This document shows, in pieces, positions 1-64,000 of a stretch of DNA of 64,000 nt. Each line of letters begins with the position of its first letter. The stretch's first letter is position 1. Origin of the DNA: an uncultured cyanobacterium (GTDB taxonomy: Bacteria > Cyanobacteriota > Cyanobacteriia > PCC-6307 > Cyanobiaceae); assembly GCA_903871775.1 (NCBI GenBank), contig CAIQIA010000016.1, forward strand, positions 1-64,000, in the 5' to 3' direction. The position numbers and the translations under genes were made by a program. Under the pieces are notes generated by a model. That model did no database searches. It was not told the DNA's origin and worked only from the letters and a program-made list of their open reading frames with translations.

Positions 1-366
1 CAGGCCGAAGGCACCGTGCAGGGCCACGAAGGCCCACAGACCCCCCAGCTGGCACCAGCGCACGAAGTCACCCTGGGCCTCGGGGCCCCACAGCAACAGC
101 AGGCTGTGGCCCATCGAGTCCGCCGGTGTCGACACGGCGGCAGTCAGAAAATTGCAGCCCTCCAGGTAGCTGCTGGCGATCCCGTGGGTGTACCACGAGG
201 TCACGAACGTGGTCCCGGTCAGCCAGCCCCCCAGCGCCAAGTAGGCACAGGGGAACAAAAGCAGGCCGGACCAGCCCACAAACACGAAGCGGTCGCGCTT
301 CAGCCAGTCATCGAGGACGTCGAACCATCCCCGGCCTGCCGGCGCCCGCCCTACTGCAATCGTCAT
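1..366 (-). CDS. psbD: Photosystem II D2 protein, N-terminal part (cut by window edge)
   Basis: The reverse strand reads about 122 codons of the D2 reaction-centre protein, starting with [20 protein letters not shown] and running through the first membrane segments to the window edge without a stop. D2 pairs with D1 in the photosystem II core of the thylakoid membrane and binds P680 chlorophyll, pheophytin and the QA quinone. The ATG at 366 matches the conserved start of cyanobacterial D2. The gene is divergent from ycf4. The remaining roughly two thirds, including the quinone-site residues, lie outside the window. In many cyanobacteria psbC follows psbD, but that cannot be checked here. Confidence 0.97.
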
Positions 367-613
367 CGTGAAGATGCGCGGGGAAGTCCCGCTGAGAGGT
401 CGGATACCGGGCGATGGTAACAACGTTTCCGGGGTTGCCGCGGCCGCTGGCAACGGGCTGAAACCGAGCCGACGCCAGGCGCCGTAAGCATTTCTTCACG
501 GTCATGCCTGCGGCCGTCGCTGCGGTCGTTGCTGCGGCCGTGGCGCCGCCCCATCCCCGGAGCCCGGGTCCGTCGGGCAGGATGCCTGCATCCCAAACCC
601 CTGTGCAAGTCCG
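367..613. other. Divergent psbD/ycf4 intergenic region
   Basis: This 247-base GC-rich spacer must hold the psbD promoter on the minus strand and probably the ycf4 promoter on the plus strand. I found no pair of -35 and -10 boxes with convincing sequence and 16-18 nt spacing on either strand, and no small open reading frame resembling a photosystem peptide. Confidence 0.4.
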
Positions 614-1147
614 ATGAGCGAGTGCATCGACCAGCCCGTGGTCGGCTCCCGCCGCCTGTCGAACATCGTGGTGGCCACCGCCGTGAGCGTGGGGGGCCTG
701 GGGTTTCTGCTCACCAGCGCCTCCAGCCGCCTGGGCCGCGACCTGCTGCCGGTGGGACACCCGGCCGAGCTGCTCTGGGTGCCCCAGGGGCTGGTCATGG
801 GTCTCTACGGTGTGGCCGCCCTGCTGCTGGCGACCTACCTCTGGGCGGTGATCGGCCTCGACGTGGGGGCCGGCCGCAACCGCTTCGACCGGGAGGCCGA
901 TGCCATCACCATTGAGCGTCGGGGCTTCCGGCAGCTGATCCAGTTCAGCCTCCCCTGCTCCGACGTGCAAGCGGTGAAGGTGGAGGTGCGCGACGGCCTC
1001 AACCCCCGGCGGCGCCTCGCCCTCAGGCTGCGGGGCCGCCGTGATCTGCCCCTGACCCGGGTGGGGGAACCCATGGCCCTGGCTGATCTGGAACGGTCAG
1101 GGGCCGAGCTGGCCAAATACCTGGGCGTGCCGCTGGAGGGCGTATGA
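614..1147 (+). CDS. ycf4: Photosystem I assembly protein Ycf4
   Basis: The 177-residue product matches Ycf4 in length and layout: two hydrophobic segments near residues 17-37 and 57-80, then a soluble C-terminal domain exposed to the cytoplasm. Ycf4 is a thylakoid membrane factor that helps assemble the photosystem I core. The ATG at 614 gives the expected N-terminus ahead of the first membrane helix. The stop overlaps the next gene start by 4 nt, so the two are probably co-transcribed. psbD lies divergently upstream. Confidence 0.93.
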
Positions 1148-1827
1148 GACGGAGGGCTCTGGCGGCGGCTGCCACCGGGCTGCTGGCCCTGCTGATCACG
1201 GCCTGTGCACCACCGGCGGCCCAGGGCGACCTGGGCTGCAGCCGCAGTTCGGTTCCCTGCCTGCAGGGCAAGGTGCGGGTGGCCCTCACCACCAGCCGGG
1301 GCCGGGTGCTCATCGACCTCGATGGATCCAGTGCTCCGCTCACCGCCGGCAACGTCCTCGATCTGGTGCGCCGGGGCGCCTACAACGGCACCGTCTTCCA
1401 CCGGGTGGTGCGCGAGCCGCAGCCCTTCGTGGTGCAGGGGGGGGATCCCCAGAGCGCAAACCCCTCGGTGCCCGCCACCAGCTGGGGCCAGGGCAGCTGG
1501 ATCGATCCTGCGACCAATACCCCCCGTTTCATCCCCCTCGAACTGAAGCGCAAAGGCGACAGGCAGCCCCGCTACGGCACGGTGATCGAGGGTCCACGCA
1601 TCAGCGAGGAGCTGGCCCTGCCCCACCATCGCGGAGCCGTGGCGATGGCCCGCTCCCAGGACCCCAACTCGGCCAGCGCCCAGTTCTATGTGGCCCTCGC
1701 CGACCTGCCCGAGCTTGATGGGCGCTACGCCGTCTTCGGCACCGTCGTCGAAGGCATGCCGGTGGTTGATGCGATCCGCCAGGGGGACCGGCTGATCAAG
1801 GCCGAGGTCGTGGGCCCGGTGCGCTGA
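1144..1827 (+). CDS. Cyclophilin-type peptidyl-prolyl isomerase, lipoprotein
   Basis: The 227-residue protein starts with a basic, hydrophobic signal ending in a lipobox (L-I-T-A-C, Cys21), so it is probably a lipid-anchored periplasmic or thylakoid-lumen protein. Residues from about 44 to the end form a cyclophilin domain with the FHRV motif near residue 85, VQGGDP near 97-102 and a [11 protein letters not shown] stretch. Cyclophilins catalyse cis-trans isomerisation of X-Pro bonds during folding. Its 4-nt overlap with ycf4 suggests one transcript and a possible role in folding lumenal or periplasmic proteins. The exact client is unknown. Confidence 0.9.
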
Positions 1828-1839
1828 GACGCGCCGGGA

Positions 1840-2370
1840 TCAGGCGGGCACCTTCGTCTCGGACAGCTGCTGCTTGAGGGACTCGGAGTTGACCCCCGAG
1901 GCCCTCTGCAGGGCCACCTTGCCCGTGCGGGCGATCTCAAGGATGCCGAAGGGTCGCAGCAGCTGCTCGAGGGCCACGAGCTTGCCGGGGTCACCGACCA
2001 CCTCAAGGGTAAGGGCCGTGTCGGCGACATCGACCACCTTGGCGCGGAACACCTGCACCAGGTCGAACACGGCGCCACGGCTGGTGGCATCGGCCTGAAC
2101 CTTGACCAGCATCAGCTCCCGCTCGACGGCGGGGATCACCGTCAGGTCGATCACCTCGAGCACGTTGACCAGCTTCAGCAGCTGACGGGTCATCTGCTCG
2201 AGGATCCGGTCATCGCCGGCGACGACCATCGTCAGCCGCGAGATGCCGGCCTGTTCGGTGGGACCCACGGCCAGGCTCTCGATGTTGTACCCCCGGCGGG
2301 CGAACAGCCCCGAGATGCGGCTGAGCGCACCGGATTGATCCTCCACCAGCACCGACAGGGTGTGCTTCAT
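1840..2370 (-). CDS. ilvH: Acetolactate synthase small (regulatory) subunit
   Basis: The product (176 residues from the ATG at 2370) begins [20 protein letters not shown], the typical start of IlvH, followed by the conserved [14 protein letters not shown] stretch of the N-terminal ACT domain and a C-terminal ALS_ss domain. It is the regulatory partner of the catalytic IlvB subunit in branched-chain amino acid synthesis and mediates valine feedback inhibition. An upstream in-frame ATG at 2385 would add five residues (MVDPL), but the family start favours 2370. It converges on the cyclophilin gene with only 12 nt between stops. The catalytic subunit is not in this window. Confidence 0.95.
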
Positions 2371-2416
2371 CAGCGGGTCCACCATTCCCCCAAGGGGCCT
2401 GGGCTCAACCTAGACG

Positions 2417-3370
2417 TCAGGGGGTGGACGGCCGCAACCAGGCGAGCAGGGCGGCATTGAACGCGGCCGGATCTTCGTCGTGGGGGCAGTGACCCACCGC
2501 ATCGAGCCAGTGCAGCCGGCAGAGGTGCCCGGGGGCCCGCTGCAGCACCCGTCGGGCCACCGCCGGCGGCACCAGCCGGTCGCGGGCGCCCCAGAGCAGC
2601 AGCAGCGGTCGCTCGAGGCGGCTCAGCAGCGCCGGCGCAGTGGCGGCCCTGGGTCGCAGCCCCATGCCCCGCACCATGCCCGCCAGGGAACGGGCCGCGG
2701 TGGGGCGGGCGGCCGGCCGGGCCACCAGCCGCAGCAGGTCATGGTCGATGCGTTCGAGCCGGTAGTAGGCCGATGCCAGCCCCAGCCGCAACAACAGCGG
2801 CTGGCGCAGGAGCCCGATGAGCGCCGGCAGGGGCAGCCGCAGCAGGGCCTGGCCGGCGAGCACGAGCCGGCGGTGCCAGCGCCGTTTCCAGGGGGCACGG
2901 CGGCGGGGCAGGGGGGCCAGCAGGGCGGGATCGGGCAGGGGGGCAGCCACCACCGCCCGCACCAGCTCAGGACGGAACACCGCCGTGGTGAGGGAGACGA
3001 GCCCACCGATCGAATTGCCCACCAGGACGGCGGGGGCCTGGACGACCTCCTGCAGGAAGTGCTGCAGCTGCCGGCTCCAGAGGCGGTTGTCGAGGGCGAT
3101 GCCGGGTTGATCGGAGCGGCCGAAGCCCAGCAGATCCAGGGCGAAGACCTGGTAACCGGCCTCGGCCAGGCCGGCCACATTGGCCCGCCAGTGGCCGCTG
3201 CAGGCCCCGAAGCCGTGCAGCAGCACCAGCGGCTCGCCGTCGCGGGGTCCGTAGCGGCGCCAGTGGCAGTGCCAGCCCGCAAACTGGTGAACGCCATGTT
3301 CCCCCCAGTCGCTGCCGGAACCGGCGACGGGGGGATCCCAGGTGCCCGGGGGAGAGTCGATCGTGTCCAC
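2417..3370 (-). CDS. Alpha/beta-hydrolase fold protein
   Basis: This 317-residue protein has the full alpha/beta-hydrolase layout: an oxyanion HGFG motif at 52-55, a nucleophile elbow GNSIGG with Ser120, an acidic residue in WGARDRLVP (Asp264) and a catalytic His in VGHCPHDEDP (His294). No signal peptide is apparent, so it is likely cytoplasmic. Related cyanobacterial proteins are annotated only as hydrolases or haloperoxidase-like, and the substrate cannot be read from sequence. The start is divergent from, and overlaps by 29 nt, the annotated trm1 start. That overlap shrinks if trm1 uses the GTG at 3363. Confidence 0.85.
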   Translation of the reverse strand: MDTIDSPPGTWDPPVAGSGSDWGEHGVHQFAGWHCHWRRYGPRDGEPLVLLHGFGACSGHWRANVAGLAEAGYQVFALDLLGFGRSDQPGIALDNRLWSRQLQHFLQEVVQAPAVLVGNSIGGLVSLTTAVFRPELVRAVVAAPLPDPALLAPLPRRRAPWKRRWHRRLVLAGQALLRLPLPALIGLLRQPLLLRLGLASAYYRLERIDHDLLRLVARPAARPTAARSLAGMVRGMGLRPRAATAPALLSRLERPLLLLWGARDRLVPPAVARRVLQRAPGHLCRLHWLDAVGHCPHDEDPAAFNAALLAWLRPSTP

Positions 3371-4514
3371 GCCTGAGGCCCACCCGTCCCGCTACTCCGA
3401 GGGTGCCGCATCCGTGGACCCGGGGGAGGGCTTCTTCCGGCCGGATTCCCGGCCGAGCCGTGACCTGGGGGTGGCCCTGCTGCGCGTCCTGGCGGCCAGG
3501 CGCGCGCCGGCCGGGGCCCTGACGGTGCTGGATGGCCTGGCCGGTTGCGGCATCCGCAGCCTGCGCTATGGACTCGAAGCCGGGGCCACGGAGGTGCTCA
3601 GCAACGACGCCGACCCCCGGCGGCGCCCCCTGCTCGAGCGCAACCTGGCACCGCTGGCGGCCCGGGGGGTGGCCAGCGAGGTCGAGACCACCACGATTCA
3701 GAAGCTGCTCGCCCGCTGCCTGCTCGAGGAGCGACGGTTCGACTGGGTGGATCTCGATGCCTTCGGCGGCAGCACCGAGCTGCTGCCCCTGGCCATCGAG
3801 GCCGTGCGCTTTGAGGGGGTGCTGTACCTGGCCAGCACCGACGGCCGTTCGTTCACCGGCCACGACCGACGGGCGGCCGTGCGGCGCCTGGGGGCGGCGG
3901 TGCGGGCCCAGCCGTGCAGCTGGGAGCTGGCCCTGCGCCTGCAGCTCGGGGCCATCGCCCGGGCGGCCTGGGGCCAGGGCCGGGGCATCCGACCGCTGCT
4001 GAGCCTCAGCGACGGCCGCACGTTCCGCACGGCGGTGGCCATCCGCCGCCATCCGGCCGCCGCTGAGGAAAGCCAGCTGGGACTGACGGGCTACTGCCAC
4101 GGCTGCGGTGATCACCGGGGGGCATCGCTGCTGCAGCTGCGCCCGGGCTGGCTCGGTCGCTGCCCCTGCGGCGGCGAGCCGGTCGTGAGCGGCCCCCTCT
4201 GGCGGGGTCCGCTGCAGGACCCTGCATGGCTGCGCGCTGCGGACGCCCAGGCCCCCGCCGGAACCCTGGCTCCAGCCAGTCGCCGCCGCCTCGAGCAGCT
4301 GGCCGCCGATACCGGCCTGCCGGCGGAGGCCTGGTCCCAGGGCGACCTGGGTCGCCGGCTGGCGCAGGGCCCACCCCCCCTGGCGGTGCTGATCGAGCGG
4401 CTGCGGAACGGGGGGTGGCAGGCCGGGGTCAGCGGAGTGGCGGCCGGGCAGTTCCGCACTGATGCCCCCTGGAGCGCCGTGCTGGAGGCCGGACGGCAAC
4501 GCCACAGCCGATAA
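3342..4514 (+). CDS. trm1: tRNA (guanine26-N2) dimethyltransferase, Trm1 family
   Basis: The 390-residue protein has an SAM-binding motif ([18 protein letters not shown], about 62-79), a SNDADP acidic loop near 87-92, the motif IV region [10 protein letters not shown] (134-143) and a C-terminal zinc-like cluster with two Cys-x2-Cys / Cys-x-Cys pairs (YCHGCG and CPCGG). Trm1 methylates G26 of tRNA. It is mainly archaeal and eukaryotic, with a few bacterial lineages including Aquifex and cyanobacteria. The usual motif IV DPFG or DPYG reads DAFG here. The first ATG at 3342 overlaps the divergent hydrolase; the GTG at 3363 is an equally plausible start. Confidence 0.85.
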
Positions 4515-4540
4515 GCTGCTGCCGACTGACAGACCACGCC

Positions 4541-4642
4541 ATGGCATCGGAAATCTTCGGCACGGCCGCCCTCTTCTGGGTGCTCATCCCCCTGGGCCTG
4601 CTGGGTGGGGCGCTGCTGCTGAAGCTGCAGGGCAACAGCTGA
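4541..4642 (+). CDS. petM: Cytochrome b6f complex subunit VII (PetM)
   Basis: This tiny gene encodes 33 residues, starting [20 protein letters not shown] and ending in KLQGNS, which is nearly the textbook PetM sequence. It forms a single membrane helix and is one of the small subunits of the cytochrome b6f complex in the thylakoid membrane. It sits 26 nt after trm1 and 51 nt before ycf39 on the same strand. It is easy to miss because of its size. Confidence 0.95.
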
Positions 4643-4693
4643 CCCGCGGCCGATCCGCCCGGTCCTTAGGCTCGCTGCGATCTGGGATGGGCC

Positions 4694-5656
4694 ATGAAGG
4701 TGCTGGTGTTCGGCGGGACCGGGACCCTCGGTCGACAGATCGCCCGTCGTGCCCTCGATGCCGGCCACACGGTGCGGTGCATGGTGCGGTCGCCACGCAA
4801 GGCCTCCTTCCTGCAGGAATGGGGCTGCGAGCTGACCCGGGGCAATCTCCTCGACGGCGAGTCTCTCGCCTATGCCCTTGAGGGTCAGGAGGCGGTGATC
4901 GACGCGGCCACCACCCGGGCGAGCGACAGCGACAGCGTTTACCGAATCGACTGGGAGGGCAAGCGCAACCTGCTCAGCCACTGCCGCCGGGCTGGCGTCG
5001 ACCGCTTTGTGTTTCTGTCGCTGCTGCACGCCGAGGCCTACCCCTCGGTGCCGCTGATGGACATCAAGGCCGCCACGGAGGAGCACCTGCAGGAATCGGG
5101 TTTCGCCTTCACGATCCTGCGCAGTTCAGCGTTCATGCAGGGCCTGATCAGCCAGTTCGCCATCCCGATCCTTGAATCGCAGACGGTCTGGGTGAGCGGC
5201 CAGGCCGCCCCCATCGCCTACATCAACACTCAGGACCTGGCCCAGTTCGCCGTGGCGGCCCTGCAGCGACCGGAGACGGAGGGCCGCCGGTTCGATGTGG
5301 TGGGGCCCCGGGCCTGGAACACCGGCGAAGTGGTGCAGCTGTGCGAACGGCTCACCCGCCGGCAGGCCCGGGTGATCCGCGTGCAGCCGGTGGTGCTGCA
5401 GCTGATGCAGGGGCTGTGTTCGTTCTTCGAAGCAGGTCTGAACGTGTCAGAACGGCTGGCCTTCGCCGAGGTGGGCAGCGACGGCCGGGCCCTCGACGCA
5501 CCGATGGACGAGACGTACGCCAGCTTCGGGCTCGATCCGGCCGCCACCACCCGTCTCGAGGACTACCTGGAGGAATACACCAGCGGCATCCTGCGGCGGC
5601 TGCGGGAGATGGAGGCCGATCTCGATCAGAACGCCCGCAAGAAGCTGCCGTTCTGA
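4694..5656 (+). CDS. ycf39: Ycf39-type NAD(P)-binding photosystem II assembly factor
   Basis: The 320-residue protein is an atypical short-chain dehydrogenase with an N-terminal GGTGTLG dinucleotide-binding motif (8-14). It lacks the YxxxK catalytic pair and keeps the family signatures around the KAATEEHLQESG and YINTQDLA segments. Ycf39 (plant HCF244) acts with HliD-type proteins in early assembly of the D1 module and chlorophyll supply to photosystem II. Start choice is clear: ATG at 4694 directly precedes the Rossmann beta strand. Its neighbours petM, ycf4 and psbD are also photosynthesis genes. Confidence 0.9.
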   Translation: MKVLVFGGTGTLGRQIARRALDAGHTVRCMVRSPRKASFLQEWGCELTRGNLLDGESLAYALEGQEAVIDAATTRASDSDSVYRIDWEGKRNLLSHCRRAGVDRFVFLSLLHAEAYPSVPLMDIKAATEEHLQESGFAFTILRSSAFMQGLISQFAIPILESQTVWVSGQAAPIAYINTQDLAQFAVAALQRPETEGRRFDVVGPRAWNTGEVVQLCERLTRRQARVIRVQPVVLQLMQGLCSFFEAGLNVSERLAFAEVGSDGRALDAPMDETYASFGLDPAATTRLEDYLEEYTSGILRRLREMEADLDQNARKKLPF

Positions 5657-5668
5657 AGCCGGGCTGGG

Positions 5669-5695
5669 TTGCGCTTCAGATCAGGCTCCTAGAAT
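5669..5695 (+). promoter_or_regulatory. Possible promoter upstream of first winged-helix gene
   Basis: A good -10 hexamer TAGAAT lies at 5690-5695, in a spacer between ycf39 and the first winged-helix gene. The best upstream box is TTGCGC at 5669-5674, but the 15-nt spacing is short. The -10 match is seen; promoter activity is inferred. Confidence 0.3.
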
Positions 5696-5747
5696 CAGGG
5701 CATCACCATCTGCAGCCTTGCCTCGCCGCATCGCCAGCCTGCCATCC

Positions 5748-6362
5748 ATGGCATCCACGTCCCCCGAGCGGTCAGGTCAGGTCCCGGGCGATGCTGGCGA
5801 GATGCCGGATGCCGCGGCCCCGAACCCCGGCAGGGATGAGAGCATTCAGGTGAATCGCCTGGTCGAGCAGCTCATCAGCTCGATGGATGAGCTCAGGGAC
5901 GGGGCGCATCCGCTGCTCAACCGCAACGCCCTGCAGCATCTGGTGGAGCGCTGCCAGTCGCTGCTGGTGGGCTCGTCGCTGGCGGCCCTCACCACCCTGG
6001 GGGGCATCGGAGCCGGCGCTTTCGAGACCGATCGGATGAAGGAACTGCGGGTGGGGCCCCTCACCCTCGACCCGCGCAGCCTGGACGTCACCGTCCACGA
6101 CCGACCCCTGAACCTGACCCGCAAGGAATACGACCTGCTGCGTTTTCTGCTCAGTCACCGGGGCGAGGCCCTGGCCCGCGACCGCATCCTCGAGCAGGTG
6201 TGGGACCGGGACCATCTGGGCAAGGAGAACCTGCTGGATGTGTACATCCGATCCCTGCGCAGCAAGCTGCGTCCCCTGGGCGGCGACGGCATGATCCAGA
6301 CCCTGCGCGGCACCGGTTACATCGTTCGCGACTGGCCGGAACCGGAGAGCCCCGGAGCCTGA
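5748..6362 (+). CDS. OmpR-type winged-helix DNA-binding protein without receiver (paralogue 1)
   Basis: The 204-residue product has a C-terminal OmpR/PhoB-type winged-helix domain (about residues 110-197): LTRKEYDLLRFLLSH, the DNA-recognition region and the wing ending RGTGYIV. The N-terminal half has no phospho-acceptor receiver domain. Instead it has a short helical region (HPLLNRNALQHLVERC) also visible in the next two genes. It is the first of three tandem paralogues, so probably a transcription factor of unknown regulon. ATG 5748 was preferred over an upstream TTG at 5718. The signal it responds to cannot be inferred from the protein. Confidence 0.8.
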   Translation: MASTSPERSGQVPGDAGEMPDAAAPNPGRDESIQVNRLVEQLISSMDELRDGAHPLLNRNALQHLVERCQSLLVGSSLAALTTLGGIGAGAFETDRMKELRVGPLTLDPRSLDVTVHDRPLNLTRKEYDLLRFLLSHRGEALARDRILEQVWDRDHLGKENLLDVYIRSLRSKLRPLGGDGMIQTLRGTGYIVRDWPEPESPGA

Positions 6363-6412
6363 GACCCAACCCCCAAGACTTAAGCCAGTACGCACTCAGT
6401 GTCCACAAAGAT

Positions 6413-6435
6413 GACTCTTGCAACTTCTGCATAAG
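6413..6435. promoter_or_regulatory. Palindromic operator-like motif, copy A
   Basis: The sequence GACTCTTGCAACTTCTGCATAAG contains TTGCA and TGCATAAG as near inverted repeats around the 5-nt spacer ACTTC. A close copy lies before the third paralogue at 7035-7054. The conservation and dyad symmetry fit an operator, possibly bound by one of the winged-helix proteins encoded on either side. Binding is inferred. Confidence 0.45.
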
Positions 6436-6503
6436 CGGCTTTGAGGGATTGTCCTCAGGCCCTGCGACAACGACAATGGGTGCAACTTGACCGAGGGTGC
6501 CGC

Positions 6504-7115
6504 GTGGACACCAGCGAGCGACCTGGCGATGCGATGCGAGCCGTTCTCTCCATCAACCGGCAGACCGAACAGCTGGCGATGGCAATTGATGCCATCAAGG
6601 GTCAATGTGATCCGTTGCTGAATCTCTCGGCCCTTGAACTGCTGATCTTCAGAATCCGTCAACTGCTGGGGCGCCCTCTTGCCACCAAGGCGAATCTACC
6701 GGCCCGGCTGGAGGCAGGCCCCCTGGTGATCGACCTGCGCAGCAATGATGTCACCGTTGCTGGACGACGGATCGACCTGTCGCGGCGGGAGCATGATCTG
6801 CTGTGCTTTCTGATGCGCCATCCCGAAGAAGCCCTGTCGCGCGAGCAGATTCTGCTGGCGGTCTGGGGAGAGGCACACCGGGGGAAAGACAACCTGCTTG
6901 ACGTCTACATCGCCTACGTGCGCGCGAAGCTCAGGCCCCATGGGGCCGAAGGCATGATCGAGACCCTGCGGGGAACGGGTTACATCCTGCGGGCTCCCCA
7001 AAAAAGGGGGGAGGGAACGAGTGAGACTCGGCAAGACTATGCAAGTTCTGCATACCCGCCAGCTGAAACTCATTCTGCGGCAATCTTGTGCCAAGGTGCA
7101 ATCAGGTGCCTCTGA
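6504..7115 (+). CDS. OmpR-type winged-helix DNA-binding protein without receiver (paralogue 2)
   Basis: This protein of about 203 residues resembles its neighbours, with an N-terminal helical region (CDPLLNLSALELLIF) and a C-terminal OmpR-type winged helix ending RGTGYIL. There is no receiver domain. GTG 6504 is chosen because the upstream sequence aligns with that before the GTG start of paralogue 3; a TTG at 6441 is also in frame but would put coding sequence across the conserved leader. After the wing it carries an extra tail of about 37 residues absent from both paralogues. An A6G6 tract at 7000-7011 marks the point where one frame change would restore an early stop at 7022-7024. Confidence 0.75.
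   Translation: MDTSERPGDAMRAVLSINRQTEQLAMAIDAIKGQCDPLLNLSALELLIFRIRQLLGRPLATKANLPARLEAGPLVIDLRSNDVTVAGRRIDLSRREHDLLCFLMRHPEEALSREQILLAVWGEAHRGKDNLLDVYIAYVRAKLRPHGAEGMIETLRGTGYILRAPQKRGEGTSETRQDYASSAYPPAETHSAAILCQGAIRCL
7000..7011 (+). other. A6-G6 homopolymer tract at the end of winged-helix paralogue 2
   Basis: Six A are followed by six G just after the winged-helix domain. In the annotated frame, reading continues for about 37 further codons through the motif-B region. In the -1 frame it reaches TGA at 7022-7024, in a TGAGAC context identical to the stop context of paralogue 1. The tract is a candidate site for mutation, transcriptional slippage or ribosomal frameshifting, or for a sequencing error. 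Confidence 0.5.
7035..7054. promoter_or_regulatory. Palindromic operator-like motif, copy B
   Basis: TATGCA and TGCATA form a perfect inverted repeat around the spacer AGTTC, within GACTATGCAAGTTCTGCATA. It matches copy A at 6413-6435 and lies 67 nt before the GTG of paralogue 3. Downstream of both copies the sequence also shares TGCGRCAA and GGTGCAA blocks, so the two leaders are homologous. Confidence 0.5.
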
Positions 7116-7121
7116 CTAACA

Positions 7122-7637
7122 GTGGTTGAGACGGGCGGGGCACCGACTGATCAGCGACCCCTGGACCAGACGTTTCACCCCATCCAGGCGCTCATCGATC
7201 AGTTGCTGAACGCCCTCCAAGAGCTGCCACCGAACGATGTCGTCAACCTTGACCGCACCCGTTTGCGCCAGCTCGTGACCCTGCTGCGCACCCAGGCCAG
7301 CACGGTCGAACTGCTCACCATCGGCTGTGTCCGCCTCGATGGTGAAACCCGCGAAGTGGTGGTGGCCGACCGGCGGGAGTCGCTCACCCGTCGCGAATTC
7401 GACCTGCTGCATGCGCTGATGCGGCACCCCGGTGAAACCCTCAGCCGCGAACAGATCCTCGGCTGGGTGTGGGGCGATGCCCGCAGGGCCAGCGGCAACC
7501 TGGTCGATGTCTACATCCGTTATCTGCGCAACAAGCTGCGGCCCCTGGGGGTGGCCACCTGCCTCGAGACCATCCGGGGGGTGGGTTACCAGTTTCAGCC
7601 CCTGGAAGCGCCCAGGGTTCCACCGGCCCGTCGATAA
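7122..7637 (+). CDS. OmpR-type winged-helix DNA-binding protein without receiver (paralogue 3)
   Basis: The 171-residue product is the shortest of the trio. It has the related N-terminal region (VVNLDRTRLRQLVTLLR) and a C-terminal winged helix with LTRREFDLLHALMRH, the VDVYIRYLRNKLRP recognition segment and a wing ending RGVGYQF. It lacks a receiver domain. The start is GTG 7122; no ATG lies closer in frame. It is followed after 118 nt by the ndhF4 operon on the same strand, so it could regulate CO2 uptake, but only position suggests this. Confidence 0.8.
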   Translation: MVETGGAPTDQRPLDQTFHPIQALIDQLLNALQELPPNDVVNLDRTRLRQLVTLLRTQASTVELLTIGCVRLDGETREVVVADRRESLTRREFDLLHALMRHPGETLSREQILGWVWGDARRASGNLVDVYIRYLRNKLRPLGVATCLETIRGVGYQFQPLEAPRVPPARR

Positions 7638-7755
7638 GCGCCGCTTCTGGCGGTGATCGGCCATTCCAACGGCTGCGGGGCCGCAACTCCCCCGTGGGCA
7701 TCCATAAACTTCCGCGACATGGTTCCCACACCGGAGCCGCCCAACGACCCTTGCC

Positions 7756-9654
7756 ATGACCGCCTTTCTGCTCCAGACGGCCTGGCTGGTGCCGCTGTAC
7801 CCCCTTGCAGCCGCCCTGCTCTCCCTGCTCTGGTCACCAGGGCTCATCTCCCGCACCGGCCCACGCCCCTGCGGCTACCTCAACCTTTCGATGGTGACGG
7901 TGGCCTTCGTGCACAGCACCCTGGCCCTGATGGCGCTGCACGCCAATGCCAGCGCCGGCGAGGGAATGCTCTACGAGCCCGTCCGCTTTGGCTGGACCTG
8001 GCTGCACACCGCCGGGCTGAACATCGGCTTCGAAGGGGTGATCACCGAGCCTGCCCTGATCGCGATGACCGTCATCACAGGCCTGCACGTGCTGGTGCAG
8101 ATCTACAGCATCGGTTACCTCGAAATGGACTGGGGCTGGCCGCGCTTCTTCGGCTCCCTGAGTTTCTTTGAATCCGGCCTGTGCGCCCTGGTGCTCACCG
8201 ATTCGCTGTTCTTCAGCTACGTGATTCTTGAGCTGCTCACCCTCGGCACTTATCTGATCGTGGGCACCTGGTACAACCAGCCGCTGGTGGTCAAGGGGGC
8301 CCGCGACGCCTTTCTCACCAAGCGCATCGGTGACCTGGTGCTGCTGGCCGGCGTGATCGCCCTGCTGCCCCTCACCGGCACCTGGAACTTCCATGGCCTG
8401 GCCGCCTGGGCCGCCGACCATGCCGCCGATCCCGCCCTGCCCCGGTGGCTTCCCTGGATCCTGCTGGCCCTGGTGGCCGGACCCATGGGCAAATGCGCCC
8501 AGATTCCCCTGCACCTCTGGCTTGACGAAGCCATGGAGAGTCCGCTGCCCTCCACGGTGCTGCGCAACTCGGTGGTGGTGGTGGGCGGCGCCTGGGTGCT
8601 GCTGCGGCTGCAGCCGCTGCTGAGTCTCTGCCCTCTGGTGGGCTCGGTGCTGGTTGTCATCGGCGGCACCACCGCCGTGGTCGGGGCGCTCATCGCCCTG
8701 GCCCAGATCGACGTCAAGCGGGCCCTGTCGTTTCTGGTGAGCAGCTGGCTGGGTCTGCTCTTTCTGGCGGTGGGCCTGGGGGACACGGTGGTGGCCGATC
8801 ACCTGCTGCTGGTGTACCCCCTGCCGATGGCGGTGATGCTGATGGCGGTCGGGGCGATCATCGTCACCAACGTCACCCAGGACCTGACCCAGCTGGGGGG
8901 GCTCTGGAGCCGCCGCCCGCTGATGGGCCTGGCCTTCCTGTCCGGGGCTGCCGGCCTGATGGCCCTGCCGCCCTTCGGTGGCTTCGCCGCCCAGCGGGAA
9001 CTGCTGGCCCTGGCCGCCGCCAGTGGTCGCCCGCTGCTGCTGGGGGGCCTGGTGCTGCTCACCAATGCCCTGCTGAGTGCCGGTCTGGTGCGCATCTTCG
9101 GCTCGATCTGGGCCGGCCGCCCCACCACCTTCACCGCCCGGTCGCCGGAGGTGCTCTGGCTCATGGCCCTGCCCACCCTGCTGCTGATGGGCCTCGTGCT
9201 GCACCTGCCCCAGCTGCTGGTGCGCAACGGCATCGTGGGGCTCACCCCCATTCCCGGCTGGGGCCCCCAGGCCCTGCCGCTGCTGCTGTCCACCCTGGTG
9301 GGCGGCGGTCTCTCGGCCCTGTTCTATCTGCGGCCCCATCCCCTGGCGCACCTGCCGGCGACCCTGGGGGGCCTGCAGGACTGGCTGGCCCATGACCTGC
9401 AGACCGAACGCTTCTATCACCGCACGGTGGTGCGCCTGGTGGTGGGCCTCTCCCGGCTCAGCGCCTGGACCGACGAACGGCTCGTGGATGGCTTCAGCGG
9501 CGCCAGCGGTGCAGCGGCGATGGCCGGTGCCCGGCGCCTCAGCCTCACCACCTCGGGGCGTTCACAGGTCTATGCCCTCACCCTGCTGCTCGGTGTCCTG
9601 GCCATGGCGGCCTGGATGCTCAACGGTTCCCTGCCCCTGCCGCTGTTCCGCTGA
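7756..9654 (+). CDS. ndhF4: NDH-1 CO2-uptake subunit NdhF4
   Basis: The 632-residue, very hydrophobic protein belongs to the NuoL/NdhF antiporter-like family, with the conserved TKRIGDLVLLAGV and PLPSTVLRNS-type stretches. Order with ndhD4 and cupB identifies it as the NdhF4 form of the constitutive low-affinity CO2-uptake complex (NDH-1MS', also called NDH-1-4). That complex uses electrons from photosystem I to drive hydration of CO2 to bicarbonate at the thylakoid membrane. The last A of its TGA is the first base of the ndhD4 ATG. Compared with NuoL-type subunits the C-terminal extension is modest. Confidence 0.93.
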   Translation: MTAFLLQTAWLVPLYPLAAALLSLLWSPGLISRTGPRPCGYLNLSMVTVAFVHSTLALMALHANASAGEGMLYEPVRFGWTWLHTAGLNIGFEGVITEPALIAMTVITGLHVLVQIYSIGYLEMDWGWPRFFGSLSFFESGLCALVLTDSLFFSYVILELLTLGTYLIVGTWYNQPLVVKGARDAFLTKRIGDLVLLAGVIALLPLTGTWNFHGLAAWAADHAADPALPRWLPWILLALVAGPMGKCAQIPLHLWLDEAMESPLPSTVLRNSVVVVGGAWVLLRLQPLLSLCPLVGSVLVVIGGTTAVVGALIALAQIDVKRALSFLVSSWLGLLFLAVGLGDTVVADHLLLVYPLPMAVMLMAVGAIIVTNVTQDLTQLGGLWSRRPLMGLAFLSGAAGLMALPPFGGFAAQRELLALAAASGRPLLLGGLVLLTNALLSAGLVRIFGSIWAGRPTTFTARSPEVLWLMALPTLLLMGLVLHLPQLLVRNGIVGLTPIPGWGPQALPLLLSTLVGGGLSALFYLRPHPLAHLPATLGGLQDWLAHDLQTERFYHRTVVRLVVGLSRLSAWTDERLVDGFSGASGAAAMAGARRLSLTTSGRSQVYALTLLLGVLAMAAWMLNGSLPLPLFR

Positions 9655-11096
9655 TGTCACCGCTTCTGCTGCTGCTGCCGGGGCTGCCCCTGGTGGCCGC
9701 CCTCACCCTGCCCCTGCTTCCCCAGAGCCGCTGCCGCGCCGCCATTGCCCTCGGCGCAGCGGCCGCCGGCCTGCAGCTGCTGGCCACCCTGCTGGCCTGG
9801 CGCCTGGCACCGGCTGACCTGAACCTGCCCTGGCTGCCGTCCCTGGGGCTGCAGCTGCAGCTGGGCCTGGATGGTCTCTCCCTGCCCCTCGCCCTGCTGG
9901 CCGCCCTGATCAGCACCCTGGCGATCCTGGCCACACCGGAGGACCAGAACCGGTTGCGGCTGTTCGTGCCCCTGCTGCTGGCCTGCGACGGCGGGGTGAC
10001 CACCGCCTTCATGGCCCGCAATGCCCTGCTGTTCGTGCTGGCGTTCGAGCTGGTGCTGATCCCCACCACACTGCTGATCGCCATCTGGGGCGGCCAGCGC
10101 CGGGCCGGTGCCGCGGTGCGCTACCTCATCTATGGAGCCCTGTCGGGCCTGACCCTGCTGGCGGCGATACTGGCCCTGGGCTGGGCCGGTGGCACCGCCG
10201 CCTTCGACTTCGACAGCCTGGCGGCCCTTGACCTGAGCCCCGCCGGCCAGCGCTGGATCCTCGCCCTGCTGCTGCTGGCCTTCGGCCTGAAGCTGCCGAT
10301 CGTTCCCCTGCACGGCTGGCAGCCCCTCACCTACAGCCAGGCCCCCACACCGGTGGTGATGCTGCTGGCGGGCACAATCTCGAAGCTCGGCGCCTACGGG
10401 CTGCTGCGCTTCGGGGTGGCGATGCTGCCCGAGGCCTGGGCCGCCTGGTCCCCCTGGATCGCCGCCCTCGGGGCCTTCAGTGCCGTCTACGGCGCGCTCA
10501 ACGCCATCGCCCAGACCGATCTGCGGCGGCTGATGGCCTACAGCTCCCTCGGTCACATGGGTCTGCTGGTGCTCGCCCTGGCGGCGGCCACCCCCCTCAG
10601 CCTCCAGGGCGCCGTGGCCCAGGTGCTGGCCCACGGGCTGATCGTCGCCCTGCTCTTCGCCTGCGCCGGCCTGATCGAACGCAAGACCGGCACCACCGCC
10701 ATCGCCAAGCTGTCCGGACTGCTCAACCCCCTGCGGGGCCTTCCCTTCACCCTCGGACTGCTGCTGCTGGCCCTGATGGCCGCTGCCGGCATTCCCGGCC
10801 TGGCAGCCTTCCCGGCCGAACTGATGGTGTTTGAAGGCAGCTGGGTGCGCTTCCCGGTGGCCACCCTGATCTCTCTTGGGGCCTCGGGCCTGACGGCCGT
10901 GTACGCCGTGCGCCTGTTCAACCGCGTGGGCTTCGGCCGTCTCGACAACGCCCGCGCCCACTGGCCGGTCACGAGCTGGTCAGAACGACTGCCGGCCCTG
11001 ACCCTTGCACTGCTGGTGATCGGCGTGGGCCTCTGGCCCACGGCCCTCACCGGCTGGAGCGAAGCCTTCACCGCCCACATCGCCCTGCCGTCATGA
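9654..11096 (+). CDS. ndhD4: NDH-1 CO2-uptake subunit NdhD4
   Basis: This 480-residue membrane protein of the NuoM/NdhD family has about 13-14 hydrophobic segments and the conserved motifs LKLPIVPLHGWQP and RRLMAYSSLGHMG. Paired with NdhF4 and CupB it forms the specialised distal membrane arm of the CO2-hydrating NDH-1 complex. Its start overlaps the ndhF4 stop by 1 nt and its own stop overlaps the cupB start by 4 nt, so the three are translationally coupled. Assignment to the D4 type rests on operon context more than on sequence detail. Confidence 0.93.
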   Translation: MSPLLLLLPGLPLVAALTLPLLPQSRCRAAIALGAAAAGLQLLATLLAWRLAPADLNLPWLPSLGLQLQLGLDGLSLPLALLAALISTLAILATPEDQNRLRLFVPLLLACDGGVTTAFMARNALLFVLAFELVLIPTTLLIAIWGGQRRAGAAVRYLIYGALSGLTLLAAILALGWAGGTAAFDFDSLAALDLSPAGQRWILALLLLAFGLKLPIVPLHGWQPLTYSQAPTPVVMLLAGTISKLGAYGLLRFGVAMLPEAWAAWSPWIAALGAFSAVYGALNAIAQTDLRRLMAYSSLGHMGLLVLALAAATPLSLQGAVAQVLAHGLIVALLFACAGLIERKTGTTAIAKLSGLLNPLRGLPFTLGLLLLALMAAAGIPGLAAFPAELMVFEGSWVRFPVATLISLGASGLTAVYAVRLFNRVGFGRLDNARAHWPVTSWSERLPALTLALLVIGVGLWPTALTGWSEAFTAHIALPS

Positions 11097-12397
11097 CCGC
11101 CACCACCAGCCCCCAGTCCACTGCGGCGGCGCCCCTGCCCCCATCGCAGCACCGCTGGGCCGACGTCATCCATCGGCTCGAGGCCGGCGGTTCGATGCTG
11201 CCGGACACCCCCGAGAACCTGATGCAGATCATCGGCATCTACAAGGCCTACGCCGTGCCGATGGACTTCTACTGGCGTGATCTGCTCTACATCGCCGAGC
11301 GGGTGTTTCTCAACCCACTGCCGGCCTTCAAATACTTCATCAGCCAGGAGTACCTCGACCGCCCCAACAGCTACGCCGGCGACCGGTCACCCCTGAGAAT
11401 CTGGCGTGGCGGTGAGAAGGCCCATCCGGAACTGCTGGCGTTCATGGAACGGGGCGAAACCACGGCGATGCCGAAGCTGCTGCACCACCTGTGGCACGAC
11501 CGCATCAACATGGAGTTCGCGGAAGCCTGCATGCAGGCGATGCTCTGGCACCAGGGCATGGGCGGACGCTTCAACGACTACCTGGTCAGCGACACCTACC
11601 GGGCCAATGCCGACAAGGCCATCCGCGCCTACTTCCGCGGCAACCCCGTGATGCTGGGCCTCTACCGGCTGTTTCCGGAGATGTTCCTCGAGCAGGTGCG
11701 TCAGCTCAGCTACACGGCCAACCTCGGACTCTTCTGGGAGGTGATGGCGCCCGTCTTCTTTGAGATGAGCGACATCTACGACGAGGGTGGCTTCCAGGGG
11801 GTGCCCGATGCCATGGCTTTTCTGGTCAATGGCATCTTCGCCGTTGCCGGCCGCCCCATCTATCACCACGTCTACATCGACGGGGAATGCCACGAGATCA
11901 TTCCCAAGAGTGAGGGCTTCACCTGGCTGTACGAAGCGGCTCTGCCCTACGTCGAAGCCGTCTTCTATCGGACGGCACCCTTCCGGGGCACCAAGAGCTA
12001 CAACGCCCAGGCGGGGCAGGTGCCCGTCGACCAGGCCGATTTCCACTACGGCATCCTTTACGCCGATGTGTACCCCGTCGGTTCAGCCGGCATTCCGCCG
12101 ACGCTGCTGATGCAGGACATGCTGCACTTTCTGCCCCCCTACCTCCAGGATCTGTATCAGCAACACCGCCGCGGCAGCGACGACGAATTGATCCAGCTGG
12201 GCATCACCTTCCAGCGGTCGATGTACAACGTCACCTCGGCGGTGATTCAGGCCCTGCGGGCTGCCCTCTTCTATCCCCTCGACGATCCGGATCCGGAGCA
12301 CCGCCTGGCGAACCGGCGCTTCTTCGAGGCGCAGATGGACCGCTTCCTGCGACCCGAGGCGCGCCTGGGGGACATCCAGAGCCAGGACTACCGCTGA
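11093..12397 (+). CDS. cupB: CO2 hydration protein CupB (ChpX)
   Basis: The 434-residue soluble-looking protein matches the Cup/Chp family that exists only with cyanobacterial NDH-1 CO2-uptake complexes. Recognisable stretches include [29 protein letters not shown]-like sequence and the His-rich [18 protein letters not shown] segment. CupB sits on the cytoplasmic side of the membrane arm and is thought to act as a carbonic-anhydrase-like site with zinc. The 4-nt overlap with ndhD4 puts it in the same operon. The inducible CupA operon is not in this window. Confidence 0.93.
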
Positions 12398-12420
12398 CAA
12401 CCCCGACCCCGATTCCAGCC

Positions 12421-12822
12421 ATGGCCTCGATCCTCGACACCGCCCGCAGCGCCGGCTGCTTCCAGACCCTGCTGGCCGCCGTCGAGGCGGCCGGTCTCAC
12501 CGCCGCCCTGGAGGGTCCGGGCCCGTTCACGGTCTTCGCCCCCGTGGATGACGCCTTTGCCGCCCTCCCCCCCGGCTGCGTGGACACCCTGGTGCAGAAC
12601 CCGCCCCAGCTGGCCCGCATCCTCAAGTACCACGTGCTGGCCGGCGCCCACCCCCGCGACCGCCTGGTGGCGCAGGACACCTGGGACAGCCTGGAGGGAG
12701 CCCCGGTGCCGATCCGGCGGGCCGACCCCTTCGAGGTCAAGAACGCGACCGTCATCAGCCCCGACGTCACCTGCGACAACGGCGTCGTGCACGTCATCGA
12801 CCGGGTGATCCTGCCGGGGTGA
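12421..12822 (+). CDS. FAS1 (fasciclin) domain protein, CupS-like
   Basis: The 133-residue protein is a single FAS1 domain with both signature blocks: [15 protein letters not shown] (about 36-50) and the C-terminal [11 protein letters not shown]. It has no signal peptide. It starts 23 nt after cupB, so it is likely in the same operon. In Synechocystis the FAS1-fold protein CupS is part of the other, inducible NDH-1 CO2-uptake complex (ndhF3-ndhD3-cupA-cupS). A FAS1 gene here therefore suggests a CupS-like subunit for the CupB complex, which is an inference. Its last 29 nt overlap the convergent peptidase gene. Confidence 0.85.
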
Positions 12823-13492
12823 GCAGACGACCGATGCGCAGGTCCTCCTGCGGTGGGCCGCGCCGCGCTGAGTCGGGGCGAAGGCTCCAGGCGTAGGCGA
12901 CGGGCCGGTCGGCCCCATCCACGAACAGGGCGATCGTGCCCCTGCCGGCCCCCCCCTGCGGACCGCGCCGGTCGTCGGGCCCGTGGCCCGTGCGCGACGA
13001 ATCGATGACCACCAGGGCGAGCCGGCCCGCGGAAAGAACCCGCGGGCCGGCGGCCGCCAGCATCAGGTGTCCTGTGACGGTCGAGCCCCGCCCGGCGCCG
13101 TCCGGAGGCCGTCGGTAGCGGATCGCCAGCAGGTCTCCCGGCCGGATGGCACCGGCCGTCTCGATCGGTTCGAAACCGTCGGCACGGGCAATGGCGTCGT
13201 GGTAATGGGCGGCTGTGGGATTGGCTGACCCCAGCCAGCGCCGCAGGGCCGCGCCACCGAGACCGTAGGCCTGGCCCAGCAACACCGTCACAAAGCCCGA
13301 GCAATCGCTGCTGTTGCCGCTGGTCGCGGCACCATCGACCCCCCGCCAGCTGAGCCGGGCCGGCGGACCGGCGTAGCGGTTGTGGGCCGGTTGCAGGTCG
13401 GCCAGCAGCCGTTCGGCCCAGACCAGATGCCACGGAACGGCCACGGGAGAGACCACCTGGGCGAGGATCGACAGCAGCAGGGACGGCAGCAC
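12794..13492 (-). CDS. NlpC/P60-like cysteine peptidase, probably secreted
   Basis: The 232-residue protein has a hydrophobic N-terminus that could be a signal peptide (about 1-20). It carries an NlpC/P60-like arrangement: Cys64 in [14 protein letters not shown], an IRPGDLLAI strand near 116-124 and His142 in TGHLMLAA. Such enzymes cut gamma-D-glutamyl bonds in peptidoglycan. A subset, for example PgdS of Bacillus, cuts poly-gamma-glutamate. It lies on the same strand as the PilZ-HlyD and CapA genes, 24 nt downstream, so a role in trimming the polymer made by that cluster is plausible. The family call rests on few motifs. Confidence 0.65.
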
Positions 13493-13516
13493 GGGCGGGC
13501 AGGGGCAGGATCGGCG

Positions 13517-15010
13517 TCAGAACGGAAACAGCTGCAGGGGAGTGGCTCGGTTGGGGAGAACCACCACGGCGGGGGCCCCCCGCAGGGCCGCCAGCCGGCC
13601 GAGCTCCTCGGCGGGCGGATCCTGCAGGGTCAGCTGCACCTGGGTCTGGGCACCGGGCCGGGCCGATGGCAGCGCACTGACGGTGGCAACAAAACGCCGC
13701 CGCAGGGCCGGAATCTCGACTTCGCCCCGCTGACCCGCCCGCAGCTGACGCGCCACAGGGCCCGGCACCAGGGCCACCACCACCGGTGGCGGCTGGTCCC
13801 GCTGCAGGATCAACACCGTCTCCCGGGGTCGCACCGGGTTGCCGCTCCCCCGCAGGATGCGCACCACGACCCCCCGCAGGGAGGCGTGCACGGTGCCGTA
13901 CAGGCTGCGGGCCCGCAGACTCGCTTCGCTGAAGGCCCGCGGCTGGTCCGCCGCCAGGCGGCGCTGGGTCTCCTCCTGGCCGCGCAGAGCCTGCAGCCGC
14001 TGCTGGAACACCTGCAGACGGGCCTGTTCCGTCTGCAGGCTGCGACGCAGCTCGGTGGTCCTGGCGCTCCGCAGCCGCTCCAGCGATGCCTGGCGGCGGC
14101 TGTCCTGCAGGCGGGCCGTCACTTCAGCCAGCCGGATGGCCGTGCCGTCCACGTCGTCCTCGGTGACGGCACCGTCGTTGAGCAGCCCACGCCGGCGCTG
14201 CAGAACCTGCTGCTGTCGCCGCTCCTCGCTGGCCAGCGCCGCCACGGCCACGGCGGCCCCGTCGGGATCAGCGGCCTGCTGCTCCAGACGGCTCTGGGCC
14301 AGCCGATCCTGCAGGTCAAGCACCCGCAGCTCGGCCTGGCGCGTGCGGTTGTCGAGGTTGTCGATGTCACGGCTCAGGGCCCGGTCCAGCAGGTCCTGGT
14401 CGAGGCGAGGATCGGGCTGGAGGGTGAACAGGGCCTGGCCGGGGGCCACCGCCGTCCCCTCGGCGACGAACAGCTGGCCCACCAGCCCCTGGCGGGGGGC
14501 CGCCACCGCCTCAAGGACCGGCTGCACCGGACCGGGCGGACGGCCCACCACCGCCTGCTCGAGCCGCACGCTCGTGGCCGAGCGCAGCAGCTGCTGGGCG
14601 GCCCAGGGCAAGGGAGCCAGGCCCAGCAGCAGCAGAGGCAGCCAGCGGCGGGAGGGGGGGCGTGGCGGCGTTGGCGGGGCCGCCAGGCCCACGAGGCCGC
14701 ACGCCACCGCCTGGGCCAGCTGCCGCAGCGCCGAACGGTCATCCGGCTGCAGCGGCTCCAGGCGGCAGCAACGGCCGGGCCCGGGGGACGACGACGGCAA
14801 CACCACCAGCAGGATGCCGATGGGTTCCTCCGGCAGGGTCGGCACGGGGGACGCGAGCCTCAGTTCGGCCCGCAGGCAGTCGCCGGCATCGAGGCGACGG
14901 CCCCGGGGCAGCAGCCGCAGCTCCCCGGCCGCAAAGGCCAGCAACGGCAGCGGCCGGCCCTCCACCCAGAGTTCCAGGGCCGGGACCGGCACCACGGCCA
15001 GCGCTGTCAT
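13517..15010 (-). CDS. PilZ-like / HlyD membrane-fusion protein (Alg44-like architecture)
   Basis: The 497-residue protein has an N-terminal PilZ-like beta domain (about 5-105), one membrane segment (122-142), a HlyD-type biotinyl-lipoyl half motif, a long coiled coil (about 200-380) and the second half motif plus beta barrel at the C-terminus. This is the layout of Alg44, the c-di-GMP-binding adaptor of alginate synthesis. The expected PilZ ligand motifs (RxxxR and DxSxxG) are not intact: the latter reads AFAAGE near 25-30, so c-di-GMP binding is doubtful. The ATG at 15010 overlaps the capA stop by 4 nt. An envelope-spanning adaptor for an exported polymer is the best guess. Confidence 0.7.
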   Translation of the reverse strand: MTALAVVPVPALELWVEGRPLPLLAFAAGELRLLPRGRRLDAGDCLRAELRLASPVPTLPEEPIGILLVVLPSSSPGPGRCCRLEPLQPDDRSALRQLAQAVACGLVGLAAPPTPPRPPSRRWLPLLLLGLAPLPWAAQQLLRSATSVRLEQAVVGRPPGPVQPVLEAVAAPRQGLVGQLFVAEGTAVAPGQALFTLQPDPRLDQDLLDRALSRDIDNLDNRTRQAELRVLDLQDRLAQSRLEQQAADPDGAAVAVAALASEERRQQQVLQRRRGLLNDGAVTEDDVDGTAIRLAEVTARLQDSRRQASLERLRSARTTELRRSLQTEQARLQVFQQRLQALRGQEETQRRLAADQPRAFSEASLRARSLYGTVHASLRGVVVRILRGSGNPVRPRETVLILQRDQPPPVVVALVPGPVARQLRAGQRGEVEIPALRRRFVATVSALPSARPGAQTQVQLTLQDPPAEELGRLAALRGAPAVVVLPNRATPLQLFPF

Positions 15011-17121
15011 GGCCCCACCTCCGGGGGGAGCGGTTCGAGGGGCGAACGACCGCGGGTCGGTGGGTCCGCCCCCGGCCAGCGGTCGTGACGCAGCGTCACG
15101 CTCACCGGTGCCGTCACGCGCAGGTGGTCCTGCATCGGGTTGCCCCGTGGAGGCTGGCCAGGGGGGTCCCAGGCCACCAGGCTGAGGGCCGCCACCGCGG
15201 CGGTGGTGCGTCGCCCCGGCACCGGATCCAGCGCGACGGCGACCCCCAGGGCGCGGCTTGCCGCCGGCACAGCCAGATCGATCCGGAAGGGGGTCCAGCG
15301 GCCATCGCCGCCAGGCCCCAAGCGCTGCGAGGTGCGGGCCTGGGAGGGGCCGCGCATCGCGTCGTACCAGCTCAGCAGCAGCCGGGGGGCCCGCTCCGGG
15401 GCATGGCGCACCTGCCCCAGGAGGGTAAGGGTCTCGCCCCCCCGGACGGGCAGCCGGTGGCTGGGGCGGAGCAGCACCGGTCCCCGCCGGCCGGGCTCCC
15501 GCAGCAGCAGAGCCTTCCCGTCGACCACCTGCGTGGCCGGCGGCTGCAGGGCCCACAGGGGGGCATCATCCCGGCGGCCATCGACCACCTCATCGGCGAA
15601 CGACCCCACCCAGAGCCGGTCGCGCCCGAGCTGCAGCGCCGCCGCAGGGTCTGCGGCCACCACCCGCCAGCCGGGCGCCAGCCGGTGGATGGTCGCCTCT
15701 CCTGAGCGCGGGTGCAGCCGCAGGGTCAGGGTCCGCTGCCCCAGGGGCTGGCCCGGCAGCAGCACCAGGGCGCCGCCTTCGATCGCCATGGGGCCCGGTT
15801 CCAGACCGGCCAGCATCCGGGCCACGGCATCGGCGAGGCGGCCGGTGATCGCCCAGGGCACGAAGCGATCGAGAATCAGCGGTTCGGCACTGGCCTGCAG
15901 CAACCGGCCGTCCCGCAGATCCACCACCAGCAGGGTGGAGGGGAACGTGGTCCAGAGCATCTGATCGAACAGCAGGTTGCCCAGGGAACGGGCCACCAGC
16001 GCGCCGGAACTCCAGCGGAATCCGCCGAGCACATACGGATGGTGGTTGAGCACGAGCCGGGCTCCGGCCTGCACCGCCAGGGCGCTGAGCCGGGCCATGC
16101 TGTCGGTGGGCGTGGGCTGGTACTCGTTGCCCCCGTGCAGCATCGCCACCACCGTGGCCCCATCGGCGCGGGCCCGGCGGATGGCGGTCGTGAGGGCCGC
16201 CGGCGTGCACCCCGCCGCCCCGCCCTTGGCCTGGGCGGTGGAGACGATGTAACTCTCCGGATGCTGATGACCAGCGATGGTTGTGCAGCCCAGCAGGGCG
16301 AGCGATGCGCCGCGCAGCCGGAGTCGGGCCGGCCTCCAGGCCTCCTCGGGGGTCAGCCCTGCGCCAAAAAAGCTGCGGCCAGGCCTGTAGCCCGCGGCCT
16401 GAAGGCTGCTGACGGTCTCGAGCAACCCATCATTGCGCTGGTCGAAGAGGTGATTGTTCGCCAATCCGATGACATCGACCCCCGCCTGGCGCAGCCCCTC
16501 CGCCAGCGCCCGTGGACTCGCGAACACATGCTCCTTGGAGGCATGGAAGCCCGCCGGTCGCGGCCGGCCGGGCTCCCAGCGCGGCTGGGCCACCAGCGGG
16601 CTTTCCAGGTTGACCACCACCAGGTCGGCCTGCTGCAACAGGGGGGCCACGCCGGCCAGCAGGGCAGCGAAGCGGGCGGGCGGTGACTCGGGGGCCAGCA
16701 CCGGCGGCGTCCTGGGGGCCACCGCGTCTGGTTCAAAAAAGCGCCGCCCCACCATCACATCCCCGCCGACCACCAGGCGCACGGTGCCGGGGGCGGCGGG
16801 GGTGAGCCGCAGCAGCACCCCGTCGCGGGGCGTTGCGGCCCTGGTGCGGGGCAGGTAGGCCGGATGGCGCGCCATGAGCCACTGGGCGCCATCCGCCGCC
16901 GGGACCCGGAACCGACCGTCGCGGTCGCTGCGCCCCCGGCCCAGGGCCGTGCGCAGCTCGGCGCCGGGAACCGGTCGGCCGGCCAGGTCGACCACCCGCC
17001 CCCGGAGCCAGGCCCGCGGGGGACGACTCCGGGGAGCGTCGCAGGCCGCGGGCAGCAGCAGAACGACGGCGAGCAGCCCCTGCCAGCGGCGGGCGGCAGA
17101 ACGGATCAGCAGGACAGCCAT
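15007..17121 (-). CDS. CapA/PgsA-type poly-gamma-glutamate synthesis protein, enlarged lipoprotein
   Basis: From ATG 17121 the protein has 704 residues, about twice the length of typical CapA/PgsA. It starts with a lipoprotein-like signal (Cys27 in LLPAAC). A carboxypeptidase-regulatory-like beta domain (about 35-110) precedes the CapA phosphoesterase-like domain with VGGDVMVGRR (Asp121), NLESPL, LANNHLFDQ, HGGNEYQ and NHHPYVLGG. The last 250 or so residues look like a beta sandwich (WTPFRIDLAVPA). In Bacillus, PgsA is the membrane-anchored partner of the PgsB-PgsC ligase. The divergent pgsB-pgsC pair starts 124 nt away, which supports a shared function. ATG 17187 is an alternative start but lacks the signal at its N-terminus. 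Confidence 0.88.
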   Translation of the reverse strand: MAVLLIRSAARRWQGLLAVVLLLPAACDAPRSRPPRAWLRGRVVDLAGRPVPGAELRTALGRGRSDRDGRFRVPAADGAQWLMARHPAYLPRTRAATPRDGVLLRLTPAAPGTVRLVVGGDVMVGRRFFEPDAVAPRTPPVLAPESPPARFAALLAGVAPLLQQADLVVVNLESPLVAQPRWEPGRPRPAGFHASKEHVFASPRALAEGLRQAGVDVIGLANNHLFDQRNDGLLETVSSLQAAGYRPGRSFFGAGLTPEEAWRPARLRLRGASLALLGCTTIAGHQHPESYIVSTAQAKGGAAGCTPAALTTAIRRARADGATVVAMLHGGNEYQPTPTDSMARLSALAVQAGARLVLNHHPYVLGGFRWSSGALVARSLGNLLFDQMLWTTFPSTLLVVDLRDGRLLQASAEPLILDRFVPWAITGRLADAVARMLAGLEPGPMAIEGGALVLLPGQPLGQRTLTLRLHPRSGEATIHRLAPGWRVVAADPAAALQLGRDRLWVGSFADEVVDGRRDDAPLWALQPPATQVVDGKALLLREPGRRGPVLLRPSHRLPVRGGETLTLLGQVRHAPERAPRLLLSWYDAMRGPSQARTSQRLGPGGDGRWTPFRIDLAVPAASRALGVAVALDPVPGRRTTAAVAALSLVAWDPPGQPPRGNPMQDHLRVTAPVSVTLRHDRWPGADPPTRGRSPLEPLPPEVGP

Positions 17122-17245
17122 GGGCGTCAGACTGGCCAGCGACCCATCCCCCGGCGGGCCCCTGGGGCAGCCATGGGGTTGATCCACAGCAGGGGCCGCC
17201 GACCGGCGACGCCGCCCACAACCTGACGGCAGCGCCCCGTCCGGC

Positions 17246-18439
17246 TTGGAGGTCTTCGTTCTCTATGCGGGACTCGTGGTGCTGCACAGCGCCTGGGCCA
17301 TGGCCGATGCGCGCCGCTTCGCCCACCGGCGGGATGCCATTCCCTGGCGGGTGCATGTCAACGGCATCCGCGGCAAATCAACAGTGACCCGCTACCTGGC
17401 GGCGGTCTTCAGGGCCGCGGGCTGGCATGCCTTCGGCAAGACCACCGGCAGTGCCGCCCGGGTGCTGATGCCCACCGGCCTCGACACCGTTGTGGGACGG
17501 CGCGGCTACCCCGACGTGGGTGAACAGGTCCACCTGCTGCGCTCCTTCGCCCGCCAGGGGGCCGAGGCCGTCGTGATCGAGTGCATGGCCGTGAATCCCG
17601 TCTACGCCCGCTGGCTGGAGGAGCGCGTGATGCGATCCCACGTCGGCGTGATCACCAATGTGCGTCTTGACCACACCGATTACCTCGGGGAGACCCTCGA
17701 GGCGATCGCCACCGCCCTGGCGCTGACCATCCCCCGGGACGGTGTGGTGATCACCGCCGAACATCGCCCCCCCCTGCTGGCGATCCTGCAGCGGCACGCC
17801 GAGCGCCGCGGCTCCCGGCTGATCCACGCCCGGGGTGACACGGTTCCCACGGCCGACCTGCGGGGCTTCTCCCACTTCGCCATCGAGGACAACGTGGCCA
17901 TCGGTTACGCCATGGCCGAGGTGCTGGGGCTGCCCCGGCCCGAGGCCCTGGCGGCGATGCAGGCCGCCCCAGCGGATCCTGGCGCGATGCAGCTGCTGTC
18001 GCTGCACTGGCGGAGCCGTCCGCTGGTCTGGGCGAACCTGTTCGCCGTCAATGACCGCGAGAGCTTCGTCGACCTGAGCCGACGCCTGACGGCATTGCAT
18101 CCCGGCCACCGGCGGATCGTGATCCTCAACAACCGCCTCGACCGTCCCACCCGGGTGGAGCTGTTCAGCGAGCTCGCCGTTGAACTCGCCATGGACGACA
18201 TCGTCAGCTTCGGCGACTACGAGGAGGCCGTGAACCAGTGCTGCCGCCGCCATGGGCGCGGGGTGATCAACCTCGGCAACACATCCCCGCACCGCGACAG
18301 CGCCGCCGACATCCTTCTGGATGCCGTGCTCAGCGGCGCCCCCCCCGGCGAACCGGTGCTGCTGATCGGCACCGTGAACATTCACACCCCCCAGGCCGAA
18401 GCTCTGCTGGAGCTCTTCGATCGGCTGGCCGGCGAATGA
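17246..18439 (+). CDS. pgsB: Poly-gamma-glutamate synthase PgsB/CapB
   Basis: This 397-residue amide ligase related to Mur ligases has one N-terminal membrane segment. It carries the ATP-binding NGIRGKSTVTR loop (39-49), FGKTTGS, the ECMAVNP motif (112-118), GVITNVRLDHTDYLG, APADPGAM and a C-terminal GTVNIHTP stretch. These match Bacillus PgsB/CapB closely in order and spacing. The enzyme joins glutamate through gamma-amide bonds at the cytoplasmic membrane together with PgsC. The start appears to be TTG 17246, since no in-frame ATG precedes the membrane segment. Its stop overlaps the pgsC start. Confidence 0.9.
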   Translation: MEVFVLYAGLVVLHSAWAMADARRFAHRRDAIPWRVHVNGIRGKSTVTRYLAAVFRAAGWHAFGKTTGSAARVLMPTGLDTVVGRRGYPDVGEQVHLLRSFARQGAEAVVIECMAVNPVYARWLEERVMRSHVGVITNVRLDHTDYLGETLEAIATALALTIPRDGVVITAEHRPPLLAILQRHAERRGSRLIHARGDTVPTADLRGFSHFAIEDNVAIGYAMAEVLGLPRPEALAAMQAAPADPGAMQLLSLHWRSRPLVWANLFAVNDRESFVDLSRRLTALHPGHRRIVILNNRLDRPTRVELFSELAVELAMDDIVSFGDYEEAVNQCCRRHGRGVINLGNTSPHRDSAADILLDAVLSGAPPGEPVLLIGTVNIHTPQAEALLELFDRLAGE

Positions 18440-19440
18440 TGCTGCAGGCCATCGGCACAGCGGAGGTGCAGCGCCTGGCCCTGGCCTACGGCACCCTGCT
18501 GGCGCTGGCGTACAAGGAGCGCTTCGGGATCCTGCCCGGCGGCATCATCGTGCCGGGCATGGTGGTGGTGGTGGGGATGCTCTCCCCGCTCTGGTGCCTC
18601 ACCGGCCTGCTGCTGGCGCCGCTGCTGCTGCTGCTCTACCGCCGCTGGCTGCAGCGCCCCAGCCACATCCGGCGCACCCCGATGTACGTCTTCGCCGGCC
18701 TGTCGCTGCTGGTGAGCAACCTGGTGGCGATCGTGTACATCCACCTCGGCTGGCTGCCCCCCTCCCTCGACGGGCTCAGCGGCACGCTGCTGCCCGGGAT
18801 CGTGGCCTGCACCCTCCATCGCCAGCAGCCGGCACGGGTGTGGCGGGGGCTGCTGCTCACGACCGTGACCAGCGCGCTGCTGGTCGTTGTGACGGTGCGG
18901 CTGCTGCAGGCCCTGACCATCGATCTGGGGACGATCGGGCGGGCCTATGCCGCCTATGGCCCCGAACCCGTGCTGCGGCTCCAGGCCCACGGCCTCACCT
19001 TCGCCCTGGCCTTGCTGGTGGGGTTCATCATTTACCGCTCCAGCGGCCTGCGGCCCGGGGGCTACGTGGTGGCACCGGTGGCCGCAGCCCTGCTGGGGCA
19101 GATCACGAGCGCGGTGTTTCTGCTGGTGGGCTGTGGCCTGGTGACGGTGCTGCTGCGCTGGATGGAGGCCCAGAGCCTGATGGTGGGGCTGCGCCGTTAC
19201 GGCGCCGCACTGCTGTTCAGCATCCTCTGGGTCTGGGGCGTCGAGCTGTGGTGCCTGCAGCGCGGCGTGGCGGTGCTGCCCTTTCAGGGCAATCACCTGT
19301 TCGTGATCATCGCCATCGCGTCCTATGCCAACGATCTGGTGCTGCAGCCCCCCCGCCGGGTGCTGCCCTGGATGCTGCTGGCGGTGCTAGTGGCGCTGGG
19401 GGTGCAGCAGCTGCTGGCTCTGCTGCTGCCGACGTCCTGA
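18436..19440 (+). CDS. pgsC: Double-length PgsC/CapC membrane protein
   Basis: The 334-residue polytopic membrane protein starts with two overlapping ATGs (18436, 18439) at the pgsB stop. Its first half matches PgsC: KERFGILPGGIIVPGMV near the start, and LSGTLLPGIVACTLHRQQPAR further on. A second copy of the same pattern follows, with YRSSGLRPGGYVVAPVAAAL and later FQGNHLFVIIAIASYANDLV. Bacillus PgsC has about 149 residues, so this looks like an internal duplication or fusion. PgsC supports the PgsB ligase and probably transfer of the polymer across the membrane. The end is 13 nt from the convergent malic enzyme gene. Confidence 0.85.
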   Translation: MMLQAIGTAEVQRLALAYGTLLALAYKERFGILPGGIIVPGMVVVVGMLSPLWCLTGLLLAPLLLLLYRRWLQRPSHIRRTPMYVFAGLSLLVSNLVAIVYIHLGWLPPSLDGLSGTLLPGIVACTLHRQQPARVWRGLLLTTVTSALLVVVTVRLLQALTIDLGTIGRAYAAYGPEPVLRLQAHGLTFALALLVGFIIYRSSGLRPGGYVVAPVAAALLGQITSAVFLLVGCGLVTVLLRWMEAQSLMVGLRRYGAALLFSILWVWGVELWCLQRGVAVLPFQGNHLFVIIAIASYANDLVLQPPRRVLPWMLLAVLVALGVQQLLALLLPTS

Positions 19441-19453
19441 AGTCGGTCCTGCA

Positions 19454-21163
19454 TCAGTACCGCGGATGCCAGCGGGCCGCCTCCAGGCAGCGGCGGGCAG
19501 CGGCGGCATCGGCGGCACGGCTGGCCAGGCCTTCGGCCACGGCCGCCAGGGCGGCAGCTTCGGCCACCGCCGCCGACACCTCCTGCACCTCGGTGAGGGC
19601 GGGCATCAGCGACGCATCGGGGTCGGCGGCGGCGGGGATGCGGGCGGCCAGGGCCTCGAGGGCCGCGTCGATCATGCCGTCGCTGATGGCGCGGGCCCCC
19701 ACCGCCACGGCGGCAAACCCCAGACCGGGGAACAGAAAGCAGTTGTTGCACTGGCCGATCAGCCGGTCGCCCACGGGGGGGAAAGGACTGCCGGTGGCCA
19801 CCAGGGCACGGCCGTCGCTCCAGGCGAGCACATCGGCGGGGGTGGCCTCGGCCAGCGCTGTGGGGTTGGACAGGGGTAGCACCAGGGGGCGGTCGATCCC
19901 CGCGAGCAGGGCCTCGATCACCGGTCGCGAGAAGGCACCGGCCACGGTGGAGGTGCCGATCAGCACCCCCGGCCGCACCTGACGCACCACCTCCAGCAGG
20001 GGGATGATCCCGTCGGCATCGCGGATGAAGCCGGCGACCTCGCCAGCTCGGCGCCCATGGACCAGGGCCGCCTCGGACACCCCGGCCTGCCCCTCCAGCA
20101 CGAGGCCATGGCGGTCGATGGCCCAGATCCGCTGCCGCGCCTCGACTTCGCTGAGCCCCTCGCGCTGGAGCAGGCGCACCAGACGATCGGCAATGCCGCA
20201 GCCGGCGCTGCCCGCTCCGAAGATGACGATCGGCGCAGCGGTGAGGGGGCGTCCGAGACCGCGGCAGCCCGCCAGCACCGCGGCCGCCGCGACACCGCTG
20301 GTGCCCTGGATGTCGTCGTTGAAGCTGGGCAGGCGCAGGCGGTGGCGTTCCAGCAGACGCCTGCCGCGGCGGGCGCCGAAGTCTTCCCAGTGCAGCACCG
20401 CCCCGGGAAACGCCCGCGCCACCGCCGCGACGAAGGCATCGACGAAGCCGTCATAGGCGCCATCGTCGAGCCGCGGCTGCCGCAGCCCCGGGTAGAGCGG
20501 ATCGGCCAGCAGCGTGGGGTTGTCGGTGCCGACATCGAGCACCACCGCCAGGGTGCGGCGGGGATCGAGGCCGGCGCAGAGGGTGTAGACCGCCAGCTTG
20601 CCCAGGCAGATCTCGATGCCGCCGACCCCCTGGTCCCCCAGCCCCAGGATCCCCTCGGAGTCGGTGACCAGCAGCAGATCAGGGGGTTCGGGCACCGCCT
20701 GCAGCAACAGCTCCTCGAGGCGGTCCTGCTGGGGGGCGGCCAGGAAGAGGCCGTCGACGGGGGTGCGGTAGTCGCGGGCGAAGCACTGCACCGCCCGCCC
20801 GACGGTGGGTGTGTAGACCACCGGCAGCACGGCTTCGATGTGCTCTTCGAGGAAGCGGTGGAAGAGGACCCCGTTGCTGCGGCGCAACGACTGGACCAGG
20901 GCGTAGCGGGCCAGATCGTCGTCGAGGGCATCGAAGGCCCGCCGGACCCGCTGCACCTGCTGCTCCAGGGTCTCGACCTGCCAGGGCAACAGGGCCTCGA
21001 GGCCCAGGCGGCGACGGGCCTCGCGATCGAAGGCCGTGCCGCGGTTGCGCCAGGGATCCGCCAGCAGGGCGGCCCCCGACGGCTCTCCCTCGGTGGCAGC
21101 GGTCACGGCAGTGGGGGCGGGGGCCGCCAGTGTGCCATCGACGGACGATCGCTGAGCCGGCAC
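19454..21163 (-). CDS. NAD(P)-dependent malic enzyme
   Basis: The 569-residue protein has the usual length and signatures of malic enzyme: VLPVVYTPTVG with the catalytic Tyr, DSEGILGLGDQGVGGIEI, the lysine in CLGKLAVYTLCAG, the metal-binding NDDIQGT and a dinucleotide-binding IFGAGSAGCGIA. It converts malate to pyruvate and CO2, linking the oxidative branch of the central pathway to NAD(P)H supply. Cofactor preference cannot be decided here. A shorter N-terminus starting inside the Ala/Pro-rich first 40 residues is possible. It is monocistronic in appearance, convergent with pgsC and divergent from the L,D-transpeptidase gene. Confidence 0.93.
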   Translation of the reverse strand: MPAQRSSVDGTLAAPAPTAVTAATEGEPSGAALLADPWRNRGTAFDREARRRLGLEALLPWQVETLEQQVQRVRRAFDALDDDLARYALVQSLRRSNGVLFHRFLEEHIEAVLPVVYTPTVGRAVQCFARDYRTPVDGLFLAAPQQDRLEELLLQAVPEPPDLLLVTDSEGILGLGDQGVGGIEICLGKLAVYTLCAGLDPRRTLAVVLDVGTDNPTLLADPLYPGLRQPRLDDGAYDGFVDAFVAAVARAFPGAVLHWEDFGARRGRRLLERHRLRLPSFNDDIQGTSGVAAAAVLAGCRGLGRPLTAAPIVIFGAGSAGCGIADRLVRLLQREGLSEVEARQRIWAIDRHGLVLEGQAGVSEAALVHGRRAGEVAGFIRDADGIIPLLEVVRQVRPGVLIGTSTVAGAFSRPVIEALLAGIDRPLVLPLSNPTALAEATPADVLAWSDGRALVATGSPFPPVGDRLIGQCNNCFLFPGLGFAAVAVGARAISDGMIDAALEALAARIPAAADPDASLMPALTEVQEVSAAVAEAAALAAVAEGLASRAADAAAARRCLEAARWHPRY

Positions 21164-21183
21164 GACATCGGCGCCGGCAGCCC

Positions 21184-21212
21184 TTGATTTACATTTCTGG
21201 GCCGTTTAAATA
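21184..21212 (+). promoter_or_regulatory. Candidate promoter of the L,D-transpeptidase gene
   Basis: In an unusually A/T-rich patch, TTGATT (21184-21189) and TAAATA (21207-21212) are separated by 17 nt. The -35 match is fair and the -10 match weak. The implied leader before ATG 21224 would be very short. Confidence 0.35.
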
Positions 21213-21223
21213 AAAGATTGGCC

Positions 21224-21727
21224 ATGCACCCAGGCTCCCGATCGCGGCGGCTGGCCCTGGCGGGCCTGCTGGCTCTCCTCCCCGGGGGGGCCTGGGCCGG
21301 CGACACCACCGTGGCCCGCGTCGATGCCGGACCGGCGACCGTGATCCTGTCGCTCCAGCGACGTGAGATCAGCGTCGAACGCGACGGCATGCGCTTCGGC
21401 CCCTGGCCGGTGGCGGTGGGAGCCCCCGAGAGCCCCACCCCGCGCGGCACCTTCGCGGTGCTGGCCAAGACCATCAATCCCCTGTACGAAAGCACCAGCA
21501 CCGGGGTGGTGCATCGGGCGGTCGGGGCCGCCAGCCCCCTGGGGGAACGCTGGATCGGCTTCCTCTCGAGCGGCGGTGACGACTACGGCATCCATGGCAC
21601 CCCCTGGCCGGTGTGGGTCGAGCGCCGGGAGGCGGTGTCCCATGGCTGTGTGCGGATGCTCAATGCCGATGTGAAGGCCCTCTACGACCTCGTCGACGTG
21701 GGGACGCCGGTGTTGATCCGCGACTGA
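21224..21727 (+). CDS. L,D-transpeptidase (YkuD family), secreted
   Basis: The 167-residue product has a signal peptide (LALAGLLALLPGGAWA, cleavage near 25) and a YkuD catalytic domain. It contains the HGTPWPVWVERREAVSHGCVRM block, with catalytic Cys142 in SHGCVRM and the upstream IHGT histidine. YkuD enzymes form L,D cross-links in peptidoglycan or attach proteins to it, in the periplasm. ATG 21224 was chosen over a TTG two codons upstream. The 3' end overlaps the convergent pseudouridine synthase gene by 68 nt. Confidence 0.9.
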   Translation: MHPGSRSRRLALAGLLALLPGGAWAGDTTVARVDAGPATVILSLQRREISVERDGMRFGPWPVAVGAPESPTPRGTFAVLAKTINPLYESTSTGVVHRAVGAASPLGERWIGFLSSGGDDYGIHGTPWPVWVERREAVSHGCVRMLNADVKALYDLVDVGTPVLIRD

Positions 21728-22340
21728 CGCCGGCCAGACGATCGAGACGGCGCTGCTCCTCGGGGGTGACCGGCCGCCAGGCCCCGGGCTCGAGGCCTTC
21801 CAGGTCCAGGGGGGGACCGCCATCGAGCAGATCCATGGCCACCCGCAGCAGCCGCAGGGTCGGGCAGCCGACCGCGGCGGTCATGCGCCGCACCTGACGG
21901 TTGCGTCCCTCCCGCAGATCGAGCTCCAGCCAGGTGGTGGGCACGGTGAGACGGCTGCGGATCGGCGGCTGGCGGGGGGGCCAGGGCACCTCGGCAGCGG
22001 CCAGACGCCGCACCTGCGCCGGGCGGGTGGGTCCGTCCCGCAGCAGCAGCCCCTCGGCCAGGCGCTGCAGGTCGGCAGCGGTGGGATCCCCCTCGACCTG
22101 CACGTGGTACCGCCGCGGATGACCGAAGCACGGATCGGTGAGCCGGCGCTGCAGAGCCCCATCGGCGGTCAGCAGCAGCAGACCCTCGCTGTCGGCATCG
22201 AGACGACCGGCGGCGTAGACCCCGGGGACCGGCACCAGCGGCGCCAGGCAGCCCCAGCGGCTGCCCGCCTCGGGGGTGAACTGGCTGAGCACGCCATAGG
22301 GCTTGTGCAGCAGCAGGGTGGCAGGACCCGAGCCGACCAT
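21660..22340 (-). CDS. rRNA large-subunit pseudouridine synthase, RluE-like
   Basis: This 226-residue protein of the RsuA/RluB/E/F branch has the KPYGVLSQF start, the catalytic GRLDADSEGLLLLT motif (Asp48 is the expected nucleophile) and the late REGRNRQVRRM motif. An N-terminal S4 domain is absent, as in RluE. It converts a uridine in 23S rRNA to pseudouridine; the site is not predictable from sequence alone. The Arg/Pro-rich last 25 residues lie over the 3' end of the opposite gene, a 68-nt convergent overlap. Confidence 0.9.
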   Translation of the reverse strand: MVGSGPATLLLHKPYGVLSQFTPEAGSRWGCLAPLVPVPGVYAAGRLDADSEGLLLLTADGALQRRLTDPCFGHPRRYHVQVEGDPTAADLQRLAEGLLLRDGPTRPAQVRRLAAAEVPWPPRQPPIRSRLTVPTTWLELDLREGRNRQVRRMTAAVGCPTLRLLRVAMDLLDGGPPLDLEGLEPGAWRPVTPEEQRRLDRLAGVSRGSTPASPRRRGRRGPSHRH

Positions 22341-22384
22341 CGGCTTAAACTATGAATGAACGTTTGTCATGACCTGTCCGCTGC

Positions 22385-22648
22385 ATGATTGAAACCTCCG
22401 GTGTGATCGAGAAGGAGCAGGGCAACGGGTTCTATCTGGTCACCCTGGAGCAGCCCGCAGGTCACCAGTGCCTCTGCCGTGCAGCCGGCAAGCTCACCAA
22501 ATTCCGCATCAAGCTTCTGGCCGGCGACAAGGTGCTGGTGGAGATCAGCCCCTACGACCTGAGCCGCGGCCGCATCACCTACCGCGAGCGCAACGCCGGA
22601 GCCCCTCCGGGTGGCGGGCGCCCCCCCGGGGGGGCCCGGCGTCGCTGA
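22385..22648 (+). CDS. infA: IF-1-like S1-domain protein
   Basis: The 87-residue protein is an S1/OB-fold of the translation initiation factor 1 type, most clearly in the LLAGDKVLVEISPYDLSRGR segment (about residues 41-60). Its first half (MIETSGVIEKEQGNGFYLVT) differs from the usual bacterial IF-1 start, and it ends in a Gly/Pro/Arg-rich tail. It is probably a second, diverged IF-1 rather than the ribosomal-operon copy, but that copy lies outside this window. Both neighbours are on the minus strand, so it stands as a single-gene transcript. Confidence 0.8.
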   Translation: MIETSGVIEKEQGNGFYLVTLEQPAGHQCLCRAAGKLTKFRIKLLAGDKVLVEISPYDLSRGRITYRERNAGAPPGGGRPPGGARRR

Positions 22649-22671
22649 ACCGGCCGCACTGAACCGGCCCG

Positions 22672-24051
22672 TCAGCCCACCCCGGCCAGCAGACCCTCGA
22701 TCGCCTCGCGCACCACGCTGCGCTGCTGCACCCCCCGCCATTGCTGGCGCAGGTCCTTGCGGAAGAACAGCTGCACCGTGGGGGTACCGGTGACACCGGC
22801 CTGGGCCGCGATGTCGGGGTCGGCCTCCAGGTCGATCTCGACCCCCTGGGCGGCCCCCTGCAGCTCCTGGAGCACCCGCTTCAGCTGCGGCTTGAACACA
22901 TGGCAGGGGCCGCAGCTGGGGGAGGTGTAGACCACCAGCAGGGGTCGGTCGCTCTCGTGGTAAAGCCGTCGCAGGGCATAACTGCCACCCTGCCAGAGGG
23001 CCGCGGGGTCGAAGCTGGCCTCCGTGGCGGCACTGGTGGGCTGGGGCAGGTCCGCCGCCACCGGATCCACCGGGTCCCGGGCGACCGTCACCGCCAGATC
23101 GTGGTGGCTGAGCCAGCGCTCGGCGGCCAGGGCGGCCTGACAACCGCTGGCGGCGGCGGTGATGGCCTGGCGCCACTGGGCATCGGCCACATCTCCGGCC
23201 GCCAGAACCCCCTCGATGCTGGTCTCGGGACCGCCCGGGCGGGTCACCACATACCCGGCGTCATCGAGCTGCAGCTGCCCCCGCACGAGGCGGGTGTTGG
23301 GGGTGTGGCCGATGGCATAGAACAGACCCCGCACCGCCAGCACCTCGGCGGGCTCGCCACTGCCATCGAGCAGATGCAGGGCCTCGAGCCAGTCGGCGCC
23401 ACTGAAATGGCCCACCTGTCGGTTCCAGTGCACGGTGATGCGGGGATTGGCCAGCACGCGATCGGCCATGGCACGGCTGGCCCGCAGCTCGCCCCTGCGA
23501 ACAATCAGATGCACATGGCTGCCGTACTTGGTGAGGTACACAGCCTCTTCGCAGGCCGAATCGCCCCCACCGACCACCGCCAGCTCGGCATGGCGGAACT
23601 GGGGGGTGGCGCCGTCACAGATGGCACAGGCACTGATGCCACGGCTCCAGAAGGTGTCCTCGCCGGGGCAGTGCAGGCGGTTGGCGCTGGCGCCGGTGGC
23701 CAGGATCAGGGCCTGGGTGCGGATGGTGCGTCCGTCAACGGTGATCGCGAAGGGGCGGCGGCTCAGGTCCAGGGCCTCCACGTCGGCCTCGACCACCCGG
23801 GTGCCCCAGCGTTCGGCCTGGGCCCGGCAACGGTCCATGAGGTCGGGGCCAAGAATGCCGTCGGGAAAGCCGGGAAAGTTCTCCACGTGGGTGGTCGTCA
23901 TCAGCTGACCGCCCGGAATGCCTCCGTCCTGGTAACCGGTGATGAGCAGCGGCGCCAGGTTGGCCCTGGCGGCATAGATGGCGGCGGTGGTTCCGGCGGG
24001 GCCGGAGCCGATCACGACGAGGTTCTCGATCGGCTCGCTGGACGCGGTCAC
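22672..24051 (-). CDS. ntrC: NADPH-thioredoxin reductase with fused thioredoxin (NTRC)
   Basis: The 459-residue protein joins a thioredoxin reductase to a C-terminal thioredoxin domain. The reductase part has the FAD motif [10 protein letters not shown] (15-24), active site CAICDG (Cys142/Cys145) and NADPH motif [13 protein letters not shown] linker near 330-350 leads to the thioredoxin domain with [10 protein letters not shown] near residue 380. NTRC supplies electrons from NADPH to 2-Cys peroxiredoxins and redox-regulated enzymes in cyanobacteria and plastids. Here the gene symbol means the fused reductase, not the nitrogen regulator NtrC. The small gene upstream on the same strand ends 6 nt before its start. 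Confidence 0.95.
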
Positions 24052-24057
24052 GGCAGG

Positions 24058-24264
24058 TTATGCGGAGTCAGTTCGCATAGACCTTAGCGGCACCACCAGG
24101 GGAGCACCGAGGGACACCGGACAGCCCAGCAGCCAGTCGCTCCACTCGGCGGTCAGGGCGAAGGCGGATTCGTAGTCACCATGGGCCTCCACCAGCGCCA
24201 GACGGCGTTCAACCCAGAGCAGATTGCCGGCGATGCAAGGCTGCAGCGACAGACGGTCGTCCAC
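24058..24264 (-). CDS. Small conserved-looking protein, function unknown
   Basis: This 68-residue acidic-to-neutral protein contains GNLLWVERRLALVEAHGDYESAF-like sequence (split here for length) and no membrane segment or metal motif. It lies 6 nt upstream of NTRC on the same strand, so it may be the first gene of that transcript. I do not recognise the family. Codon use resembles its neighbours, and the composition is not that of a random shadow frame, which supports it being real. Confidence 0.55.
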   Translation of the reverse strand: MDDRLSLQPCIAGNLLWVERRLALVEAHGDYESAFALTAEWSDWLLGCPVSLGAPLVVPLRSMRTDSA

Positions 24265-24376
24265 GGGCGATCTCCGGTTGGGACCCAGGTTGGGGCAGGT
24301 CGACCCCGTCTGGGTGCGGGTGCTGCGGACGTTGGCAGTTTTCCCGCAGGCAAGGTGTATTGGTGCACACCCCGCG

Positions 24377-24619
24377 TCAGAGGGTGGTGCCGTCGTAGGT
24401 GTCGACCTGAAGCGACCGGGGAACAGCCGGGCCCGTCTGGAGCTCCCTAGGCAGGCGCGACCAGGGGTCCAGAAGCGGCTGGGACGGCAGGGTGGTCCCC
24501 GGCAACGGCGGCAGGGGCACGGTCAGGATCGACTGGGGGCGGGGCTCCTGGGCCTGGGCAACCAGGGCCGGCGCAGGGACCGGTGCCGCCAGCACGGCCA
24601 TCAGCGGGAGGAAGGTCAT
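24377..24619 (-). CDS. Small secreted proline-rich protein, function unknown
   Basis: From ATG 24619 the product has 80 residues: a signal peptide (MTFLPLMAVLAAPVPAPALV, cut near AQA) and a short Pro/Leu-rich mature part with no recognised domain. It is probably periplasmic. A longer reading from 24745 would run through the helicase terminator and is rejected. It is not obviously in an operon with the unknown gene 112 nt further downstream. Confidence 0.5.
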   Translation of the reverse strand: MTFLPLMAVLAAPVPAPALVAQAQEPRPQSILTVPLPPLPGTTLPSQPLLDPWSRLPRELQTGPAVPRSLQVDTYDGTTL

Positions 24620-24662
24620 GGACGGACGGTACCGGCCATCGCGGCCATGGCAAGCGGCCATG

Positions 24663-24692
24663 AAAAAGGCTCCGCTGCCCGGCAGCGGAGCC
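24663..24692 (-). terminator. Intrinsic terminator of the helicase gene
   Basis: A perfect 12-bp stem (GGCTCCGCTGCC at 24668-24679 with its complement at 24681-24692) is followed on the minus strand by five T (complement of A at 24663-24667). It lies 88 nt after the helicase stop. Confidence 0.85.
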
Positions 24693-24779
24693 TGATGGTG
24701 ACGTGCTCGCGGGGGCGCCGGGCTGCTCTCATTCCGCACCACCATTGGAGCGCCAGGAGATCCCCGAACTGTGACTGGA

Positions 24780-26237
24780 TCAGCCGGCAGCCTGACCAGA
24801 TGTGACTGAGGCTCCGCGGCGGGTCAGAAAGGGCGGCAATTCGGGGCCTGTGAGAGCAATCACACCGCCGGCGCGGTCGGCCACGGCCCGCAGGGGCAGC
24901 ACCGCTGCCGTCCCTCCGACGCCGGGATCCGTCTCGGACTCTGCCCCGTCCGGCAGCGGCCTGAGCCGGTAGGGGGCACTCAGGCTCCAGCCGGAGGCGT
25001 GGGCCATCAGCAGCGGATCGGCGGGGGCATGGATGCTCGACGGATGCCGTGGCACCGGCTCCCGGGCCGCCTGCTCGCCGTCGAGCCGCACCGCCCGGGT
25101 GATCGCCTGCAGAAAGCGGCTGCGGGTCACGACCGTCGTCAGATAGGCCACCACCCGCAGCCGCGGGGCATCGAAGCCCTCGGCGCACATGTCGACGCTC
25201 ACCAGCCAGCGGCCCTCCCCCCCGCGGAACCGCTGCAGGGTCTCCGCCGCCTCGGGGTCGAGGGAATGGACCACCCGCACCGGATCGCCCTCTGCCTCCA
25301 GCAGCCGGCCGATGGCCAGGGCGTGGTCGATGTCCCGGGCCACCACCAGCCCCGACGCCGACGGGTCCAGCTCCCGCAGGCGCATCAGCTCGCAGCGGGC
25401 ACTGGCCAGCACCCGACGGGCAATGCCGTCGGGTTCCCCCAGGGCCACCGCCCGCCGCAGGTTGCGGGCCCTCCAGCTCTCCCGCCGCTCCTCCGACAAG
25501 GGGGAGGTGGCCTGCGGATCGGCGCCCCCCTCCCCCCGCTGGTGGTCGACCCAGCCGTCCTGAAAGTGGAACACAAGAGGGCGCACATCACCGGAGGCGA
25601 TCAGCTCCCGGGGCTCGACGCACAGATCCGGGGCGATGACCCGGTGGCAACCGCCGTCGTCGTCGTCGGTCTCGAGGTGGGCCCGGGCGGCGCAGAACCC
25701 CAGCCGATCAGCCCTGAAGGGGGTGCCGGTGAGCCCCACGCGCAGGGCGGCCCCGCCGCTGAGGGCCTCGAACCCGCAGCCCCAGCCCCCCTCGGGTTCC
25801 TCGGGATCCAGACCCAGATGATGCACCTCATCGGCCACGAGCAACCAGCGGTCCAGGGGGGCATGGGCCAGCAACCGCTGCCGCGGCACCCCCGGATCGC
25901 GGGCCAGGGTCTGATAACTGCACACCAGCCCATCGCCCGACGGCAGCCCGTCCCCCAGCACCAGCCCCAGCCGGGCGGCGGCGGCCAGCCACTGCTCGGT
26001 GATGGCCGTGCGGTGGGTGCAGATGCAGAGGGCATCCAGGCGCCCCTCGGCCTGCAGGACCCGGAAGGCGAGCAGGGTGCCGAGGGTCTTGCCGGCCCCA
26101 GGCCCGGCGTTCACCAGCACGTCGCGATCGTGGGCCCGCTCGAGCCGTCGACGCAGCAGATCGGTCAGACGACGCTGCCAGAGACGCGGACGCACCCCGG
26201 CCGGGGCGGCATCCAGCCGGAACGAAGGGGTAGGCAT
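24780..26237 (-). CDS. DEAD/DEAH-box superfamily 2 helicase
   Basis: The 485-residue protein has the first recA-like domain with Walker A NAGPGAGKTLGT (43-54), a DEVHH box, the LTGTPFR motif III region, and a second domain with CAEGFDAPRLRVV and an ITRAVR motif VI. This is the layout of SF2 helicases used for DNA or RNA unwinding, most like the ResIII type. No nuclease or methyltransferase partner is adjacent, so it is not obviously part of a restriction system. The ATG at 26237 is favoured; 26300 would overlap the divergent promoter region. A strong terminator lies at 24663-24692. Confidence 0.85.
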   Translation of the reverse strand: MPTPSFRLDAAPAGVRPRLWQRRLTDLLRRRLERAHDRDVLVNAGPGAGKTLGTLLAFRVLQAEGRLDALCICTHRTAITEQWLAAAARLGLVLGDGLPSGDGLVCSYQTLARDPGVPRQRLLAHAPLDRWLLVADEVHHLGLDPEEPEGGWGCGFEALSGGAALRVGLTGTPFRADRLGFCAARAHLETDDDDGGCHRVIAPDLCVEPRELIASGDVRPLVFHFQDGWVDHQRGEGGADPQATSPLSEERRESWRARNLRRAVALGEPDGIARRVLASARCELMRLRELDPSASGLVVARDIDHALAIGRLLEAEGDPVRVVHSLDPEAAETLQRFRGGEGRWLVSVDMCAEGFDAPRLRVVAYLTTVVTRSRFLQAITRAVRLDGEQAAREPVPRHPSSIHAPADPLLMAHASGWSLSAPYRLRPLPDGAESETDPGVGGTAAVLPLRAVADRAGGVIALTGPELPPFLTRRGASVTSGQAAG

Positions 26238-26317
26238 GGGGGCATTTTGAGTGTTTCTGCGCAGGTCGCCCCCCCCCAGGCGTGCATAGGGTCCGACCAT
26301 CTACCGGACCCACGCCC

Positions 26318-26509
26318 ATGGCCTCAGCCCGCCCGCCCCGTCCGGGGCCCGACGCCCAGCGCCGCCCCGCCGCCCTCCGGCGTCACCTGGAACGCTGTTT
26401 TCGCCGCGAGTGCAACATCGACCCCCTGATCCTGCGGATCCGTCGCCTGCGGCGGCGCTTCCCGGGCCAGGCCCGCTGCCTGGAACAGGAGCTGCTGCCG
26501 ATCGTCTGA
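26318..26509 (+). CDS. Possible small basic protein, function unknown
   Basis: The 63-residue reading frame is rich in Arg and Cys-bearing helix-like sequence (RRHLERCFRREC, then IDPLILRIRRLRRRF). It starts with ATG 26318 and its stop falls where the downstream hydrolase coding sequence is clearly underway. The hydrolase frame also covers most of it, so one of the two overlapping readings is wrong here. If real, the hydrolase would start near 26506 by coupling at the TGA. Confidence 0.4.
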   Translation: MASARPPRPGPDAQRRPAALRRHLERCFRRECNIDPLILRIRRLRRRFPGQARCLEQELLPIV

Positions 26510-27480
26510 AGCGACCGCTGCCGCCCGGGGAGCCGGATCCGTTCGAGCCGCGCTTCCCCTGGTGGGGGCCCGACCTGCAGACCCTGCGCGACACCCTGCG
26601 GGCCCCCCGCCGACCCCGGGATCCCCAGGGCCGCCCCCTGCAGCTTCCCCTCGCCGGCGGCGGCGCCCTGCTGGCCTGGCACGCCCGCCCCGGGCAGCCC
26701 CGCGCCCTGGTGGTGCTGCTGCACGGGCTGGGGGGCGACAGCGAGAGCCCCGGGGTGCGACGGCTGGCGGGCCTGCTGCACACCGCCGGCCTGGCCGTGC
26801 TGCGGCTGAACATGCGGGGGGCCGGTGGCGGACGCCCCCTGGCCCGGGGCACCTATGCGGCGGCCTGCAACACCGATGTGCTGCCCGCCCTGCAGCAGGC
26901 CCGCGACCTCGCCGACGGCACGCCGCTGCTGGCCGTGGGCTTCTCATTGGGCGGCACCGTGCTGCTCAACGCCTGCCTGGAGAGGGCAACGGCGCTCGAT
27001 GGCCTGGCCTGCGTCAGCAGCCCCCTCGACCTGGCCGCCTGCATCGACGCCTTCGAGGCCCCCCGCAACCGGCTTTACCACCGCTGGATGCTGGAGCGCC
27101 TGCGGCACCAGGCCCGCCAGGACCCGGGCGGGCTCAGCCCCCGCGAGGCCCGGGTCCTGGGGCATTGCCGCAGCCTGCGGGCGTTCGACGATGGGCTCAC
27201 CGCTCCCCGCTGGGGCCATGCCGACGGAGCGGCCTACTACGCCGCCGCCAGCCCGCTGGGCCGCCTGGCGGGCCTGGCCACCCCGGGGCTGCTGCTGCAG
27301 GCGGCCGATGATCCCTGGGTGCCGGCGGCGGCCCTGGAGCGCCTGCAGCCCCCCCCGGGGCTGCAGACCCGTCTCACCCGATCCGGCGGCCACAACGGCT
27401 TCCACGATCGCCACGGCTGCTGGAGCGATCGTGTGGTGCTGCAGTGGCTGCAGGGGCGGCTGGCGGCCGAGGGGGCCTGA
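26410..27480 (+). CDS. YheT-like alpha/beta-hydrolase
   Basis: The conserved domain runs from PFEPRFPWWGPDLQTLRDTL, typical of the YheT/ABHD1 family, through LLHGLGGDSESPG and the nucleophile elbow VGFSLGGT to late LQAADDPWVP and SGGHNGFHDR, which hold the Asp and His of the triad. It is a cytoplasmic or membrane-associated esterase-like enzyme of unknown substrate. The start is uncertain: GTG 26410 is the only standard start in this frame before the domain, but it overlaps the small upstream frame by 100 nt. The true start may be a rare codon near 26507. Confidence 0.8.
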   Translation: MQHRPPDPADPSPAAALPGPGPLPGTGAAADRLKRPLPPGEPDPFEPRFPWWGPDLQTLRDTLRAPRRPRDPQGRPLQLPLAGGGALLAWHARPGQPRALVVLLHGLGGDSESPGVRRLAGLLHTAGLAVLRLNMRGAGGGRPLARGTYAAACNTDVLPALQQARDLADGTPLLAVGFSLGGTVLLNACLERATALDGLACVSSPLDLAACIDAFEAPRNRLYHRWMLERLRHQARQDPGGLSPREARVLGHCRSLRAFDDGLTAPRWGHADGAAYYAAASPLGRLAGLATPGLLLQAADDPWVPAAALERLQPPPGLQTRLTRSGGHNGFHDRHGCWSDRVVLQWLQGRLAAEGA

Positions 27481-27513
27481 CGGACCCAGGGAGCCTGTCG
27501 ATCCAGGGCCAAC

Positions 27514-27891
27514 TCAGCCGTTGCCCGCGGGCGGCACCAGGGGGGTGCGGCGCACGATCCAGTCGTCGACGGGGCGGTCGCCCAGCAGATGGTCGGCGAC
27601 GATCCGCTCGATCCGTTCCGGGGTCACGCCGCCGTACCAGATGCCCTCGGGCCAGACCAGCAGCACCGGCCCCCCCTGGCAGTAGCGGAGGCAGTCGACC
27701 TTGCTGCGCAGCACCACCCCGGCCGGATGGTCGGGATCGTCGAGGCCATGGCTGCGCAGCAGGGCCTTGAGCCGCTCCCAGCTGGCGGCCCCGGTGCCGT
27801 CGTCATGGCAGAGGGGCTTGCTGGGGGTGGCGCAGAGCAGCAGATGCCGGCGGACCGGCGGCTGTTCTGCCTCAGCGGATGGCCTCGGCAT
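27514..27891 (-). CDS. Thioredoxin-like 2Fe-2S ferredoxin domain protein
   Basis: The 125-residue protein starts with HLLLCATPSKPLC and later has VDCLRYCQGGPVLLVWPEGI, the four-cysteine pattern of thioredoxin-like [2Fe-2S] ferredoxins. Then comes the WYGGVTPERIERIVADHLL tail common to this group in cyanobacteria. It probably transfers electrons in the cytoplasm; partner unknown. Its start overlaps the end of the upstream gene by 20 nt, indicating co-transcription. ATG 27915 is an alternative but adds a Cys-rich stretch not seen in the family. Confidence 0.85.
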   Translation of the reverse strand: MPRPSAEAEQPPVRRHLLLCATPSKPLCHDDGTGAASWERLKALLRSHGLDDPDHPAGVVLRSKVDCLRYCQGGPVLLVWPEGIWYGGVTPERIERIVADHLLGDRPVDDWIVRRTPLVPPAGNG

Positions 27892-28453
27892 GGTTGAGCA
27901 GCAGATGCTGCACATCCTCCAGGCCCGTGGCGGCAGCCTGACGGGCCTGGTCGAGATCCCCGTGGGCCTCGCCCACCAGCGAGGCGGCCACGGCCTCCAC
28001 CAGCCGCTCCCGGTGCTCCTGCAGCAGCGAGAGCAGTTCAGCCTCGATCACCTGGCGCACGGCCCTGGAGCGCAGGGCATCATGGCCGGCCTCGGCGAAG
28101 GTTCCCCCCACCAGCTCCTTGACGAAGAGCCGCTGCACCTCGCTGCTGCGCAGAAAGCTCTCAACGGCATTGATCGTGCCGTCGGCCACGGTGCGTTCGA
28201 CCTCGGCGGGGGCATCGGCCAGCTTGAACTCCCAGTCGAGGTGGCGGCGCTGCCAGCCCGACTGCTGCAGCATCGGCACCACGGTCTGGGAGAAGGTGTC
28301 GACCGAGATCTCGTAGATGCGCTCGGCCAGGCGCTCGCACCAGTCCTGACCATGCTGCCGCAGGTTCTCCTGCAGTTCATGGCGCTCCACCCGGTGGCCG
28401 CCGTGGTGGCTGTGGCAGACATCACCGGGGCATTCGACGGCGCTGAGGGGCAT
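27872..28453 (-). CDS. Conserved-looking cyanobacterial protein, function unknown
   Basis: From ATG 28453 the protein has 193 residues. It starts with a Cys/His-bearing patch (CPGDVCHSHHGGH) and continues as a mostly helical, acidic protein, with no membrane segment. The early Cys and His could bind a metal, which is only a guess. It lies between dxr (25 nt upstream) and the ferredoxin gene (20-nt overlap) on the same strand, so all three may share a transcript. A longer start at 28633 would overlap the dxr 3' end by 155 nt and is rejected. Confidence 0.65.
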   Translation of the reverse strand: MPLSAVECPGDVCHSHHGGHRVERHELQENLRQHGQDWCERLAERIYEISVDTFSQTVVPMLQQSGWQRRHLDWEFKLADAPAEVERTVADGTINAVESFLRSSEVQRLFVKELVGGTFAEAGHDALRSRAVRQVIEAELLSLLQEHRERLVEAVAASLVGEAHGDLDQARQAAATGLEDVQHLLLNHAEAIR

Positions 28454-28478
28454 GGCGGGCGGGGCACGTTCCCCCGTG

Positions 28479-29735
<1,257 letters not shown>

Positions 29736-29772
29736 GGGCAGGGAGGCACAGGCGCCGGCCAGTCTCCCATCC

Positions 29773-30237
29773 TCACGGCTGGACGGGCCCCAGCTGCAGC
29801 AGCAGACGCTCCGCGATGGGCTCGGCGACGGGCAGGATCGACAGGCGGTTGCCCTGGCGCACCACCGTCAGCTCGTCGACGCTGTACGTGCGGCGCAGCT
29901 CCTCGAGGCTGAGCAACCGGCTGAAGCGTCCCCGGTAGGCCAGGCGGACGCAGTCCCAGCGCGGGTTGTCGCGGCTGGATCGGGGATCGTGATACTTGCT
30001 GGCCGGATCGAACTGGCTCGGGTCCACCAGGCCCGTCTCGATCACCTCCATCAGCCCGACGATGCCGGGGGGCGAGGCGTTGGAGTGGTAGAAGAACGCC
30101 TGGTCGCCGGGGGCCATGGCCCGCATGAAGTTGCGGGCCTGGTAGTTGCGGATGCCGTCCCAGAGGGTGGTGCCCTCGGCGGCGAGGTGGTCGATGCCGT
30201 ACACCTCCGGCTCGCTCTTCATCAGCCACCAGGCCAT
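29773..30237 (-). CDS. EVE-domain protein
   Basis: The 154-residue protein is a complete EVE domain (PUA-like fold): [15 protein letters not shown] at the start, [24 protein letters not shown] and [18 protein letters not shown] domains bind modified bases in DNA or RNA. The bacterial single-domain forms are widespread and their target is usually unknown. Only 3 nt separate its start from the end of the export gene upstream on the same strand, though the functional link is unclear. Confidence 0.92.
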
Positions 30238-30240
30238 CGC

Positions 30241-31290
30241 TCAGAACGCTCCAGGCACCAGCAGACGGAAGATGCTCAGGCCGTTGAGCACCGGACCGAG
30301 GGGTTCGACGGCGCTGCGGATGCTGTCGTTGGTCTTGGCCCAGCCATGGCGATCGACGACGACCACATCGCCGTCCCGCAGGGGGGGGTTCTGCTCCGAG
30401 CCCAGGGAAGCGGCGGGGGTGAAGGCCAGGGTGCGCCGGTTGATGGCGCCGCTGGGCTCGAGACGCAGGAGCTCGAGGGTGTTGCGGTTGCCCCGGCGGG
30501 TGATGCCGCCGGCACTCATCACCGCCTGGGACAGGGGGCTGTTGGCCCGCACCTGCTGGGGCCCCGGACGTTCCACCTCGCCGATCACGTTCACCGTGAT
30601 GGTGGCCGGCGCAAAGGTCGAGGAGGCGACGGCGATCAGTTCGCTTTCGGGTTGCTGCTGCTCGGCGATGGGCACCACGACGCTGTCACCGTCGTAGATG
30701 AGCGGATTGACACTGCCCGCCCTGGCCCCCCGGAGCACCGACCAGAAATCGACACTGAATTCGCGGGGGGCGCCACCGGCGGGATCGGGGCGCTGAACGG
30801 TGACGCGCCGCAGATCGCCGCGGGCCGTCAGGCCGCCGGCCTTCTGGATCGCCTCCACCAGGGTCGGCCAGCCGCTCGACTGGATGGCCGGGCCGGCGGC
30901 CTTGCCATCGGCGGCACTGAGCTGGTTGGTCTCGGCGCGGCTGATGCTGTACAGGCCGGGGCGCTGCACCTCTCCGGTCACCGAGATCCGCAGGGGGCGG
31001 GTGCCGATCAGATCGAGGTAGACAGACGGGCGCCTGAGAAAGCGGGTGTAACCGCGGGTGATGCGGTCCCGCGCCTGGTCGATGGTGAGCCCCCACACCG
31101 GCACGCTGCCCAGCCGGGGCAGGTTGACGGTGCCGTCGGGCAGCACCTCGGCCTGGGTGTCGTACCCCTCCATCTTGAACAGCGACAGCCGCAGGCGATC
31201 GCCAGGCCCGAGGCGGTATCGCAGGGGGGAGGCCGCTGGAGGTGCAGGCGCCACCTGGGCGGGGGGGACGACCGCCAGAGCGGGAACCAT
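30241..31290 (-). CDS. Wza-type polysaccharide export protein (Poly_export + SLBB)
   Basis: The 349-residue product begins with a hydrophobic but poorly defined leader. A Poly_export domain follows, with YRLGPGDRLRLSLF and a PSVYLDLIGTRPLRISVTG block, then SLBB domains (VNVIGEVERPGPQQVRANSP and a second repeat). These proteins form the outer-membrane or periplasmic export channel for capsule and other exopolysaccharides. No lipobox cysteine is seen, unlike classical Wza. It marks the left end of the polysaccharide locus. ATG 31290 is taken as the start; longer readings enter the glycosyltransferase gene. Confidence 0.85.
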   Translation of the reverse strand: MVPALAVVPPAQVAPAPPAASPLRYRLGPGDRLRLSLFKMEGYDTQAEVLPDGTVNLPRLGSVPVWGLTIDQARDRITRGYTRFLRRPSVYLDLIGTRPLRISVTGEVQRPGLYSISRAETNQLSAADGKAAGPAIQSSGWPTLVEAIQKAGGLTARGDLRRVTVQRPDPAGGAPREFSVDFWSVLRGARAGSVNPLIYDGDSVVVPIAEQQQPESELIAVASSTFAPATITVNVIGEVERPGPQQVRANSPLSQAVMSAGGITRRGNRNTLELLRLEPSGAINRRTLAFTPAASLGSEQNPPLRDGDVVVVDRHGWAKTNDSIRSAVEPLGPVLNGLSIFRLLVPGAF

Positions 31291-31319
31291 GGGGGGTGAT
31301 CGACGGGCGGCGCTCGAAC

Positions 31320-32321
31320 TTAGACGACCAAGACCCGTTCCAACGGATGGGTCGTGCAGCCCGGACGCCGTCCCAGCTCCCGGACCATGGCCAGCCCCCC
31401 TTCCGCCAGGGCCCGTCGCTGGCCGGGGGCGTCGACCAGTGCCGCGATCGCCTCCAGCCACAGGTGCTGATCATCGGCCAGCAGCAGCCCCGTCTGCCCG
31501 TGGCGGACGCTGCTGCGGTAAGGCTCCCGATCGGAATAGAGCCCCACCGCCCCGAGCCGGGCCGCATCGACGACCTTGACGGCGGCCCGGCCCGCATTGA
31601 ACGGATCCTCGAGCAACGGACAGAGCAGCAGATCGATGCTGCGGCTGCCGGTCTCCTGCAGATAGCGCTCCCAGTCCATCGGATGCAGCAGCCGCACCCG
31701 GGGCAGGTGCCGGAACTGACGGTTGATGGTCAGGTCGCCGAACAGATCCACATGGGTGTGCTGCCAGCGTTGCTGCAGAGCCGTGAGCAGCGGCAGCAGC
31801 CAGGCGAACTCACGCTGGTGGGCGGCGGTGCCCAGGTAGGCCAGCTGCATCCGCGGCTGCCGCTGCAGCAGCCGCGGATGGGGATCGAGGGGCAGCAGGC
31901 GGGGGGAGAGATGGGCGTACTTGCGGGCCAGGGCGGCGCTGGTGACCCAGACCTCATCGAACAGGCCCGGCACATGGCGGCGCTGGGCGGTGATGGCCTG
32001 CCGCAGGCGGCGGCGGTAGGTGTCGGGCAGGCTGCCGGCGGCGGCTGGATCCAGCAGATCGTCATCCATCAGATAGATGAGCCGGCAGCCCTGGCGACGC
32101 AGGGCCCGCAGGGGGCGCAGCCAGGGGGCCGGCAGGGCCCGCACCACCACCAGCAGAGATGGCAGCCCGTTCAGACGCGCCAGTTCAGCGGCGGGATCGT
32201 GGCGGCTGTCGAGATCGTGGCGGCCGCAGCCGAGCCGCTCGAGGGGGGCCGCCAGAAAGTGATCGATGGTGGGGCCGGCCCCCTGATGCAGCAGCACCAG
32301 CGATGGCGGACTGGGTGACAT
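31320..32321 (-). CDS. Glycosyltransferase-like protein
   Basis: The 333-residue protein has a GT-B-like look. An N-terminal half holds RLIYLMDDDLLDP, and a second half holds LAYLGTAAHQREFAWLLPLL, a VDLFGDL strand and a C-terminal AAVKVVDAARLGAVGLYSD followed by GLLLADD. These resemble the nucleotide-sugar-binding end of GT4-type enzymes. It probably adds a sugar during synthesis of the local polysaccharide. The donor and acceptor are unknown. It follows the same strand as the export gene with a 29-nt gap, and is divergent from the acyltransferase gene. Confidence 0.7.
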   Translation of the reverse strand: MSPSPPSLVLLHQGAGPTIDHFLAAPLERLGCGRHDLDSRHDPAAELARLNGLPSLLVVVRALPAPWLRPLRALRRQGCRLIYLMDDDLLDPAAAGSLPDTYRRRLRQAITAQRRHVPGLFDEVWVTSAALARKYAHLSPRLLPLDPHPRLLQRQPRMQLAYLGTAAHQREFAWLLPLLTALQQRWQHTHVDLFGDLTINRQFRHLPRVRLLHPMDWERYLQETGSRSIDLLLCPLLEDPFNAGRAAVKVVDAARLGAVGLYSDREPYRSSVRHGQTGLLLADDQHLWLEAIAALVDAPGQRRALAEGGLAMVRELGRRPGCTTHPLERVLVV

Positions 32322-32362
32322 CAGCGACAGCGGCCCTGGACGGGTGCTGCAGAATCCCGGCC

Positions 32363-33304
32363 ATGCCTGTCCTGCCGGACCACCCCCCTCCGGGGAACGA
32401 CGCTCTCGACAGCCCGGCGCTGCCCGATCTGCCGCGGCAGTATCCGGGCGGCCTGTTCTTCCGCCAGGGGGACCTGGAGACCTATCTGCTGCGGCCCGAC
32501 GATTTCGGCACCCTGGCCGGCGGCATCGGCCGGCTGCGGGCGGAGGCCTTCCGGGAGGTGTCGCCCCTCGGTCCACGGCACAGCGACCTTGACGGCCGCG
32601 ATGCCCACTACTGGCATCTGCTGGTGTGGGACCGGCGCACCGGCAGCGTGGCCGGTGCCCAGCGGCTGAGCTTCTCGCGCTGGCAGCCCGAGGCCTGGGA
32701 CGGCCACTGCTCGTACCTCGAGCACTGCTTTCCCGGCCTGGCCCGGGACCTCACGGAAGCCGGCCATCACTATCTGGAGGTGGGCCGCATCTTCGTGACC
32801 CCCCTCCACCGCGCCGACTTCCGCATTCTGCCCACCCTGCTGCGGTCGGCGGCCATGCTGGCGCGGGCCACCGACCACCGCTGGACCCTGGGTCTGATGT
32901 CGTTCTGCCAGATCGGGCAGCCCCAGGCCCTGGTGGAGCGGTTCCTTGAGCGCCTGCGGCTTCCACCCTTCTGCGCCGGGGACCTCAACCTTCCCCCGCC
33001 CCGCCATCCCGTGCCGGGCCTGCACGACACCGCGGCGGCCGATCCCGCCGACCTCGACTGCCGCACGTACCGCGAGCTGGAGCAGCAGCTGCGCCAGGTC
33101 GACGAGCGCTTCCGGGTGCCGGGCCTGGTGCGCCTCAACGCCGGCCTCAGCGGGGCAAGGGTGGCGGGGTTCTCGATCGCCCGCGACTTCAACCAGATCA
33201 TCGAGATCCTGATGGCCTGCGATGGCTGGGAGCCGGCGCCGGCCCAGTCGCATCCGGCTCTGGTGCTGCCCCATCGCAGCCCCTGGCTGCCGGTGGCCCC
33301 GTGA
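32363..33304 (+). CDS. GNAT-type acyltransferase, OlsB/haemolysin-like
   Basis: The 313-residue protein contains a GNAT-like core with GSVAGAQRLSFSRW, SYLEHCFPGL, a YLEVGRIFVTPLHR strand-loop and TLGLMSFCQI. This resembles the OlsB/haemolysin (Acetyltransf_5) group that transfers acyl chains from acyl carrier protein to amines. The next two genes encode an acyl carrier protein and a condensing enzyme, which fits an acyl-ACP-dependent transfer. The family match is by pattern only; N-acyl amino acid synthases are an alternative name for similar proteins. ATG 32363 is used since it follows an intergenic gap. Confidence 0.65.
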   Translation: MPVLPDHPPPGNDALDSPALPDLPRQYPGGLFFRQGDLETYLLRPDDFGTLAGGIGRLRAEAFREVSPLGPRHSDLDGRDAHYWHLLVWDRRTGSVAGAQRLSFSRWQPEAWDGHCSYLEHCFPGLARDLTEAGHHYLEVGRIFVTPLHRADFRILPTLLRSAAMLARATDHRWTLGLMSFCQIGQPQALVERFLERLRLPPFCAGDLNLPPPRHPVPGLHDTAAADPADLDCRTYRELEQQLRQVDERFRVPGLVRLNAGLSGARVAGFSIARDFNQIIEILMACDGWEPAPAQSHPALVLPHRSPWLPVAP

Positions 33305-33357
33305 TAGAAACACGCAACCGCTGATCCCGTATGGCGTCGTCAACCCCGACCGGAGCC

Positions 33358-33606
33358 ATGACGGAAGCCCAGGCCCTCGACATCCTCGGCGACCTGCTGC
33401 GCACCATCGCCGGCGTCGAGCCCACCAAGGTGCAACCATCGTGTCGCTTTGTGGAAGACCTCGGTGTCGATTCCCTCGGCATGATGGAAATGATCCTGGA
33501 GGCCGAAACGCGGTTTTCCATTGCCATCGACGCTGGAGAGCTGCCACGGCTGCTGACCGTGGCCGATCTGCTGCAGCTGCTGCGTCAGCACGGAGCGATT
33601 GACTGA
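33358..33606 (+). CDS. Acyl carrier protein
   Basis: The 82-residue product is a stand-alone acyl carrier protein: four-helix length and the phosphopantetheine site GVDSLGMME with Ser39, followed by an acidic helix. Start ATG 33358 has GGAG directly upstream; ATG 33331 would add nine residues. It is not the housekeeping AcpP by context, because it is coupled to a separate KAS II gene that begins before its stop codon (8-nt overlap). It probably carries a growing or finished acyl chain for the neighbouring enzymes. Confidence 0.88.
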   Translation: MTEAQALDILGDLLRTIAGVEPTKVQPSCRFVEDLGVDSLGMMEMILEAETRFSIAIDAGELPRLLTVADLLQLLRQHGAID

Positions 33607-34837
33607 CCGCATCGCCATCACCGGCCTGGGTGTGGTCTCCCCCCTGGGCAGCACCCACCCCTCCACCTGGCGGTCCCTGCTCGAGGGCCGCAGCGGCCTG
33701 CGTGCCCTCGATCCCGCCTGGAGTGCCGACCTCCCCAGCCGCGTCGGGGGCGTCAGCAGCTTCGAGATCCATGCCCTGCTGGAACCGCACCGGGCCCGGC
33801 GCCTCGACCGTTCAGCCCAGATGGGCCTGGTGGCGGCCCAGGAGGCCTGGACCCACGCCGGGCGCCCCAGCCTGGCCCCCGAGCGCCTCGGGGTCGTGTT
33901 CGGCACCGGCATGGGAGGCCTGGCCACCCTGCAGGAGCAGTTGACCGTGCTGCGGGAGCAGGGCCCCGCCCGGGTCAACCCGCTGACGGTGCCGATGATC
34001 ATGCCCAACGCCGTGGCCGCCCAGATCGCCCTGTTCCTGGGGGCCCGCGGCCCCCTGGAGGCGCCGGTCTCGGCCTGCGCCTCCGGGGCCGACGCCATTC
34101 TCTGGGGGGCTCGCCTGCTGCAGCAGGACCTGGCCGACGTCGTGGTGGTGGGCGGCTGCGATGCGCTGCTCAACCGTGCCGGCATGGCGGCCTTCGGAGC
34201 GATGCGGGCCCTGGCCGGCTGCGACGGCCCCCCGGAGGAGGCCAGCCGCCCCTTCGACCGCGACCGCTGCGGCTTCGTCATGGGTGAGGGGGCCGCGGCC
34301 CTGGTGCTGGAACGCCCCGAGCGGGCGCGGGCCCGCAATGCTCCAGTGCATGGCTGGCTGCGGGGGGGAGCCGTCACCGCCGATGCCCACCACATCACCA
34401 CCCCCCAGCCCGAGGGGCGGCAGGCCGAACGGGCCATGGGCCAGGCCCTGGAGCAGGCCGGCGTCAGTCCCGATGATCTGCAGCTGGTCAAGGCCCATGG
34501 CACCGGCACCGTGCAGGGCGACCACGCCGAGGCCCTGGCCCTGGGCCGCCTGTTTGACGGCAGCGCTGGGGCTCGCCGCCCCTGGCTGCTGGCGCCGAAG
34601 GCGGCAGTGGGGCATCTGATCGGCGGCGCCGGTGCCCTCGAAGCCGTGCTGACGGTGCTCTGCCTGCGGGAGGGTCTGGTGCCGGCCCAGCGCAACTGCC
34701 CCCATCCCGACCCGGCCCTGCCCCTGCCGATGCCCCAGGCGGTCAGCCGGCTGGAAGGCCCGGCCAGGCTGGCACTGGCCAATGCCTTCGGCTTCGGGGG
34801 GAAGAACGTGGTGCTGGTGTTCGAAGGGCCGGGATGA
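33599..34837 (+). CDS. 3-oxoacyl-ACP synthase, KAS II (FabF-like)
   Basis: The 412-residue enzyme has the Cys-His-His triad of elongating condensing enzymes: Cys160 in VSACASGADA, His300 in KAHGTGT and His339 in GHLIGGAG, plus Lys334. It extends acyl-ACP with malonyl-ACP. The start is TTG 33599, overlapping the ACP stop. Whether it is the main FabF or a dedicated extra copy cannot be known from the window; sitting with an ACP and GNAT gene inside a capsule locus suggests a dedicated pathway. Its 3' end overlaps the convergent KpsS-like gene by 95 nt. Confidence 0.9.
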   Translation: MTDRIAITGLGVVSPLGSTHPSTWRSLLEGRSGLRALDPAWSADLPSRVGGVSSFEIHALLEPHRARRLDRSAQMGLVAAQEAWTHAGRPSLAPERLGVVFGTGMGGLATLQEQLTVLREQGPARVNPLTVPMIMPNAVAAQIALFLGARGPLEAPVSACASGADAILWGARLLQQDLADVVVVGGCDALLNRAGMAAFGAMRALAGCDGPPEEASRPFDRDRCGFVMGEGAAALVLERPERARARNAPVHGWLRGGAVTADAHHITTPQPEGRQAERAMGQALEQAGVSPDDLQLVKAHGTGTVQGDHAEALALGRLFDGSAGARRPWLLAPKAAVGHLIGGAGALEAVLTVLCLREGLVPAQRNCPHPDPALPLPMPQAVSRLEGPARLALANAFGFGGKNVVLVFEGPG

Positions 34838-36626
34838 CAGCGGCGTAGCGCTGCCGCAGAACGGCGCCCAGGGCGTCGGGATCCTGGCAGTCGACCGGAT
34901 CGAGGGCCGGGGTCTCGCGGGCGATCACCGTCATCGCCGGGCTGGGCAGACGCCGCAGCACCTGCAGCAGCAGCGGCCCGTCCTGCGGCGGGGCCACGAA
35001 GCTCAGCTGGCGGATGGTGAGCACCCAGGGCACCAGCGGTCGCTGCTGACCATGGAGGGTCTGCACCAGCTCGGCGTCGATGCCGCCCGGCGGCAGCCGC
35101 AGGCCATCGCCGCTGCGGAAGATCCCCTGCAGCAGCAGGGGACCCACCAGGGGCAGGTCGTTGAGCAGCAGCCGGGCCCCCGCGGGAACCGGCTCCGCCC
35201 GGCGATCAAGCAGCACCCGCACCCCCAGGGCCTGCAGGGCCCGGCGGGCACCGCGATGGCTGCGGCGCTGGGCACGGCGGTGGCAGCCCAGCAGTCCCCA
35301 GCCCAGGGCCAGCCCCTGGTGCCCCGCCGCCTGTGCCAGGCCGATGAGGCGCCCGGCCACGACCAGTGGGCCTGGAGATTGCACCGCATCCTCCTGCTCG
35401 AAGTGGGGTGCCACCGGAAACAGGCTGGCGAAGGGGAAATAGCCGTCGAAGTTGCCGTTCACCTGGGTGGTGTCGATCAGATGGCGGTAGAAGCGGCGGA
35501 ACAGATCCCGGTCAGACGGCTGGGGAGCCGACCAGAACCCATCGAGGGGCTGCTGATCAGCGAGACCCTCGAGGTTGAAGAACGCCTGACCCAGCACCTT
35601 GAGGGGAACGGCATGGAAGAGGGCCTGCAGCGCCACCGAACTGTTGACGGTGATCAGGCCGCGGCAGGCGGGATGGGTGAGGATCGGCGCCAGCGGTGCG
35701 TCATGGAAATAGAGCACCCGGTCGGCCACCCCGGCGGCGGCGGCGGCCGTGGCGATCAGCCGTCCGTAGTGGTGATAACCCCGGTCGCGGGGATGGTGTT
35801 TGAACACCAGCCGCAGGGAACCGGGGGCATGGCGGGCAAAGGAGGTGATGAGCTGCTGGATGAAGGGTTCCATGCCGGCGAACGGGGAGCCCATCGTGAT
35901 CTGGGTGTCGGTTGACACCTGCAGGGGCACGAGCATGAAGGGGGTCCCGTCGAGGATCCGCCGCCGCAGGGACGCCTGGCTGAGCGGATACACCAGCCCC
36001 CGCAGCACGCCGATGTACTGGCAGAGGATGTCGCGGGGGGTGGGCTGCAGCTTGTGGGCCTGATCGAGGATGCGGTAGCGGCTGAAGCAATGCAGGATGA
36101 AGATCGGTGGCTTCCAGTACCGCCGCCAACGCACGCCCGCTTCTCGCCGTGACTGGGGAATCACCTCCACCGGTGGCAACGAGCGATAGAACTCGACGGG
36201 CTGGTTGAGGTTGGAACGGCAGTTGACGCGCATCCGCTCCAGGGTCACGTAATTGGGGCGCGCATACCCCAGCTCGAACACCCAGCCGTCAATCGTCCGC
36301 TCGGCCTGCAGCTCTTCGATCAGCTCAAGGGCGAGGCGATGGGGCTCGATGAAATCGCCGTACATGAACACATGGCGGATGCCATGGCGCTCGATCAGGT
36401 CCTTGAGGAAGGGTTTGAGCTCAGGCAGGGGGCCGGCGAAGGGCACCTGCTGATGGCGAGCGAAGCCGAATTCCTGCAGGGGCAGCATCAGCTTCAGCAC
36501 CGGCACCCCACGGCCTTCGAGATGACGGGCCAGGCGCGCAAAGAACTGACCCAGCGGGCCCATCAGCAGCAGCACCGGTCCCTCGATGGTGATGGGCTGC
36601 AAGATCGCCGGGCGGAAGCGGCGCAA
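34743..36626 (-). CDS. KpsS-like capsule polysaccharide synthesis protein with C-terminal extension
   Basis: Residues 1 to about 420 match the KpsS (Capsule_synth) family, with VLLLMGPLGQFFARLARHLE, VFMYGDFIEPHRLAL and FKHHPRDRGYHHYGRL. KpsS acts with KpsC to build a Kdo linker on lyso-phosphatidylglycerol, the lipid anchor of group 2 capsules. About 205 further residues follow that do not resemble the family; typical KpsS has about 400 residues. The extension overlaps the fabF-like gene. The start is TTG 36626, 2 nt after the kpsC stop, so the pair is coupled. A fused unknown domain is the simplest reading. Confidence 0.8.
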   Translation of the reverse strand: MRRFRPAILQPITIEGPVLLLMGPLGQFFARLARHLEGRGVPVLKLMLPLQEFGFARHQQVPFAGPLPELKPFLKDLIERHGIRHVFMYGDFIEPHRLALELIEELQAERTIDGWVFELGYARPNYVTLERMRVNCRSNLNQPVEFYRSLPPVEVIPQSRREAGVRWRRYWKPPIFILHCFSRYRILDQAHKLQPTPRDILCQYIGVLRGLVYPLSQASLRRRILDGTPFMLVPLQVSTDTQITMGSPFAGMEPFIQQLITSFARHAPGSLRLVFKHHPRDRGYHHYGRLIATAAAAAGVADRVLYFHDAPLAPILTHPACRGLITVNSSVALQALFHAVPLKVLGQAFFNLEGLADQQPLDGFWSAPQPSDRDLFRRFYRHLIDTTQVNGNFDGYFPFASLFPVAPHFEQEDAVQSPGPLVVAGRLIGLAQAAGHQGLALGWGLLGCHRRAQRRSHRGARRALQALGVRVLLDRRAEPVPAGARLLLNDLPLVGPLLLQGIFRSGDGLRLPPGGIDAELVQTLHGQQRPLVPWVLTIRQLSFVAPPQDGPLLLQVLRRLPSPAMTVIARETPALDPVDCQDPDALGAVLRQRYAAVIPALRTPAPRSSPRSRRHWPVPAWPGLPAG

Positions 36627-36628
36627 GA

Positions 36629-38653
36629 CTACCGGGACCGGGACGAGAATCTGTCGCCGAACAGACGCTCCTGCAAGGGTCTCCAGCGCCGCAGCAACCG
36701 CCGCCGCAGGCCGAGGGGCTGGGCTGGCTGAGACCGCCAGTCGAGCAGCTGATCCAGGGCCAGCTCCGGCGGGATGTGATCGCCGCTGCGACGGCAGACA
36801 TAGATCGGGTAGTGGATCAGCGCGCCGAACACGAGCTCATCCAGCTGCAGCGCACGACCCCGCCGCCCACAGCGCAGGCTGTCCTGGGTGAGCCCCCAGC
36901 CGGCATAGAACGGCAGCCCATGCACATGCACCGGCCGCTGGCGCAGCAACGCTTCGAATCCCGTCAACGACGTGAGCACGTGCACGGCGTCGACCACCCC
37001 CAGCAGGTGGTCCATCGCCCCGTGCAGCAGCACCTCATCGGCCAGCCCTGGGCAGTGGCGCTCACCGGCTCCCCCGTGGCGCAGCCCCGCCACCACATCG
37101 GGATGGGGCTTGTAAAGCAGATAGGCCTCGGGCTGCGACTCCCGGACGGCCGCCAGCAGATCGGCGTTGCTGCGGACGGCGCTGTCGGCGGGCACCCCGA
37201 AACGGATCGAGGCATCGCCCGGCACCTGCCCCGGCACCAGCAGCACCGGCCGCCCGTCGTCCATCGGCGGCCGCCGCCAGGGATCGGCCTGCAGGTTGTA
37301 TTTGGTGAGCCCGGCGGCGACGATGCGCTCCCGCAGGGCCCCGGCACGCCGGCGTTCCTCCGGAGCAAAGCCATGGCCGGCCAGAAAACGCTCCAGGTCG
37401 CTGGGCGCTGAACAGTCGTAGTAGATGCCGCTGCGATCGACCACCCACGACAGGGGCTCGATCAGGTTGGCCCCCAGGCCCACCGACCGCAGGAAGCCAT
37501 CCTCCAGCTGCAGGCTCGGGGCTGGCAGATGGGCCTGGCGCCCCCAGACCACCGCCATGGTGCCCGGCGCTGGCGCTGGCGCCCCCAGCCGGCGGAACCG
37601 CAGCCGGCTGCCCCTGGGGCCCCGTAGAAAGCGCCGCAGCACGGGCCGCTTCCAGCGGCGGAAGCCATAGGCCACGAGGTCGGTGGGCACCGCCAGCAGA
37701 TGGCGCCGCTGCAGGGCCAGGTGCTCGATCAACCGCTCCGGGCCGCAGGCGGCGCCGCTGACCGGATCGCGGTAGCGGCTGTAGCCCACCAGCACCCCAT
37801 GCACCAGCCGCTCCAGGTCGGCTCCGCCCTGGCGCCAGGCCGGTGGGGGACGGCGGTCGACGGTCAGCCCCCAGCCGGCATAGAAGGGCAGCCCGAAGCA
37901 ATGCACGGGGCGGCCCCAGAGCAGCGCCTCGAAGCCCATCTGCGAGGTGACCACGTACACGGCCGTGGCCCGCTCGAGCAGGGCGACGGGGTGACCGCCG
38001 TCGGCCATGGTGATGATGCGGTCGTGGCGCAGCTGGGCCGGGCTGAAGTGCCCGTGCTTGCGGCCGGCGACGACATCGGGGTGCTGCTTGACGACCACCC
38101 GGTGCCGGGGATGGTCCGCCAGGGCCGCCGCCAGGGCCGCCGCGAAGGCCTCGGCGTCGCCGGCACCCCAGCGCAGGGACAGGTCGCCGGCAGTCTGGTC
38201 CACCACCAGCACGAAGTCGTCGTCGGGGGGCGGCGATTCGCGGGCGCCGTTGTACTTCGAGAGGCGGGCGGCACACCAGGCCTGCCGCAGCTCCACAGCC
38301 CGCCGGCGTTCCTCGGGGCTGAGGTCGGCCGCCACCAGCCGGTCGAGGCGACTGGGGGCGGTGCTGTCGTAATAGATGCCCGTGTCATCCAACACCAGCG
38401 CCAGGGGCGGGTCCTCGGGGCCGAGACCGAGGGAGCGCAGAAAACCGTCCTCGGCACGCCAGAGGGGCAGGCCCCGGCGCCGGGCCTCGGCCTCGGCCCA
38501 GGCGGCGCTGGGTTTGCGCCCCCAGGCGAGCAGGGCCTCCAGGTGCGGATCCCGCCGGCAGGCCCGCCGTCCCAGCACCAGCGTGTGGGGACTGAGCAGC
38601 TCCGCCAGCCCCGGCAGCCGGGCCATGGCGGGATTGGGCACACCGAAGCGCAT
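36629..38653 (-). CDS. kpsC: KpsC-type capsule Kdo transferase with two homologous halves
   Basis: The 674-residue protein shows the two-module layout of KpsC. Repeated motifs include EDGFLRSLGLG and EDGFLRSVGLG, GIYYD (twice), KQHPDVVAG and KPHPDVVAG, and FYAGWGLT (twice). KpsC carries two retaining beta-Kdo transferase modules that build the poly-Kdo linker for group 2 capsules. The lipid acceptor is lyso-phosphatidylglycerol in E. coli and Neisseria. Kdo synthesis genes (kdsA/kdsB) are absent from the window. It is divergent from the membrane hydrolase gene, with a 48-nt gap. Confidence 0.92.
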   Translation of the reverse strand: MRFGVPNPAMARLPGLAELLSPHTLVLGRRACRRDPHLEALLAWGRKPSAAWAEAEARRRGLPLWRAEDGFLRSLGLGPEDPPLALVLDDTGIYYDSTAPSRLDRLVAADLSPEERRRAVELRQAWCAARLSKYNGARESPPPDDDFVLVVDQTAGDLSLRWGAGDAEAFAAALAAALADHPRHRVVVKQHPDVVAGRKHGHFSPAQLRHDRIITMADGGHPVALLERATAVYVVTSQMGFEALLWGRPVHCFGLPFYAGWGLTVDRRPPPAWRQGGADLERLVHGVLVGYSRYRDPVSGAACGPERLIEHLALQRRHLLAVPTDLVAYGFRRWKRPVLRRFLRGPRGSRLRFRRLGAPAPAPGTMAVVWGRQAHLPAPSLQLEDGFLRSVGLGANLIEPLSWVVDRSGIYYDCSAPSDLERFLAGHGFAPEERRRAGALRERIVAAGLTKYNLQADPWRRPPMDDGRPVLLVPGQVPGDASIRFGVPADSAVRSNADLLAAVRESQPEAYLLYKPHPDVVAGLRHGGAGERHCPGLADEVLLHGAMDHLLGVVDAVHVLTSLTGFEALLRQRPVHVHGLPFYAGWGLTQDSLRCGRRGRALQLDELVFGALIHYPIYVCRRSGDHIPPELALDQLLDWRSQPAQPLGLRRRLLRRWRPLQERLFGDRFSSRSR

Positions 38654-38701
38654 GGCTCACGCCGAAGGACCGTGGATAATTCTCGTTCCAGAGGGCAGCC
38701 C

Positions 38702-39850
38702 GTGATCCGACGCCGGCTCTATGTGCTTGGGGGATTCGACCCCCGGGGAGCCGGCCAGGTCCAGCGGCTGCTCTTCGAACAACTGCAACGCCATCCCACG
38801 GCCGGCGGGCAGTTGCAGCGGCAGCGCCTGGGGGGTGGCCCTCACCACAGCCGCTGGCGGGTGAGCGATGGCGATGACCCGCGAACGGCCCTCGAGATTG
38901 TGACGCTGCACTGGGATGACCTGGTGCGGCGGCAGTGGCCGCGCCACGGCCTCAGCCTGCTGGCCGACGGGGCCTGGCTCTACCGGCGGTACCTGGCCAA
39001 TGGCGTGCTGCGGCTGGGGCTGCGATTGAGCCGTCGGGCCGGCTTCACCCTTGTGTGGCCGCTGGTCTTCGTACTGCTGTGGGGGGGGTTGGTGGCCATC
39101 ATTGCCGCAGCCTTCGGGCTGCTGGTGGCCGCCGGTGCGCCGGGGCTGGTGCTCGCCCTGGGGGTGGCGCTCTGCGCCGCCCTCGTCTGGCTGGGCTGCC
39201 TGGAGGCCGATCGACGGCGGATCAGCTGGCTGTTCCGCTCGATCCGCTACACCGACCGGCTGGCGCGGGGACTCGACGGCGGCCTCCACGAGCGGTTGCA
39301 GGAGCAGCAGCGGCGGCTGCTGCTGCTCGAACAGAGCGACCCGGCCACCGATGTGGTGCTGCTGGGCCACAGCTGTGGCACCTACGTGGCGGCGATGCTG
39401 GCGGCCCGGCTGCGGCGCGACCCCCTGGCGGGGTCGGTGCTACCCCGGCTGCGGCTGCTCACCCTGGGGCAGAACCTGATCCATCTGGCCGGCCTGCCCG
39501 AAGCCCGTTGGTTTCGCGACGATCTGCACACCCTGGCCACGGCGCCGCCGCTGCCCTGGCTGGATGTGAGTTCGTTCGACGACTGGATCAGCGGCGCCGG
39601 TGTGAATCCCTACGACCTGAGCGGCATGGGCCGCCCCTCGGATCGGTATCCCGAGCAGCGGGTGGTGCCCCTGCGCCAGCGATTGGGGCTCAACAGCCGC
39701 TGGAGCCTGCTCAACAACCAGTTCCGGCTCCACTTTCAGTATTTCCACGCCGTGGCAGACGGCATCGACAGCGGCGGTTTCGACCTGATCGACGACCTGC
39801 TGGCCGAACCAGACCGCACGGCAACACCCCTGATGCTGGATCGCCGCTGA
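38702..39850 (+). CDS. Membrane-bound alpha/beta-hydrolase-like protein
   Basis: The 382-residue protein from GTG 38702 has two hydrophobic segments near 110-165 and a nucleophile-elbow motif VLLGHSCGTYVAAMLAA (GxSxG type) further on. A later LHFQYFHAVADGID stretch could provide the His. It may be a membrane-anchored lipase or esterase. Its stop shares one base with the P450 start, so the two are coupled. I do not recognise a named family. The GAGGG ahead of the GTG could serve as a ribosome-binding site. Confidence 0.6.
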   Translation: MIRRRLYVLGGFDPRGAGQVQRLLFEQLQRHPTAGGQLQRQRLGGGPHHSRWRVSDGDDPRTALEIVTLHWDDLVRRQWPRHGLSLLADGAWLYRRYLANGVLRLGLRLSRRAGFTLVWPLVFVLLWGGLVAIIAAAFGLLVAAGAPGLVLALGVALCAALVWLGCLEADRRRISWLFRSIRYTDRLARGLDGGLHERLQEQQRRLLLLEQSDPATDVVLLGHSCGTYVAAMLAARLRRDPLAGSVLPRLRLLTLGQNLIHLAGLPEARWFRDDLHTLATAPPLPWLDVSSFDDWISGAGVNPYDLSGMGRPSDRYPEQRVVPLRQRLGLNSRWSLLNNQFRLHFQYFHAVADGIDSGGFDLIDDLLAEPDRTATPLMLDRR

Positions 39851-41241
39851 TGGCGGCCTGGGTCCCACCATTTCCGGAACCGCCACGGCGCCCCGGCTGG
39901 CGCCAGCGGCTCGAAGGCCTGCGCAGCTGGTTCGCGTGGCTGACGCCCTTCAGCTATCGCCTGCCGGCAGGACGGGCCAGCCTGCTGGGGCAGACGATGG
40001 TGCTGGTCAACGACCCCGGCGAGGTGCGACGGCTGCTGGTGGATGAAGTGGACGAGCACCCCAAGCACCCGCTGACGCTCTGGGTGCTGGCCCCCCTGAT
40101 CGGCCGGGGGGTGTTTTCGGTGAACGGCGAGGAATGGCAGCAGCAACGCCGCTGGATTGACCAGGCCCTGCAGCAGGCCAGCCTGCAGAAGGTGTTTCCG
40201 CAGATGCAGGAGGCGGCGGCGGCCGTGGTTGAGCGGTTGGCGACTCGGTTGCAGGCCGAGACCGACGCCTGCATCGACCTGCAGAGCGAGATGACGGCCT
40301 ACACCGCCGACGTGATCGTGCGCACGATCCTCAGCGAACCGGTCACAGGGCCAGATGCCGCCGCTGTCTTCGAATCTTTCGCCCGCTATCAGCACCGCAC
40401 GGTGCCGGCCCTGGTGCTGCGGCTGCTGGGGGTGCCCGGCCGCTGGCTGGAGGGGTATCTGCAGCACCACGCCCGCCCCATCAGGGTGTGGCTGGCCGAA
40501 CGGGTGCGGCGCAGGCTCAGCGGCGAAAGCCCGCCACGCCCCGACCTGCTGCAGGTGCTGATCGACAGCCGGGCCTTTGATGCAGAACAACTCGTGGACC
40601 AGGTCTGCGTGCTGTTCCTGGCGGGCCACGAAACCTCGGCGATGCTGCTTGCCATGGCCGGCTGGCTGCTGAGCCGCGATCAGCCCTGGCAGGACAGGGC
40701 GCGCCAGGAGATCGACGACCTGCTCGCCCAAACCGGTGGGGTTCCGAGCCCTGCGGACCTCCGGCAACTGGTCCAGACCGCTGCCGTGCTGAATGAGACG
40801 TTGAGACTCTATCCGCCACTGCCCTTCGTCATCCGTCAATCCGTCCATGGCGAACGGGTGGCCGGGGAACGCTGCCCTATGGGAGGTGTCCTGACACTCT
40901 CCCCATGGGTCCTGCAGCGGCATCGCAGCCGCTGGAACGACCCAGATGGCTTCTGCCCGGAGCGATTTCTCGGAGAGGGGGAGCGAGAAGCGATCCGCGA
41001 GGCCTACCTGCCGTTTGGCCTGGGTCCCCGACGCTGCCCCGGCGCCGCCTTTGCCCAGCAGGAGGCCCTGGTGCTGCTGGTGGCGCTGCTGGGGCGCTAC
41101 CGACTGGACCCGGCAGACACAGCCCCACCTCAGCTGGTGGGAAGACTCACACTGCGCTCGACCAGCGGGGCGATGGTCACCATCCACGAACGACAGTGGC
41201 CGGATCGGCGAGGGGCTGTCGCGAGAGCGGCAGCAGGTTGA
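39850..41241 (+). CDS. Cytochrome P450
   Basis: The 463-residue protein has all P450 signatures: I-helix AGHETS, the K-helix ETLRLYPP (ExxR) and the heme loop FGLGPRRCPG with the heme-ligand Cys396. There is no clear signal anchor, so it is probably soluble or peripheral. P450s hydroxylate or otherwise oxidise lipids and other organic substrates using reduced ferredoxin. Within a capsule locus with ACP, KAS II and a membrane hydrolase, oxidation of a fatty acyl or lipid substrate is a reasonable guess. The gene overlaps the upstream hydrolase by one base. Confidence 0.92.
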   Translation: MAAWVPPFPEPPRRPGWRQRLEGLRSWFAWLTPFSYRLPAGRASLLGQTMVLVNDPGEVRRLLVDEVDEHPKHPLTLWVLAPLIGRGVFSVNGEEWQQQRRWIDQALQQASLQKVFPQMQEAAAAVVERLATRLQAETDACIDLQSEMTAYTADVIVRTILSEPVTGPDAAAVFESFARYQHRTVPALVLRLLGVPGRWLEGYLQHHARPIRVWLAERVRRRLSGESPPRPDLLQVLIDSRAFDAEQLVDQVCVLFLAGHETSAMLLAMAGWLLSRDQPWQDRARQEIDDLLAQTGGVPSPADLRQLVQTAAVLNETLRLYPPLPFVIRQSVHGERVAGERCPMGGVLTLSPWVLQRHRSRWNDPDGFCPERFLGEGEREAIREAYLPFGLGPRRCPGAAFAQQEALVLLVALLGRYRLDPADTAPPQLVGRLTLRSTSGAMVTIHERQWPDRRGAVARAAAG

Positions 41242-41279
41242 GATCTGTGATACTGACGCCGATCCCCCCCAGCACGAGC

Positions 41280-43694
41280 ATGGCCGCCATTGACCTGATC
41301 CGTGACGAGCTGAGCCGATACCGGTCGCAGGATGTCGACCAGGTCGGAGCTGAGGTCGAACTGGGGGGAGCATTTCCAGGTCTGGATGACTCCGTCATTC
41401 AGACCTGGAACAGCACCGATGACCCGGCAGCATTGCTGTCCCAGCCCTGCACGCTGCTGCGGGGCGACTGGCTGCACCTGGACACCTACCACCTGACGCT
41501 GTTCCTGGACGCGCTCAGGGAAAACACAGCATTGACCAGCGTCGGCTGCAGGCTCAGGGGGTGTGGTCGATTCCGACTGATCATCAAAGCCGTCTCGCGC
41601 CACGGGGAACACGTGCTGCGTGAATCCGTCGTCGAAGGGGGCCGGGCCTTGAGCGCCTTTGATGCCACCGATCGCGAAGCGGGAATGACCACCCTGGACG
41701 AGTGGGAACGCCAGGGCAACCTGGCGAATCTGCTGGGTCCATGGTTCGACGTGAAGGTGATGAGACCGGGCCACCGACTCACGGCTTCGGTGGAATGCCT
41801 GTCTGAGGTGGGTGTCCTGGGTGGGTTCCGCTGGCTGGGTCGCCCGGGCAACCGGCGTCTGAACCTGGGACAGCGGGTGTACCTCTTCCGGACATTCGGC
41901 AATCCAGACCTCGTGGCTCGCAGCCTGAACCTGCTGCAACAACGCGTCGTCAACGACAACATTTGGAAGCATTTTGTCAAAAGAAGCCTGTTCATTGTCT
42001 ACGATGCAACGGGCAGAGATCAGGCTGATCTGTTCAGCTCAGCAGCATCTGGACTGAGGGTTTTGTACACCCAAGGAGGCAACTACGGCGGTGGCGGCAA
42101 CGCCTCCTTCCTGGTCGAGATGGTGCGACGAGCTGGCGAAGGCCTGGGCACGATTGATGAGGTGATCATCATTGATGATGATGCTGGAATTGATCCAGAA
42201 ACCATTCTCCGCCACGACGGCTACGTCAGCCTGCGTCGCGACAAAGTGTTTGCATCGGGCATTGTCTTTGCCCGCGAGAATCCGCTATGCATCCAGGAAT
42301 GGGGTGGCTACTGGGGCCGGTTCTTCAGTGAGCTGTCTGATAGACCAATGCAACCAAGCATCCCGAAAAACCAGCACAAGCTGTATCCCTACCTCGTGCG
42401 TCACGGGCAAAACATCAAAGAGCCTTCGCACCTCAATAATCTCAGCCAGGCCTTGGATGTCGATTTCTCGACCTTCATCTTCATCTCATTTCCGTTTGCT
42501 GCCCTCGACAACATCGGCGGTTTACTTCCCGTTTTTCTGCGCAACGATGATGTTGATCTGTCCCTGAGACTCAAACAACAGGGGTACAAGCTTGTTATCA
42601 ACAGCAATCTTTTTGCGTACCACGACAGTGGCCATTCGCTGAGCAGTGAATTCTTTGCCAATCTACACGGGCTAATTGTCAACTCCGCCTATTTCGGCCT
42701 TTCACTTGAAAGCATCCAGCGCTACTTCAGCCGCCGAATTGGGGCAGCCCTGGCCACCCGAAACGTGCTTCTACTGAAGGCCTATGACCATGTCCTGAAA
42801 GCATTTCTCCAAGGACCAGACTTCATGTCCCCAACAGATGTCTATGGTCGCTACAAACAAGCAATGGCTGCTCTCGGGGAATTGCAGAAGAAGACCTTGC
42901 GCGCCATTCCCGACGAGATTGTGGAAGAGCTGCGCAACAAGAACCTGGTGGATGTGCGTGCTCTGCTTGACCCCTTGGCTCCAGCACCCAGCAGCCTGCG
43001 CGGAGAGGTGATCTTTACAGACCAATCGAGGAATGGCTACTTTTCATTAGACAGCGACACTGTCAACGACGAAATTACATCTACAACCTCATCACTTTAT
43101 GCATCGCTGGCAGCGATGAGCGTTCATTTTGATGCCACCACGGCCGGCTGGAAAGATTGGGTGCAGTCCTTCAACAGCTACGACTTCTGGAACCAGGAAA
43201 GCGAAGCCTTCCGCATCGTGAATGACAGCATGCAGTCCCGTCACGAACTGGCACAGATCAGTCAAAACAGCCCCCATCACGACGCAACGGGCGCTGAGCA
43301 AGGAGTCGTGACCTACAAACTCAGGGGTCTTCATCGCGACAGGCTGTTGACTCAGATGCTGCCTCACGATCCGGCAGCCGCTGGGCCACTCCCCACGGCT
43401 GCCTCCGTGGTAGCAGCACCAGCGTCAGCACCCACCGTCAAAGCAGCATCTTCGCGGAGAGCAACCGGCCGTCGGAAAGGACTGCTGCGGCAACTGATGA
43501 CATTGGGGACATCAGGAGCGGAACAGCCCTCCAGTCAGACGAACGGTATCCCGACAGGTCTTGACCAACGGGAACTGCCCTACGGTTTCAGCCCAGAGCG
43601 CTATCTGAATCTGAATCCAGATGTCAGGGCATCAGGTGTTGATGCGGTCACGCACTACCTGCGCCACGGTCGTTTTGAGCAAAGGCAGTACTGA
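41280..43694 (+). CDS. GlfT2-like galactofuranosyltransferase
   Basis: This 804-residue GT-A enzyme has a beta-sandwich-like N-terminal domain, then a GT2-like domain with TQGGNYGGGGNASFL, the metal-binding IIDDDAGIDPETI and a WGGYWGRFF motif, all as in mycobacterial GlfT2. It also ends in a YGFSPERYLNLNPDVRAS tail, a short motif seen in many bacterial glycosyltransferases. GlfT2 polymerises galactofuranose from UDP-galactofuranose, which is supplied by Glf (glf lies at 49.6 kb). From about 41.9 kb the coding sequence becomes richer in A/T. Confidence 0.85.
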   Translation: MAAIDLIRDELSRYRSQDVDQVGAEVELGGAFPGLDDSVIQTWNSTDDPAALLSQPCTLLRGDWLHLDTYHLTLFLDALRENTALTSVGCRLRGCGRFRLIIKAVSRHGEHVLRESVVEGGRALSAFDATDREAGMTTLDEWERQGNLANLLGPWFDVKVMRPGHRLTASVECLSEVGVLGGFRWLGRPGNRRLNLGQRVYLFRTFGNPDLVARSLNLLQQRVVNDNIWKHFVKRSLFIVYDATGRDQADLFSSAASGLRVLYTQGGNYGGGGNASFLVEMVRRAGEGLGTIDEVIIIDDDAGIDPETILRHDGYVSLRRDKVFASGIVFARENPLCIQEWGGYWGRFFSELSDRPMQPSIPKNQHKLYPYLVRHGQNIKEPSHLNNLSQALDVDFSTFIFISFPFAALDNIGGLLPVFLRNDDVDLSLRLKQQGYKLVINSNLFAYHDSGHSLSSEFFANLHGLIVNSAYFGLSLESIQRYFSRRIGAALATRNVLLLKAYDHVLKAFLQGPDFMSPTDVYGRYKQAMAALGELQKKTLRAIPDEIVEELRNKNLVDVRALLDPLAPAPSSLRGEVIFTDQSRNGYFSLDSDTVNDEITSTTSSLYASLAAMSVHFDATTAGWKDWVQSFNSYDFWNQESEAFRIVNDSMQSRHELAQISQNSPHHDATGAEQGVVTYKLRGLHRDRLLTQMLPHDPAAAGPLPTAASVVAAPASAPTVKAASSRRATGRRKGLLRQLMTLGTSGAEQPSSQTNGIPTGLDQRELPYGFSPERYLNLNPDVRASGVDAVTHYLRHGRFEQRQY

Positions 43695-43706
43695 GTCTAA
43701 ATAACA

Positions 43707-44483
43707 ATGAGCATTGCCACCAGAGTTCGCGTTATCAATGCCCTGACATTCCGGGAACTAAGAACCCGGATCAGTCATAATTACGTGGGCTTTATGGGTC
43801 TCATCATAGGCCCACTGCTGTCAATTCTAAGTTTTAGCGTCATTTTCACTTTTCTGCATCCACTGCACGACGACTCGATTGACCCCATCATATTTTTCAC
43901 AACTGGCATTGTTGTTTTTACCGTTTTTTCCGAGACTTCTGTCAGAGCGGTGCACGCTTATCAAGCCAACGAAGCCCTATTTTTTTATCGGCATGTGCGG
44001 CCTATTGACACAGTAGTTTCGAGGGCCCTTGTGGAGCTGGGCTTGCTTTGCCTCCTCACCATCATCATTCTTGGACCATATTTCATCATCTTCCCAAATC
44101 AACGAATTGACGATCTTCCTCGTCTATTTGCCTCCATATTGCTCACATCTGTCTTCTCGTTTGGCTGTGGAGTATTTTTCATGATCACCGGACGGCTATA
44201 TCCAGTCATCGAGGTTTTTGTGCCCATGATTATGCGGCCTTTGTGGTATATATCAGGGGCGCTTTTTTCGCTTTCCCACATCCCTCAGCCCTACAGACAG
44301 TGGCTGGCCATCAATCCGATTATCCAAGGTGTAGAGATTTCTCGCAATGCATTTAATAGTCACTACACACTAGAAGGCACTGGGGTCAGCATGTTTTACT
44401 TGTTCACCAGTGCCTTGATCACTGTTGTGCTGGCCCTGTGGGCATACACGTTGGTAGAGAAGAAGCTGAGGAGATCCCAATGA
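43707..44483 (+). CDS. kpsM: Capsule ABC exporter permease KpsM
   Basis: The 258-residue protein has six hydrophobic segments and the ABC-2 permease layout of KpsM: LTFRELRTRISHNYVGFMG near the start and a MRPLWYISGALFSLSHIP segment in the second half. With KpsT it forms the inner-membrane exporter of capsular polysaccharide. It overlaps the kpsT start by 4 nt. A/T-rich codons mark it as unlike the rest of the window. Confidence 0.93.
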   Translation: MSIATRVRVINALTFRELRTRISHNYVGFMGLIIGPLLSILSFSVIFTFLHPLHDDSIDPIIFFTTGIVVFTVFSETSVRAVHAYQANEALFFYRHVRPIDTVVSRALVELGLLCLLTIIILGPYFIIFPNQRIDDLPRLFASILLTSVFSFGCGVFFMITGRLYPVIEVFVPMIMRPLWYISGALFSLSHIPQPYRQWLAINPIIQGVEISRNAFNSHYTLEGTGVSMFYLFTSALITVVLALWAYTLVEKKLRRSQ

Positions 44484-45178
44484 TTGAACTAAGTAGAGTA
44501 ACAAAGTCGTATGTCCATAAAGGACAACGCAGTTACATCTTCAAAGACCTCTCTCTCAGGTTACCGAAAGGCCAGTCTGTTGCGCTACTCGGTCGCAATG
44601 GCGCTGGAAAGTCAACCCTCATCAACCTGATTGGAGGTATTGACGAACCAGATAGGGGGGTAATTGAAAGACATTGCTCTGTCAGTTGGCCTGTTGGGCT
44701 TGTCGGTGGATTTCAAGGCAGTCTTTCCGCCAGAGAGAACGTCAGATTTGTAGCCATGATTTATTGCTCAGACGAAGATGAGATCCAGGATAAGATTCAG
44801 TTCGTGGAAGAGTTTGCCGAAATTGGTGTTTATTTTGATCGTCCCTTCAAGTCCTACTCCAGTGGCATGAAAGCCAGGGTCACCTTTGGCCTGTCCATGG
44901 CCTTTGATTTTGATGTCTACCTCATTGACGAGATTACGTCGGTCGGTGACGAGGCCTTTCGAGTCAAATGCCGCGAACATTTGATGCGTAAGCGTAAGGC
45001 CTCTGATTTCATCATGGTGGATCACAACTTATTGGGATTGGAGGCTGACTGTGATTATGCTCTTGTGCTCGTCGATGGGCAGTTTTACCGGTATGATGAC
45101 GTCTTGGAGGGAGTCGAAATCCACAAACGTATTTTAGTCGAGCCTGGTTTCAAAGAACTTTTTCTGGCACAACAATGA
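44480..45178 (+). CDS. kpsT: Capsule ABC exporter ATPase KpsT
   Basis: The 232-residue ATPase has Walker A GRNGAGKST, the signature YSSGMKAR and Walker B VYLIDEI, with a short length typical of KpsT/Wzt-type subunits without a C-terminal sugar-binding domain. The ATG at 44480 overlaps the kpsM stop by 4 nt; reading from 44438 would put extra residues inside kpsM. It energises export of the capsule polymer through KpsM. The next gene start (45175) overlaps its stop. Confidence 0.93.
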   Translation: MIELSRVTKSYVHKGQRSYIFKDLSLRLPKGQSVALLGRNGAGKSTLINLIGGIDEPDRGVIERHCSVSWPVGLVGGFQGSLSARENVRFVAMIYCSDEDEIQDKIQFVEEFAEIGVYFDRPFKSYSSGMKARVTFGLSMAFDFDVYLIDEITSVGDEAFRVKCREHLMRKRKASDFIMVDHNLLGLEADCDYALVLVDGQFYRYDDVLEGVEIHKRILVEPGFKELFLAQQ

Positions 45179-46401
45179 GCATTTACGACGATTTTCTTGG
45201 GGTTGATCATGCCCTTGAGTCACTGCTGGCTCGAAAGTCCAAAGACGATGATGTCCGTCCCGAATCAGCTGCAGATCCCAATTCCCCTGAGCAGCTGCGG
45301 TTGCTTCGACAGCGACGCAGACCAAAAATTCGATGGGGCCTCGTGGCCTTGGTATCTGTCGCTGTTCCAGCTGGGATTTTCTTCCTGGGCTTGGCTGCCC
45401 CACGGTACGAAACACGCTCAAAGTTTTTGATTAAATCTGCTGATAGCACCGACAATGCTGCTGCAGGGTTTGCCGCAATGTTTACCAAGAACTATGCTTC
45501 GTCTCAACAGGATGCAAAGTATCTCAAATTATACTTGCGCTCGCCTGGCGTCATCAAACAGCTCGACAAGGATCTTGATTTGATCGCTAGATTTAGCGCA
45601 GCAACAGTTGACCCTATATCTCGTTTCAATGGGAAACCAACACGTGAAGCCTTGGCAGAATACTTGGCTCCAAAGATCCGTGTTGAGACAGATGACACCA
45701 GTGGCTCTATTGAACTTTCAACCATAGCCTTTGATCCTCAGCTAAGCCTATCCATCAACAAGAAACTGCTGGAGTATTCGAACAGATTTATTGACAAGTT
45801 CAATGAACGGATTTTGGTTCAAGAGCTTGCCAGCAGCAAAAAACAGATGGATACAGCGGAGCGTGATGTTGATGAGGCATCAAAGACAGTGCAGGCATTC
45901 CGCGTCAAGACGAGGACGGTTGACTCTGACTCTGAGCGCAAACTCAACACTGCTTATCTGAAAGAACTGAAGAGTGAATATTCAAAAGCTGCTATCGAGT
46001 ATGCTGTTTCACTCTCCAAGTATTCCGATCGGAACGATCCTGATCTGATCGCACTCCGCGATCGGATGGCATCACTGCAAGGCTTGATCAAGACTGAACA
46101 ATCCAATCAATTGGATGCTCGCGGAGGCGACTCTGCTCGCCGTCCTGTCGTTGAGTCTCAATTGGCTTCTAAGCTGCAGCTTGCTGTTGACATCTACAAA
46201 GCTTCGGTCGCCAGCTATCAGAAAGCCCGTGTTGATGTTAGTAAACGTCAGAAGTTCTTGCTTTATATTGACCAGCCCATTATGCCCGAGCGGCAACTGA
46301 AGTATTGGCGCTGGAAAGCCTACGGAACTGTTCTTCTCATTGCGGTTGGCCTATACAGCTTTTACGTGATGCTCTTGACGATAACCAAAGATCGCAGCTA
46401 G
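45175..46401 (+). CDS. kpsE: Capsule export inner-membrane protein KpsE
   Basis: The 408-residue protein has the KpsE/CtrB/BexC pattern: a cytoplasmic N-terminus, a first membrane segment (about 53-75), a long periplasmic coiled coil and a C-terminal membrane segment near 380-402. Motifs include APRYETRSKFLIKS after the first segment. It is a polysaccharide co-polymerase-type adaptor between the KpsM-KpsT exporter and the outer-membrane Wza/KpsD channel. A Wza-type partner lies at 30.2-31.3 kb. kpsM, kpsT and kpsE form a coupled operon. Confidence 0.92.
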   Translation: MSIYDDFLGVDHALESLLARKSKDDDVRPESAADPNSPEQLRLLRQRRRPKIRWGLVALVSVAVPAGIFFLGLAAPRYETRSKFLIKSADSTDNAAAGFAAMFTKNYASSQQDAKYLKLYLRSPGVIKQLDKDLDLIARFSAATVDPISRFNGKPTREALAEYLAPKIRVETDDTSGSIELSTIAFDPQLSLSINKKLLEYSNRFIDKFNERILVQELASSKKQMDTAERDVDEASKTVQAFRVKTRTVDSDSERKLNTAYLKELKSEYSKAAIEYAVSLSKYSDRNDPDLIALRDRMASLQGLIKTEQSNQLDARGGDSARRPVVESQLASKLQLAVDIYKASVASYQKARVDVSKRQKFLLYIDQPIMPERQLKYWRWKAYGTVLLIAVGLYSFYVMLLTITKDRS

Positions 46402-46403
46402 GC

Positions 46404-46441
46404 AAAGAAAAGATCCACCCATGATTTCATGGATGGATCTT
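46404..46441 (-). terminator. Intrinsic terminator of the methyltransferase-like gene
   Basis: A 15-bp stem with one mismatch (46410-46424 with 46427-46441) is followed on the minus strand by a T-rich tract TTCTTT. It sits 32 nt after the minus-strand stop. On the plus strand there is no T-tract, so it is unlikely to be the main terminator for kpsE, though the hairpin could have some effect in both directions. Confidence 0.75.
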
Positions 46442-46473
46442 GAGATTGCGATTAGAAATACGATGCTTGTGGA

Positions 46474-47568
46474 TCAGTAGTCGCAGTGATTAAAGCCAAT
46501 CAGAGCAGAGGGACGCCGTCCCTGGCGAACGGGATGATCAAAAATGTGCGCAAATGCAAAGCAATAGTGCCAAAGCATTGAAGCGTGGTTGGGACGGACT
46601 TTTTTCATGTCTATCTTACGAAGATGATTTCGATGATTGTATTCGGCGATAGCAAGTGCCTCACCGCAGAAGCTATTTTGCATAACATTGACATATGAGT
46701 CGTCAACCCACACGCCGACAGCTGGCAACAATGTCTCCGGATGACCCTCGAGCAGCTTAAGTGCATCAACACTCGATGTATAGAGATCAACATCCAGGGC
46801 AAAAAAGCCAATTGGTTGCGAACTCAGGTTCGGCTTCTGAAGATAGCGAGGAGCTGTCTCAGCCACATCGCCAATTTCAAGAGTACAGAAGGGAGGAAGT
46901 TGGCTGCGAAGCAGATTGAGATCAGGCATGACCATCTCACCCTCCTGCCAAAGCTCAGGATGGTCTCTCCAGTCTGTACATTTTGGCAATCCTTTACCGG
47001 TATCAAAGCCGGCCACATTGACTTCCAGGTCAAAAGTGTAGCGCAATGCACTAGCCCAATAGCAGAGATTGCGAAGACCACGGCCGGTCCACACCCCTGT
47101 CTCAACCAGCGTTACGCCAGGAAGACTGAGCCGACGTGCTTGCTCGACAGCAAGAATGGCGCCGTAGGCGTAGTTCAGACGCTCAAAGCAATCGTTAAAA
47201 ATAATGGCTTGCAGGAGCCCCGGATTGAGTCGATAAGGGACAGAAAAAAGACGTTCAAAGACAAGGAGCGTATCGTGGGGCTGAAAGATCGATGTAACTT
47301 TCTCTCTAGAGAATTGGAGCTCAGACAACTGCCGGAAGATATCCGTGTATTCCTGAAAGACATCAAAGGACGCAATCAGTACATGATCAACAGCAGCGAA
47401 GTCAATGGACTCGGGGGAGAGAATTGACCGCCGGCCGAGCGCTCGGCCAACAGTGACAGGGTCAAACGAGGTGTAAACAATTCTGTCGTCTTCATACAAC
47501 CCCAACAAACCCAGAAGCTTTTCGATCCGCTCTTCAGGAGCGACGACTACCACGGTCGGACTGGCCAC
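46474..47568 (-). CDS. TylF-like class I methyltransferase, probably sugar-modifying
   Basis: The 364-residue protein has an SAM-type motif in LPGVTLVETGVWTGRGLRN (about 148-166), AGFDTGKGLP and ALDVDLYTSSVDAL, the last resembling the acidic loop of TylF/MycF O-methyltransferases. Those methylate hydroxyls of sugars. The N-terminal 145 residues are not recognised and may be a separate domain. Its codon use is A/T-rich like kpsMTE. It is convergent with kpsE. A role in modifying the capsule sugar is inferred from position. Confidence 0.6.
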   Translation of the reverse strand: MASPTVVVVAPEERIEKLLGLLGLYEDDRIVYTSFDPVTVGRALGRRSILSPESIDFAAVDHVLIASFDVFQEYTDIFRQLSELQFSREKVTSIFQPHDTLLVFERLFSVPYRLNPGLLQAIIFNDCFERLNYAYGAILAVEQARRLSLPGVTLVETGVWTGRGLRNLCYWASALRYTFDLEVNVAGFDTGKGLPKCTDWRDHPELWQEGEMVMPDLNLLRSQLPPFCTLEIGDVAETAPRYLQKPNLSSQPIGFFALDVDLYTSSVDALKLLEGHPETLLPAVGVWVDDSYVNVMQNSFCGEALAIAEYNHRNHLRKIDMKKVRPNHASMLWHYCFAFAHIFDHPVRQGRRPSALIGFNHCDY

Positions 47569-47733
47569 GCAGAGGGATGGATCAACGCCACTCTAAATTA
47601 GCACTAAACGGAATAGGGGGCTTTCTCTGATTGTGCCAGCTGATGCCCAGAAGGAACACCGTCAAGACAGCCCAAAGCCTGCCAGGTAAGCATCAGGATG
47701 ACTCATGGGTGAGTGACAAGATTACGGCGTCAT

Positions 47734-49647
47734 TCAACCAACTGGCCATCGGCGCAGAAAAGGCTGACATGGCAACAGTCTGAGGCTGTAATTTTCCTCG
47801 TTTCTTGAGAAATGGGGGTTGTACCATGGGTCCGAGCCAAGCCACGGGCCCCAGCGGGCCAACATTGTTGCCCGCTCCTGCTGCCACTGACGATAAGCCT
47901 CGCCCATCGGTGCTCCGCGGCTGCGGGATTCGTGGTGGTAGAGCCGCACATCAGAGCAACAGAGGTTGCGCCATCCACGTGTGACAAGCCGAAGGCACAG
48001 ATCGACATCGTTGTAATTCACTGCCAGATTGGATGCGTCAAAGCCGCCGACGGATTCAAACTTTTCACGAGTCACGGCCATGGCGGCGGCTGTCACGGCG
48101 GCAAACTCTCGTCGCAACCGCAGAGTTTGCAGGTCTCCTTCATCAGAACCATACAGATACTTATGGGCATGGCCTGCCACTCCGCCAATGCCCAACAGCA
48201 CGCCCCCATGCTGGACACTGCCATCGGCAAACAACAGGCAGGCACCCACGGCGCCCACATCAGGTCTCTCAGCCTGGGCCACCAGCCGCTGCAGCCAGTG
48301 GCTGGAGATCACCTCGGTGTCATTGTTGAGAAACACCAGAACTTTGCCACGGCAGAGAGCAACAGCACGATTGTTCAAGCGTGAATAATTGAAAGGGGCG
48401 TCATCACGGATGCAAAAGATCTGCCCCTGATCCTGCAAATGCTGCAAATACTCAAGGGTGGCGACATCCGTGGATCCATTGTCGACCACCACAACTTCCC
48501 AGGTCCCTGTGTCGAGAGGTTGCGTCAGGTTCTGAATCGACTCCAGGCAGCGTCTTAGAAGGTCAACCCGATCCCGCGTCGGAATGATGATCGAGACTCT
48601 GATCCTCTCAGGCCCCCCATCGGCTGCGATCGACACAGGCGGATCCAGCCGCAAACCAAGGTGACCCTCCCGGGACACCTGCCAACCCGGGCAGCGCGTC
48701 CGATACCACCTGCGGACAGCGGTCTCCCAGCAATCAAGCTCCGCTACCCCCAGAGGCTGAAGCCGCCGCGCCAGGGGCTGGGGCAAGTGACCGATCCGGT
48801 CGTGCGACAGCTGCTGCAGCAGTTCAAGGCGAAGCATCGGCCCATCCGTTGGCAGATTGGCGTCAACCAGAGCCTGCCGACAGCGGTCGAAAACCTCCCG
48901 GCGCACCCACCAGGGACCATGGCAGCGGGGATTGGCGCGAAACAACTCCCGATCCCAGATCGGCAGCAGCAAGGCACGGGAGGGCCGTCCATGCCCATCC
49001 AGATCCAGCAGATCGGCATGCACGAGATCGAGCCCCGGATGCTCGTCGCCGGCGGCGACCATGGTGGCCGCCGCACCGGGAACAAGCTCAACCCCGGGAT
49101 CGCTCAACAACAGCCATTCCGCCTCCGCTGCCGGTCGCACGGCAGGGGAATGGACCTGTGGCCTGATCCGTTGCTGGTGCCGTAGCCACTGGTCCACGCG
49201 GATGCATCCAGCCCCGGACCGCGCCAGCAGGCGGTTGTACAGCAACCAACGTCGGCGGCGCAGGCCGCGACCGCGCTCCAACAACTGGAAACGGCGCAGC
49301 TTGCGATGGATGAGCGCCCAGGCCCGCTGGGCCGGGACACGGCGAAGGTCGAGACGGTCGACGTCGTCGCACTGCAGGGGCGCCACCAGGGACAGGCTCA
49401 GCACGCGCCGCTGTCGCAGCCGCAGCACACGCCGTCGCAGCTGCCCGCGCCCCAGGGCACAGGCCTGGCCAGGCAGCAGGGACTGGACGGCATTCTCGGC
49501 CTGACAACAACGGATGCTGAGCACGTACCAGCCCGCCGGCAGGGCCGTCGGGGTCTGGAGCTGATGACCTTCGCAGAGCCAGTCGGAACGGCGCAGCCGC
49601 AGCACAAGCGGCCATTCCCGCCAACGGACCAGCCCAGGCAGGCCCAT
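47734..49647 (-). CDS. GT2-family glycosyltransferase with N-terminal extension
   Basis: The 637-residue protein has a GT-A (GT2) domain from about residue 335, with IRVSIIIPTRDRVDLLRRCL, VVVDNGSTDVATL and the metal-site FLNNDTEVI, then NYNDVDLCLRL. The first 330 residues form a separate, poorly recognised domain that may include a second glycosyltransferase-like part. It probably adds a sugar to the cell-surface polymer. ATG 49647 overlaps the glf stop, so it is translated from the glf transcript. Its codon use is partly GC-rich at the N-terminal side and less so near the 3' end. Confidence 0.75.
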   Translation of the reverse strand: MGLPGLVRWREWPLVLRLRRSDWLCEGHQLQTPTALPAGWYVLSIRCCQAENAVQSLLPGQACALGRGQLRRRVLRLRQRRVLSLSLVAPLQCDDVDRLDLRRVPAQRAWALIHRKLRRFQLLERGRGLRRRRWLLYNRLLARSGAGCIRVDQWLRHQQRIRPQVHSPAVRPAAEAEWLLLSDPGVELVPGAAATMVAAGDEHPGLDLVHADLLDLDGHGRPSRALLLPIWDRELFRANPRCHGPWWVRREVFDRCRQALVDANLPTDGPMLRLELLQQLSHDRIGHLPQPLARRLQPLGVAELDCWETAVRRWYRTRCPGWQVSREGHLGLRLDPPVSIAADGGPERIRVSIIIPTRDRVDLLRRCLESIQNLTQPLDTGTWEVVVVDNGSTDVATLEYLQHLQDQGQIFCIRDDAPFNYSRLNNRAVALCRGKVLVFLNNDTEVISSHWLQRLVAQAERPDVGAVGACLLFADGSVQHGGVLLGIGGVAGHAHKYLYGSDEGDLQTLRLRREFAAVTAAAMAVTREKFESVGGFDASNLAVNYNDVDLCLRLVTRGWRNLCCSDVRLYHHESRSRGAPMGEAYRQWQQERATMLARWGPWLGSDPWYNPHFSRNEENYSLRLLPCQPFLRRWPVG

Positions 49648-50786
49648 CAACGGCGATCGTCTACCGCCAGCCCCATCGACTGGCAGCGCAACAGGGCCGA
49701 GCCGATCACGGCATGCATGTCGTAGTACTTGTACTCGGCCAGGCGTCCTCCGAGGATGTAGCGATCAAGCCTGCCGGCCTGTTCGGCATAGGCCTTGTAG
49801 ATGGCCATGTTGGCATCGTTGTTGACCGGGTAGTAGGGCGTCTCCGTCCGAGACCAGGCCATCGGCGTCTCCTTCGTCAGCACCGAGCAGTCGGGATCGT
49901 CGGCCTGGGGGCTGAAATGTTTGTGCTCGATCATCCGGGTCCAGGGCACATCGGCATCGCAGTAATTAATCACGGCATTGCCCTGAACATTTCGCTGCTG
50001 GTGCCAGGTGTCCTCAAACTTCAAAGCCCGATATTCGAGTTCTCCTTGGCTATAGCCGAACAGTTCATCAATCTTGCCCGTGTAAACGATCTGCGCTCCC
50101 TGGGACTCCCAGTATTCTCGGGATTCGTGGTAATCAACACCAACCTGCACATCAATACCCTCCAGGAGTCGATTGAAAACCTGGGTGTATCCATCAACAG
50201 GTATACCCTGATAGCGATCGTTGAAGTAATTGTTATCGTAGGTGAATCGCACCGGCAGGCGACGAATGATTTCGGCAGGCAAATCACGGGGATGCTTCTG
50301 CCATTGCTTCTGGGTGTACCCAAGAATCAGCCGCTCATAGATGTCGTGGCCCACCAGCGACAGCGCCTGCTCCTCAAGGTTGGCGGCTGGGCGATCGAGT
50401 TGCAGCCGCTGCTCTTCGATGCGAGCCCGCGCCTCGTCAGGGGTCCGGGTCTGCCAAAGCTGATAGAACGTATTCATGTTAAAAGGCAGACTCAGCAGCT
50501 GCCCCCTGGACAATGCCAATGGTGAATTGACGAAATTATTGAATGTGGCAAAGCGATTGATAAAAGCCCAGACAGCCTCGTTGGACGTGTGAAAGATGTG
50601 AGGACCGTAGCGGTGAATATGGATGCGCTCCTTTTCTTCTGTATAGCAGTTTCCAGCGATGTGGGGCCGTCGGTCAATGACCTTGACCCGATGGCCATTG
50701 TCCGTGGCAATGCGGGCGAAGCAGCTTCCGAACAGGCCTGCGCCAACGATCAGGAAATCGTAGGGATACGAGGCAGCCGCAGTCAT
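49647..50786 (-). CDS. glf: UDP-galactopyranose mutase
   Basis: The 379-residue flavoprotein has the FAD motif VGAGLFGSCFARI, RRPHIAGNCY, RYGPHIFHTS and a conserved tail with GGRLAEYKYYDMHAVI, all typical of Glf. It converts UDP-galactopyranose to UDP-galactofuranose, the donor for GlfT2-like enzymes such as the one at 41.3-43.7 kb. The start ATG 50786 overlaps the upstream gene stop by 4 nt. It is part of the same minus-strand chain as the GT2 gene. The presence of both genes indicates a galactofuranose-containing surface glycan. Confidence 0.95.
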   Translation of the reverse strand: MTAAASYPYDFLIVGAGLFGSCFARIATDNGHRVKVIDRRPHIAGNCYTEEKERIHIHRYGPHIFHTSNEAVWAFINRFATFNNFVNSPLALSRGQLLSLPFNMNTFYQLWQTRTPDEARARIEEQRLQLDRPAANLEEQALSLVGHDIYERLILGYTQKQWQKHPRDLPAEIIRRLPVRFTYDNNYFNDRYQGIPVDGYTQVFNRLLEGIDVQVGVDYHESREYWESQGAQIVYTGKIDELFGYSQGELEYRALKFEDTWHQQRNVQGNAVINYCDADVPWTRMIEHKHFSPQADDPDCSVLTKETPMAWSRTETPYYPVNNDANMAIYKAYAEQAGRLDRYILGGRLAEYKYYDMHAVIGSALLRCQSMGLAVDDRR

Positions 50787-51259
50787 GCGAAAGGTGCGAT
50801 CGCGACCTGTTCTACAACAGCGCCCATGGGTCGCAGGACACCTGTCCGCACCAGTGGCAGGGGCTGGGGGGCAGCGGTGCCCAGACAGCGCTGCAGCGCG
50901 CCGTCGAAGGCCGCCTGGGTCGTCTCGATGCTGGCGGCGGGGATGGCGTCCCATGCCGCCTGCGTCTCCCAGCCCACCAGCACCACCGCCTGTTCCCGCC
51001 GGGAATCCCAGAGCAGATCACGGCCTCGGTAGCCGGCCTGCCGTTCGAGCCAGGGTTCCCACACCGCCTGTTCCGCCCGCTGCCAGCAGGCCCACTGGGC
51101 CTCGGCCACGGTCAGCTGCAACACCTCCACGACAGCGGCCGCCGGGTCCAGGGGCCGCAGGGCCCAGGCCGGAGGCACCGGCAGCAGGCCCACCGACACC
51201 AACGCGGCAGGAATCAACCAGGCCAGCAACAGGGCAGCCCGCAGCAGCCGTCGTCTCAT
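50783..51259 (-). CDS. TIGR03792-like cyanobacterial protein, probably membrane-anchored
   Basis: The 158-residue product has one N-terminal hydrophobic segment (about 8-30), then a domain with the [20 protein letters not shown] and [16 protein letters not shown] segments. These resemble the cyanobacterial TIGR03792 group, related to dimeric alpha-beta barrel (monooxygenase-like) domains. Function is unknown. Stop and start overlaps with glf and ispF (4 nt each) place it within one operon of seemingly unrelated genes. Confidence 0.6.
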
Positions 51260-51741
51260 GGCTGCTGCAGCAACGCCACGGCATGGCAGGCGATGCCCTC
51301 TTCCCGGCCACAGGGGCCCAGTCGTTCGTTGGTGGTGGCCTTGACCCCCACCCGCTCGGGCTCGACGCCGAGACGACCCGCAATCAATGCGCGCATCGCC
51401 TCGATGTGGGGCCGCAGCCGGGGCCGCTCGGCGATCACCACCGCATCGACATTGACCACCTGCCAGCCCCGCTCCCGCACCAGGCCCACCACCTGCTCGA
51501 GCAGCACCAGGCTGTCGGCTCCGCGCCAGCGCTCGTCATCGGGCGGGAACCAGCGGCCGATGTCCCCCAGGGACAGGGCCCCGAGCAGGGCATCCATCAG
51601 GGCATGCACCAGCACATCGGCATCGCTGTGGCCATCGAGGCCCAGCCCCTCCGGGTGGGTCAGCCGCTGCCCCCCCAGGATCAGCGGTCGCCCAGGCACC
51701 AGCCGGTGAATGTCGTAGCCGTTGCCGATGCGCAGGTTCAT
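51256..51741 (-). CDS. ispF: 2-C-methyl-D-erythritol 2,4-cyclodiphosphate synthase
   Basis: The 161-residue enzyme matches IspF in length and motifs: [20 protein letters not shown] with the zinc-binding Asp and His, [19 protein letters not shown] and the C-terminal [19 protein letters not shown]. It makes methylerythritol cyclodiphosphate in the MEP isoprenoid pathway, which feeds carotenoid, phytol and quinone synthesis. It is coupled to trmD upstream by a 4-nt overlap. Confidence 0.97.
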
Positions 51742-52460
51742 GGGGGGGAGGCTAGGCCCCCGTCAGCCCCGGCGAGCCAGGCGGCCCAGAGGTCTGGCCG
51801 GCGCTCGCGGGTGCGCTGCTGCTGCTGCTCGGCCCGCCAGCGGGCAATGGCACCGTGGTCACCGCTGCGCAGCACCGCCGGCACCTCCATGCCGCGGAAG
51901 GCGGCCGGCCGTGTGTAGTGGGGGTGTTCCAGCAGACCGGCGCTGTGGCTCTCGTGCTCCAGCGACTCGGCGGTGCTGACCGTGCCGGGGAGCAGCCGCA
52001 CCACCCCGTTGATGATCGCCATCGCCGGCAGCTCGCCACCAGTCAGCACAAAGTCCCCCAGCGACACCTCTTCGTCGGCGAGGCTGCGGATGCGTTCGTC
52101 GAACCCCTCGTAGTGGCCGCAGAGCAGCAGCAGCTGATGGCAGGTGTCGGCCCAGCGCTGCAGATCGGCCTGCTGCAGCGGCCGGCCCTGGGGGCTCATC
52201 AGCAGCGTCCGGCAGGACGCCAGCCGTGGGATCGCCTCGACGGCGGCGAACACCGGTTCGGGCTTGAGCACCATGCCGGCACCACCGCCGTAGGGCTCGT
52301 CATCCACCTTGCGGTAGCGATCCGTGGCGAAGTCCCGCGGGTTGTGGGTGTGCAGCTCGGCGATGCCGGCGGCGAAGGCGCGGCCGATCACCCCCAGCCC
52401 CGCCAGCGGCGCAAAGGCCTCGGGCACCAGGGTCACGACATCGATGCGCAGGCCGCTCAT
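51738..52460 (-). CDS. trmD: tRNA (guanine37-N1) methyltransferase
   Basis: The 240-residue SPOUT enzyme starts with [14 protein letters not shown] and contains [26 protein letters not shown] and [11 protein letters not shown], all diagnostic of TrmD. It methylates G37 next to the anticodon and prevents frameshifting. It is the second gene of a chain that starts at the bilin lyase and goes on to ispF, with 4-nt overlaps at both ends. Confidence 0.97.
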
Positions 52461-52957
52461 GCCGTCGCCTGCGGGCGCGTCACCCGCCGCACCTCGGAGC
52501 AGAATCCCGCCGACAGCAGCGCCTCACCCTGGCGGGCCAGCAGGCTGCGCAGGCGCAGGTTGGGCTTTGCGAACCAGATGGTCTCGAGATGGTCGATGCC
52601 GTCGGCCCCATGGCTCAGCTGCAGCCGCCCCTCCCCTTCCAGCTGCCAGTTGCCCTGGACGCCGCCGTCGGCCTGCAGCCGGCCGTCGCGCTGAAACGTC
52701 AGCCGTTGCACCCGGCCGTCCGGGGCCCGGCTTTCGAGCACCCCCAGCAGCTCCCCCTCGGCGGGGGCCGCCGTCCAGGTCTGCCGCAGCTCCCCCCGTT
52801 CGCTGGCATGCCACGCGCCGTCGTCATCCCCCTGGGCCTGGCACAGATCGAAGCGCGAGCGCAAGCTCAGCCATTCTCCGGCGCAGAGGGCCAGCAGGGC
52901 GGCGGCATCGTGGGGGGGAAAGGTCTCCGTCACGTGGATCCGGGCTCGGCCCCCCAT
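52457..52957 (-). CDS. CpcS/CpeS-family phycobiliprotein lyase
   Basis: The 166-residue product fits the CpcS/CpeS lipocalin-like lyases: GEWLSLRSRF near 28-37 and the C-terminal ETIWFAKPNLRLRS with FCSEVRR. These enzymes attach a bilin to a cysteine of phycobiliproteins (usually the beta-82-type site). Whether the substrate is phycocyanin or allophycocyanin cannot be determined from this gene alone. It overlaps trmD by 4 nt. Confidence 0.85.
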   Translation of the reverse strand: MGGRARIHVTETFPPHDAAALLALCAGEWLSLRSRFDLCQAQGDDDGAWHASERGELRQTWTAAPAEGELLGVLESRAPDGRVQRLTFQRDGRLQADGGVQGNWQLEGEGRLQLSHGADGIDHLETIWFAKPNLRLRSLLARQGEALLSAGFCSEVRRVTRPQATA

Positions 52958-52981
52958 GCTCCTATGCGGCCCCCCTTGGAC

Positions 52982-53845
52982 CTAGGCCGAGCCCCGGCCG
53001 AAGGTGTCGCACTGGCGCAGGTCACCGCTGCGCAGGCCACGGGCGAACCACTCCTGGCGCTGGGCCGAACTGCCGTGGGTGAAGCTGTCGGGGCGCACCC
53101 GACCGCTGCTGCGCTGCTGCAGCGCATCGTCACCGATGCGCGAGGCGGCATTCATGGCCTCCTCCACATCCCCCTCCTCGAGGGTGCGCCGCTGGCGGTG
53201 GGTCTGGTGGGCCCAGACGCCGGCCAGACAGTCGGCCTGCAGCTCGAGCCGCACCGACAGCTGGTTGGCCTGCCGCTGGGACGACCGCTGCATCGCCTGC
53301 CGCACCTGGCCCTCGATGCCGAGCACGTTCTGCACGTGGTGGCCCACCTCGTGGGCGATCACGTAGGCCTGGGCGAAATCCCCCGGGGCGCCGAGCTGCT
53401 CCCGCAGCTGGCGATAGAAGGCCAGGTCGATGTACACCTTGCGGTCGGCCGGGCAGTAAAAGGGCCCCATGGAGGCCTGGGCGCGGCCACAGGCCGAGGC
53501 GACCACGCCATCGAACAGCACCAGCCTGGGGGGCTCGTAGGTGCGACCGAGGCGACGGAACTGGTCGGTCCAGGTGTCCTCGGTGTCGGCCAGCACCACC
53601 GAGACGAAATCGGCCTGGCGATCGCCGGCCCCAGACCGGGGGGCACCCCGCGGCGGCTCGGGGGCCACACCCCCCAGACCGCCGTTGGCGGCCTGCTGCA
53701 GCACCGCCCCGGGATCCCCCCCCAGCAGCCCCACCACCGCCGCCAGCAGCAGGGTGCCGAGGCCGATGCCCCCCGCGGCGAGGGCACCGCCGCCCCCGCG
53801 GCGGTCTTCAACGTTGCTGCTGCGTCGTCCGTCGGCCCAGCGCAT
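52982..53845 (-). CDS. Neutral zinc metallopeptidase, YpfJ-like
   Basis: The 287-residue protein has a low-complexity N-terminus, a membrane segment near 20-45 and a metallopeptidase domain with VIAHEVGHHVQNVLG (HExxH) and an LELQADCLAGVWAH motif. These are the features of the bacterial YpfJ-type putative neutral zinc peptidases. The catalytic domain likely faces the periplasm. Target proteins are unknown. It lies 2 nt from the next gene on the same strand. Confidence 0.9.
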   Translation of the reverse strand: MRWADGRRSSNVEDRRGGGGALAAGGIGLGTLLLAAVVGLLGGDPGAVLQQAANGGLGGVAPEPPRGAPRSGAGDRQADFVSVVLADTEDTWTDQFRRLGRTYEPPRLVLFDGVVASACGRAQASMGPFYCPADRKVYIDLAFYRQLREQLGAPGDFAQAYVIAHEVGHHVQNVLGIEGQVRQAMQRSSQRQANQLSVRLELQADCLAGVWAHQTHRQRRTLEEGDVEEAMNAASRIGDDALQQRSSGRVRPDSFTHGSSAQRQEWFARGLRSGDLRQCDTFGRGSA

Positions 53846-53847
53846 GG

Positions 53848-54735
53848 CTACACCTCCGCCACGGCCCGTTCCACCAGCCGCCGGGCCACCGCCTGCACCC
53901 CGGTGTGGGCGTAGGTGTCGGTGAAGGCATCGAGGAAAGCCGCGAACTGGTCAAAGCGCCCCTGCCAGGGACCGAGGGTGGTCTCGAGGCCCTGCACAGC
54001 CCGCTGACCGCTGAGCCCCATCTGGTTCACAAAGCCGCCGGCCCAGCCCAGCCAGGTGTCGACCCCCCGGCGCAGGAAGCCCAGGTGCTCGGCATCGCCG
54101 CGGCCGGGGATCAGCGCCGCCATGCGGCCATAGGCCGGCAGCCGCCGCAGGTCGGCGCCGCCGGCGGCACCGAGCAGCCCGTCGAGGCGCTCGAGGGCCT
54201 GATCGCCGAGGGGCAGCAGGCCGTCGAAACAGACGAGGGCCGCCATGCGCAGGCGGGCATCACCGGCGTAATCGGCGAGGGCGGCGCCGAAGTCGGCGAA
54301 GCTGTCGCCGGGGAGACCGTTCACCTGCGTGAAGGCCAGCAGTTCGGCGGCCACCTTGAGGCTCAGATCCACCGCCTGCAGCGTGTCGCCGGGGGGCGTG
54401 ACGCGGTTGAGCATCTTCAGCAGCGGCAGGCCGCCGGTGACGTTGGCCAGCACCCGCAGGCCGCCGGTGGCGTGCTGGGAGCGGTTGACGGCGTCGTAAA
54501 GGCTGAGGGCGCGGGTGTAACCCTCATGGCGGGCCCGGCTGAGGGTGTCGGCCCGCTGGCGCACCTGGGCCACAAAGGCCGGGTCACTGCTGCCGCTGAC
54601 CTCCCGGATCAGGGCATCGGCGCTGGTGATGTTGGTCCAGCCACCCGGCAGCACCGTGGCCAGGCCCTGCAGGGCCAGCACCGTGAGGTCGCGGCGGGGC
54701 AGCCGCTCCAGGCGTTCGAGAACGGTGGTGCTCAT
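53848..54735 (-). CDS. Conserved-looking protein, function unknown
   Basis: The 295-residue protein is mostly helical by composition, with no signal peptide, metal motif or catalytic signature I recognise. A PGGWTNITSADALIREVSG segment near 30 is the most distinctive. The gene is coupled to its upstream neighbour by a 4-nt overlap and precedes the peptidase, suggesting co-expression. Confidence 0.6.
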   Translation of the reverse strand: MSTTVLERLERLPRRDLTVLALQGLATVLPGGWTNITSADALIREVSGSSDPAFVAQVRQRADTLSRARHEGYTRALSLYDAVNRSQHATGGLRVLANVTGGLPLLKMLNRVTPPGDTLQAVDLSLKVAAELLAFTQVNGLPGDSFADFGAALADYAGDARLRMAALVCFDGLLPLGDQALERLDGLLGAAGGADLRRLPAYGRMAALIPGRGDAEHLGFLRRGVDTWLGWAGGFVNQMGLSGQRAVQGLETTLGPWQGRFDQFAAFLDAFTDTYAHTGVQAVARRLVERAVAEV

Positions 54736-55274
54736 GCGGCGGGCTCCAGAACCTTCGGTGCCTGCGCTGCCTTCAGGGCCTTCGGTGCCTTCAGGGCCGC
54801 GAGGCCCTTGAGATCAAAATCTGCCAGCACCTCGCGCCGTTCGGCCTGGGGCAGGGCCTGGTTCTGCTCGATCACCTTGACCTGGAACCGGTCCGCCACC
54901 AGCAGCGCCGAGGCGTGCTCCCCCTGCTCGACCAGGGGCCAGCCCTGCAGCCGCTCGGAGGCCGTGCTGAATTTGTCGCGGGCTTCAGGGGCGGTGGCCG
55001 TGTCGGAAATCGCCAGCAGAGCCAGGGTGCGGTCGTCCTGCTTCAGACGGGCCTCGCTGAAACCCCGCTTCTCCTGGCTGAACACCAGCTGCCGGTCAGC
55101 CCCCGGGGGCGGAAACAGCGGGTTGAACGCCGAACCGTTGACCACCGCGGCGGTGGGCAGGTCGGCGACGGTGCCGCCCGGCAGCCAGCTGCGGAAGGGC
55201 AGAACCACCACCGCACCAACCACCAGCAGCACGACCAAGGCTCCTCCCAGGAGCCATCGCAACGCCTTGGGCAT
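54732..55274 (-). CDS. Membrane-anchored protein, function unknown
   Basis: From ATG 55274 the product has 180 residues: a single N-terminal membrane segment (about 5-27, rich in Leu and Val), then a soluble domain with VVNGSAFNPLFPPPGADRQL and a C-terminal tail rich in Ala, Lys and Pro. It may face the periplasm or thylakoid lumen. I do not recognise a family. An alternative ATG at 55289 adds five residues. Confidence 0.6.
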   Translation of the reverse strand: MPKALRWLLGGALVVLLVVGAVVVLPFRSWLPGGTVADLPTAAVVNGSAFNPLFPPPGADRQLVFSQEKRGFSEARLKQDDRTLALLAISDTATAPEARDKFSTASERLQGWPLVEQGEHASALLVADRFQVKVIEQNQALPQAERREVLADFDLKGLAALKAPKALKAAQAPKVLEPAA

Positions 55275-55319
55275 GCCTCCTCCAGGCACTCTGCTGGAGT
55301 GCTAGCCACGGCAGCGGCG

Positions 55320-56674
<1,355 letters not shown>

Positions 56675-56751
56675 GCGGGTCGGAACGGGGCCGGGGGGAG
56701 GAAGCGACAGCCGCTTCTAACGCACCCCGGGCCCCCTGGCCAGCGGGTGGA

Positions 56752-56844
56752 TCAGGCGCGGTAGAGGCTCACCGACAGCCGCACGGCAAGGACGGCGGCA
56801 TGGGCGGCCACCACGAGGGCGATGGCGATCTCGGCGGTAGACAT
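56752..56844 (-). CDS. psaM: Photosystem I reaction centre subunit XII (PsaM)
   Basis: The 30-residue product, starting MSTAEIAIALVVAAHAAVLA and ending RLSVSLYRA, matches PsaM in length, in its single membrane helix and in its C-terminal RL-x-LY pattern. PsaM helps stabilise the trimeric photosystem I core in cyanobacteria. It lies upstream of the coiled-coil gene and por, in the same direction. Its size makes it easy to miss. Confidence 0.85.
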   Translation of the reverse strand: MSTAEIAIALVVAAHAAVLAVRLSVSLYRA

Positions 56845-56960
56845 CGGTTGGGCGCAGACAGGCCCATTGTCCTTGCCCGGCCGTCGGCGCAGGGCCGCTG
56901 TCACACCTCTTGACCACGACGGCCAGGAGACAGGCCGGGGATGCTGACTAGGCTGAGTGG

Positions 56961-57638
56961 GTGCTGAAACCTCGCGTTCCCCACCACCGTCCCTGGCGGC
57001 CCTCCCGGCCCGGCGCCACCCGCCATGCCCTCGGTGCCCTCAAGCAGAAACTGCTGCGGGTCGGGTCGATGGTCGAGGAGTCCGCGGTGCTCACCCGCGC
57101 CGTGCTGGCCGTACCCGACCTGGAGGCGGCGCCCATGGTGCGCCGGGGCGACGACCGCATTGACCGCCTGTACAGGGAACTGGAGCACGACTGCCGCCAG
57201 TTGCTCACCGGCCGACGCCTGCGGGACCCCGAGGTGGGCGAGGTGCTGAGTTATCTGCACGGCGTCCGCGACCTCGAGCGGATCGGTGATTACTGCAAGG
57301 AGGTGGCTGAACTGGGGGAGCAACTGCTGCCGTACCAGCCCCTGGCCCTGCGGGAGCCGCTGCTGACGATGCTGGACCGCTGCCGTTCCCTCCTGTCCCT
57401 CGCCCTCGACGGTGTGAGCGACGGGGATACCGGCGCCGGCGCGCGGCTGCTCGCCCTCGATGACCTGGTCGACCACGACTACGAACGGCTGCTGAAGGTG
57501 CTCTGCGAGCAGGACCACACCATCGGGCTGCCGGCGGAGGCGACACCGCTGCTGGTGCTGACCGTGCGCTGCCTCGAGCGGATGGCCGATCATGCCGTCA
57601 ATGTCAGCCGTCGGATGGGACGTCCAGGCGATGGCTGA
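56961..57638 (+). CDS. phoU: PhoU-like phosphate regulator
   Basis: The 225-residue protein is PhoU-type: two helical domains, each with the RRGDDRIDRLYRELEHDC-like and DDLVDHDYERLLK motifs and late LTVRCLERMADHAVNVSR. PhoU links the Pst phosphate transporter to the PhoR sensor and also affects phosphate uptake directly. The start is GTG 56961. It overlaps a possible start of the next gene by a few bases. The pst genes are not in this window. Confidence 0.9.
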   Translation: MLKPRVPHHRPWRPSRPGATRHALGALKQKLLRVGSMVEESAVLTRAVLAVPDLEAAPMVRRGDDRIDRLYRELEHDCRQLLTGRRLRDPEVGEVLSYLHGVRDLERIGDYCKEVAELGEQLLPYQPLALREPLLTMLDRCRSLLSLALDGVSDGDTGAGARLLALDDLVDHDYERLLKVLCEQDHTIGLPAEATPLLVLTVRCLERMADHAVNVSRRMGRPGDG

Positions 57639-57663
57639 CCCCCAGCCCCCTGTCCGAGCCGCC

Positions 57664-58134
57664 ATGGAGACCACCATCACGGTGAGCGCCGATCAGATCC
57701 GCCGGCTCGACACCGATCCGCTGCAACCCCTGCGGCAACGGCCCACGGCCGACCTGCTCGCCCTCGAGGACAGCGTCACCCTTGCCCTGGAGTGGCCGCG
57801 GGCCGACGATGACCTTCGCGAACTGTCCGAAATCCCCGAACTGAGGCTCTGGAGCCTGCGGGCCGATGCCCGTTGCCCCTGGTTGCCGTTGCTGCTCGAA
57901 CGCCGCGCCGGCCAGCTCAGCCGCCACGTGGCGATGCTCGTGCCCCATCAGTTCCAGCGCAGCGAGGGGCTGCGCTTCGACGCCGATGCCCTCAGCCTCT
58001 GGGTCAGCCAGCGGTTGTTCCTGCTCGATGACTGGGCCCTCGAACGGGGCGTGAACCTGCGGGGGCGCCTGGCCCAGATGGCGGCGGTGCTGGGCTTTGA
58101 GCTGGACGAATCGTTCTGGGATGGCCTGGCCTGA
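57664..58134 (+). CDS. CRR6-like NDH-1 assembly protein (DUF1817)
   Basis: The 156-residue protein from ATG 57664 matches the CRR6/DUF1817 family: ELSEIPELRLWSLRADARCP followed by WLPLLLERRAGQLSRHVAML and VPHQFQRSEGLRFDADAL. In plants CRR6 helps assemble the NdhI-containing arm of the chloroplast NDH complex, and cyanobacteria have the homologue. Starting at ATG 57664 aligns the N-terminus with the cyanobacterial relative; ATG 57631 would overlap phoU by 8 nt. The window also holds the ndhF4-ndhD4-cupB operon. Confidence 0.85.
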   Translation: METTITVSADQIRRLDTDPLQPLRQRPTADLLALEDSVTLALEWPRADDDLRELSEIPELRLWSLRADARCPWLPLLLERRAGQLSRHVAMLVPHQFQRSEGLRFDADALSLWVSQRLFLLDDWALERGVNLRGRLAQMAAVLGFELDESFWDGLA

Positions 58135-58140
58135 GGCCCC

Positions 58141-58911
58141 TCACCCCTGAAGCCAGAGCTGCAGGGCCCGGCGGCCGCTGTCGACGGCCAGAACCACCGT
58201 CATCAGCCGCAACCCCTGGGCGATGCGTCGGGGGGGCATCCCCTGGAGCCGCCGGGCGGCCCAGCGGGCACCGCAGGCGGCCGAGATCCCCAGCACCAGG
58301 GCCGGACCGGGCAGCCCCCTGCCGACGGCCAGGAACTGGGCCGAGGCGCCGCAGGCGGCGGCCAGCACCGCCACCGTGCTGAGCCGCACCGCCTGGTGAA
58401 TCGGCTGCTGCAGCCAAGCCACCAGCAGCGGCACCATCACCAGACCGCCACCCACCCCGAGCATGCCGCTGGCCAGGCCGGCGATCGAGCCCACCAGCAG
58501 CAGACCCGCCACGGAGGCAGGCGCCGGGGCCCCATCGCCAGCGGCCTCGTCAGCATCGGGCCGGGCACGGATGGTGACGGCCAGCAGGGCATAGAGCAGC
58601 GCCTGCAGCAGCAGCAGCTGCCAGCCCACCAGCCGCCCCCCCAGGCGACTGAAGAGCACCCCGAAGACCACGGCCCCGGAGGCCATGGCCACGGCCGAGG
58701 CGGGTGCCAGCCGGCCGCTGCGCAGGTGGGTGAGGGTGCCGGCGGCAGTGGTGGGCACGATCGCCAGGGTGCTGGTGGCCAGGGCCTGGTGGGGCCCCAG
58801 GCCCAGCAGCAGCAGCAGCGGCGAGAACACAAGGCCGCCGCCGATCCCCAGGAATCCCGAAAGCACGCCGGCGACGAGGCCGACGGGCACCATGGTGAGC
58901 GCTTCCAGCAT
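58141..58911 (-). CDS. TauE/SafE-family membrane transporter
   Basis: The 256-residue protein has about eight hydrophobic segments and the two-fold repeat of the family: GVLSGFLGIGGGLVFSPLLL near the start and GLASGMLGVGGGLVMVPLLV in the second half. TauE/SafE proteins export sulfite, sulfoacetate and related organic anions; the substrate here is unknown. ATG 58911 is preferred, with ATG 58893 (MVPVG) as alternative. It is divergent from the lipoate ligase gene by 20 nt and convergent with the CRR6-like gene. Confidence 0.9.
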   Translation of the reverse strand: MLEALTMVPVGLVAGVLSGFLGIGGGLVFSPLLLLLGLGPHQALATSTLAIVPTTAAGTLTHLRSGRLAPASAVAMASGAVVFGVLFSRLGGRLVGWQLLLLQALLYALLAVTIRARPDADEAAGDGAPAPASVAGLLLVGSIAGLASGMLGVGGGLVMVPLLVAWLQQPIHQAVRLSTVAVLAAACGASAQFLAVGRGLPGPALVLGISAACGARWAARRLQGMPPRRIAQGLRLMTVVLAVDSGRRALQLWLQG

Positions 58912-58931
58912 GGTGGCCAGCCCCGGCACGG

Positions 58932-59684
58932 ATGACGGTTCCAGACTCCCCCATCGCTGGCACCATCTGGGGCCTGCTGCCATCCCTCGACGCCGACGGC
59001 GCGACCCAGATGACCCTGGATCGCTGGATGCTGGCCGCCGTGGGGGAAAACGGCCTGCCGCCGGCCCTGCTGCGCTTCTACACCTGGACCGCCCCGACCC
59101 TCTCCCTGGGGCGCCACCAACGGCAGGGCCCGGCGTCCCTGCCGGCGGGGGTGGCGCTGGTGCGGCGCCCCAGCGGCGGGGCGGCGGTGCTCCACGGGGG
59201 GGACCTCTGCTACGCCCTGGCGCTGGCCGCCCCCCCCCGCGGCCGGCGCCGCAGCTACGCCGCCACCAGCCAGTGGCTGCAGCAGGCGATGGGCCGGCTG
59301 GACCATCGTCTGCAGCCCGGCAGCGCCCCCCAGACCGCAGGGCCCCACTGCTTCGCGACGGCCACGGTTGCCGACCTGCTCGATGAAGGCGGCGACAAGC
59401 GGATCGGCAGTGCCCAGCTCTGGAGCCGCGGCCGGCTGCTGCAGCACGGCTCGATCCAGCTGGATCCGCCGATGGCCCTCTGGCGGCAGCTGTTCGGCGA
59501 GACACCGGGGGCCCCACCCCCCTGGCCGATCACGGCCGCTGCTCTTGCAGAGCACCTGACCGCCGCCGCCACCGACGATCTGTTCGGCTGTCAGCCCCTG
59601 GTGCTGCCGCTGCCCAACTCGGACGCCTCGGGCAGGGCGGCGATGCTGCGGGCAATCGAGGCCAGCGAGAAGCCCATGGGGTAG
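58932..59684 (+). CDS. Lipoate-protein ligase-like protein (BPL/LPL fold)
   Basis: The 250-residue protein has RRPSGGAAVLHGGDLCYALA (about 77-96), and a downstream KRIGSAQLWSRGRLLQHGSI with the lysine expected to contact lipoyl-AMP or octanoate. These are the two main motifs of lipoate-protein ligase A and octanoyltransferases. It probably attaches lipoyl or octanoyl groups to E2 proteins. No second lipoate gene is nearby to decide the reaction. The 3' end overlaps the convergent protease gene by 94 nt. Confidence 0.85.
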   Translation: MTVPDSPIAGTIWGLLPSLDADGATQMTLDRWMLAAVGENGLPPALLRFYTWTAPTLSLGRHQRQGPASLPAGVALVRRPSGGAAVLHGGDLCYALALAAPPRGRRRSYAATSQWLQQAMGRLDHRLQPGSAPQTAGPHCFATATVADLLDEGGDKRIGSAQLWSRGRLLQHGSIQLDPPMALWRQLFGETPGAPPPWPITAAALAEHLTAAATDDLFGCQPLVLPLPNSDASGRAAMLRAIEASEKPMG

Positions 59685-60832
59685 GTGCCCTGCCGACGGG
59701 CCTGCTCGAGCAGTGGCACCGGCAGACGCAGGGCCAGCCGGGTCAGCACCGCCTCGGAGATTTCGGGCCGCTCGAGGGTGCCGGTGGGCAGGCCCGCGGG
59801 GCTGACCACCAGCAGGCGAGCCATGGGGCTGTCTTCGAGGGCCAGCACCGCCTGCCAGAGCGGAGCCCCCTCGGGAATGGAGGGCAGGCTGTCGAGGGGC
59901 CGGGCCTGGCTGAGCAGGGTTTCGTGATCCCAGCGCTGCACAGGCACCTGCCGCAGGGCACCGTCGTCGACCCAGCCTCGCCAGCGACCGCCGTCACAGA
60001 GCAGCACCCAGTCGGGGCGTGGGTTGTCACTGGAGAGGCGCAGCTGGCTGAGGGCACGCAGGCTCGCTGAAGGCTCCAGCACCCGCAGCCGACGGCCGGC
60101 GGCATCCCGCACCCGCAGATCCTTGAGGGCCTTCTGCAGGGTCAGGAGCTGCAGCTGGCTGCGGGAAGCCCCGAGCAGGAACCAGCCGATCAGCACCAGC
60201 CAGAGGCTGTCGACCGAGCCACCGCGGAACAGCAGCAGCAACCCGAAGGACATGATCATCCAGGCGAGCAGCCGACCGCAGGCGCCGGAGACGCGGACAC
60301 CGCGCTCGCGGCTGCCGCTCACCTGCCAGACCAGGGCCTGCAGGATCTGGCCACCATCCAGAGGCAGCCCCGGCAGCAGGTTGAAGAGGGCCAGAAGCAG
60401 GTTGAGCCGGGCCAGCTCCTCGGCCATCAGCCCGAGGAGGGGCTGCAGATGGCTCATGGCATGGATGCTGAGGCCGAACAGCAGGGCCAGGCCCAGGCTC
60501 ACCAGGGGGCCCGCCACCGCCACCTGCAGGCTGCCGAGGGCCGTGCGGGGCTCGCGCTCGATCGTGGCCACCCCACCCAGCATGAACAGGGTGATGCTGC
60601 GCACCGGCACCCCCAGCCTCAGGGCCGCCAGGGAATGCCCGAGTTCGTGGAGCAGCACCGAGCCGAACAGCAGCAGCGCCGTGACCAGCGCCGCTGGGGC
60701 ATGGCCCCCGAGCGGCCTCAGAAAAGCCAGGGTGGCCAGGGGCAGCACCAGCAGCCAGCTGGGGTGGATGTAAAGGGGAATGCCGGCGATGCGGAACAGT
60801 CGCCAGCCCTGGGAGGTGACCCGGCCGCTCAT
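59591..60832 (-). CDS. Site-2-type intramembrane metalloprotease (M50) with C-terminal domain
   Basis: The 413-residue protein has a zinc site HELGHSLAALRLG (62-66) within a membrane segment and NLLPGLPLDGGQ near 153-163, the two hallmarks of site-2 proteases. About 200 residues follow the membrane part and resemble a pair of degenerate CBS domains. M50 proteases with CBS domains are often SpoIVFB-like. It may release a membrane-bound factor, possibly under nucleotide control, which is inferred. The 3' end overlaps the convergent lipoate ligase gene. Confidence 0.9.
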   Translation of the reverse strand: MSGRVTSQGWRLFRIAGIPLYIHPSWLLVLPLATLAFLRPLGGHAPAALVTALLLFGSVLLHELGHSLAALRLGVPVRSITLFMLGGVATIEREPRTALGSLQVAVAGPLVSLGLALLFGLSIHAMSHLQPLLGLMAEELARLNLLLALFNLLPGLPLDGGQILQALVWQVSGSRERGVRVSGACGRLLAWMIMSFGLLLLFRGGSVDSLWLVLIGWFLLGASRSQLQLLTLQKALKDLRVRDAAGRRLRVLEPSASLRALSQLRLSSDNPRPDWVLLCDGGRWRGWVDDGALRQVPVQRWDHETLLSQARPLDSLPSIPEGAPLWQAVLALEDSPMARLLVVSPAGLPTGTLERPEISEAVLTRLALRLPVPLLEQARRQGTYPMGFSLASIARSIAALPEASELGSGSTRG

Positions 60833-60892
60833 GGCGATCAGACCCTGCTGGGAGACTGTCGTTCGTTCATCTTATGGAGGGCGCCGGCGGCC

Positions 60893-61573
60893 ATGGGGTC
60901 TGGGCGACCGTTGCTGAAGATCTGCGGACTCACCGTGCCGCAGGAGGCCGCCGCCGTGGCCGCCGTGGGCTGCGACGCCATCGGGGTGATCGCCGCACCG
61001 CGGTCGCCCCGCTGGCTGCCGCCCCTCCAGCGGCCGGCGCTCTGGCAGGCCGTGGCCACCGCGGCCCCGGGCTGCCGTCGGGTGCTGGTGGTGGTGGATC
61101 CCGACGAGACCACCCTGGCGGAGCTGGAGGACCACCCGGGCCATCAGCTGGTCCAGCTGCACGGGGACGAAACCCCGGAACGCTGTGCTGAGGTGGCGGC
61201 CCGCCTGGGCCTGCCCGTCTGGAAGGCCCTGCGGGTGCGCTCGGCCGATGACCTCAGGCGGGCCGCCAGCTATGCGGGGGTGGTGGAGGCGGTGCTGCTG
61301 GATGCCTGGGTGGCCGATGCCCACGGCGGCACGGGCCTCCGGCTGCCCCTCGACTGGCTCGAGGGGTTCCGGCCACCCCTGCCCTGGTGGCTGGCCGGTG
61401 GGCTGGGCCCCGGGACTGCCGCCACGGCCCTGCTGCAGCTCCAGGCCGGTGGCGCCAGCCCCGTGGGGGTGGATGTCTCCAGCGGTGTGGAGCTGGCTCC
61501 GGGGCGCAAGGACCTGGAGCAGGTCCGGCGGCTGTGGGCCGAACTCAGCTGTACTGAGCTTCCTGCTGCTTGA
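60893..61573 (+). CDS. trpF: Phosphoribosylanthranilate isomerase
   Basis: The 226-residue (beta-alpha)8 barrel enzyme has LKICGLT with the catalytic Cys, VVVDPDETTL, LVQLHGDETPE, AGGLGPGTA and GVDVSSGVE. The order is as in TrpF. It makes the enol-form intermediate of tryptophan synthesis from phosphoribosylanthranilate. ATG 60893 is used; in-frame upstream sequence lies over the protease promoter side. Its last 29 nt overlap the convergent folE gene. Confidence 0.95.
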   Translation: MGSGRPLLKICGLTVPQEAAAVAAVGCDAIGVIAAPRSPRWLPPLQRPALWQAVATAAPGCRRVLVVVDPDETTLAELEDHPGHQLVQLHGDETPERCAEVAARLGLPVWKALRVRSADDLRRAASYAGVVEAVLLDAWVADAHGGTGLRLPLDWLEGFRPPLPWWLAGGLGPGTAATALLQLQAGGASPVGVDVSSGVELAPGRKDLEQVRRLWAELSCTELPAA

Positions 61574-62315
61574 CCAGCTCGAAGAACTCGGCCTTGAGGG
61601 CCGGGTCGTGGCGGAAGTCACCGCGGACGATGGAGTTGACCATGCTGGTCTGGAGCTCCTTCACCCCGCGCCACTTCATGCAGTAGTGCTGGGCCTTGAC
61701 CAGGATCGCCAGACCCAGGGGCTCACAGAGGCGCTCGATCTCATCGGCCAGGATCATCACCGCTTCCTCCTGGATGTGGGGGCGGGAGAACACCCAGTCG
61801 GCCACGCGGGTGAACTTGCTGAGGCCGATCACCCGCTGGCCGGGCTTGATGCCGATCCAGCAGTGGCCGAGGATCGGCACCAGGTGGTGCGAGCAGGCGG
61901 AACGGACGGTGATCGGTCCGACCGTGTAGATCTCGTCGAGCTGCTTGACGTTGGGGAAGCTGGCGATCTTGGGCTGGGGGTGATAGCGCCCCTTGAACAC
62001 CTCGTGGAGGTACATCCGGGCGACCCGCTCGGGGGTCTCTTCGGTGTTGTGGTCGTTGTCGATGTCGATCAGCAGGCTGCGAAGCAGATCCCGCACCCGT
62101 TCGGTCACCTCCCGCTCGAGCAGCTCGAGCTCGCCGTCGCGGAGATGATCGGCGACGTTGTCGTTGGCCAGGAACGGAACACCGGCCGCCTGCAGCCGCT
62201 GGCGGATGAGGGCGCTGATCGGGCGGGCGGCGGCGGCGCTGCCGTTGAGGGCGCCGTTCCCCAGAACCGGGGCGGAGGAGGCAGAGCTGCTGCCGGACAT
62301 GTCGAGGGGAGTCAT
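61545..62315 (-). CDS. folE: GTP cyclohydrolase I
   Basis: The 256-residue product has a variable N-terminal 30 residues and then the conserved enzyme: TEETPERVARMYLHEVFKGR, the zinc ligands in CSHHLVPILG, HIQEEAVMILADEIERL and late VKAQHYCMKWRGVKE. It converts GTP to dihydroneopterin triphosphate, the first step of folate and tetrahydropterin synthesis. It lies 4 nt from the short-chain dehydrogenase gene on the same strand, which may reflect pterin metabolism or just chance. Confidence 0.96.
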   Translation of the reverse strand: MTPLDMSGSSSASSAPVLGNGALNGSAAAARPISALIRQRLQAAGVPFLANDNVADHLRDGELELLEREVTERVRDLLRSLLIDIDNDHNTEETPERVARMYLHEVFKGRYHPQPKIASFPNVKQLDEIYTVGPITVRSACSHHLVPILGHCWIGIKPGQRVIGLSKFTRVADWVFSRPHIQEEAVMILADEIERLCEPLGLAILVKAQHYCMKWRGVKELQTSMVNSIVRGDFRHDPALKAEFFELVKQQEAQYS

Positions 62316-62319
62316 GGGA

Positions 62320-63057
62320 TCAGAGGGCGCCAGCGGCGGGCAGAAGGGTGAGGTCTTCGATCAGGAGATGGTCCGGCTGTTCAGCCATGAACAGCAGCGT
62401 GCGGGCCACATCCTCGGGACGGAGCATGCCGTCGCGACGGAAGGTGGCCTGAACCGTGGGGCTGTCCCAGAGCGAGGTGTCCACAGCTCCGAGCGTCAGG
62501 GTCGAGACGCGGATGCCCCCGTCGCGCTCCTCGACCGAGAAGGCCCGGCTGAGGGCCTGCAGACCAGCCTTGCCGACGCCGTAGGCGCCCCAGTCGGGAA
62601 AGGCGTGGCGAGCCGCATGGCTGCTGATGTTGAGGATCAGTCCACCCCCGGCGGCTCGCAGAGCGGGCACCAGAGCCTGACAGATCTGAAACACACTCGT
62701 GAGATTGAGCTGCAGCAGCCACTGCCAGCGGTCGGCGTCGGTGCCGACGAGCGGGGCGGTGAGGCCGGCTCCGGCGTTGTTGATGATCACCCCAGGGGTG
62801 CCGCCCTGGTCCAGGGTCGCGGCGATGGCAGGGGCCACGGCAGCGGCATCGGCCAGGTCAACGGTCGTGGTGTGAACGCTCACGCCGGACTGGCGGCAGC
62901 GCCCGGCGATGGCGGCGAGGGCCTCACTGTCGCGGGCCAGCAGCTGCAGATCCCAGCCGGACCGGGCGAAGGCCTCGGCGGTGGCCGCACCGATGCCACG
63001 GGTGGCTCCGGTGATCAGAGCCCGACGGTGCCGGGGGGGCGCCTGGGCGGAGGGCAA
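62320..63057 (-). CDS. Short-chain dehydrogenase/reductase
   Basis: The 245-residue protein is a classical SDR: TGATRGIGAAT cofactor motif near 17-27, NNAGAG and the catalytic site ISSHAARHAF then YGVGK (YxxxK), with the Ser before it. Arg near the second beta strand suggests NADP(H). Substrate unknown. It precedes folE with a 4-nt gap, so both may be read from one promoter within 63058-63173. A pteridine or sugar reductase is possible but not supported by sequence. Confidence 0.88.
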   Translation of the reverse strand: MPSAQAPPRHRRALITGATRGIGAATAEAFARSGWDLQLLARDSEALAAIAGRCRQSGVSVHTTTVDLADAAAVAPAIAATLDQGGTPGVIINNAGAGLTAPLVGTDADRWQWLLQLNLTSVFQICQALVPALRAAGGGLILNISSHAARHAFPDWGAYGVGKAGLQALSRAFSVEERDGGIRVSTLTLGAVDTSLWDSPTVQATFRRDGMLRPEDVARTLLFMAEQPDHLLIEDLTLLPAAGAL

Positions 63058-63064
63058 GGAGGCG

Positions 63065-63139
63065 ATGGCGAGGTCCCTGGCGAAAGGAGTGCGCGGGAAG
63101 GGGCTGACCCGAAAGGATCGAAACCTGAAGAAAGCCTAA
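63065..63139 (+). CDS. Possible 24-residue basic peptide
   Basis: A short frame on the plus strand reads MARSLAKGVRGKGLTRKDRN and four more residues, ending at TAA. It is preceded by AAGGAGG, a perfect anti-16S match, but only 2 nt separate it from the ATG. It lies between two minus-strand genes, antisense to any accA-SDR transcript. It could be a real small basic (ribosome- or RNA-associated) peptide or chance; nothing else supports it. Confidence 0.25.
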   Translation: MARSLAKGVRGKGLTRKDRNLKKA

Positions 63140-63173
63140 CGGAGTCGTCGCAGGGTTGGAGCACCCCGGACGG

Positions 63174-64000
63174 TCATCCGCCCCCGTCCTCCAGCAGATG
63201 GCCGATGCGGCGGTACTTCTCGTAGCGCTGCCGGCGCAGGGTTTCCGAATCGAGGCTGAGCAGCTCCTGCAGGGTCTCCTCCAGGGCCTGCCGCAGCACG
63301 TCGGCCGCCTTGACCGGCGCCCAGTGGTTCCCCCCGGAGGGCTCGTCGATGACGCGATCCACCACACCCAGCTGCAGCAGATCCCGGGAGGTGATGCGCA
63401 GGGCCTCGGCCGCTTCGGAAGCCTTGGCGGCATCACGCCAGAGGATCGAGGCACAGGCCTCGGGGCTCGCCACCGTGTAGACGCTGTGTTCGAACATCAG
63501 CAGCCGGTCGGCCACGCCGATCCCCAGGGCACCGCCGGAGCCACCTTCCCCGATGACGGTGGCAATGACGGGCACCGACAGGGCGAACATGTCGCGCAGG
63601 TTGACGGCGATGGCCTCCCCCTGGCCCAGCTCTTCGGCCTGACGGCCGGCGTAGGCGCCGGGGGTGTCGATGAAGGCGATGATCGGCAGCCCGAAGCGAT
63701 CGGCGTGCTGCATCAGCCGCAGGGCCTTGCGATAGCCCCCGGGGGAGGCCATGCCGAAGTTGCGGGCCACGTTCTCCTTGGTGTCGCGCCCCTTCTGATG
63801 GCCAAGAAAGAGCACCGGCCGGCTGCCCAGGCGGCCGAGGCCGGCCACAAGGGCCTTGTCGTCGCTGCCGCGCCGGTCGCCGTGCAGCTCAATCCACTCC
63901 TCGCTGAGCAGCTGGACGAAATCGAGGCAGCTGGGGCGCTGGGGATGACGGGCCACCTGAATCTTCTGGGCCGGGGTGAGGGATCCGAAGATCTCCTCCC
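63174..64000 (-). CDS. accA: Acetyl-CoA carboxylase carboxyltransferase subunit alpha (cut by window edge)
   Basis: At least 275 codons of AccA are present, with the start outside the right edge. Diagnostic stretches include [48 protein letters not shown] and [18 protein letters not shown]. AccA and AccD form the carboxyltransferase of acetyl-CoA carboxylase, the committed step of fatty acid synthesis. The beginning (about 50 more residues in a typical AccA) is missing here. It ends 116 nt before the short-chain dehydrogenase start on the same strand. Confidence 0.96.

Follow-up and report, generated by a model that had tools for sequence, protein, structure and literature searches.

Which function can be assigned to three short winged-helix genes that lie in front of a CO2-uptake operon, and is this operon their target? 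The question is raised by the window analysed here, a stretch of 64,000 nucleotides from an uncultured member of the Cyanobiaceae with a genome of 2.57 Mb, whose genus is represented by two genomes, the source genome and a sister genome (G032). The three ORFs (genes 1 to 3) are arranged in tandem on one strand (Table 1), are preceded by a gene encoding an NmrA-like NAD(P)-binding protein and, as described in an earlier note on this DNA, are situated directly upstream of the CO2-uptake operon; ndhF3-ndhD3-chpY-fasciclin begins 118 bp after gene 3.

Table 1. Genes and candidate sites discussed in the text; positions without a prefix are those of the window.
Feature	Position	Strand	Remarks
Gene 1, receiver-less OmpR/PhoB-type winged-helix protein, 204 aa	5748..6362	+	PF00486 at residues 119-192 only
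Gene 2, receiver-less OmpR/PhoB-type winged-helix protein, 203 aa	6504..7115	+	PF00486 at residues 87-162
Gene 3, receiver-less OmpR/PhoB-type winged-helix protein, 171 aa	7122..7637	+	PF00486; orthologue in G032
Dyad CTTGCAACTTCTGCATA before gene 2, candidate LysR-type operator	6417..6433	+
Dyad TATGCAAGTTCTGCATA before gene 3, candidate LysR-type operator	7038..7054	+	Conserved in G032
ndhF3 cis element, GATAA-N6-CTT-N10-ATCGG	7633..7660	+	28-bp pattern in 33/50 ndhF3 upstream regions, eight of them inspected beforehand
ndhF3, CO2-uptake NDH-1 complex subunit	7756..9654	+	TIGR01960, 688 bits
ndhD3-type NDH-1 subunit	9654..11096	+	PF00361
chpY/cupA CO2 hydration protein	11093..12397	+	PF10216, TIGR01964
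Fasciclin-domain gene, cupS-like position	12421..12822	+	PF02469
LysR-type tandem pair, source genome	G000:C14:1246-2103 and 2207-3070	-
LysR-type family members	L160:1002-1970 and 2072-3001, L153:1090-1959, L147:1006-1881, L148:1020-1895	-
Nif11-domain genes, G105	L147:2750-3013, L148:3246-3509	+	Preceded by LysR-type operator
Orthologous dyads, both genomes of the genus	L112:3045-3061, L114:3910-3926		After cpcG, before DUF4912/Rho-N gene
Genes behind further dyads, secreted-looking or polysaccharide export	L149:2073-4001, L150:2095-3513, L113:3068-6001, L156:2348-2683	all +
NblR-like regulator, receiver without acidic residues	L007:1483-2193 (G000:C17)	-	Conserved in G032 (L043)

In all three proteins Trans_reg_C (PF00486) was detected by Pfam with 82-84 bits (cut-off 26.2, E ~1e-23 each), and no Pfam match to a receiver domain was obtained, the residues in front of the winged helix being too few for one. 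By Pfam score and predicted fold they are OmpR/PhoB-type winged-helix proteins; they do not belong to the OmpR/PhoB response regulators, which possess a receiver with a phospho-acceptor aspartate. Two N-terminal helices were predicted by AlphaFold2 for gene 2 (residues 7-31 and 41-56, block pLDDT mostly 77-87) and for gene 3 (residues 20-33 and 45-59, moderate block pLDDT of ~60-71), followed in both cases by a canonical winged helix of high confidence (blocks >90). The top Foldseek match of gene 3 was the PhoB effector domain 1gxq (E 3.9e-10, rmsd 1.3). Pairwise identities among the three range from 37 to 50% with tblastn E-values of 1e-22 to 1e-32, and they fall into a single supported clade (see below). 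The earlier description of three paralogous OmpR-type winged-helix proteins with a short helical N-terminal region and without a phospho-acceptor domain is thus borne out. The starts of genes 1 and 2 are uncertain, with GTG at 5850 and ATG at 6534 as possible alternatives, respectively, and the last ~35 residues of gene 2 (after ~residue 166) are encoded across a cis element and show no conservation at the protein level.

The second N-terminal helix occupies the place of the last receiver helix in response regulators, and that of gene 2 resembles this helix: in a comparison with receiver beta5-alpha5, 95 of 3000 shuffles scored as high as gene 2 (P ~0.03), similarity of the other genes being not significant, and a profile comparison of the N-terminus with the receiver yielded E 0.026. 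This ungapped look-alike in gene 2 weakly suggests that the N-terminus of the trio might be a receiver relic. Judged from the anatomy, the helical hairpin most likely dimerises the proteins.

Considering their position, genes 1 to 3 could be local regulators of ndhF3-ndhD3-chpY to which low-CO2 control has passed in this genus. Adjacency to ndhF3 is kept in both genomes, as the sister contig begins inside the gene 2 orthologue and continues with the gene 3 orthologue and ndhF3. Furthermore, no CcmR/NdhR gene was found in the genus, and the sole standard LysR gene of the genome adjoins ndhF1, as RbcR does in Prochlorococcus. CmpR and cyAbrB2 are missing from the alpha-cyanobacteria as a group (PMC9477826). 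The known CO2-uptake regulators NdhR/CcmR and CmpR hold the role that the adjacency of the trio would suggest, but they are LysR-type proteins with an effector domain, whereas the trio represents a different fold class; the site of NdhR is ATAG-N8-CTAT (PMC13249358).

Against this assignment, no winged-helix gene was found upstream of ndhF3 within 1.5 kb at the 28 closest other loci (a few of them shortened by contig ends) or within ~3 kb at 20 further loci chosen to cover other genera. Conservation of the neighbourhood, which the earlier note had proposed to survey, is therefore confined to the genus, where the order gene 2, gene 3, ndhF3 recurs in the sole other genome; outside the genus all 48 other ndhF3 loci lack the trio, and the co-conservation with ndhF3 expected of an NdhR-like low-CO2 regulator was not observed. 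Moreover, ndhF3 is preceded by a 28-bp element with the usual form GAT(A/C)A-N6-CTT-N10-AT(N)GG, which was found through leader alignment. It occurs in 33 of the 50 ndhF3 loci, both genomes of the genus included, compared to a shuffle rate of 0.0002, and this count includes the eight leaders that were inspected before the pattern was chosen. In most loci the element is situated ~100-150 bp before ndhF3, in one 195 bp; in the window the gene 3 stop codon falls within its first five bases. It is shared by members across the Cyanobiaceae, with RbcR as an obvious candidate binder. The simplest reading of these leaders is that ndhF3 would retain a separate, ancestral control element without having to be a target of the trio. 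In addition, no TGCA dyad of the kind described below was seen in the ndhF3 leader. The link between the trio and CO2 uptake that the earlier note had implied found no support, given the 48 loci without the trio and the presence of the ndhF3 element in relatives lacking it; adjacency is all that connects the two, and control of CO2 uptake by the trio appears unlikely.

Which regulator, then, acts on the trio itself? Genes 2 and 3 are each preceded, ~85 bp before the start, by a dyad of the TATGCA-N5-TGCATA-like form; none was seen by eye before gene 1. The gene 3 dyad of the sister genome forms a perfect 8-bp inverted repeat (ACTATGCA-N5-TGCATAGT), and GAGACTCGGC-AGACTATGCA around it is conserved. 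Due to the fact that the reading frame of gene 2 over the conserved stretch differs between the genomes (GAG ACT CGG in the source window, AGA CTC GGC in the sister genome), it is the DNA and not the protein that is conserved. Four occurrences of the 16-mer WTGCANNWTYTGCATA were counted in the source genome, compared to 0.009-0.016 expected under Markov models, which were used since a backwards-read control is a poor null for this dyad, TGCA and ACGT differing in frequency. The third site of the source genome lies between cpcG and a DUF4912/Rho-N gene and is conserved in the sister genome; the fourth is found upstream of a HAD/FkbH-like gene transcribed divergently from a sulfotransferase-like gene. 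An additional site of the sister genome precedes a large surface protein gene. Scans for sigma-70 promoters and terminators gave nothing above chance.

The same dyad stands before LysR-type genes in other Cyanobiaceae. They belong to a divergent family whose substrate domain is recognisable, whereas its HTH has diverged and is hardly detected by Pfam. The family occurs in 51 of 201 Cyanobiaceae genomes, often as tandem pairs; several members are preceded by the operator TTTATGCA-N5-TGCATAAA. In the LysR-positive genomes 7 of 48 dyad sites are located 68-105 bp upstream of a LysR-type gene, a range set after the cases were seen, compared to 0.009 expected within 150 bp. The motif was present in 27 of the 51 LysR-positive genomes and in 32 of the 150 without the family (P 4e-5, uncorrected for relatedness and base composition, AT-rich genomes giving chance matches). 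For LysR-type sites a dyad containing T-N11-A is expected, and this was found for the dyad family at the promoters of LysR-type genes. A tandem pair of the family is encoded on contig C14 of the source genome, its genes carrying only partial dyad sites of their own. Based on the dyad before LysR-type genes, the co-occurrence of motif and family, and the two family genes on C14, the latter encode the best candidate, not proven, regulators of the dyads before genes 2 and 3.

Alternatively, the TGCA-N5-TGCA dyads could be autoregulatory sites bound by the trio instead of a LysR-type protein. They precede genes 2 and 3 and few other genes, and the sister genome contains three sites in all and no LysR-type family gene was found in its assembly, which is 76% complete. 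However, genomes devoid of the trio have this site as well, at a constant spacing upstream of LysR-type genes, and the T-N11-A that it contains is LysR-like, whereas OmpR-type proteins usually bind direct repeats. Autoregulation is thus regarded as quite improbable, and LysR-type control of genes 2 and 3 is preferred.

Outside the source genus, the LysR-type operator was also observed before Nif11-domain genes of genome G105; these are located on the strand opposite to the LysR-type gene and possess a second copy of the site, so that control of Nif11-type peptides is possible. Further dyads are located before genes encoding large secreted-looking proteins (C-type lectin, dockerin-like, nidogen-like) and before a polysaccharide export gene, which suggests a putative cell-surface regulon.

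With respect to descent, a maximum-likelihood tree of winged helices placed the trio and the orthologue of the sister genome in one clade (97/92), nested in an NblR-like group (90/85), and membership of the NblR-like clade is thereby indicated, long branches calling for caution. Gene 3 and its orthologue group together (100/99), separately from genes 1 and 2, hence the duplications predate the split of the two genomes. In a profile check of the kind that the earlier note had proposed, the trio exceeded the cut-off of no curated regulator family. The nearest NCBIfam entry is the NblR equivalog NF045914, whose winged helix was matched with 90-99 bits, well below the cut-off of 300. Among 400 Cyanobiaceae genomes (59 genera), profile searches recovered the trio family in two, both of the source genus; the match ranking next, from one further Cyanobiaceae genome, is a full-length NblR-like regulator. 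The family was not found elsewhere in 386 genomes across the phylum, where the single other match was a full-length NblR beside a NAD kinase gene. No description of the trio proteins was found in the open-access literature on receiver-less OmpR-type regulators or on Cyanobium ndhF3 regulators. The trio is a genuine set of NblR-type output domains that stand alone and are specific to the genus.

The source genome contains 14 winged-helix genes of this type. Each of the 11 outside the trio is situated in a frame that could accommodate a complete response regulator, and three of these 11 are NblR-like, one of them with a degenerate receiver (L007). With gene 2 as query, only distant response regulators were found in the genome contigs. 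In its recognition helix gene 3 (DVYIRYLRNKL) agrees with NblR-like regulators, whereas gene 1 (IRSLRSKL) and gene 2 (IAYVRAKL) differ at positions corresponding to DNA contacts of PhoB. Gene 3 may therefore share NblR-type sites, from which genes 1 and 2 may have drifted.

Between the two genomes, dN/dS of gene 3 is 0.33 overall, 0.30 for the N-terminus and 0.25 for the winged helix, compared to 0.06 for ndhF3; gene 3 is under purifying selection and evolves faster than ndhF3. That the trio consists of functionless response-regulator remnants heading for loss, as its fast evolution (67% amino acid identity for gene 3 versus 96% for ndhF3), the unconserved tail of gene 2 and the narrow distribution might indicate, is very improbable in view of these dN/dS values, the presence of three open frames, each with an intact winged helix, a triplication that preceded the separation of the two genomes and the conserved upstream dyads.

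The explanation that we favour, with about even confidence, is that the trio comprises dose-controlled, phosphorylation-independent, genus-specific NblR-type DNA-binding proteins, genes 2 and 3 being under LysR-type control. The trio would be derived from an NblR-like OmpR/PhoB response regulator after receiver loss, each protein combining a working winged helix with a short helical hairpin that replaces the receiver and would dimerise the proteins. As the trio lacks a phospho-acceptor, the usual switching by a histidine kinase is impossible, and activity is most likely set by the amount of protein made. Genes 2 and 3 would be controlled from their own upstream regions, in each of which a TGCA-N5-TGCA dyad would serve as operator of the divergent LysR-type family, for which the tandem pair on C14 would provide the candidate regulators. 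The trio proteins would bind to NblR-type sites, where they would either activate constitutively or compete with the full-length NblR-like regulators of the cell. It is tempting to extend this to a two-tier circuit, in which a divergent LysR-type regulator drives stand-alone NblR-type domains as kinase-independent stand-ins or competitors and a metabolite signal thus enters a response-regulator regulon without phosphorylation, but such a circuit is doubtful.

Compared to known systems, the trio shares fold and PF00486 with the PhoB/OmpR effector domains, but carries a short helical hairpin instead of a receiver. NblR possesses a winged helix of the same clade, but also a full receiver. Since NblR works without phosphorylation in Synechococcus elongatus (PMC12632262), receiver loss in the NblR-like clade is less surprising. 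Aspartate-less and pseudo-receiver regulators likewise have their output outside ordinary phosphotransfer, but keep the receiver fold (PMC4395418, PMC12632262), which is absent from the trio.

Of broader use are two by-products, the divergent LysR-type family with a defined candidate operator and the ndhF3 element found across the Cyanobiaceae, the latter bearing on the regulation of CO2 uptake in the absence of CmpR and cyAbrB2. Few free-standing OmpR-type output domains have been described; with three of them in tandem and a named candidate controller for two, the use that is made of such domains becomes testable.
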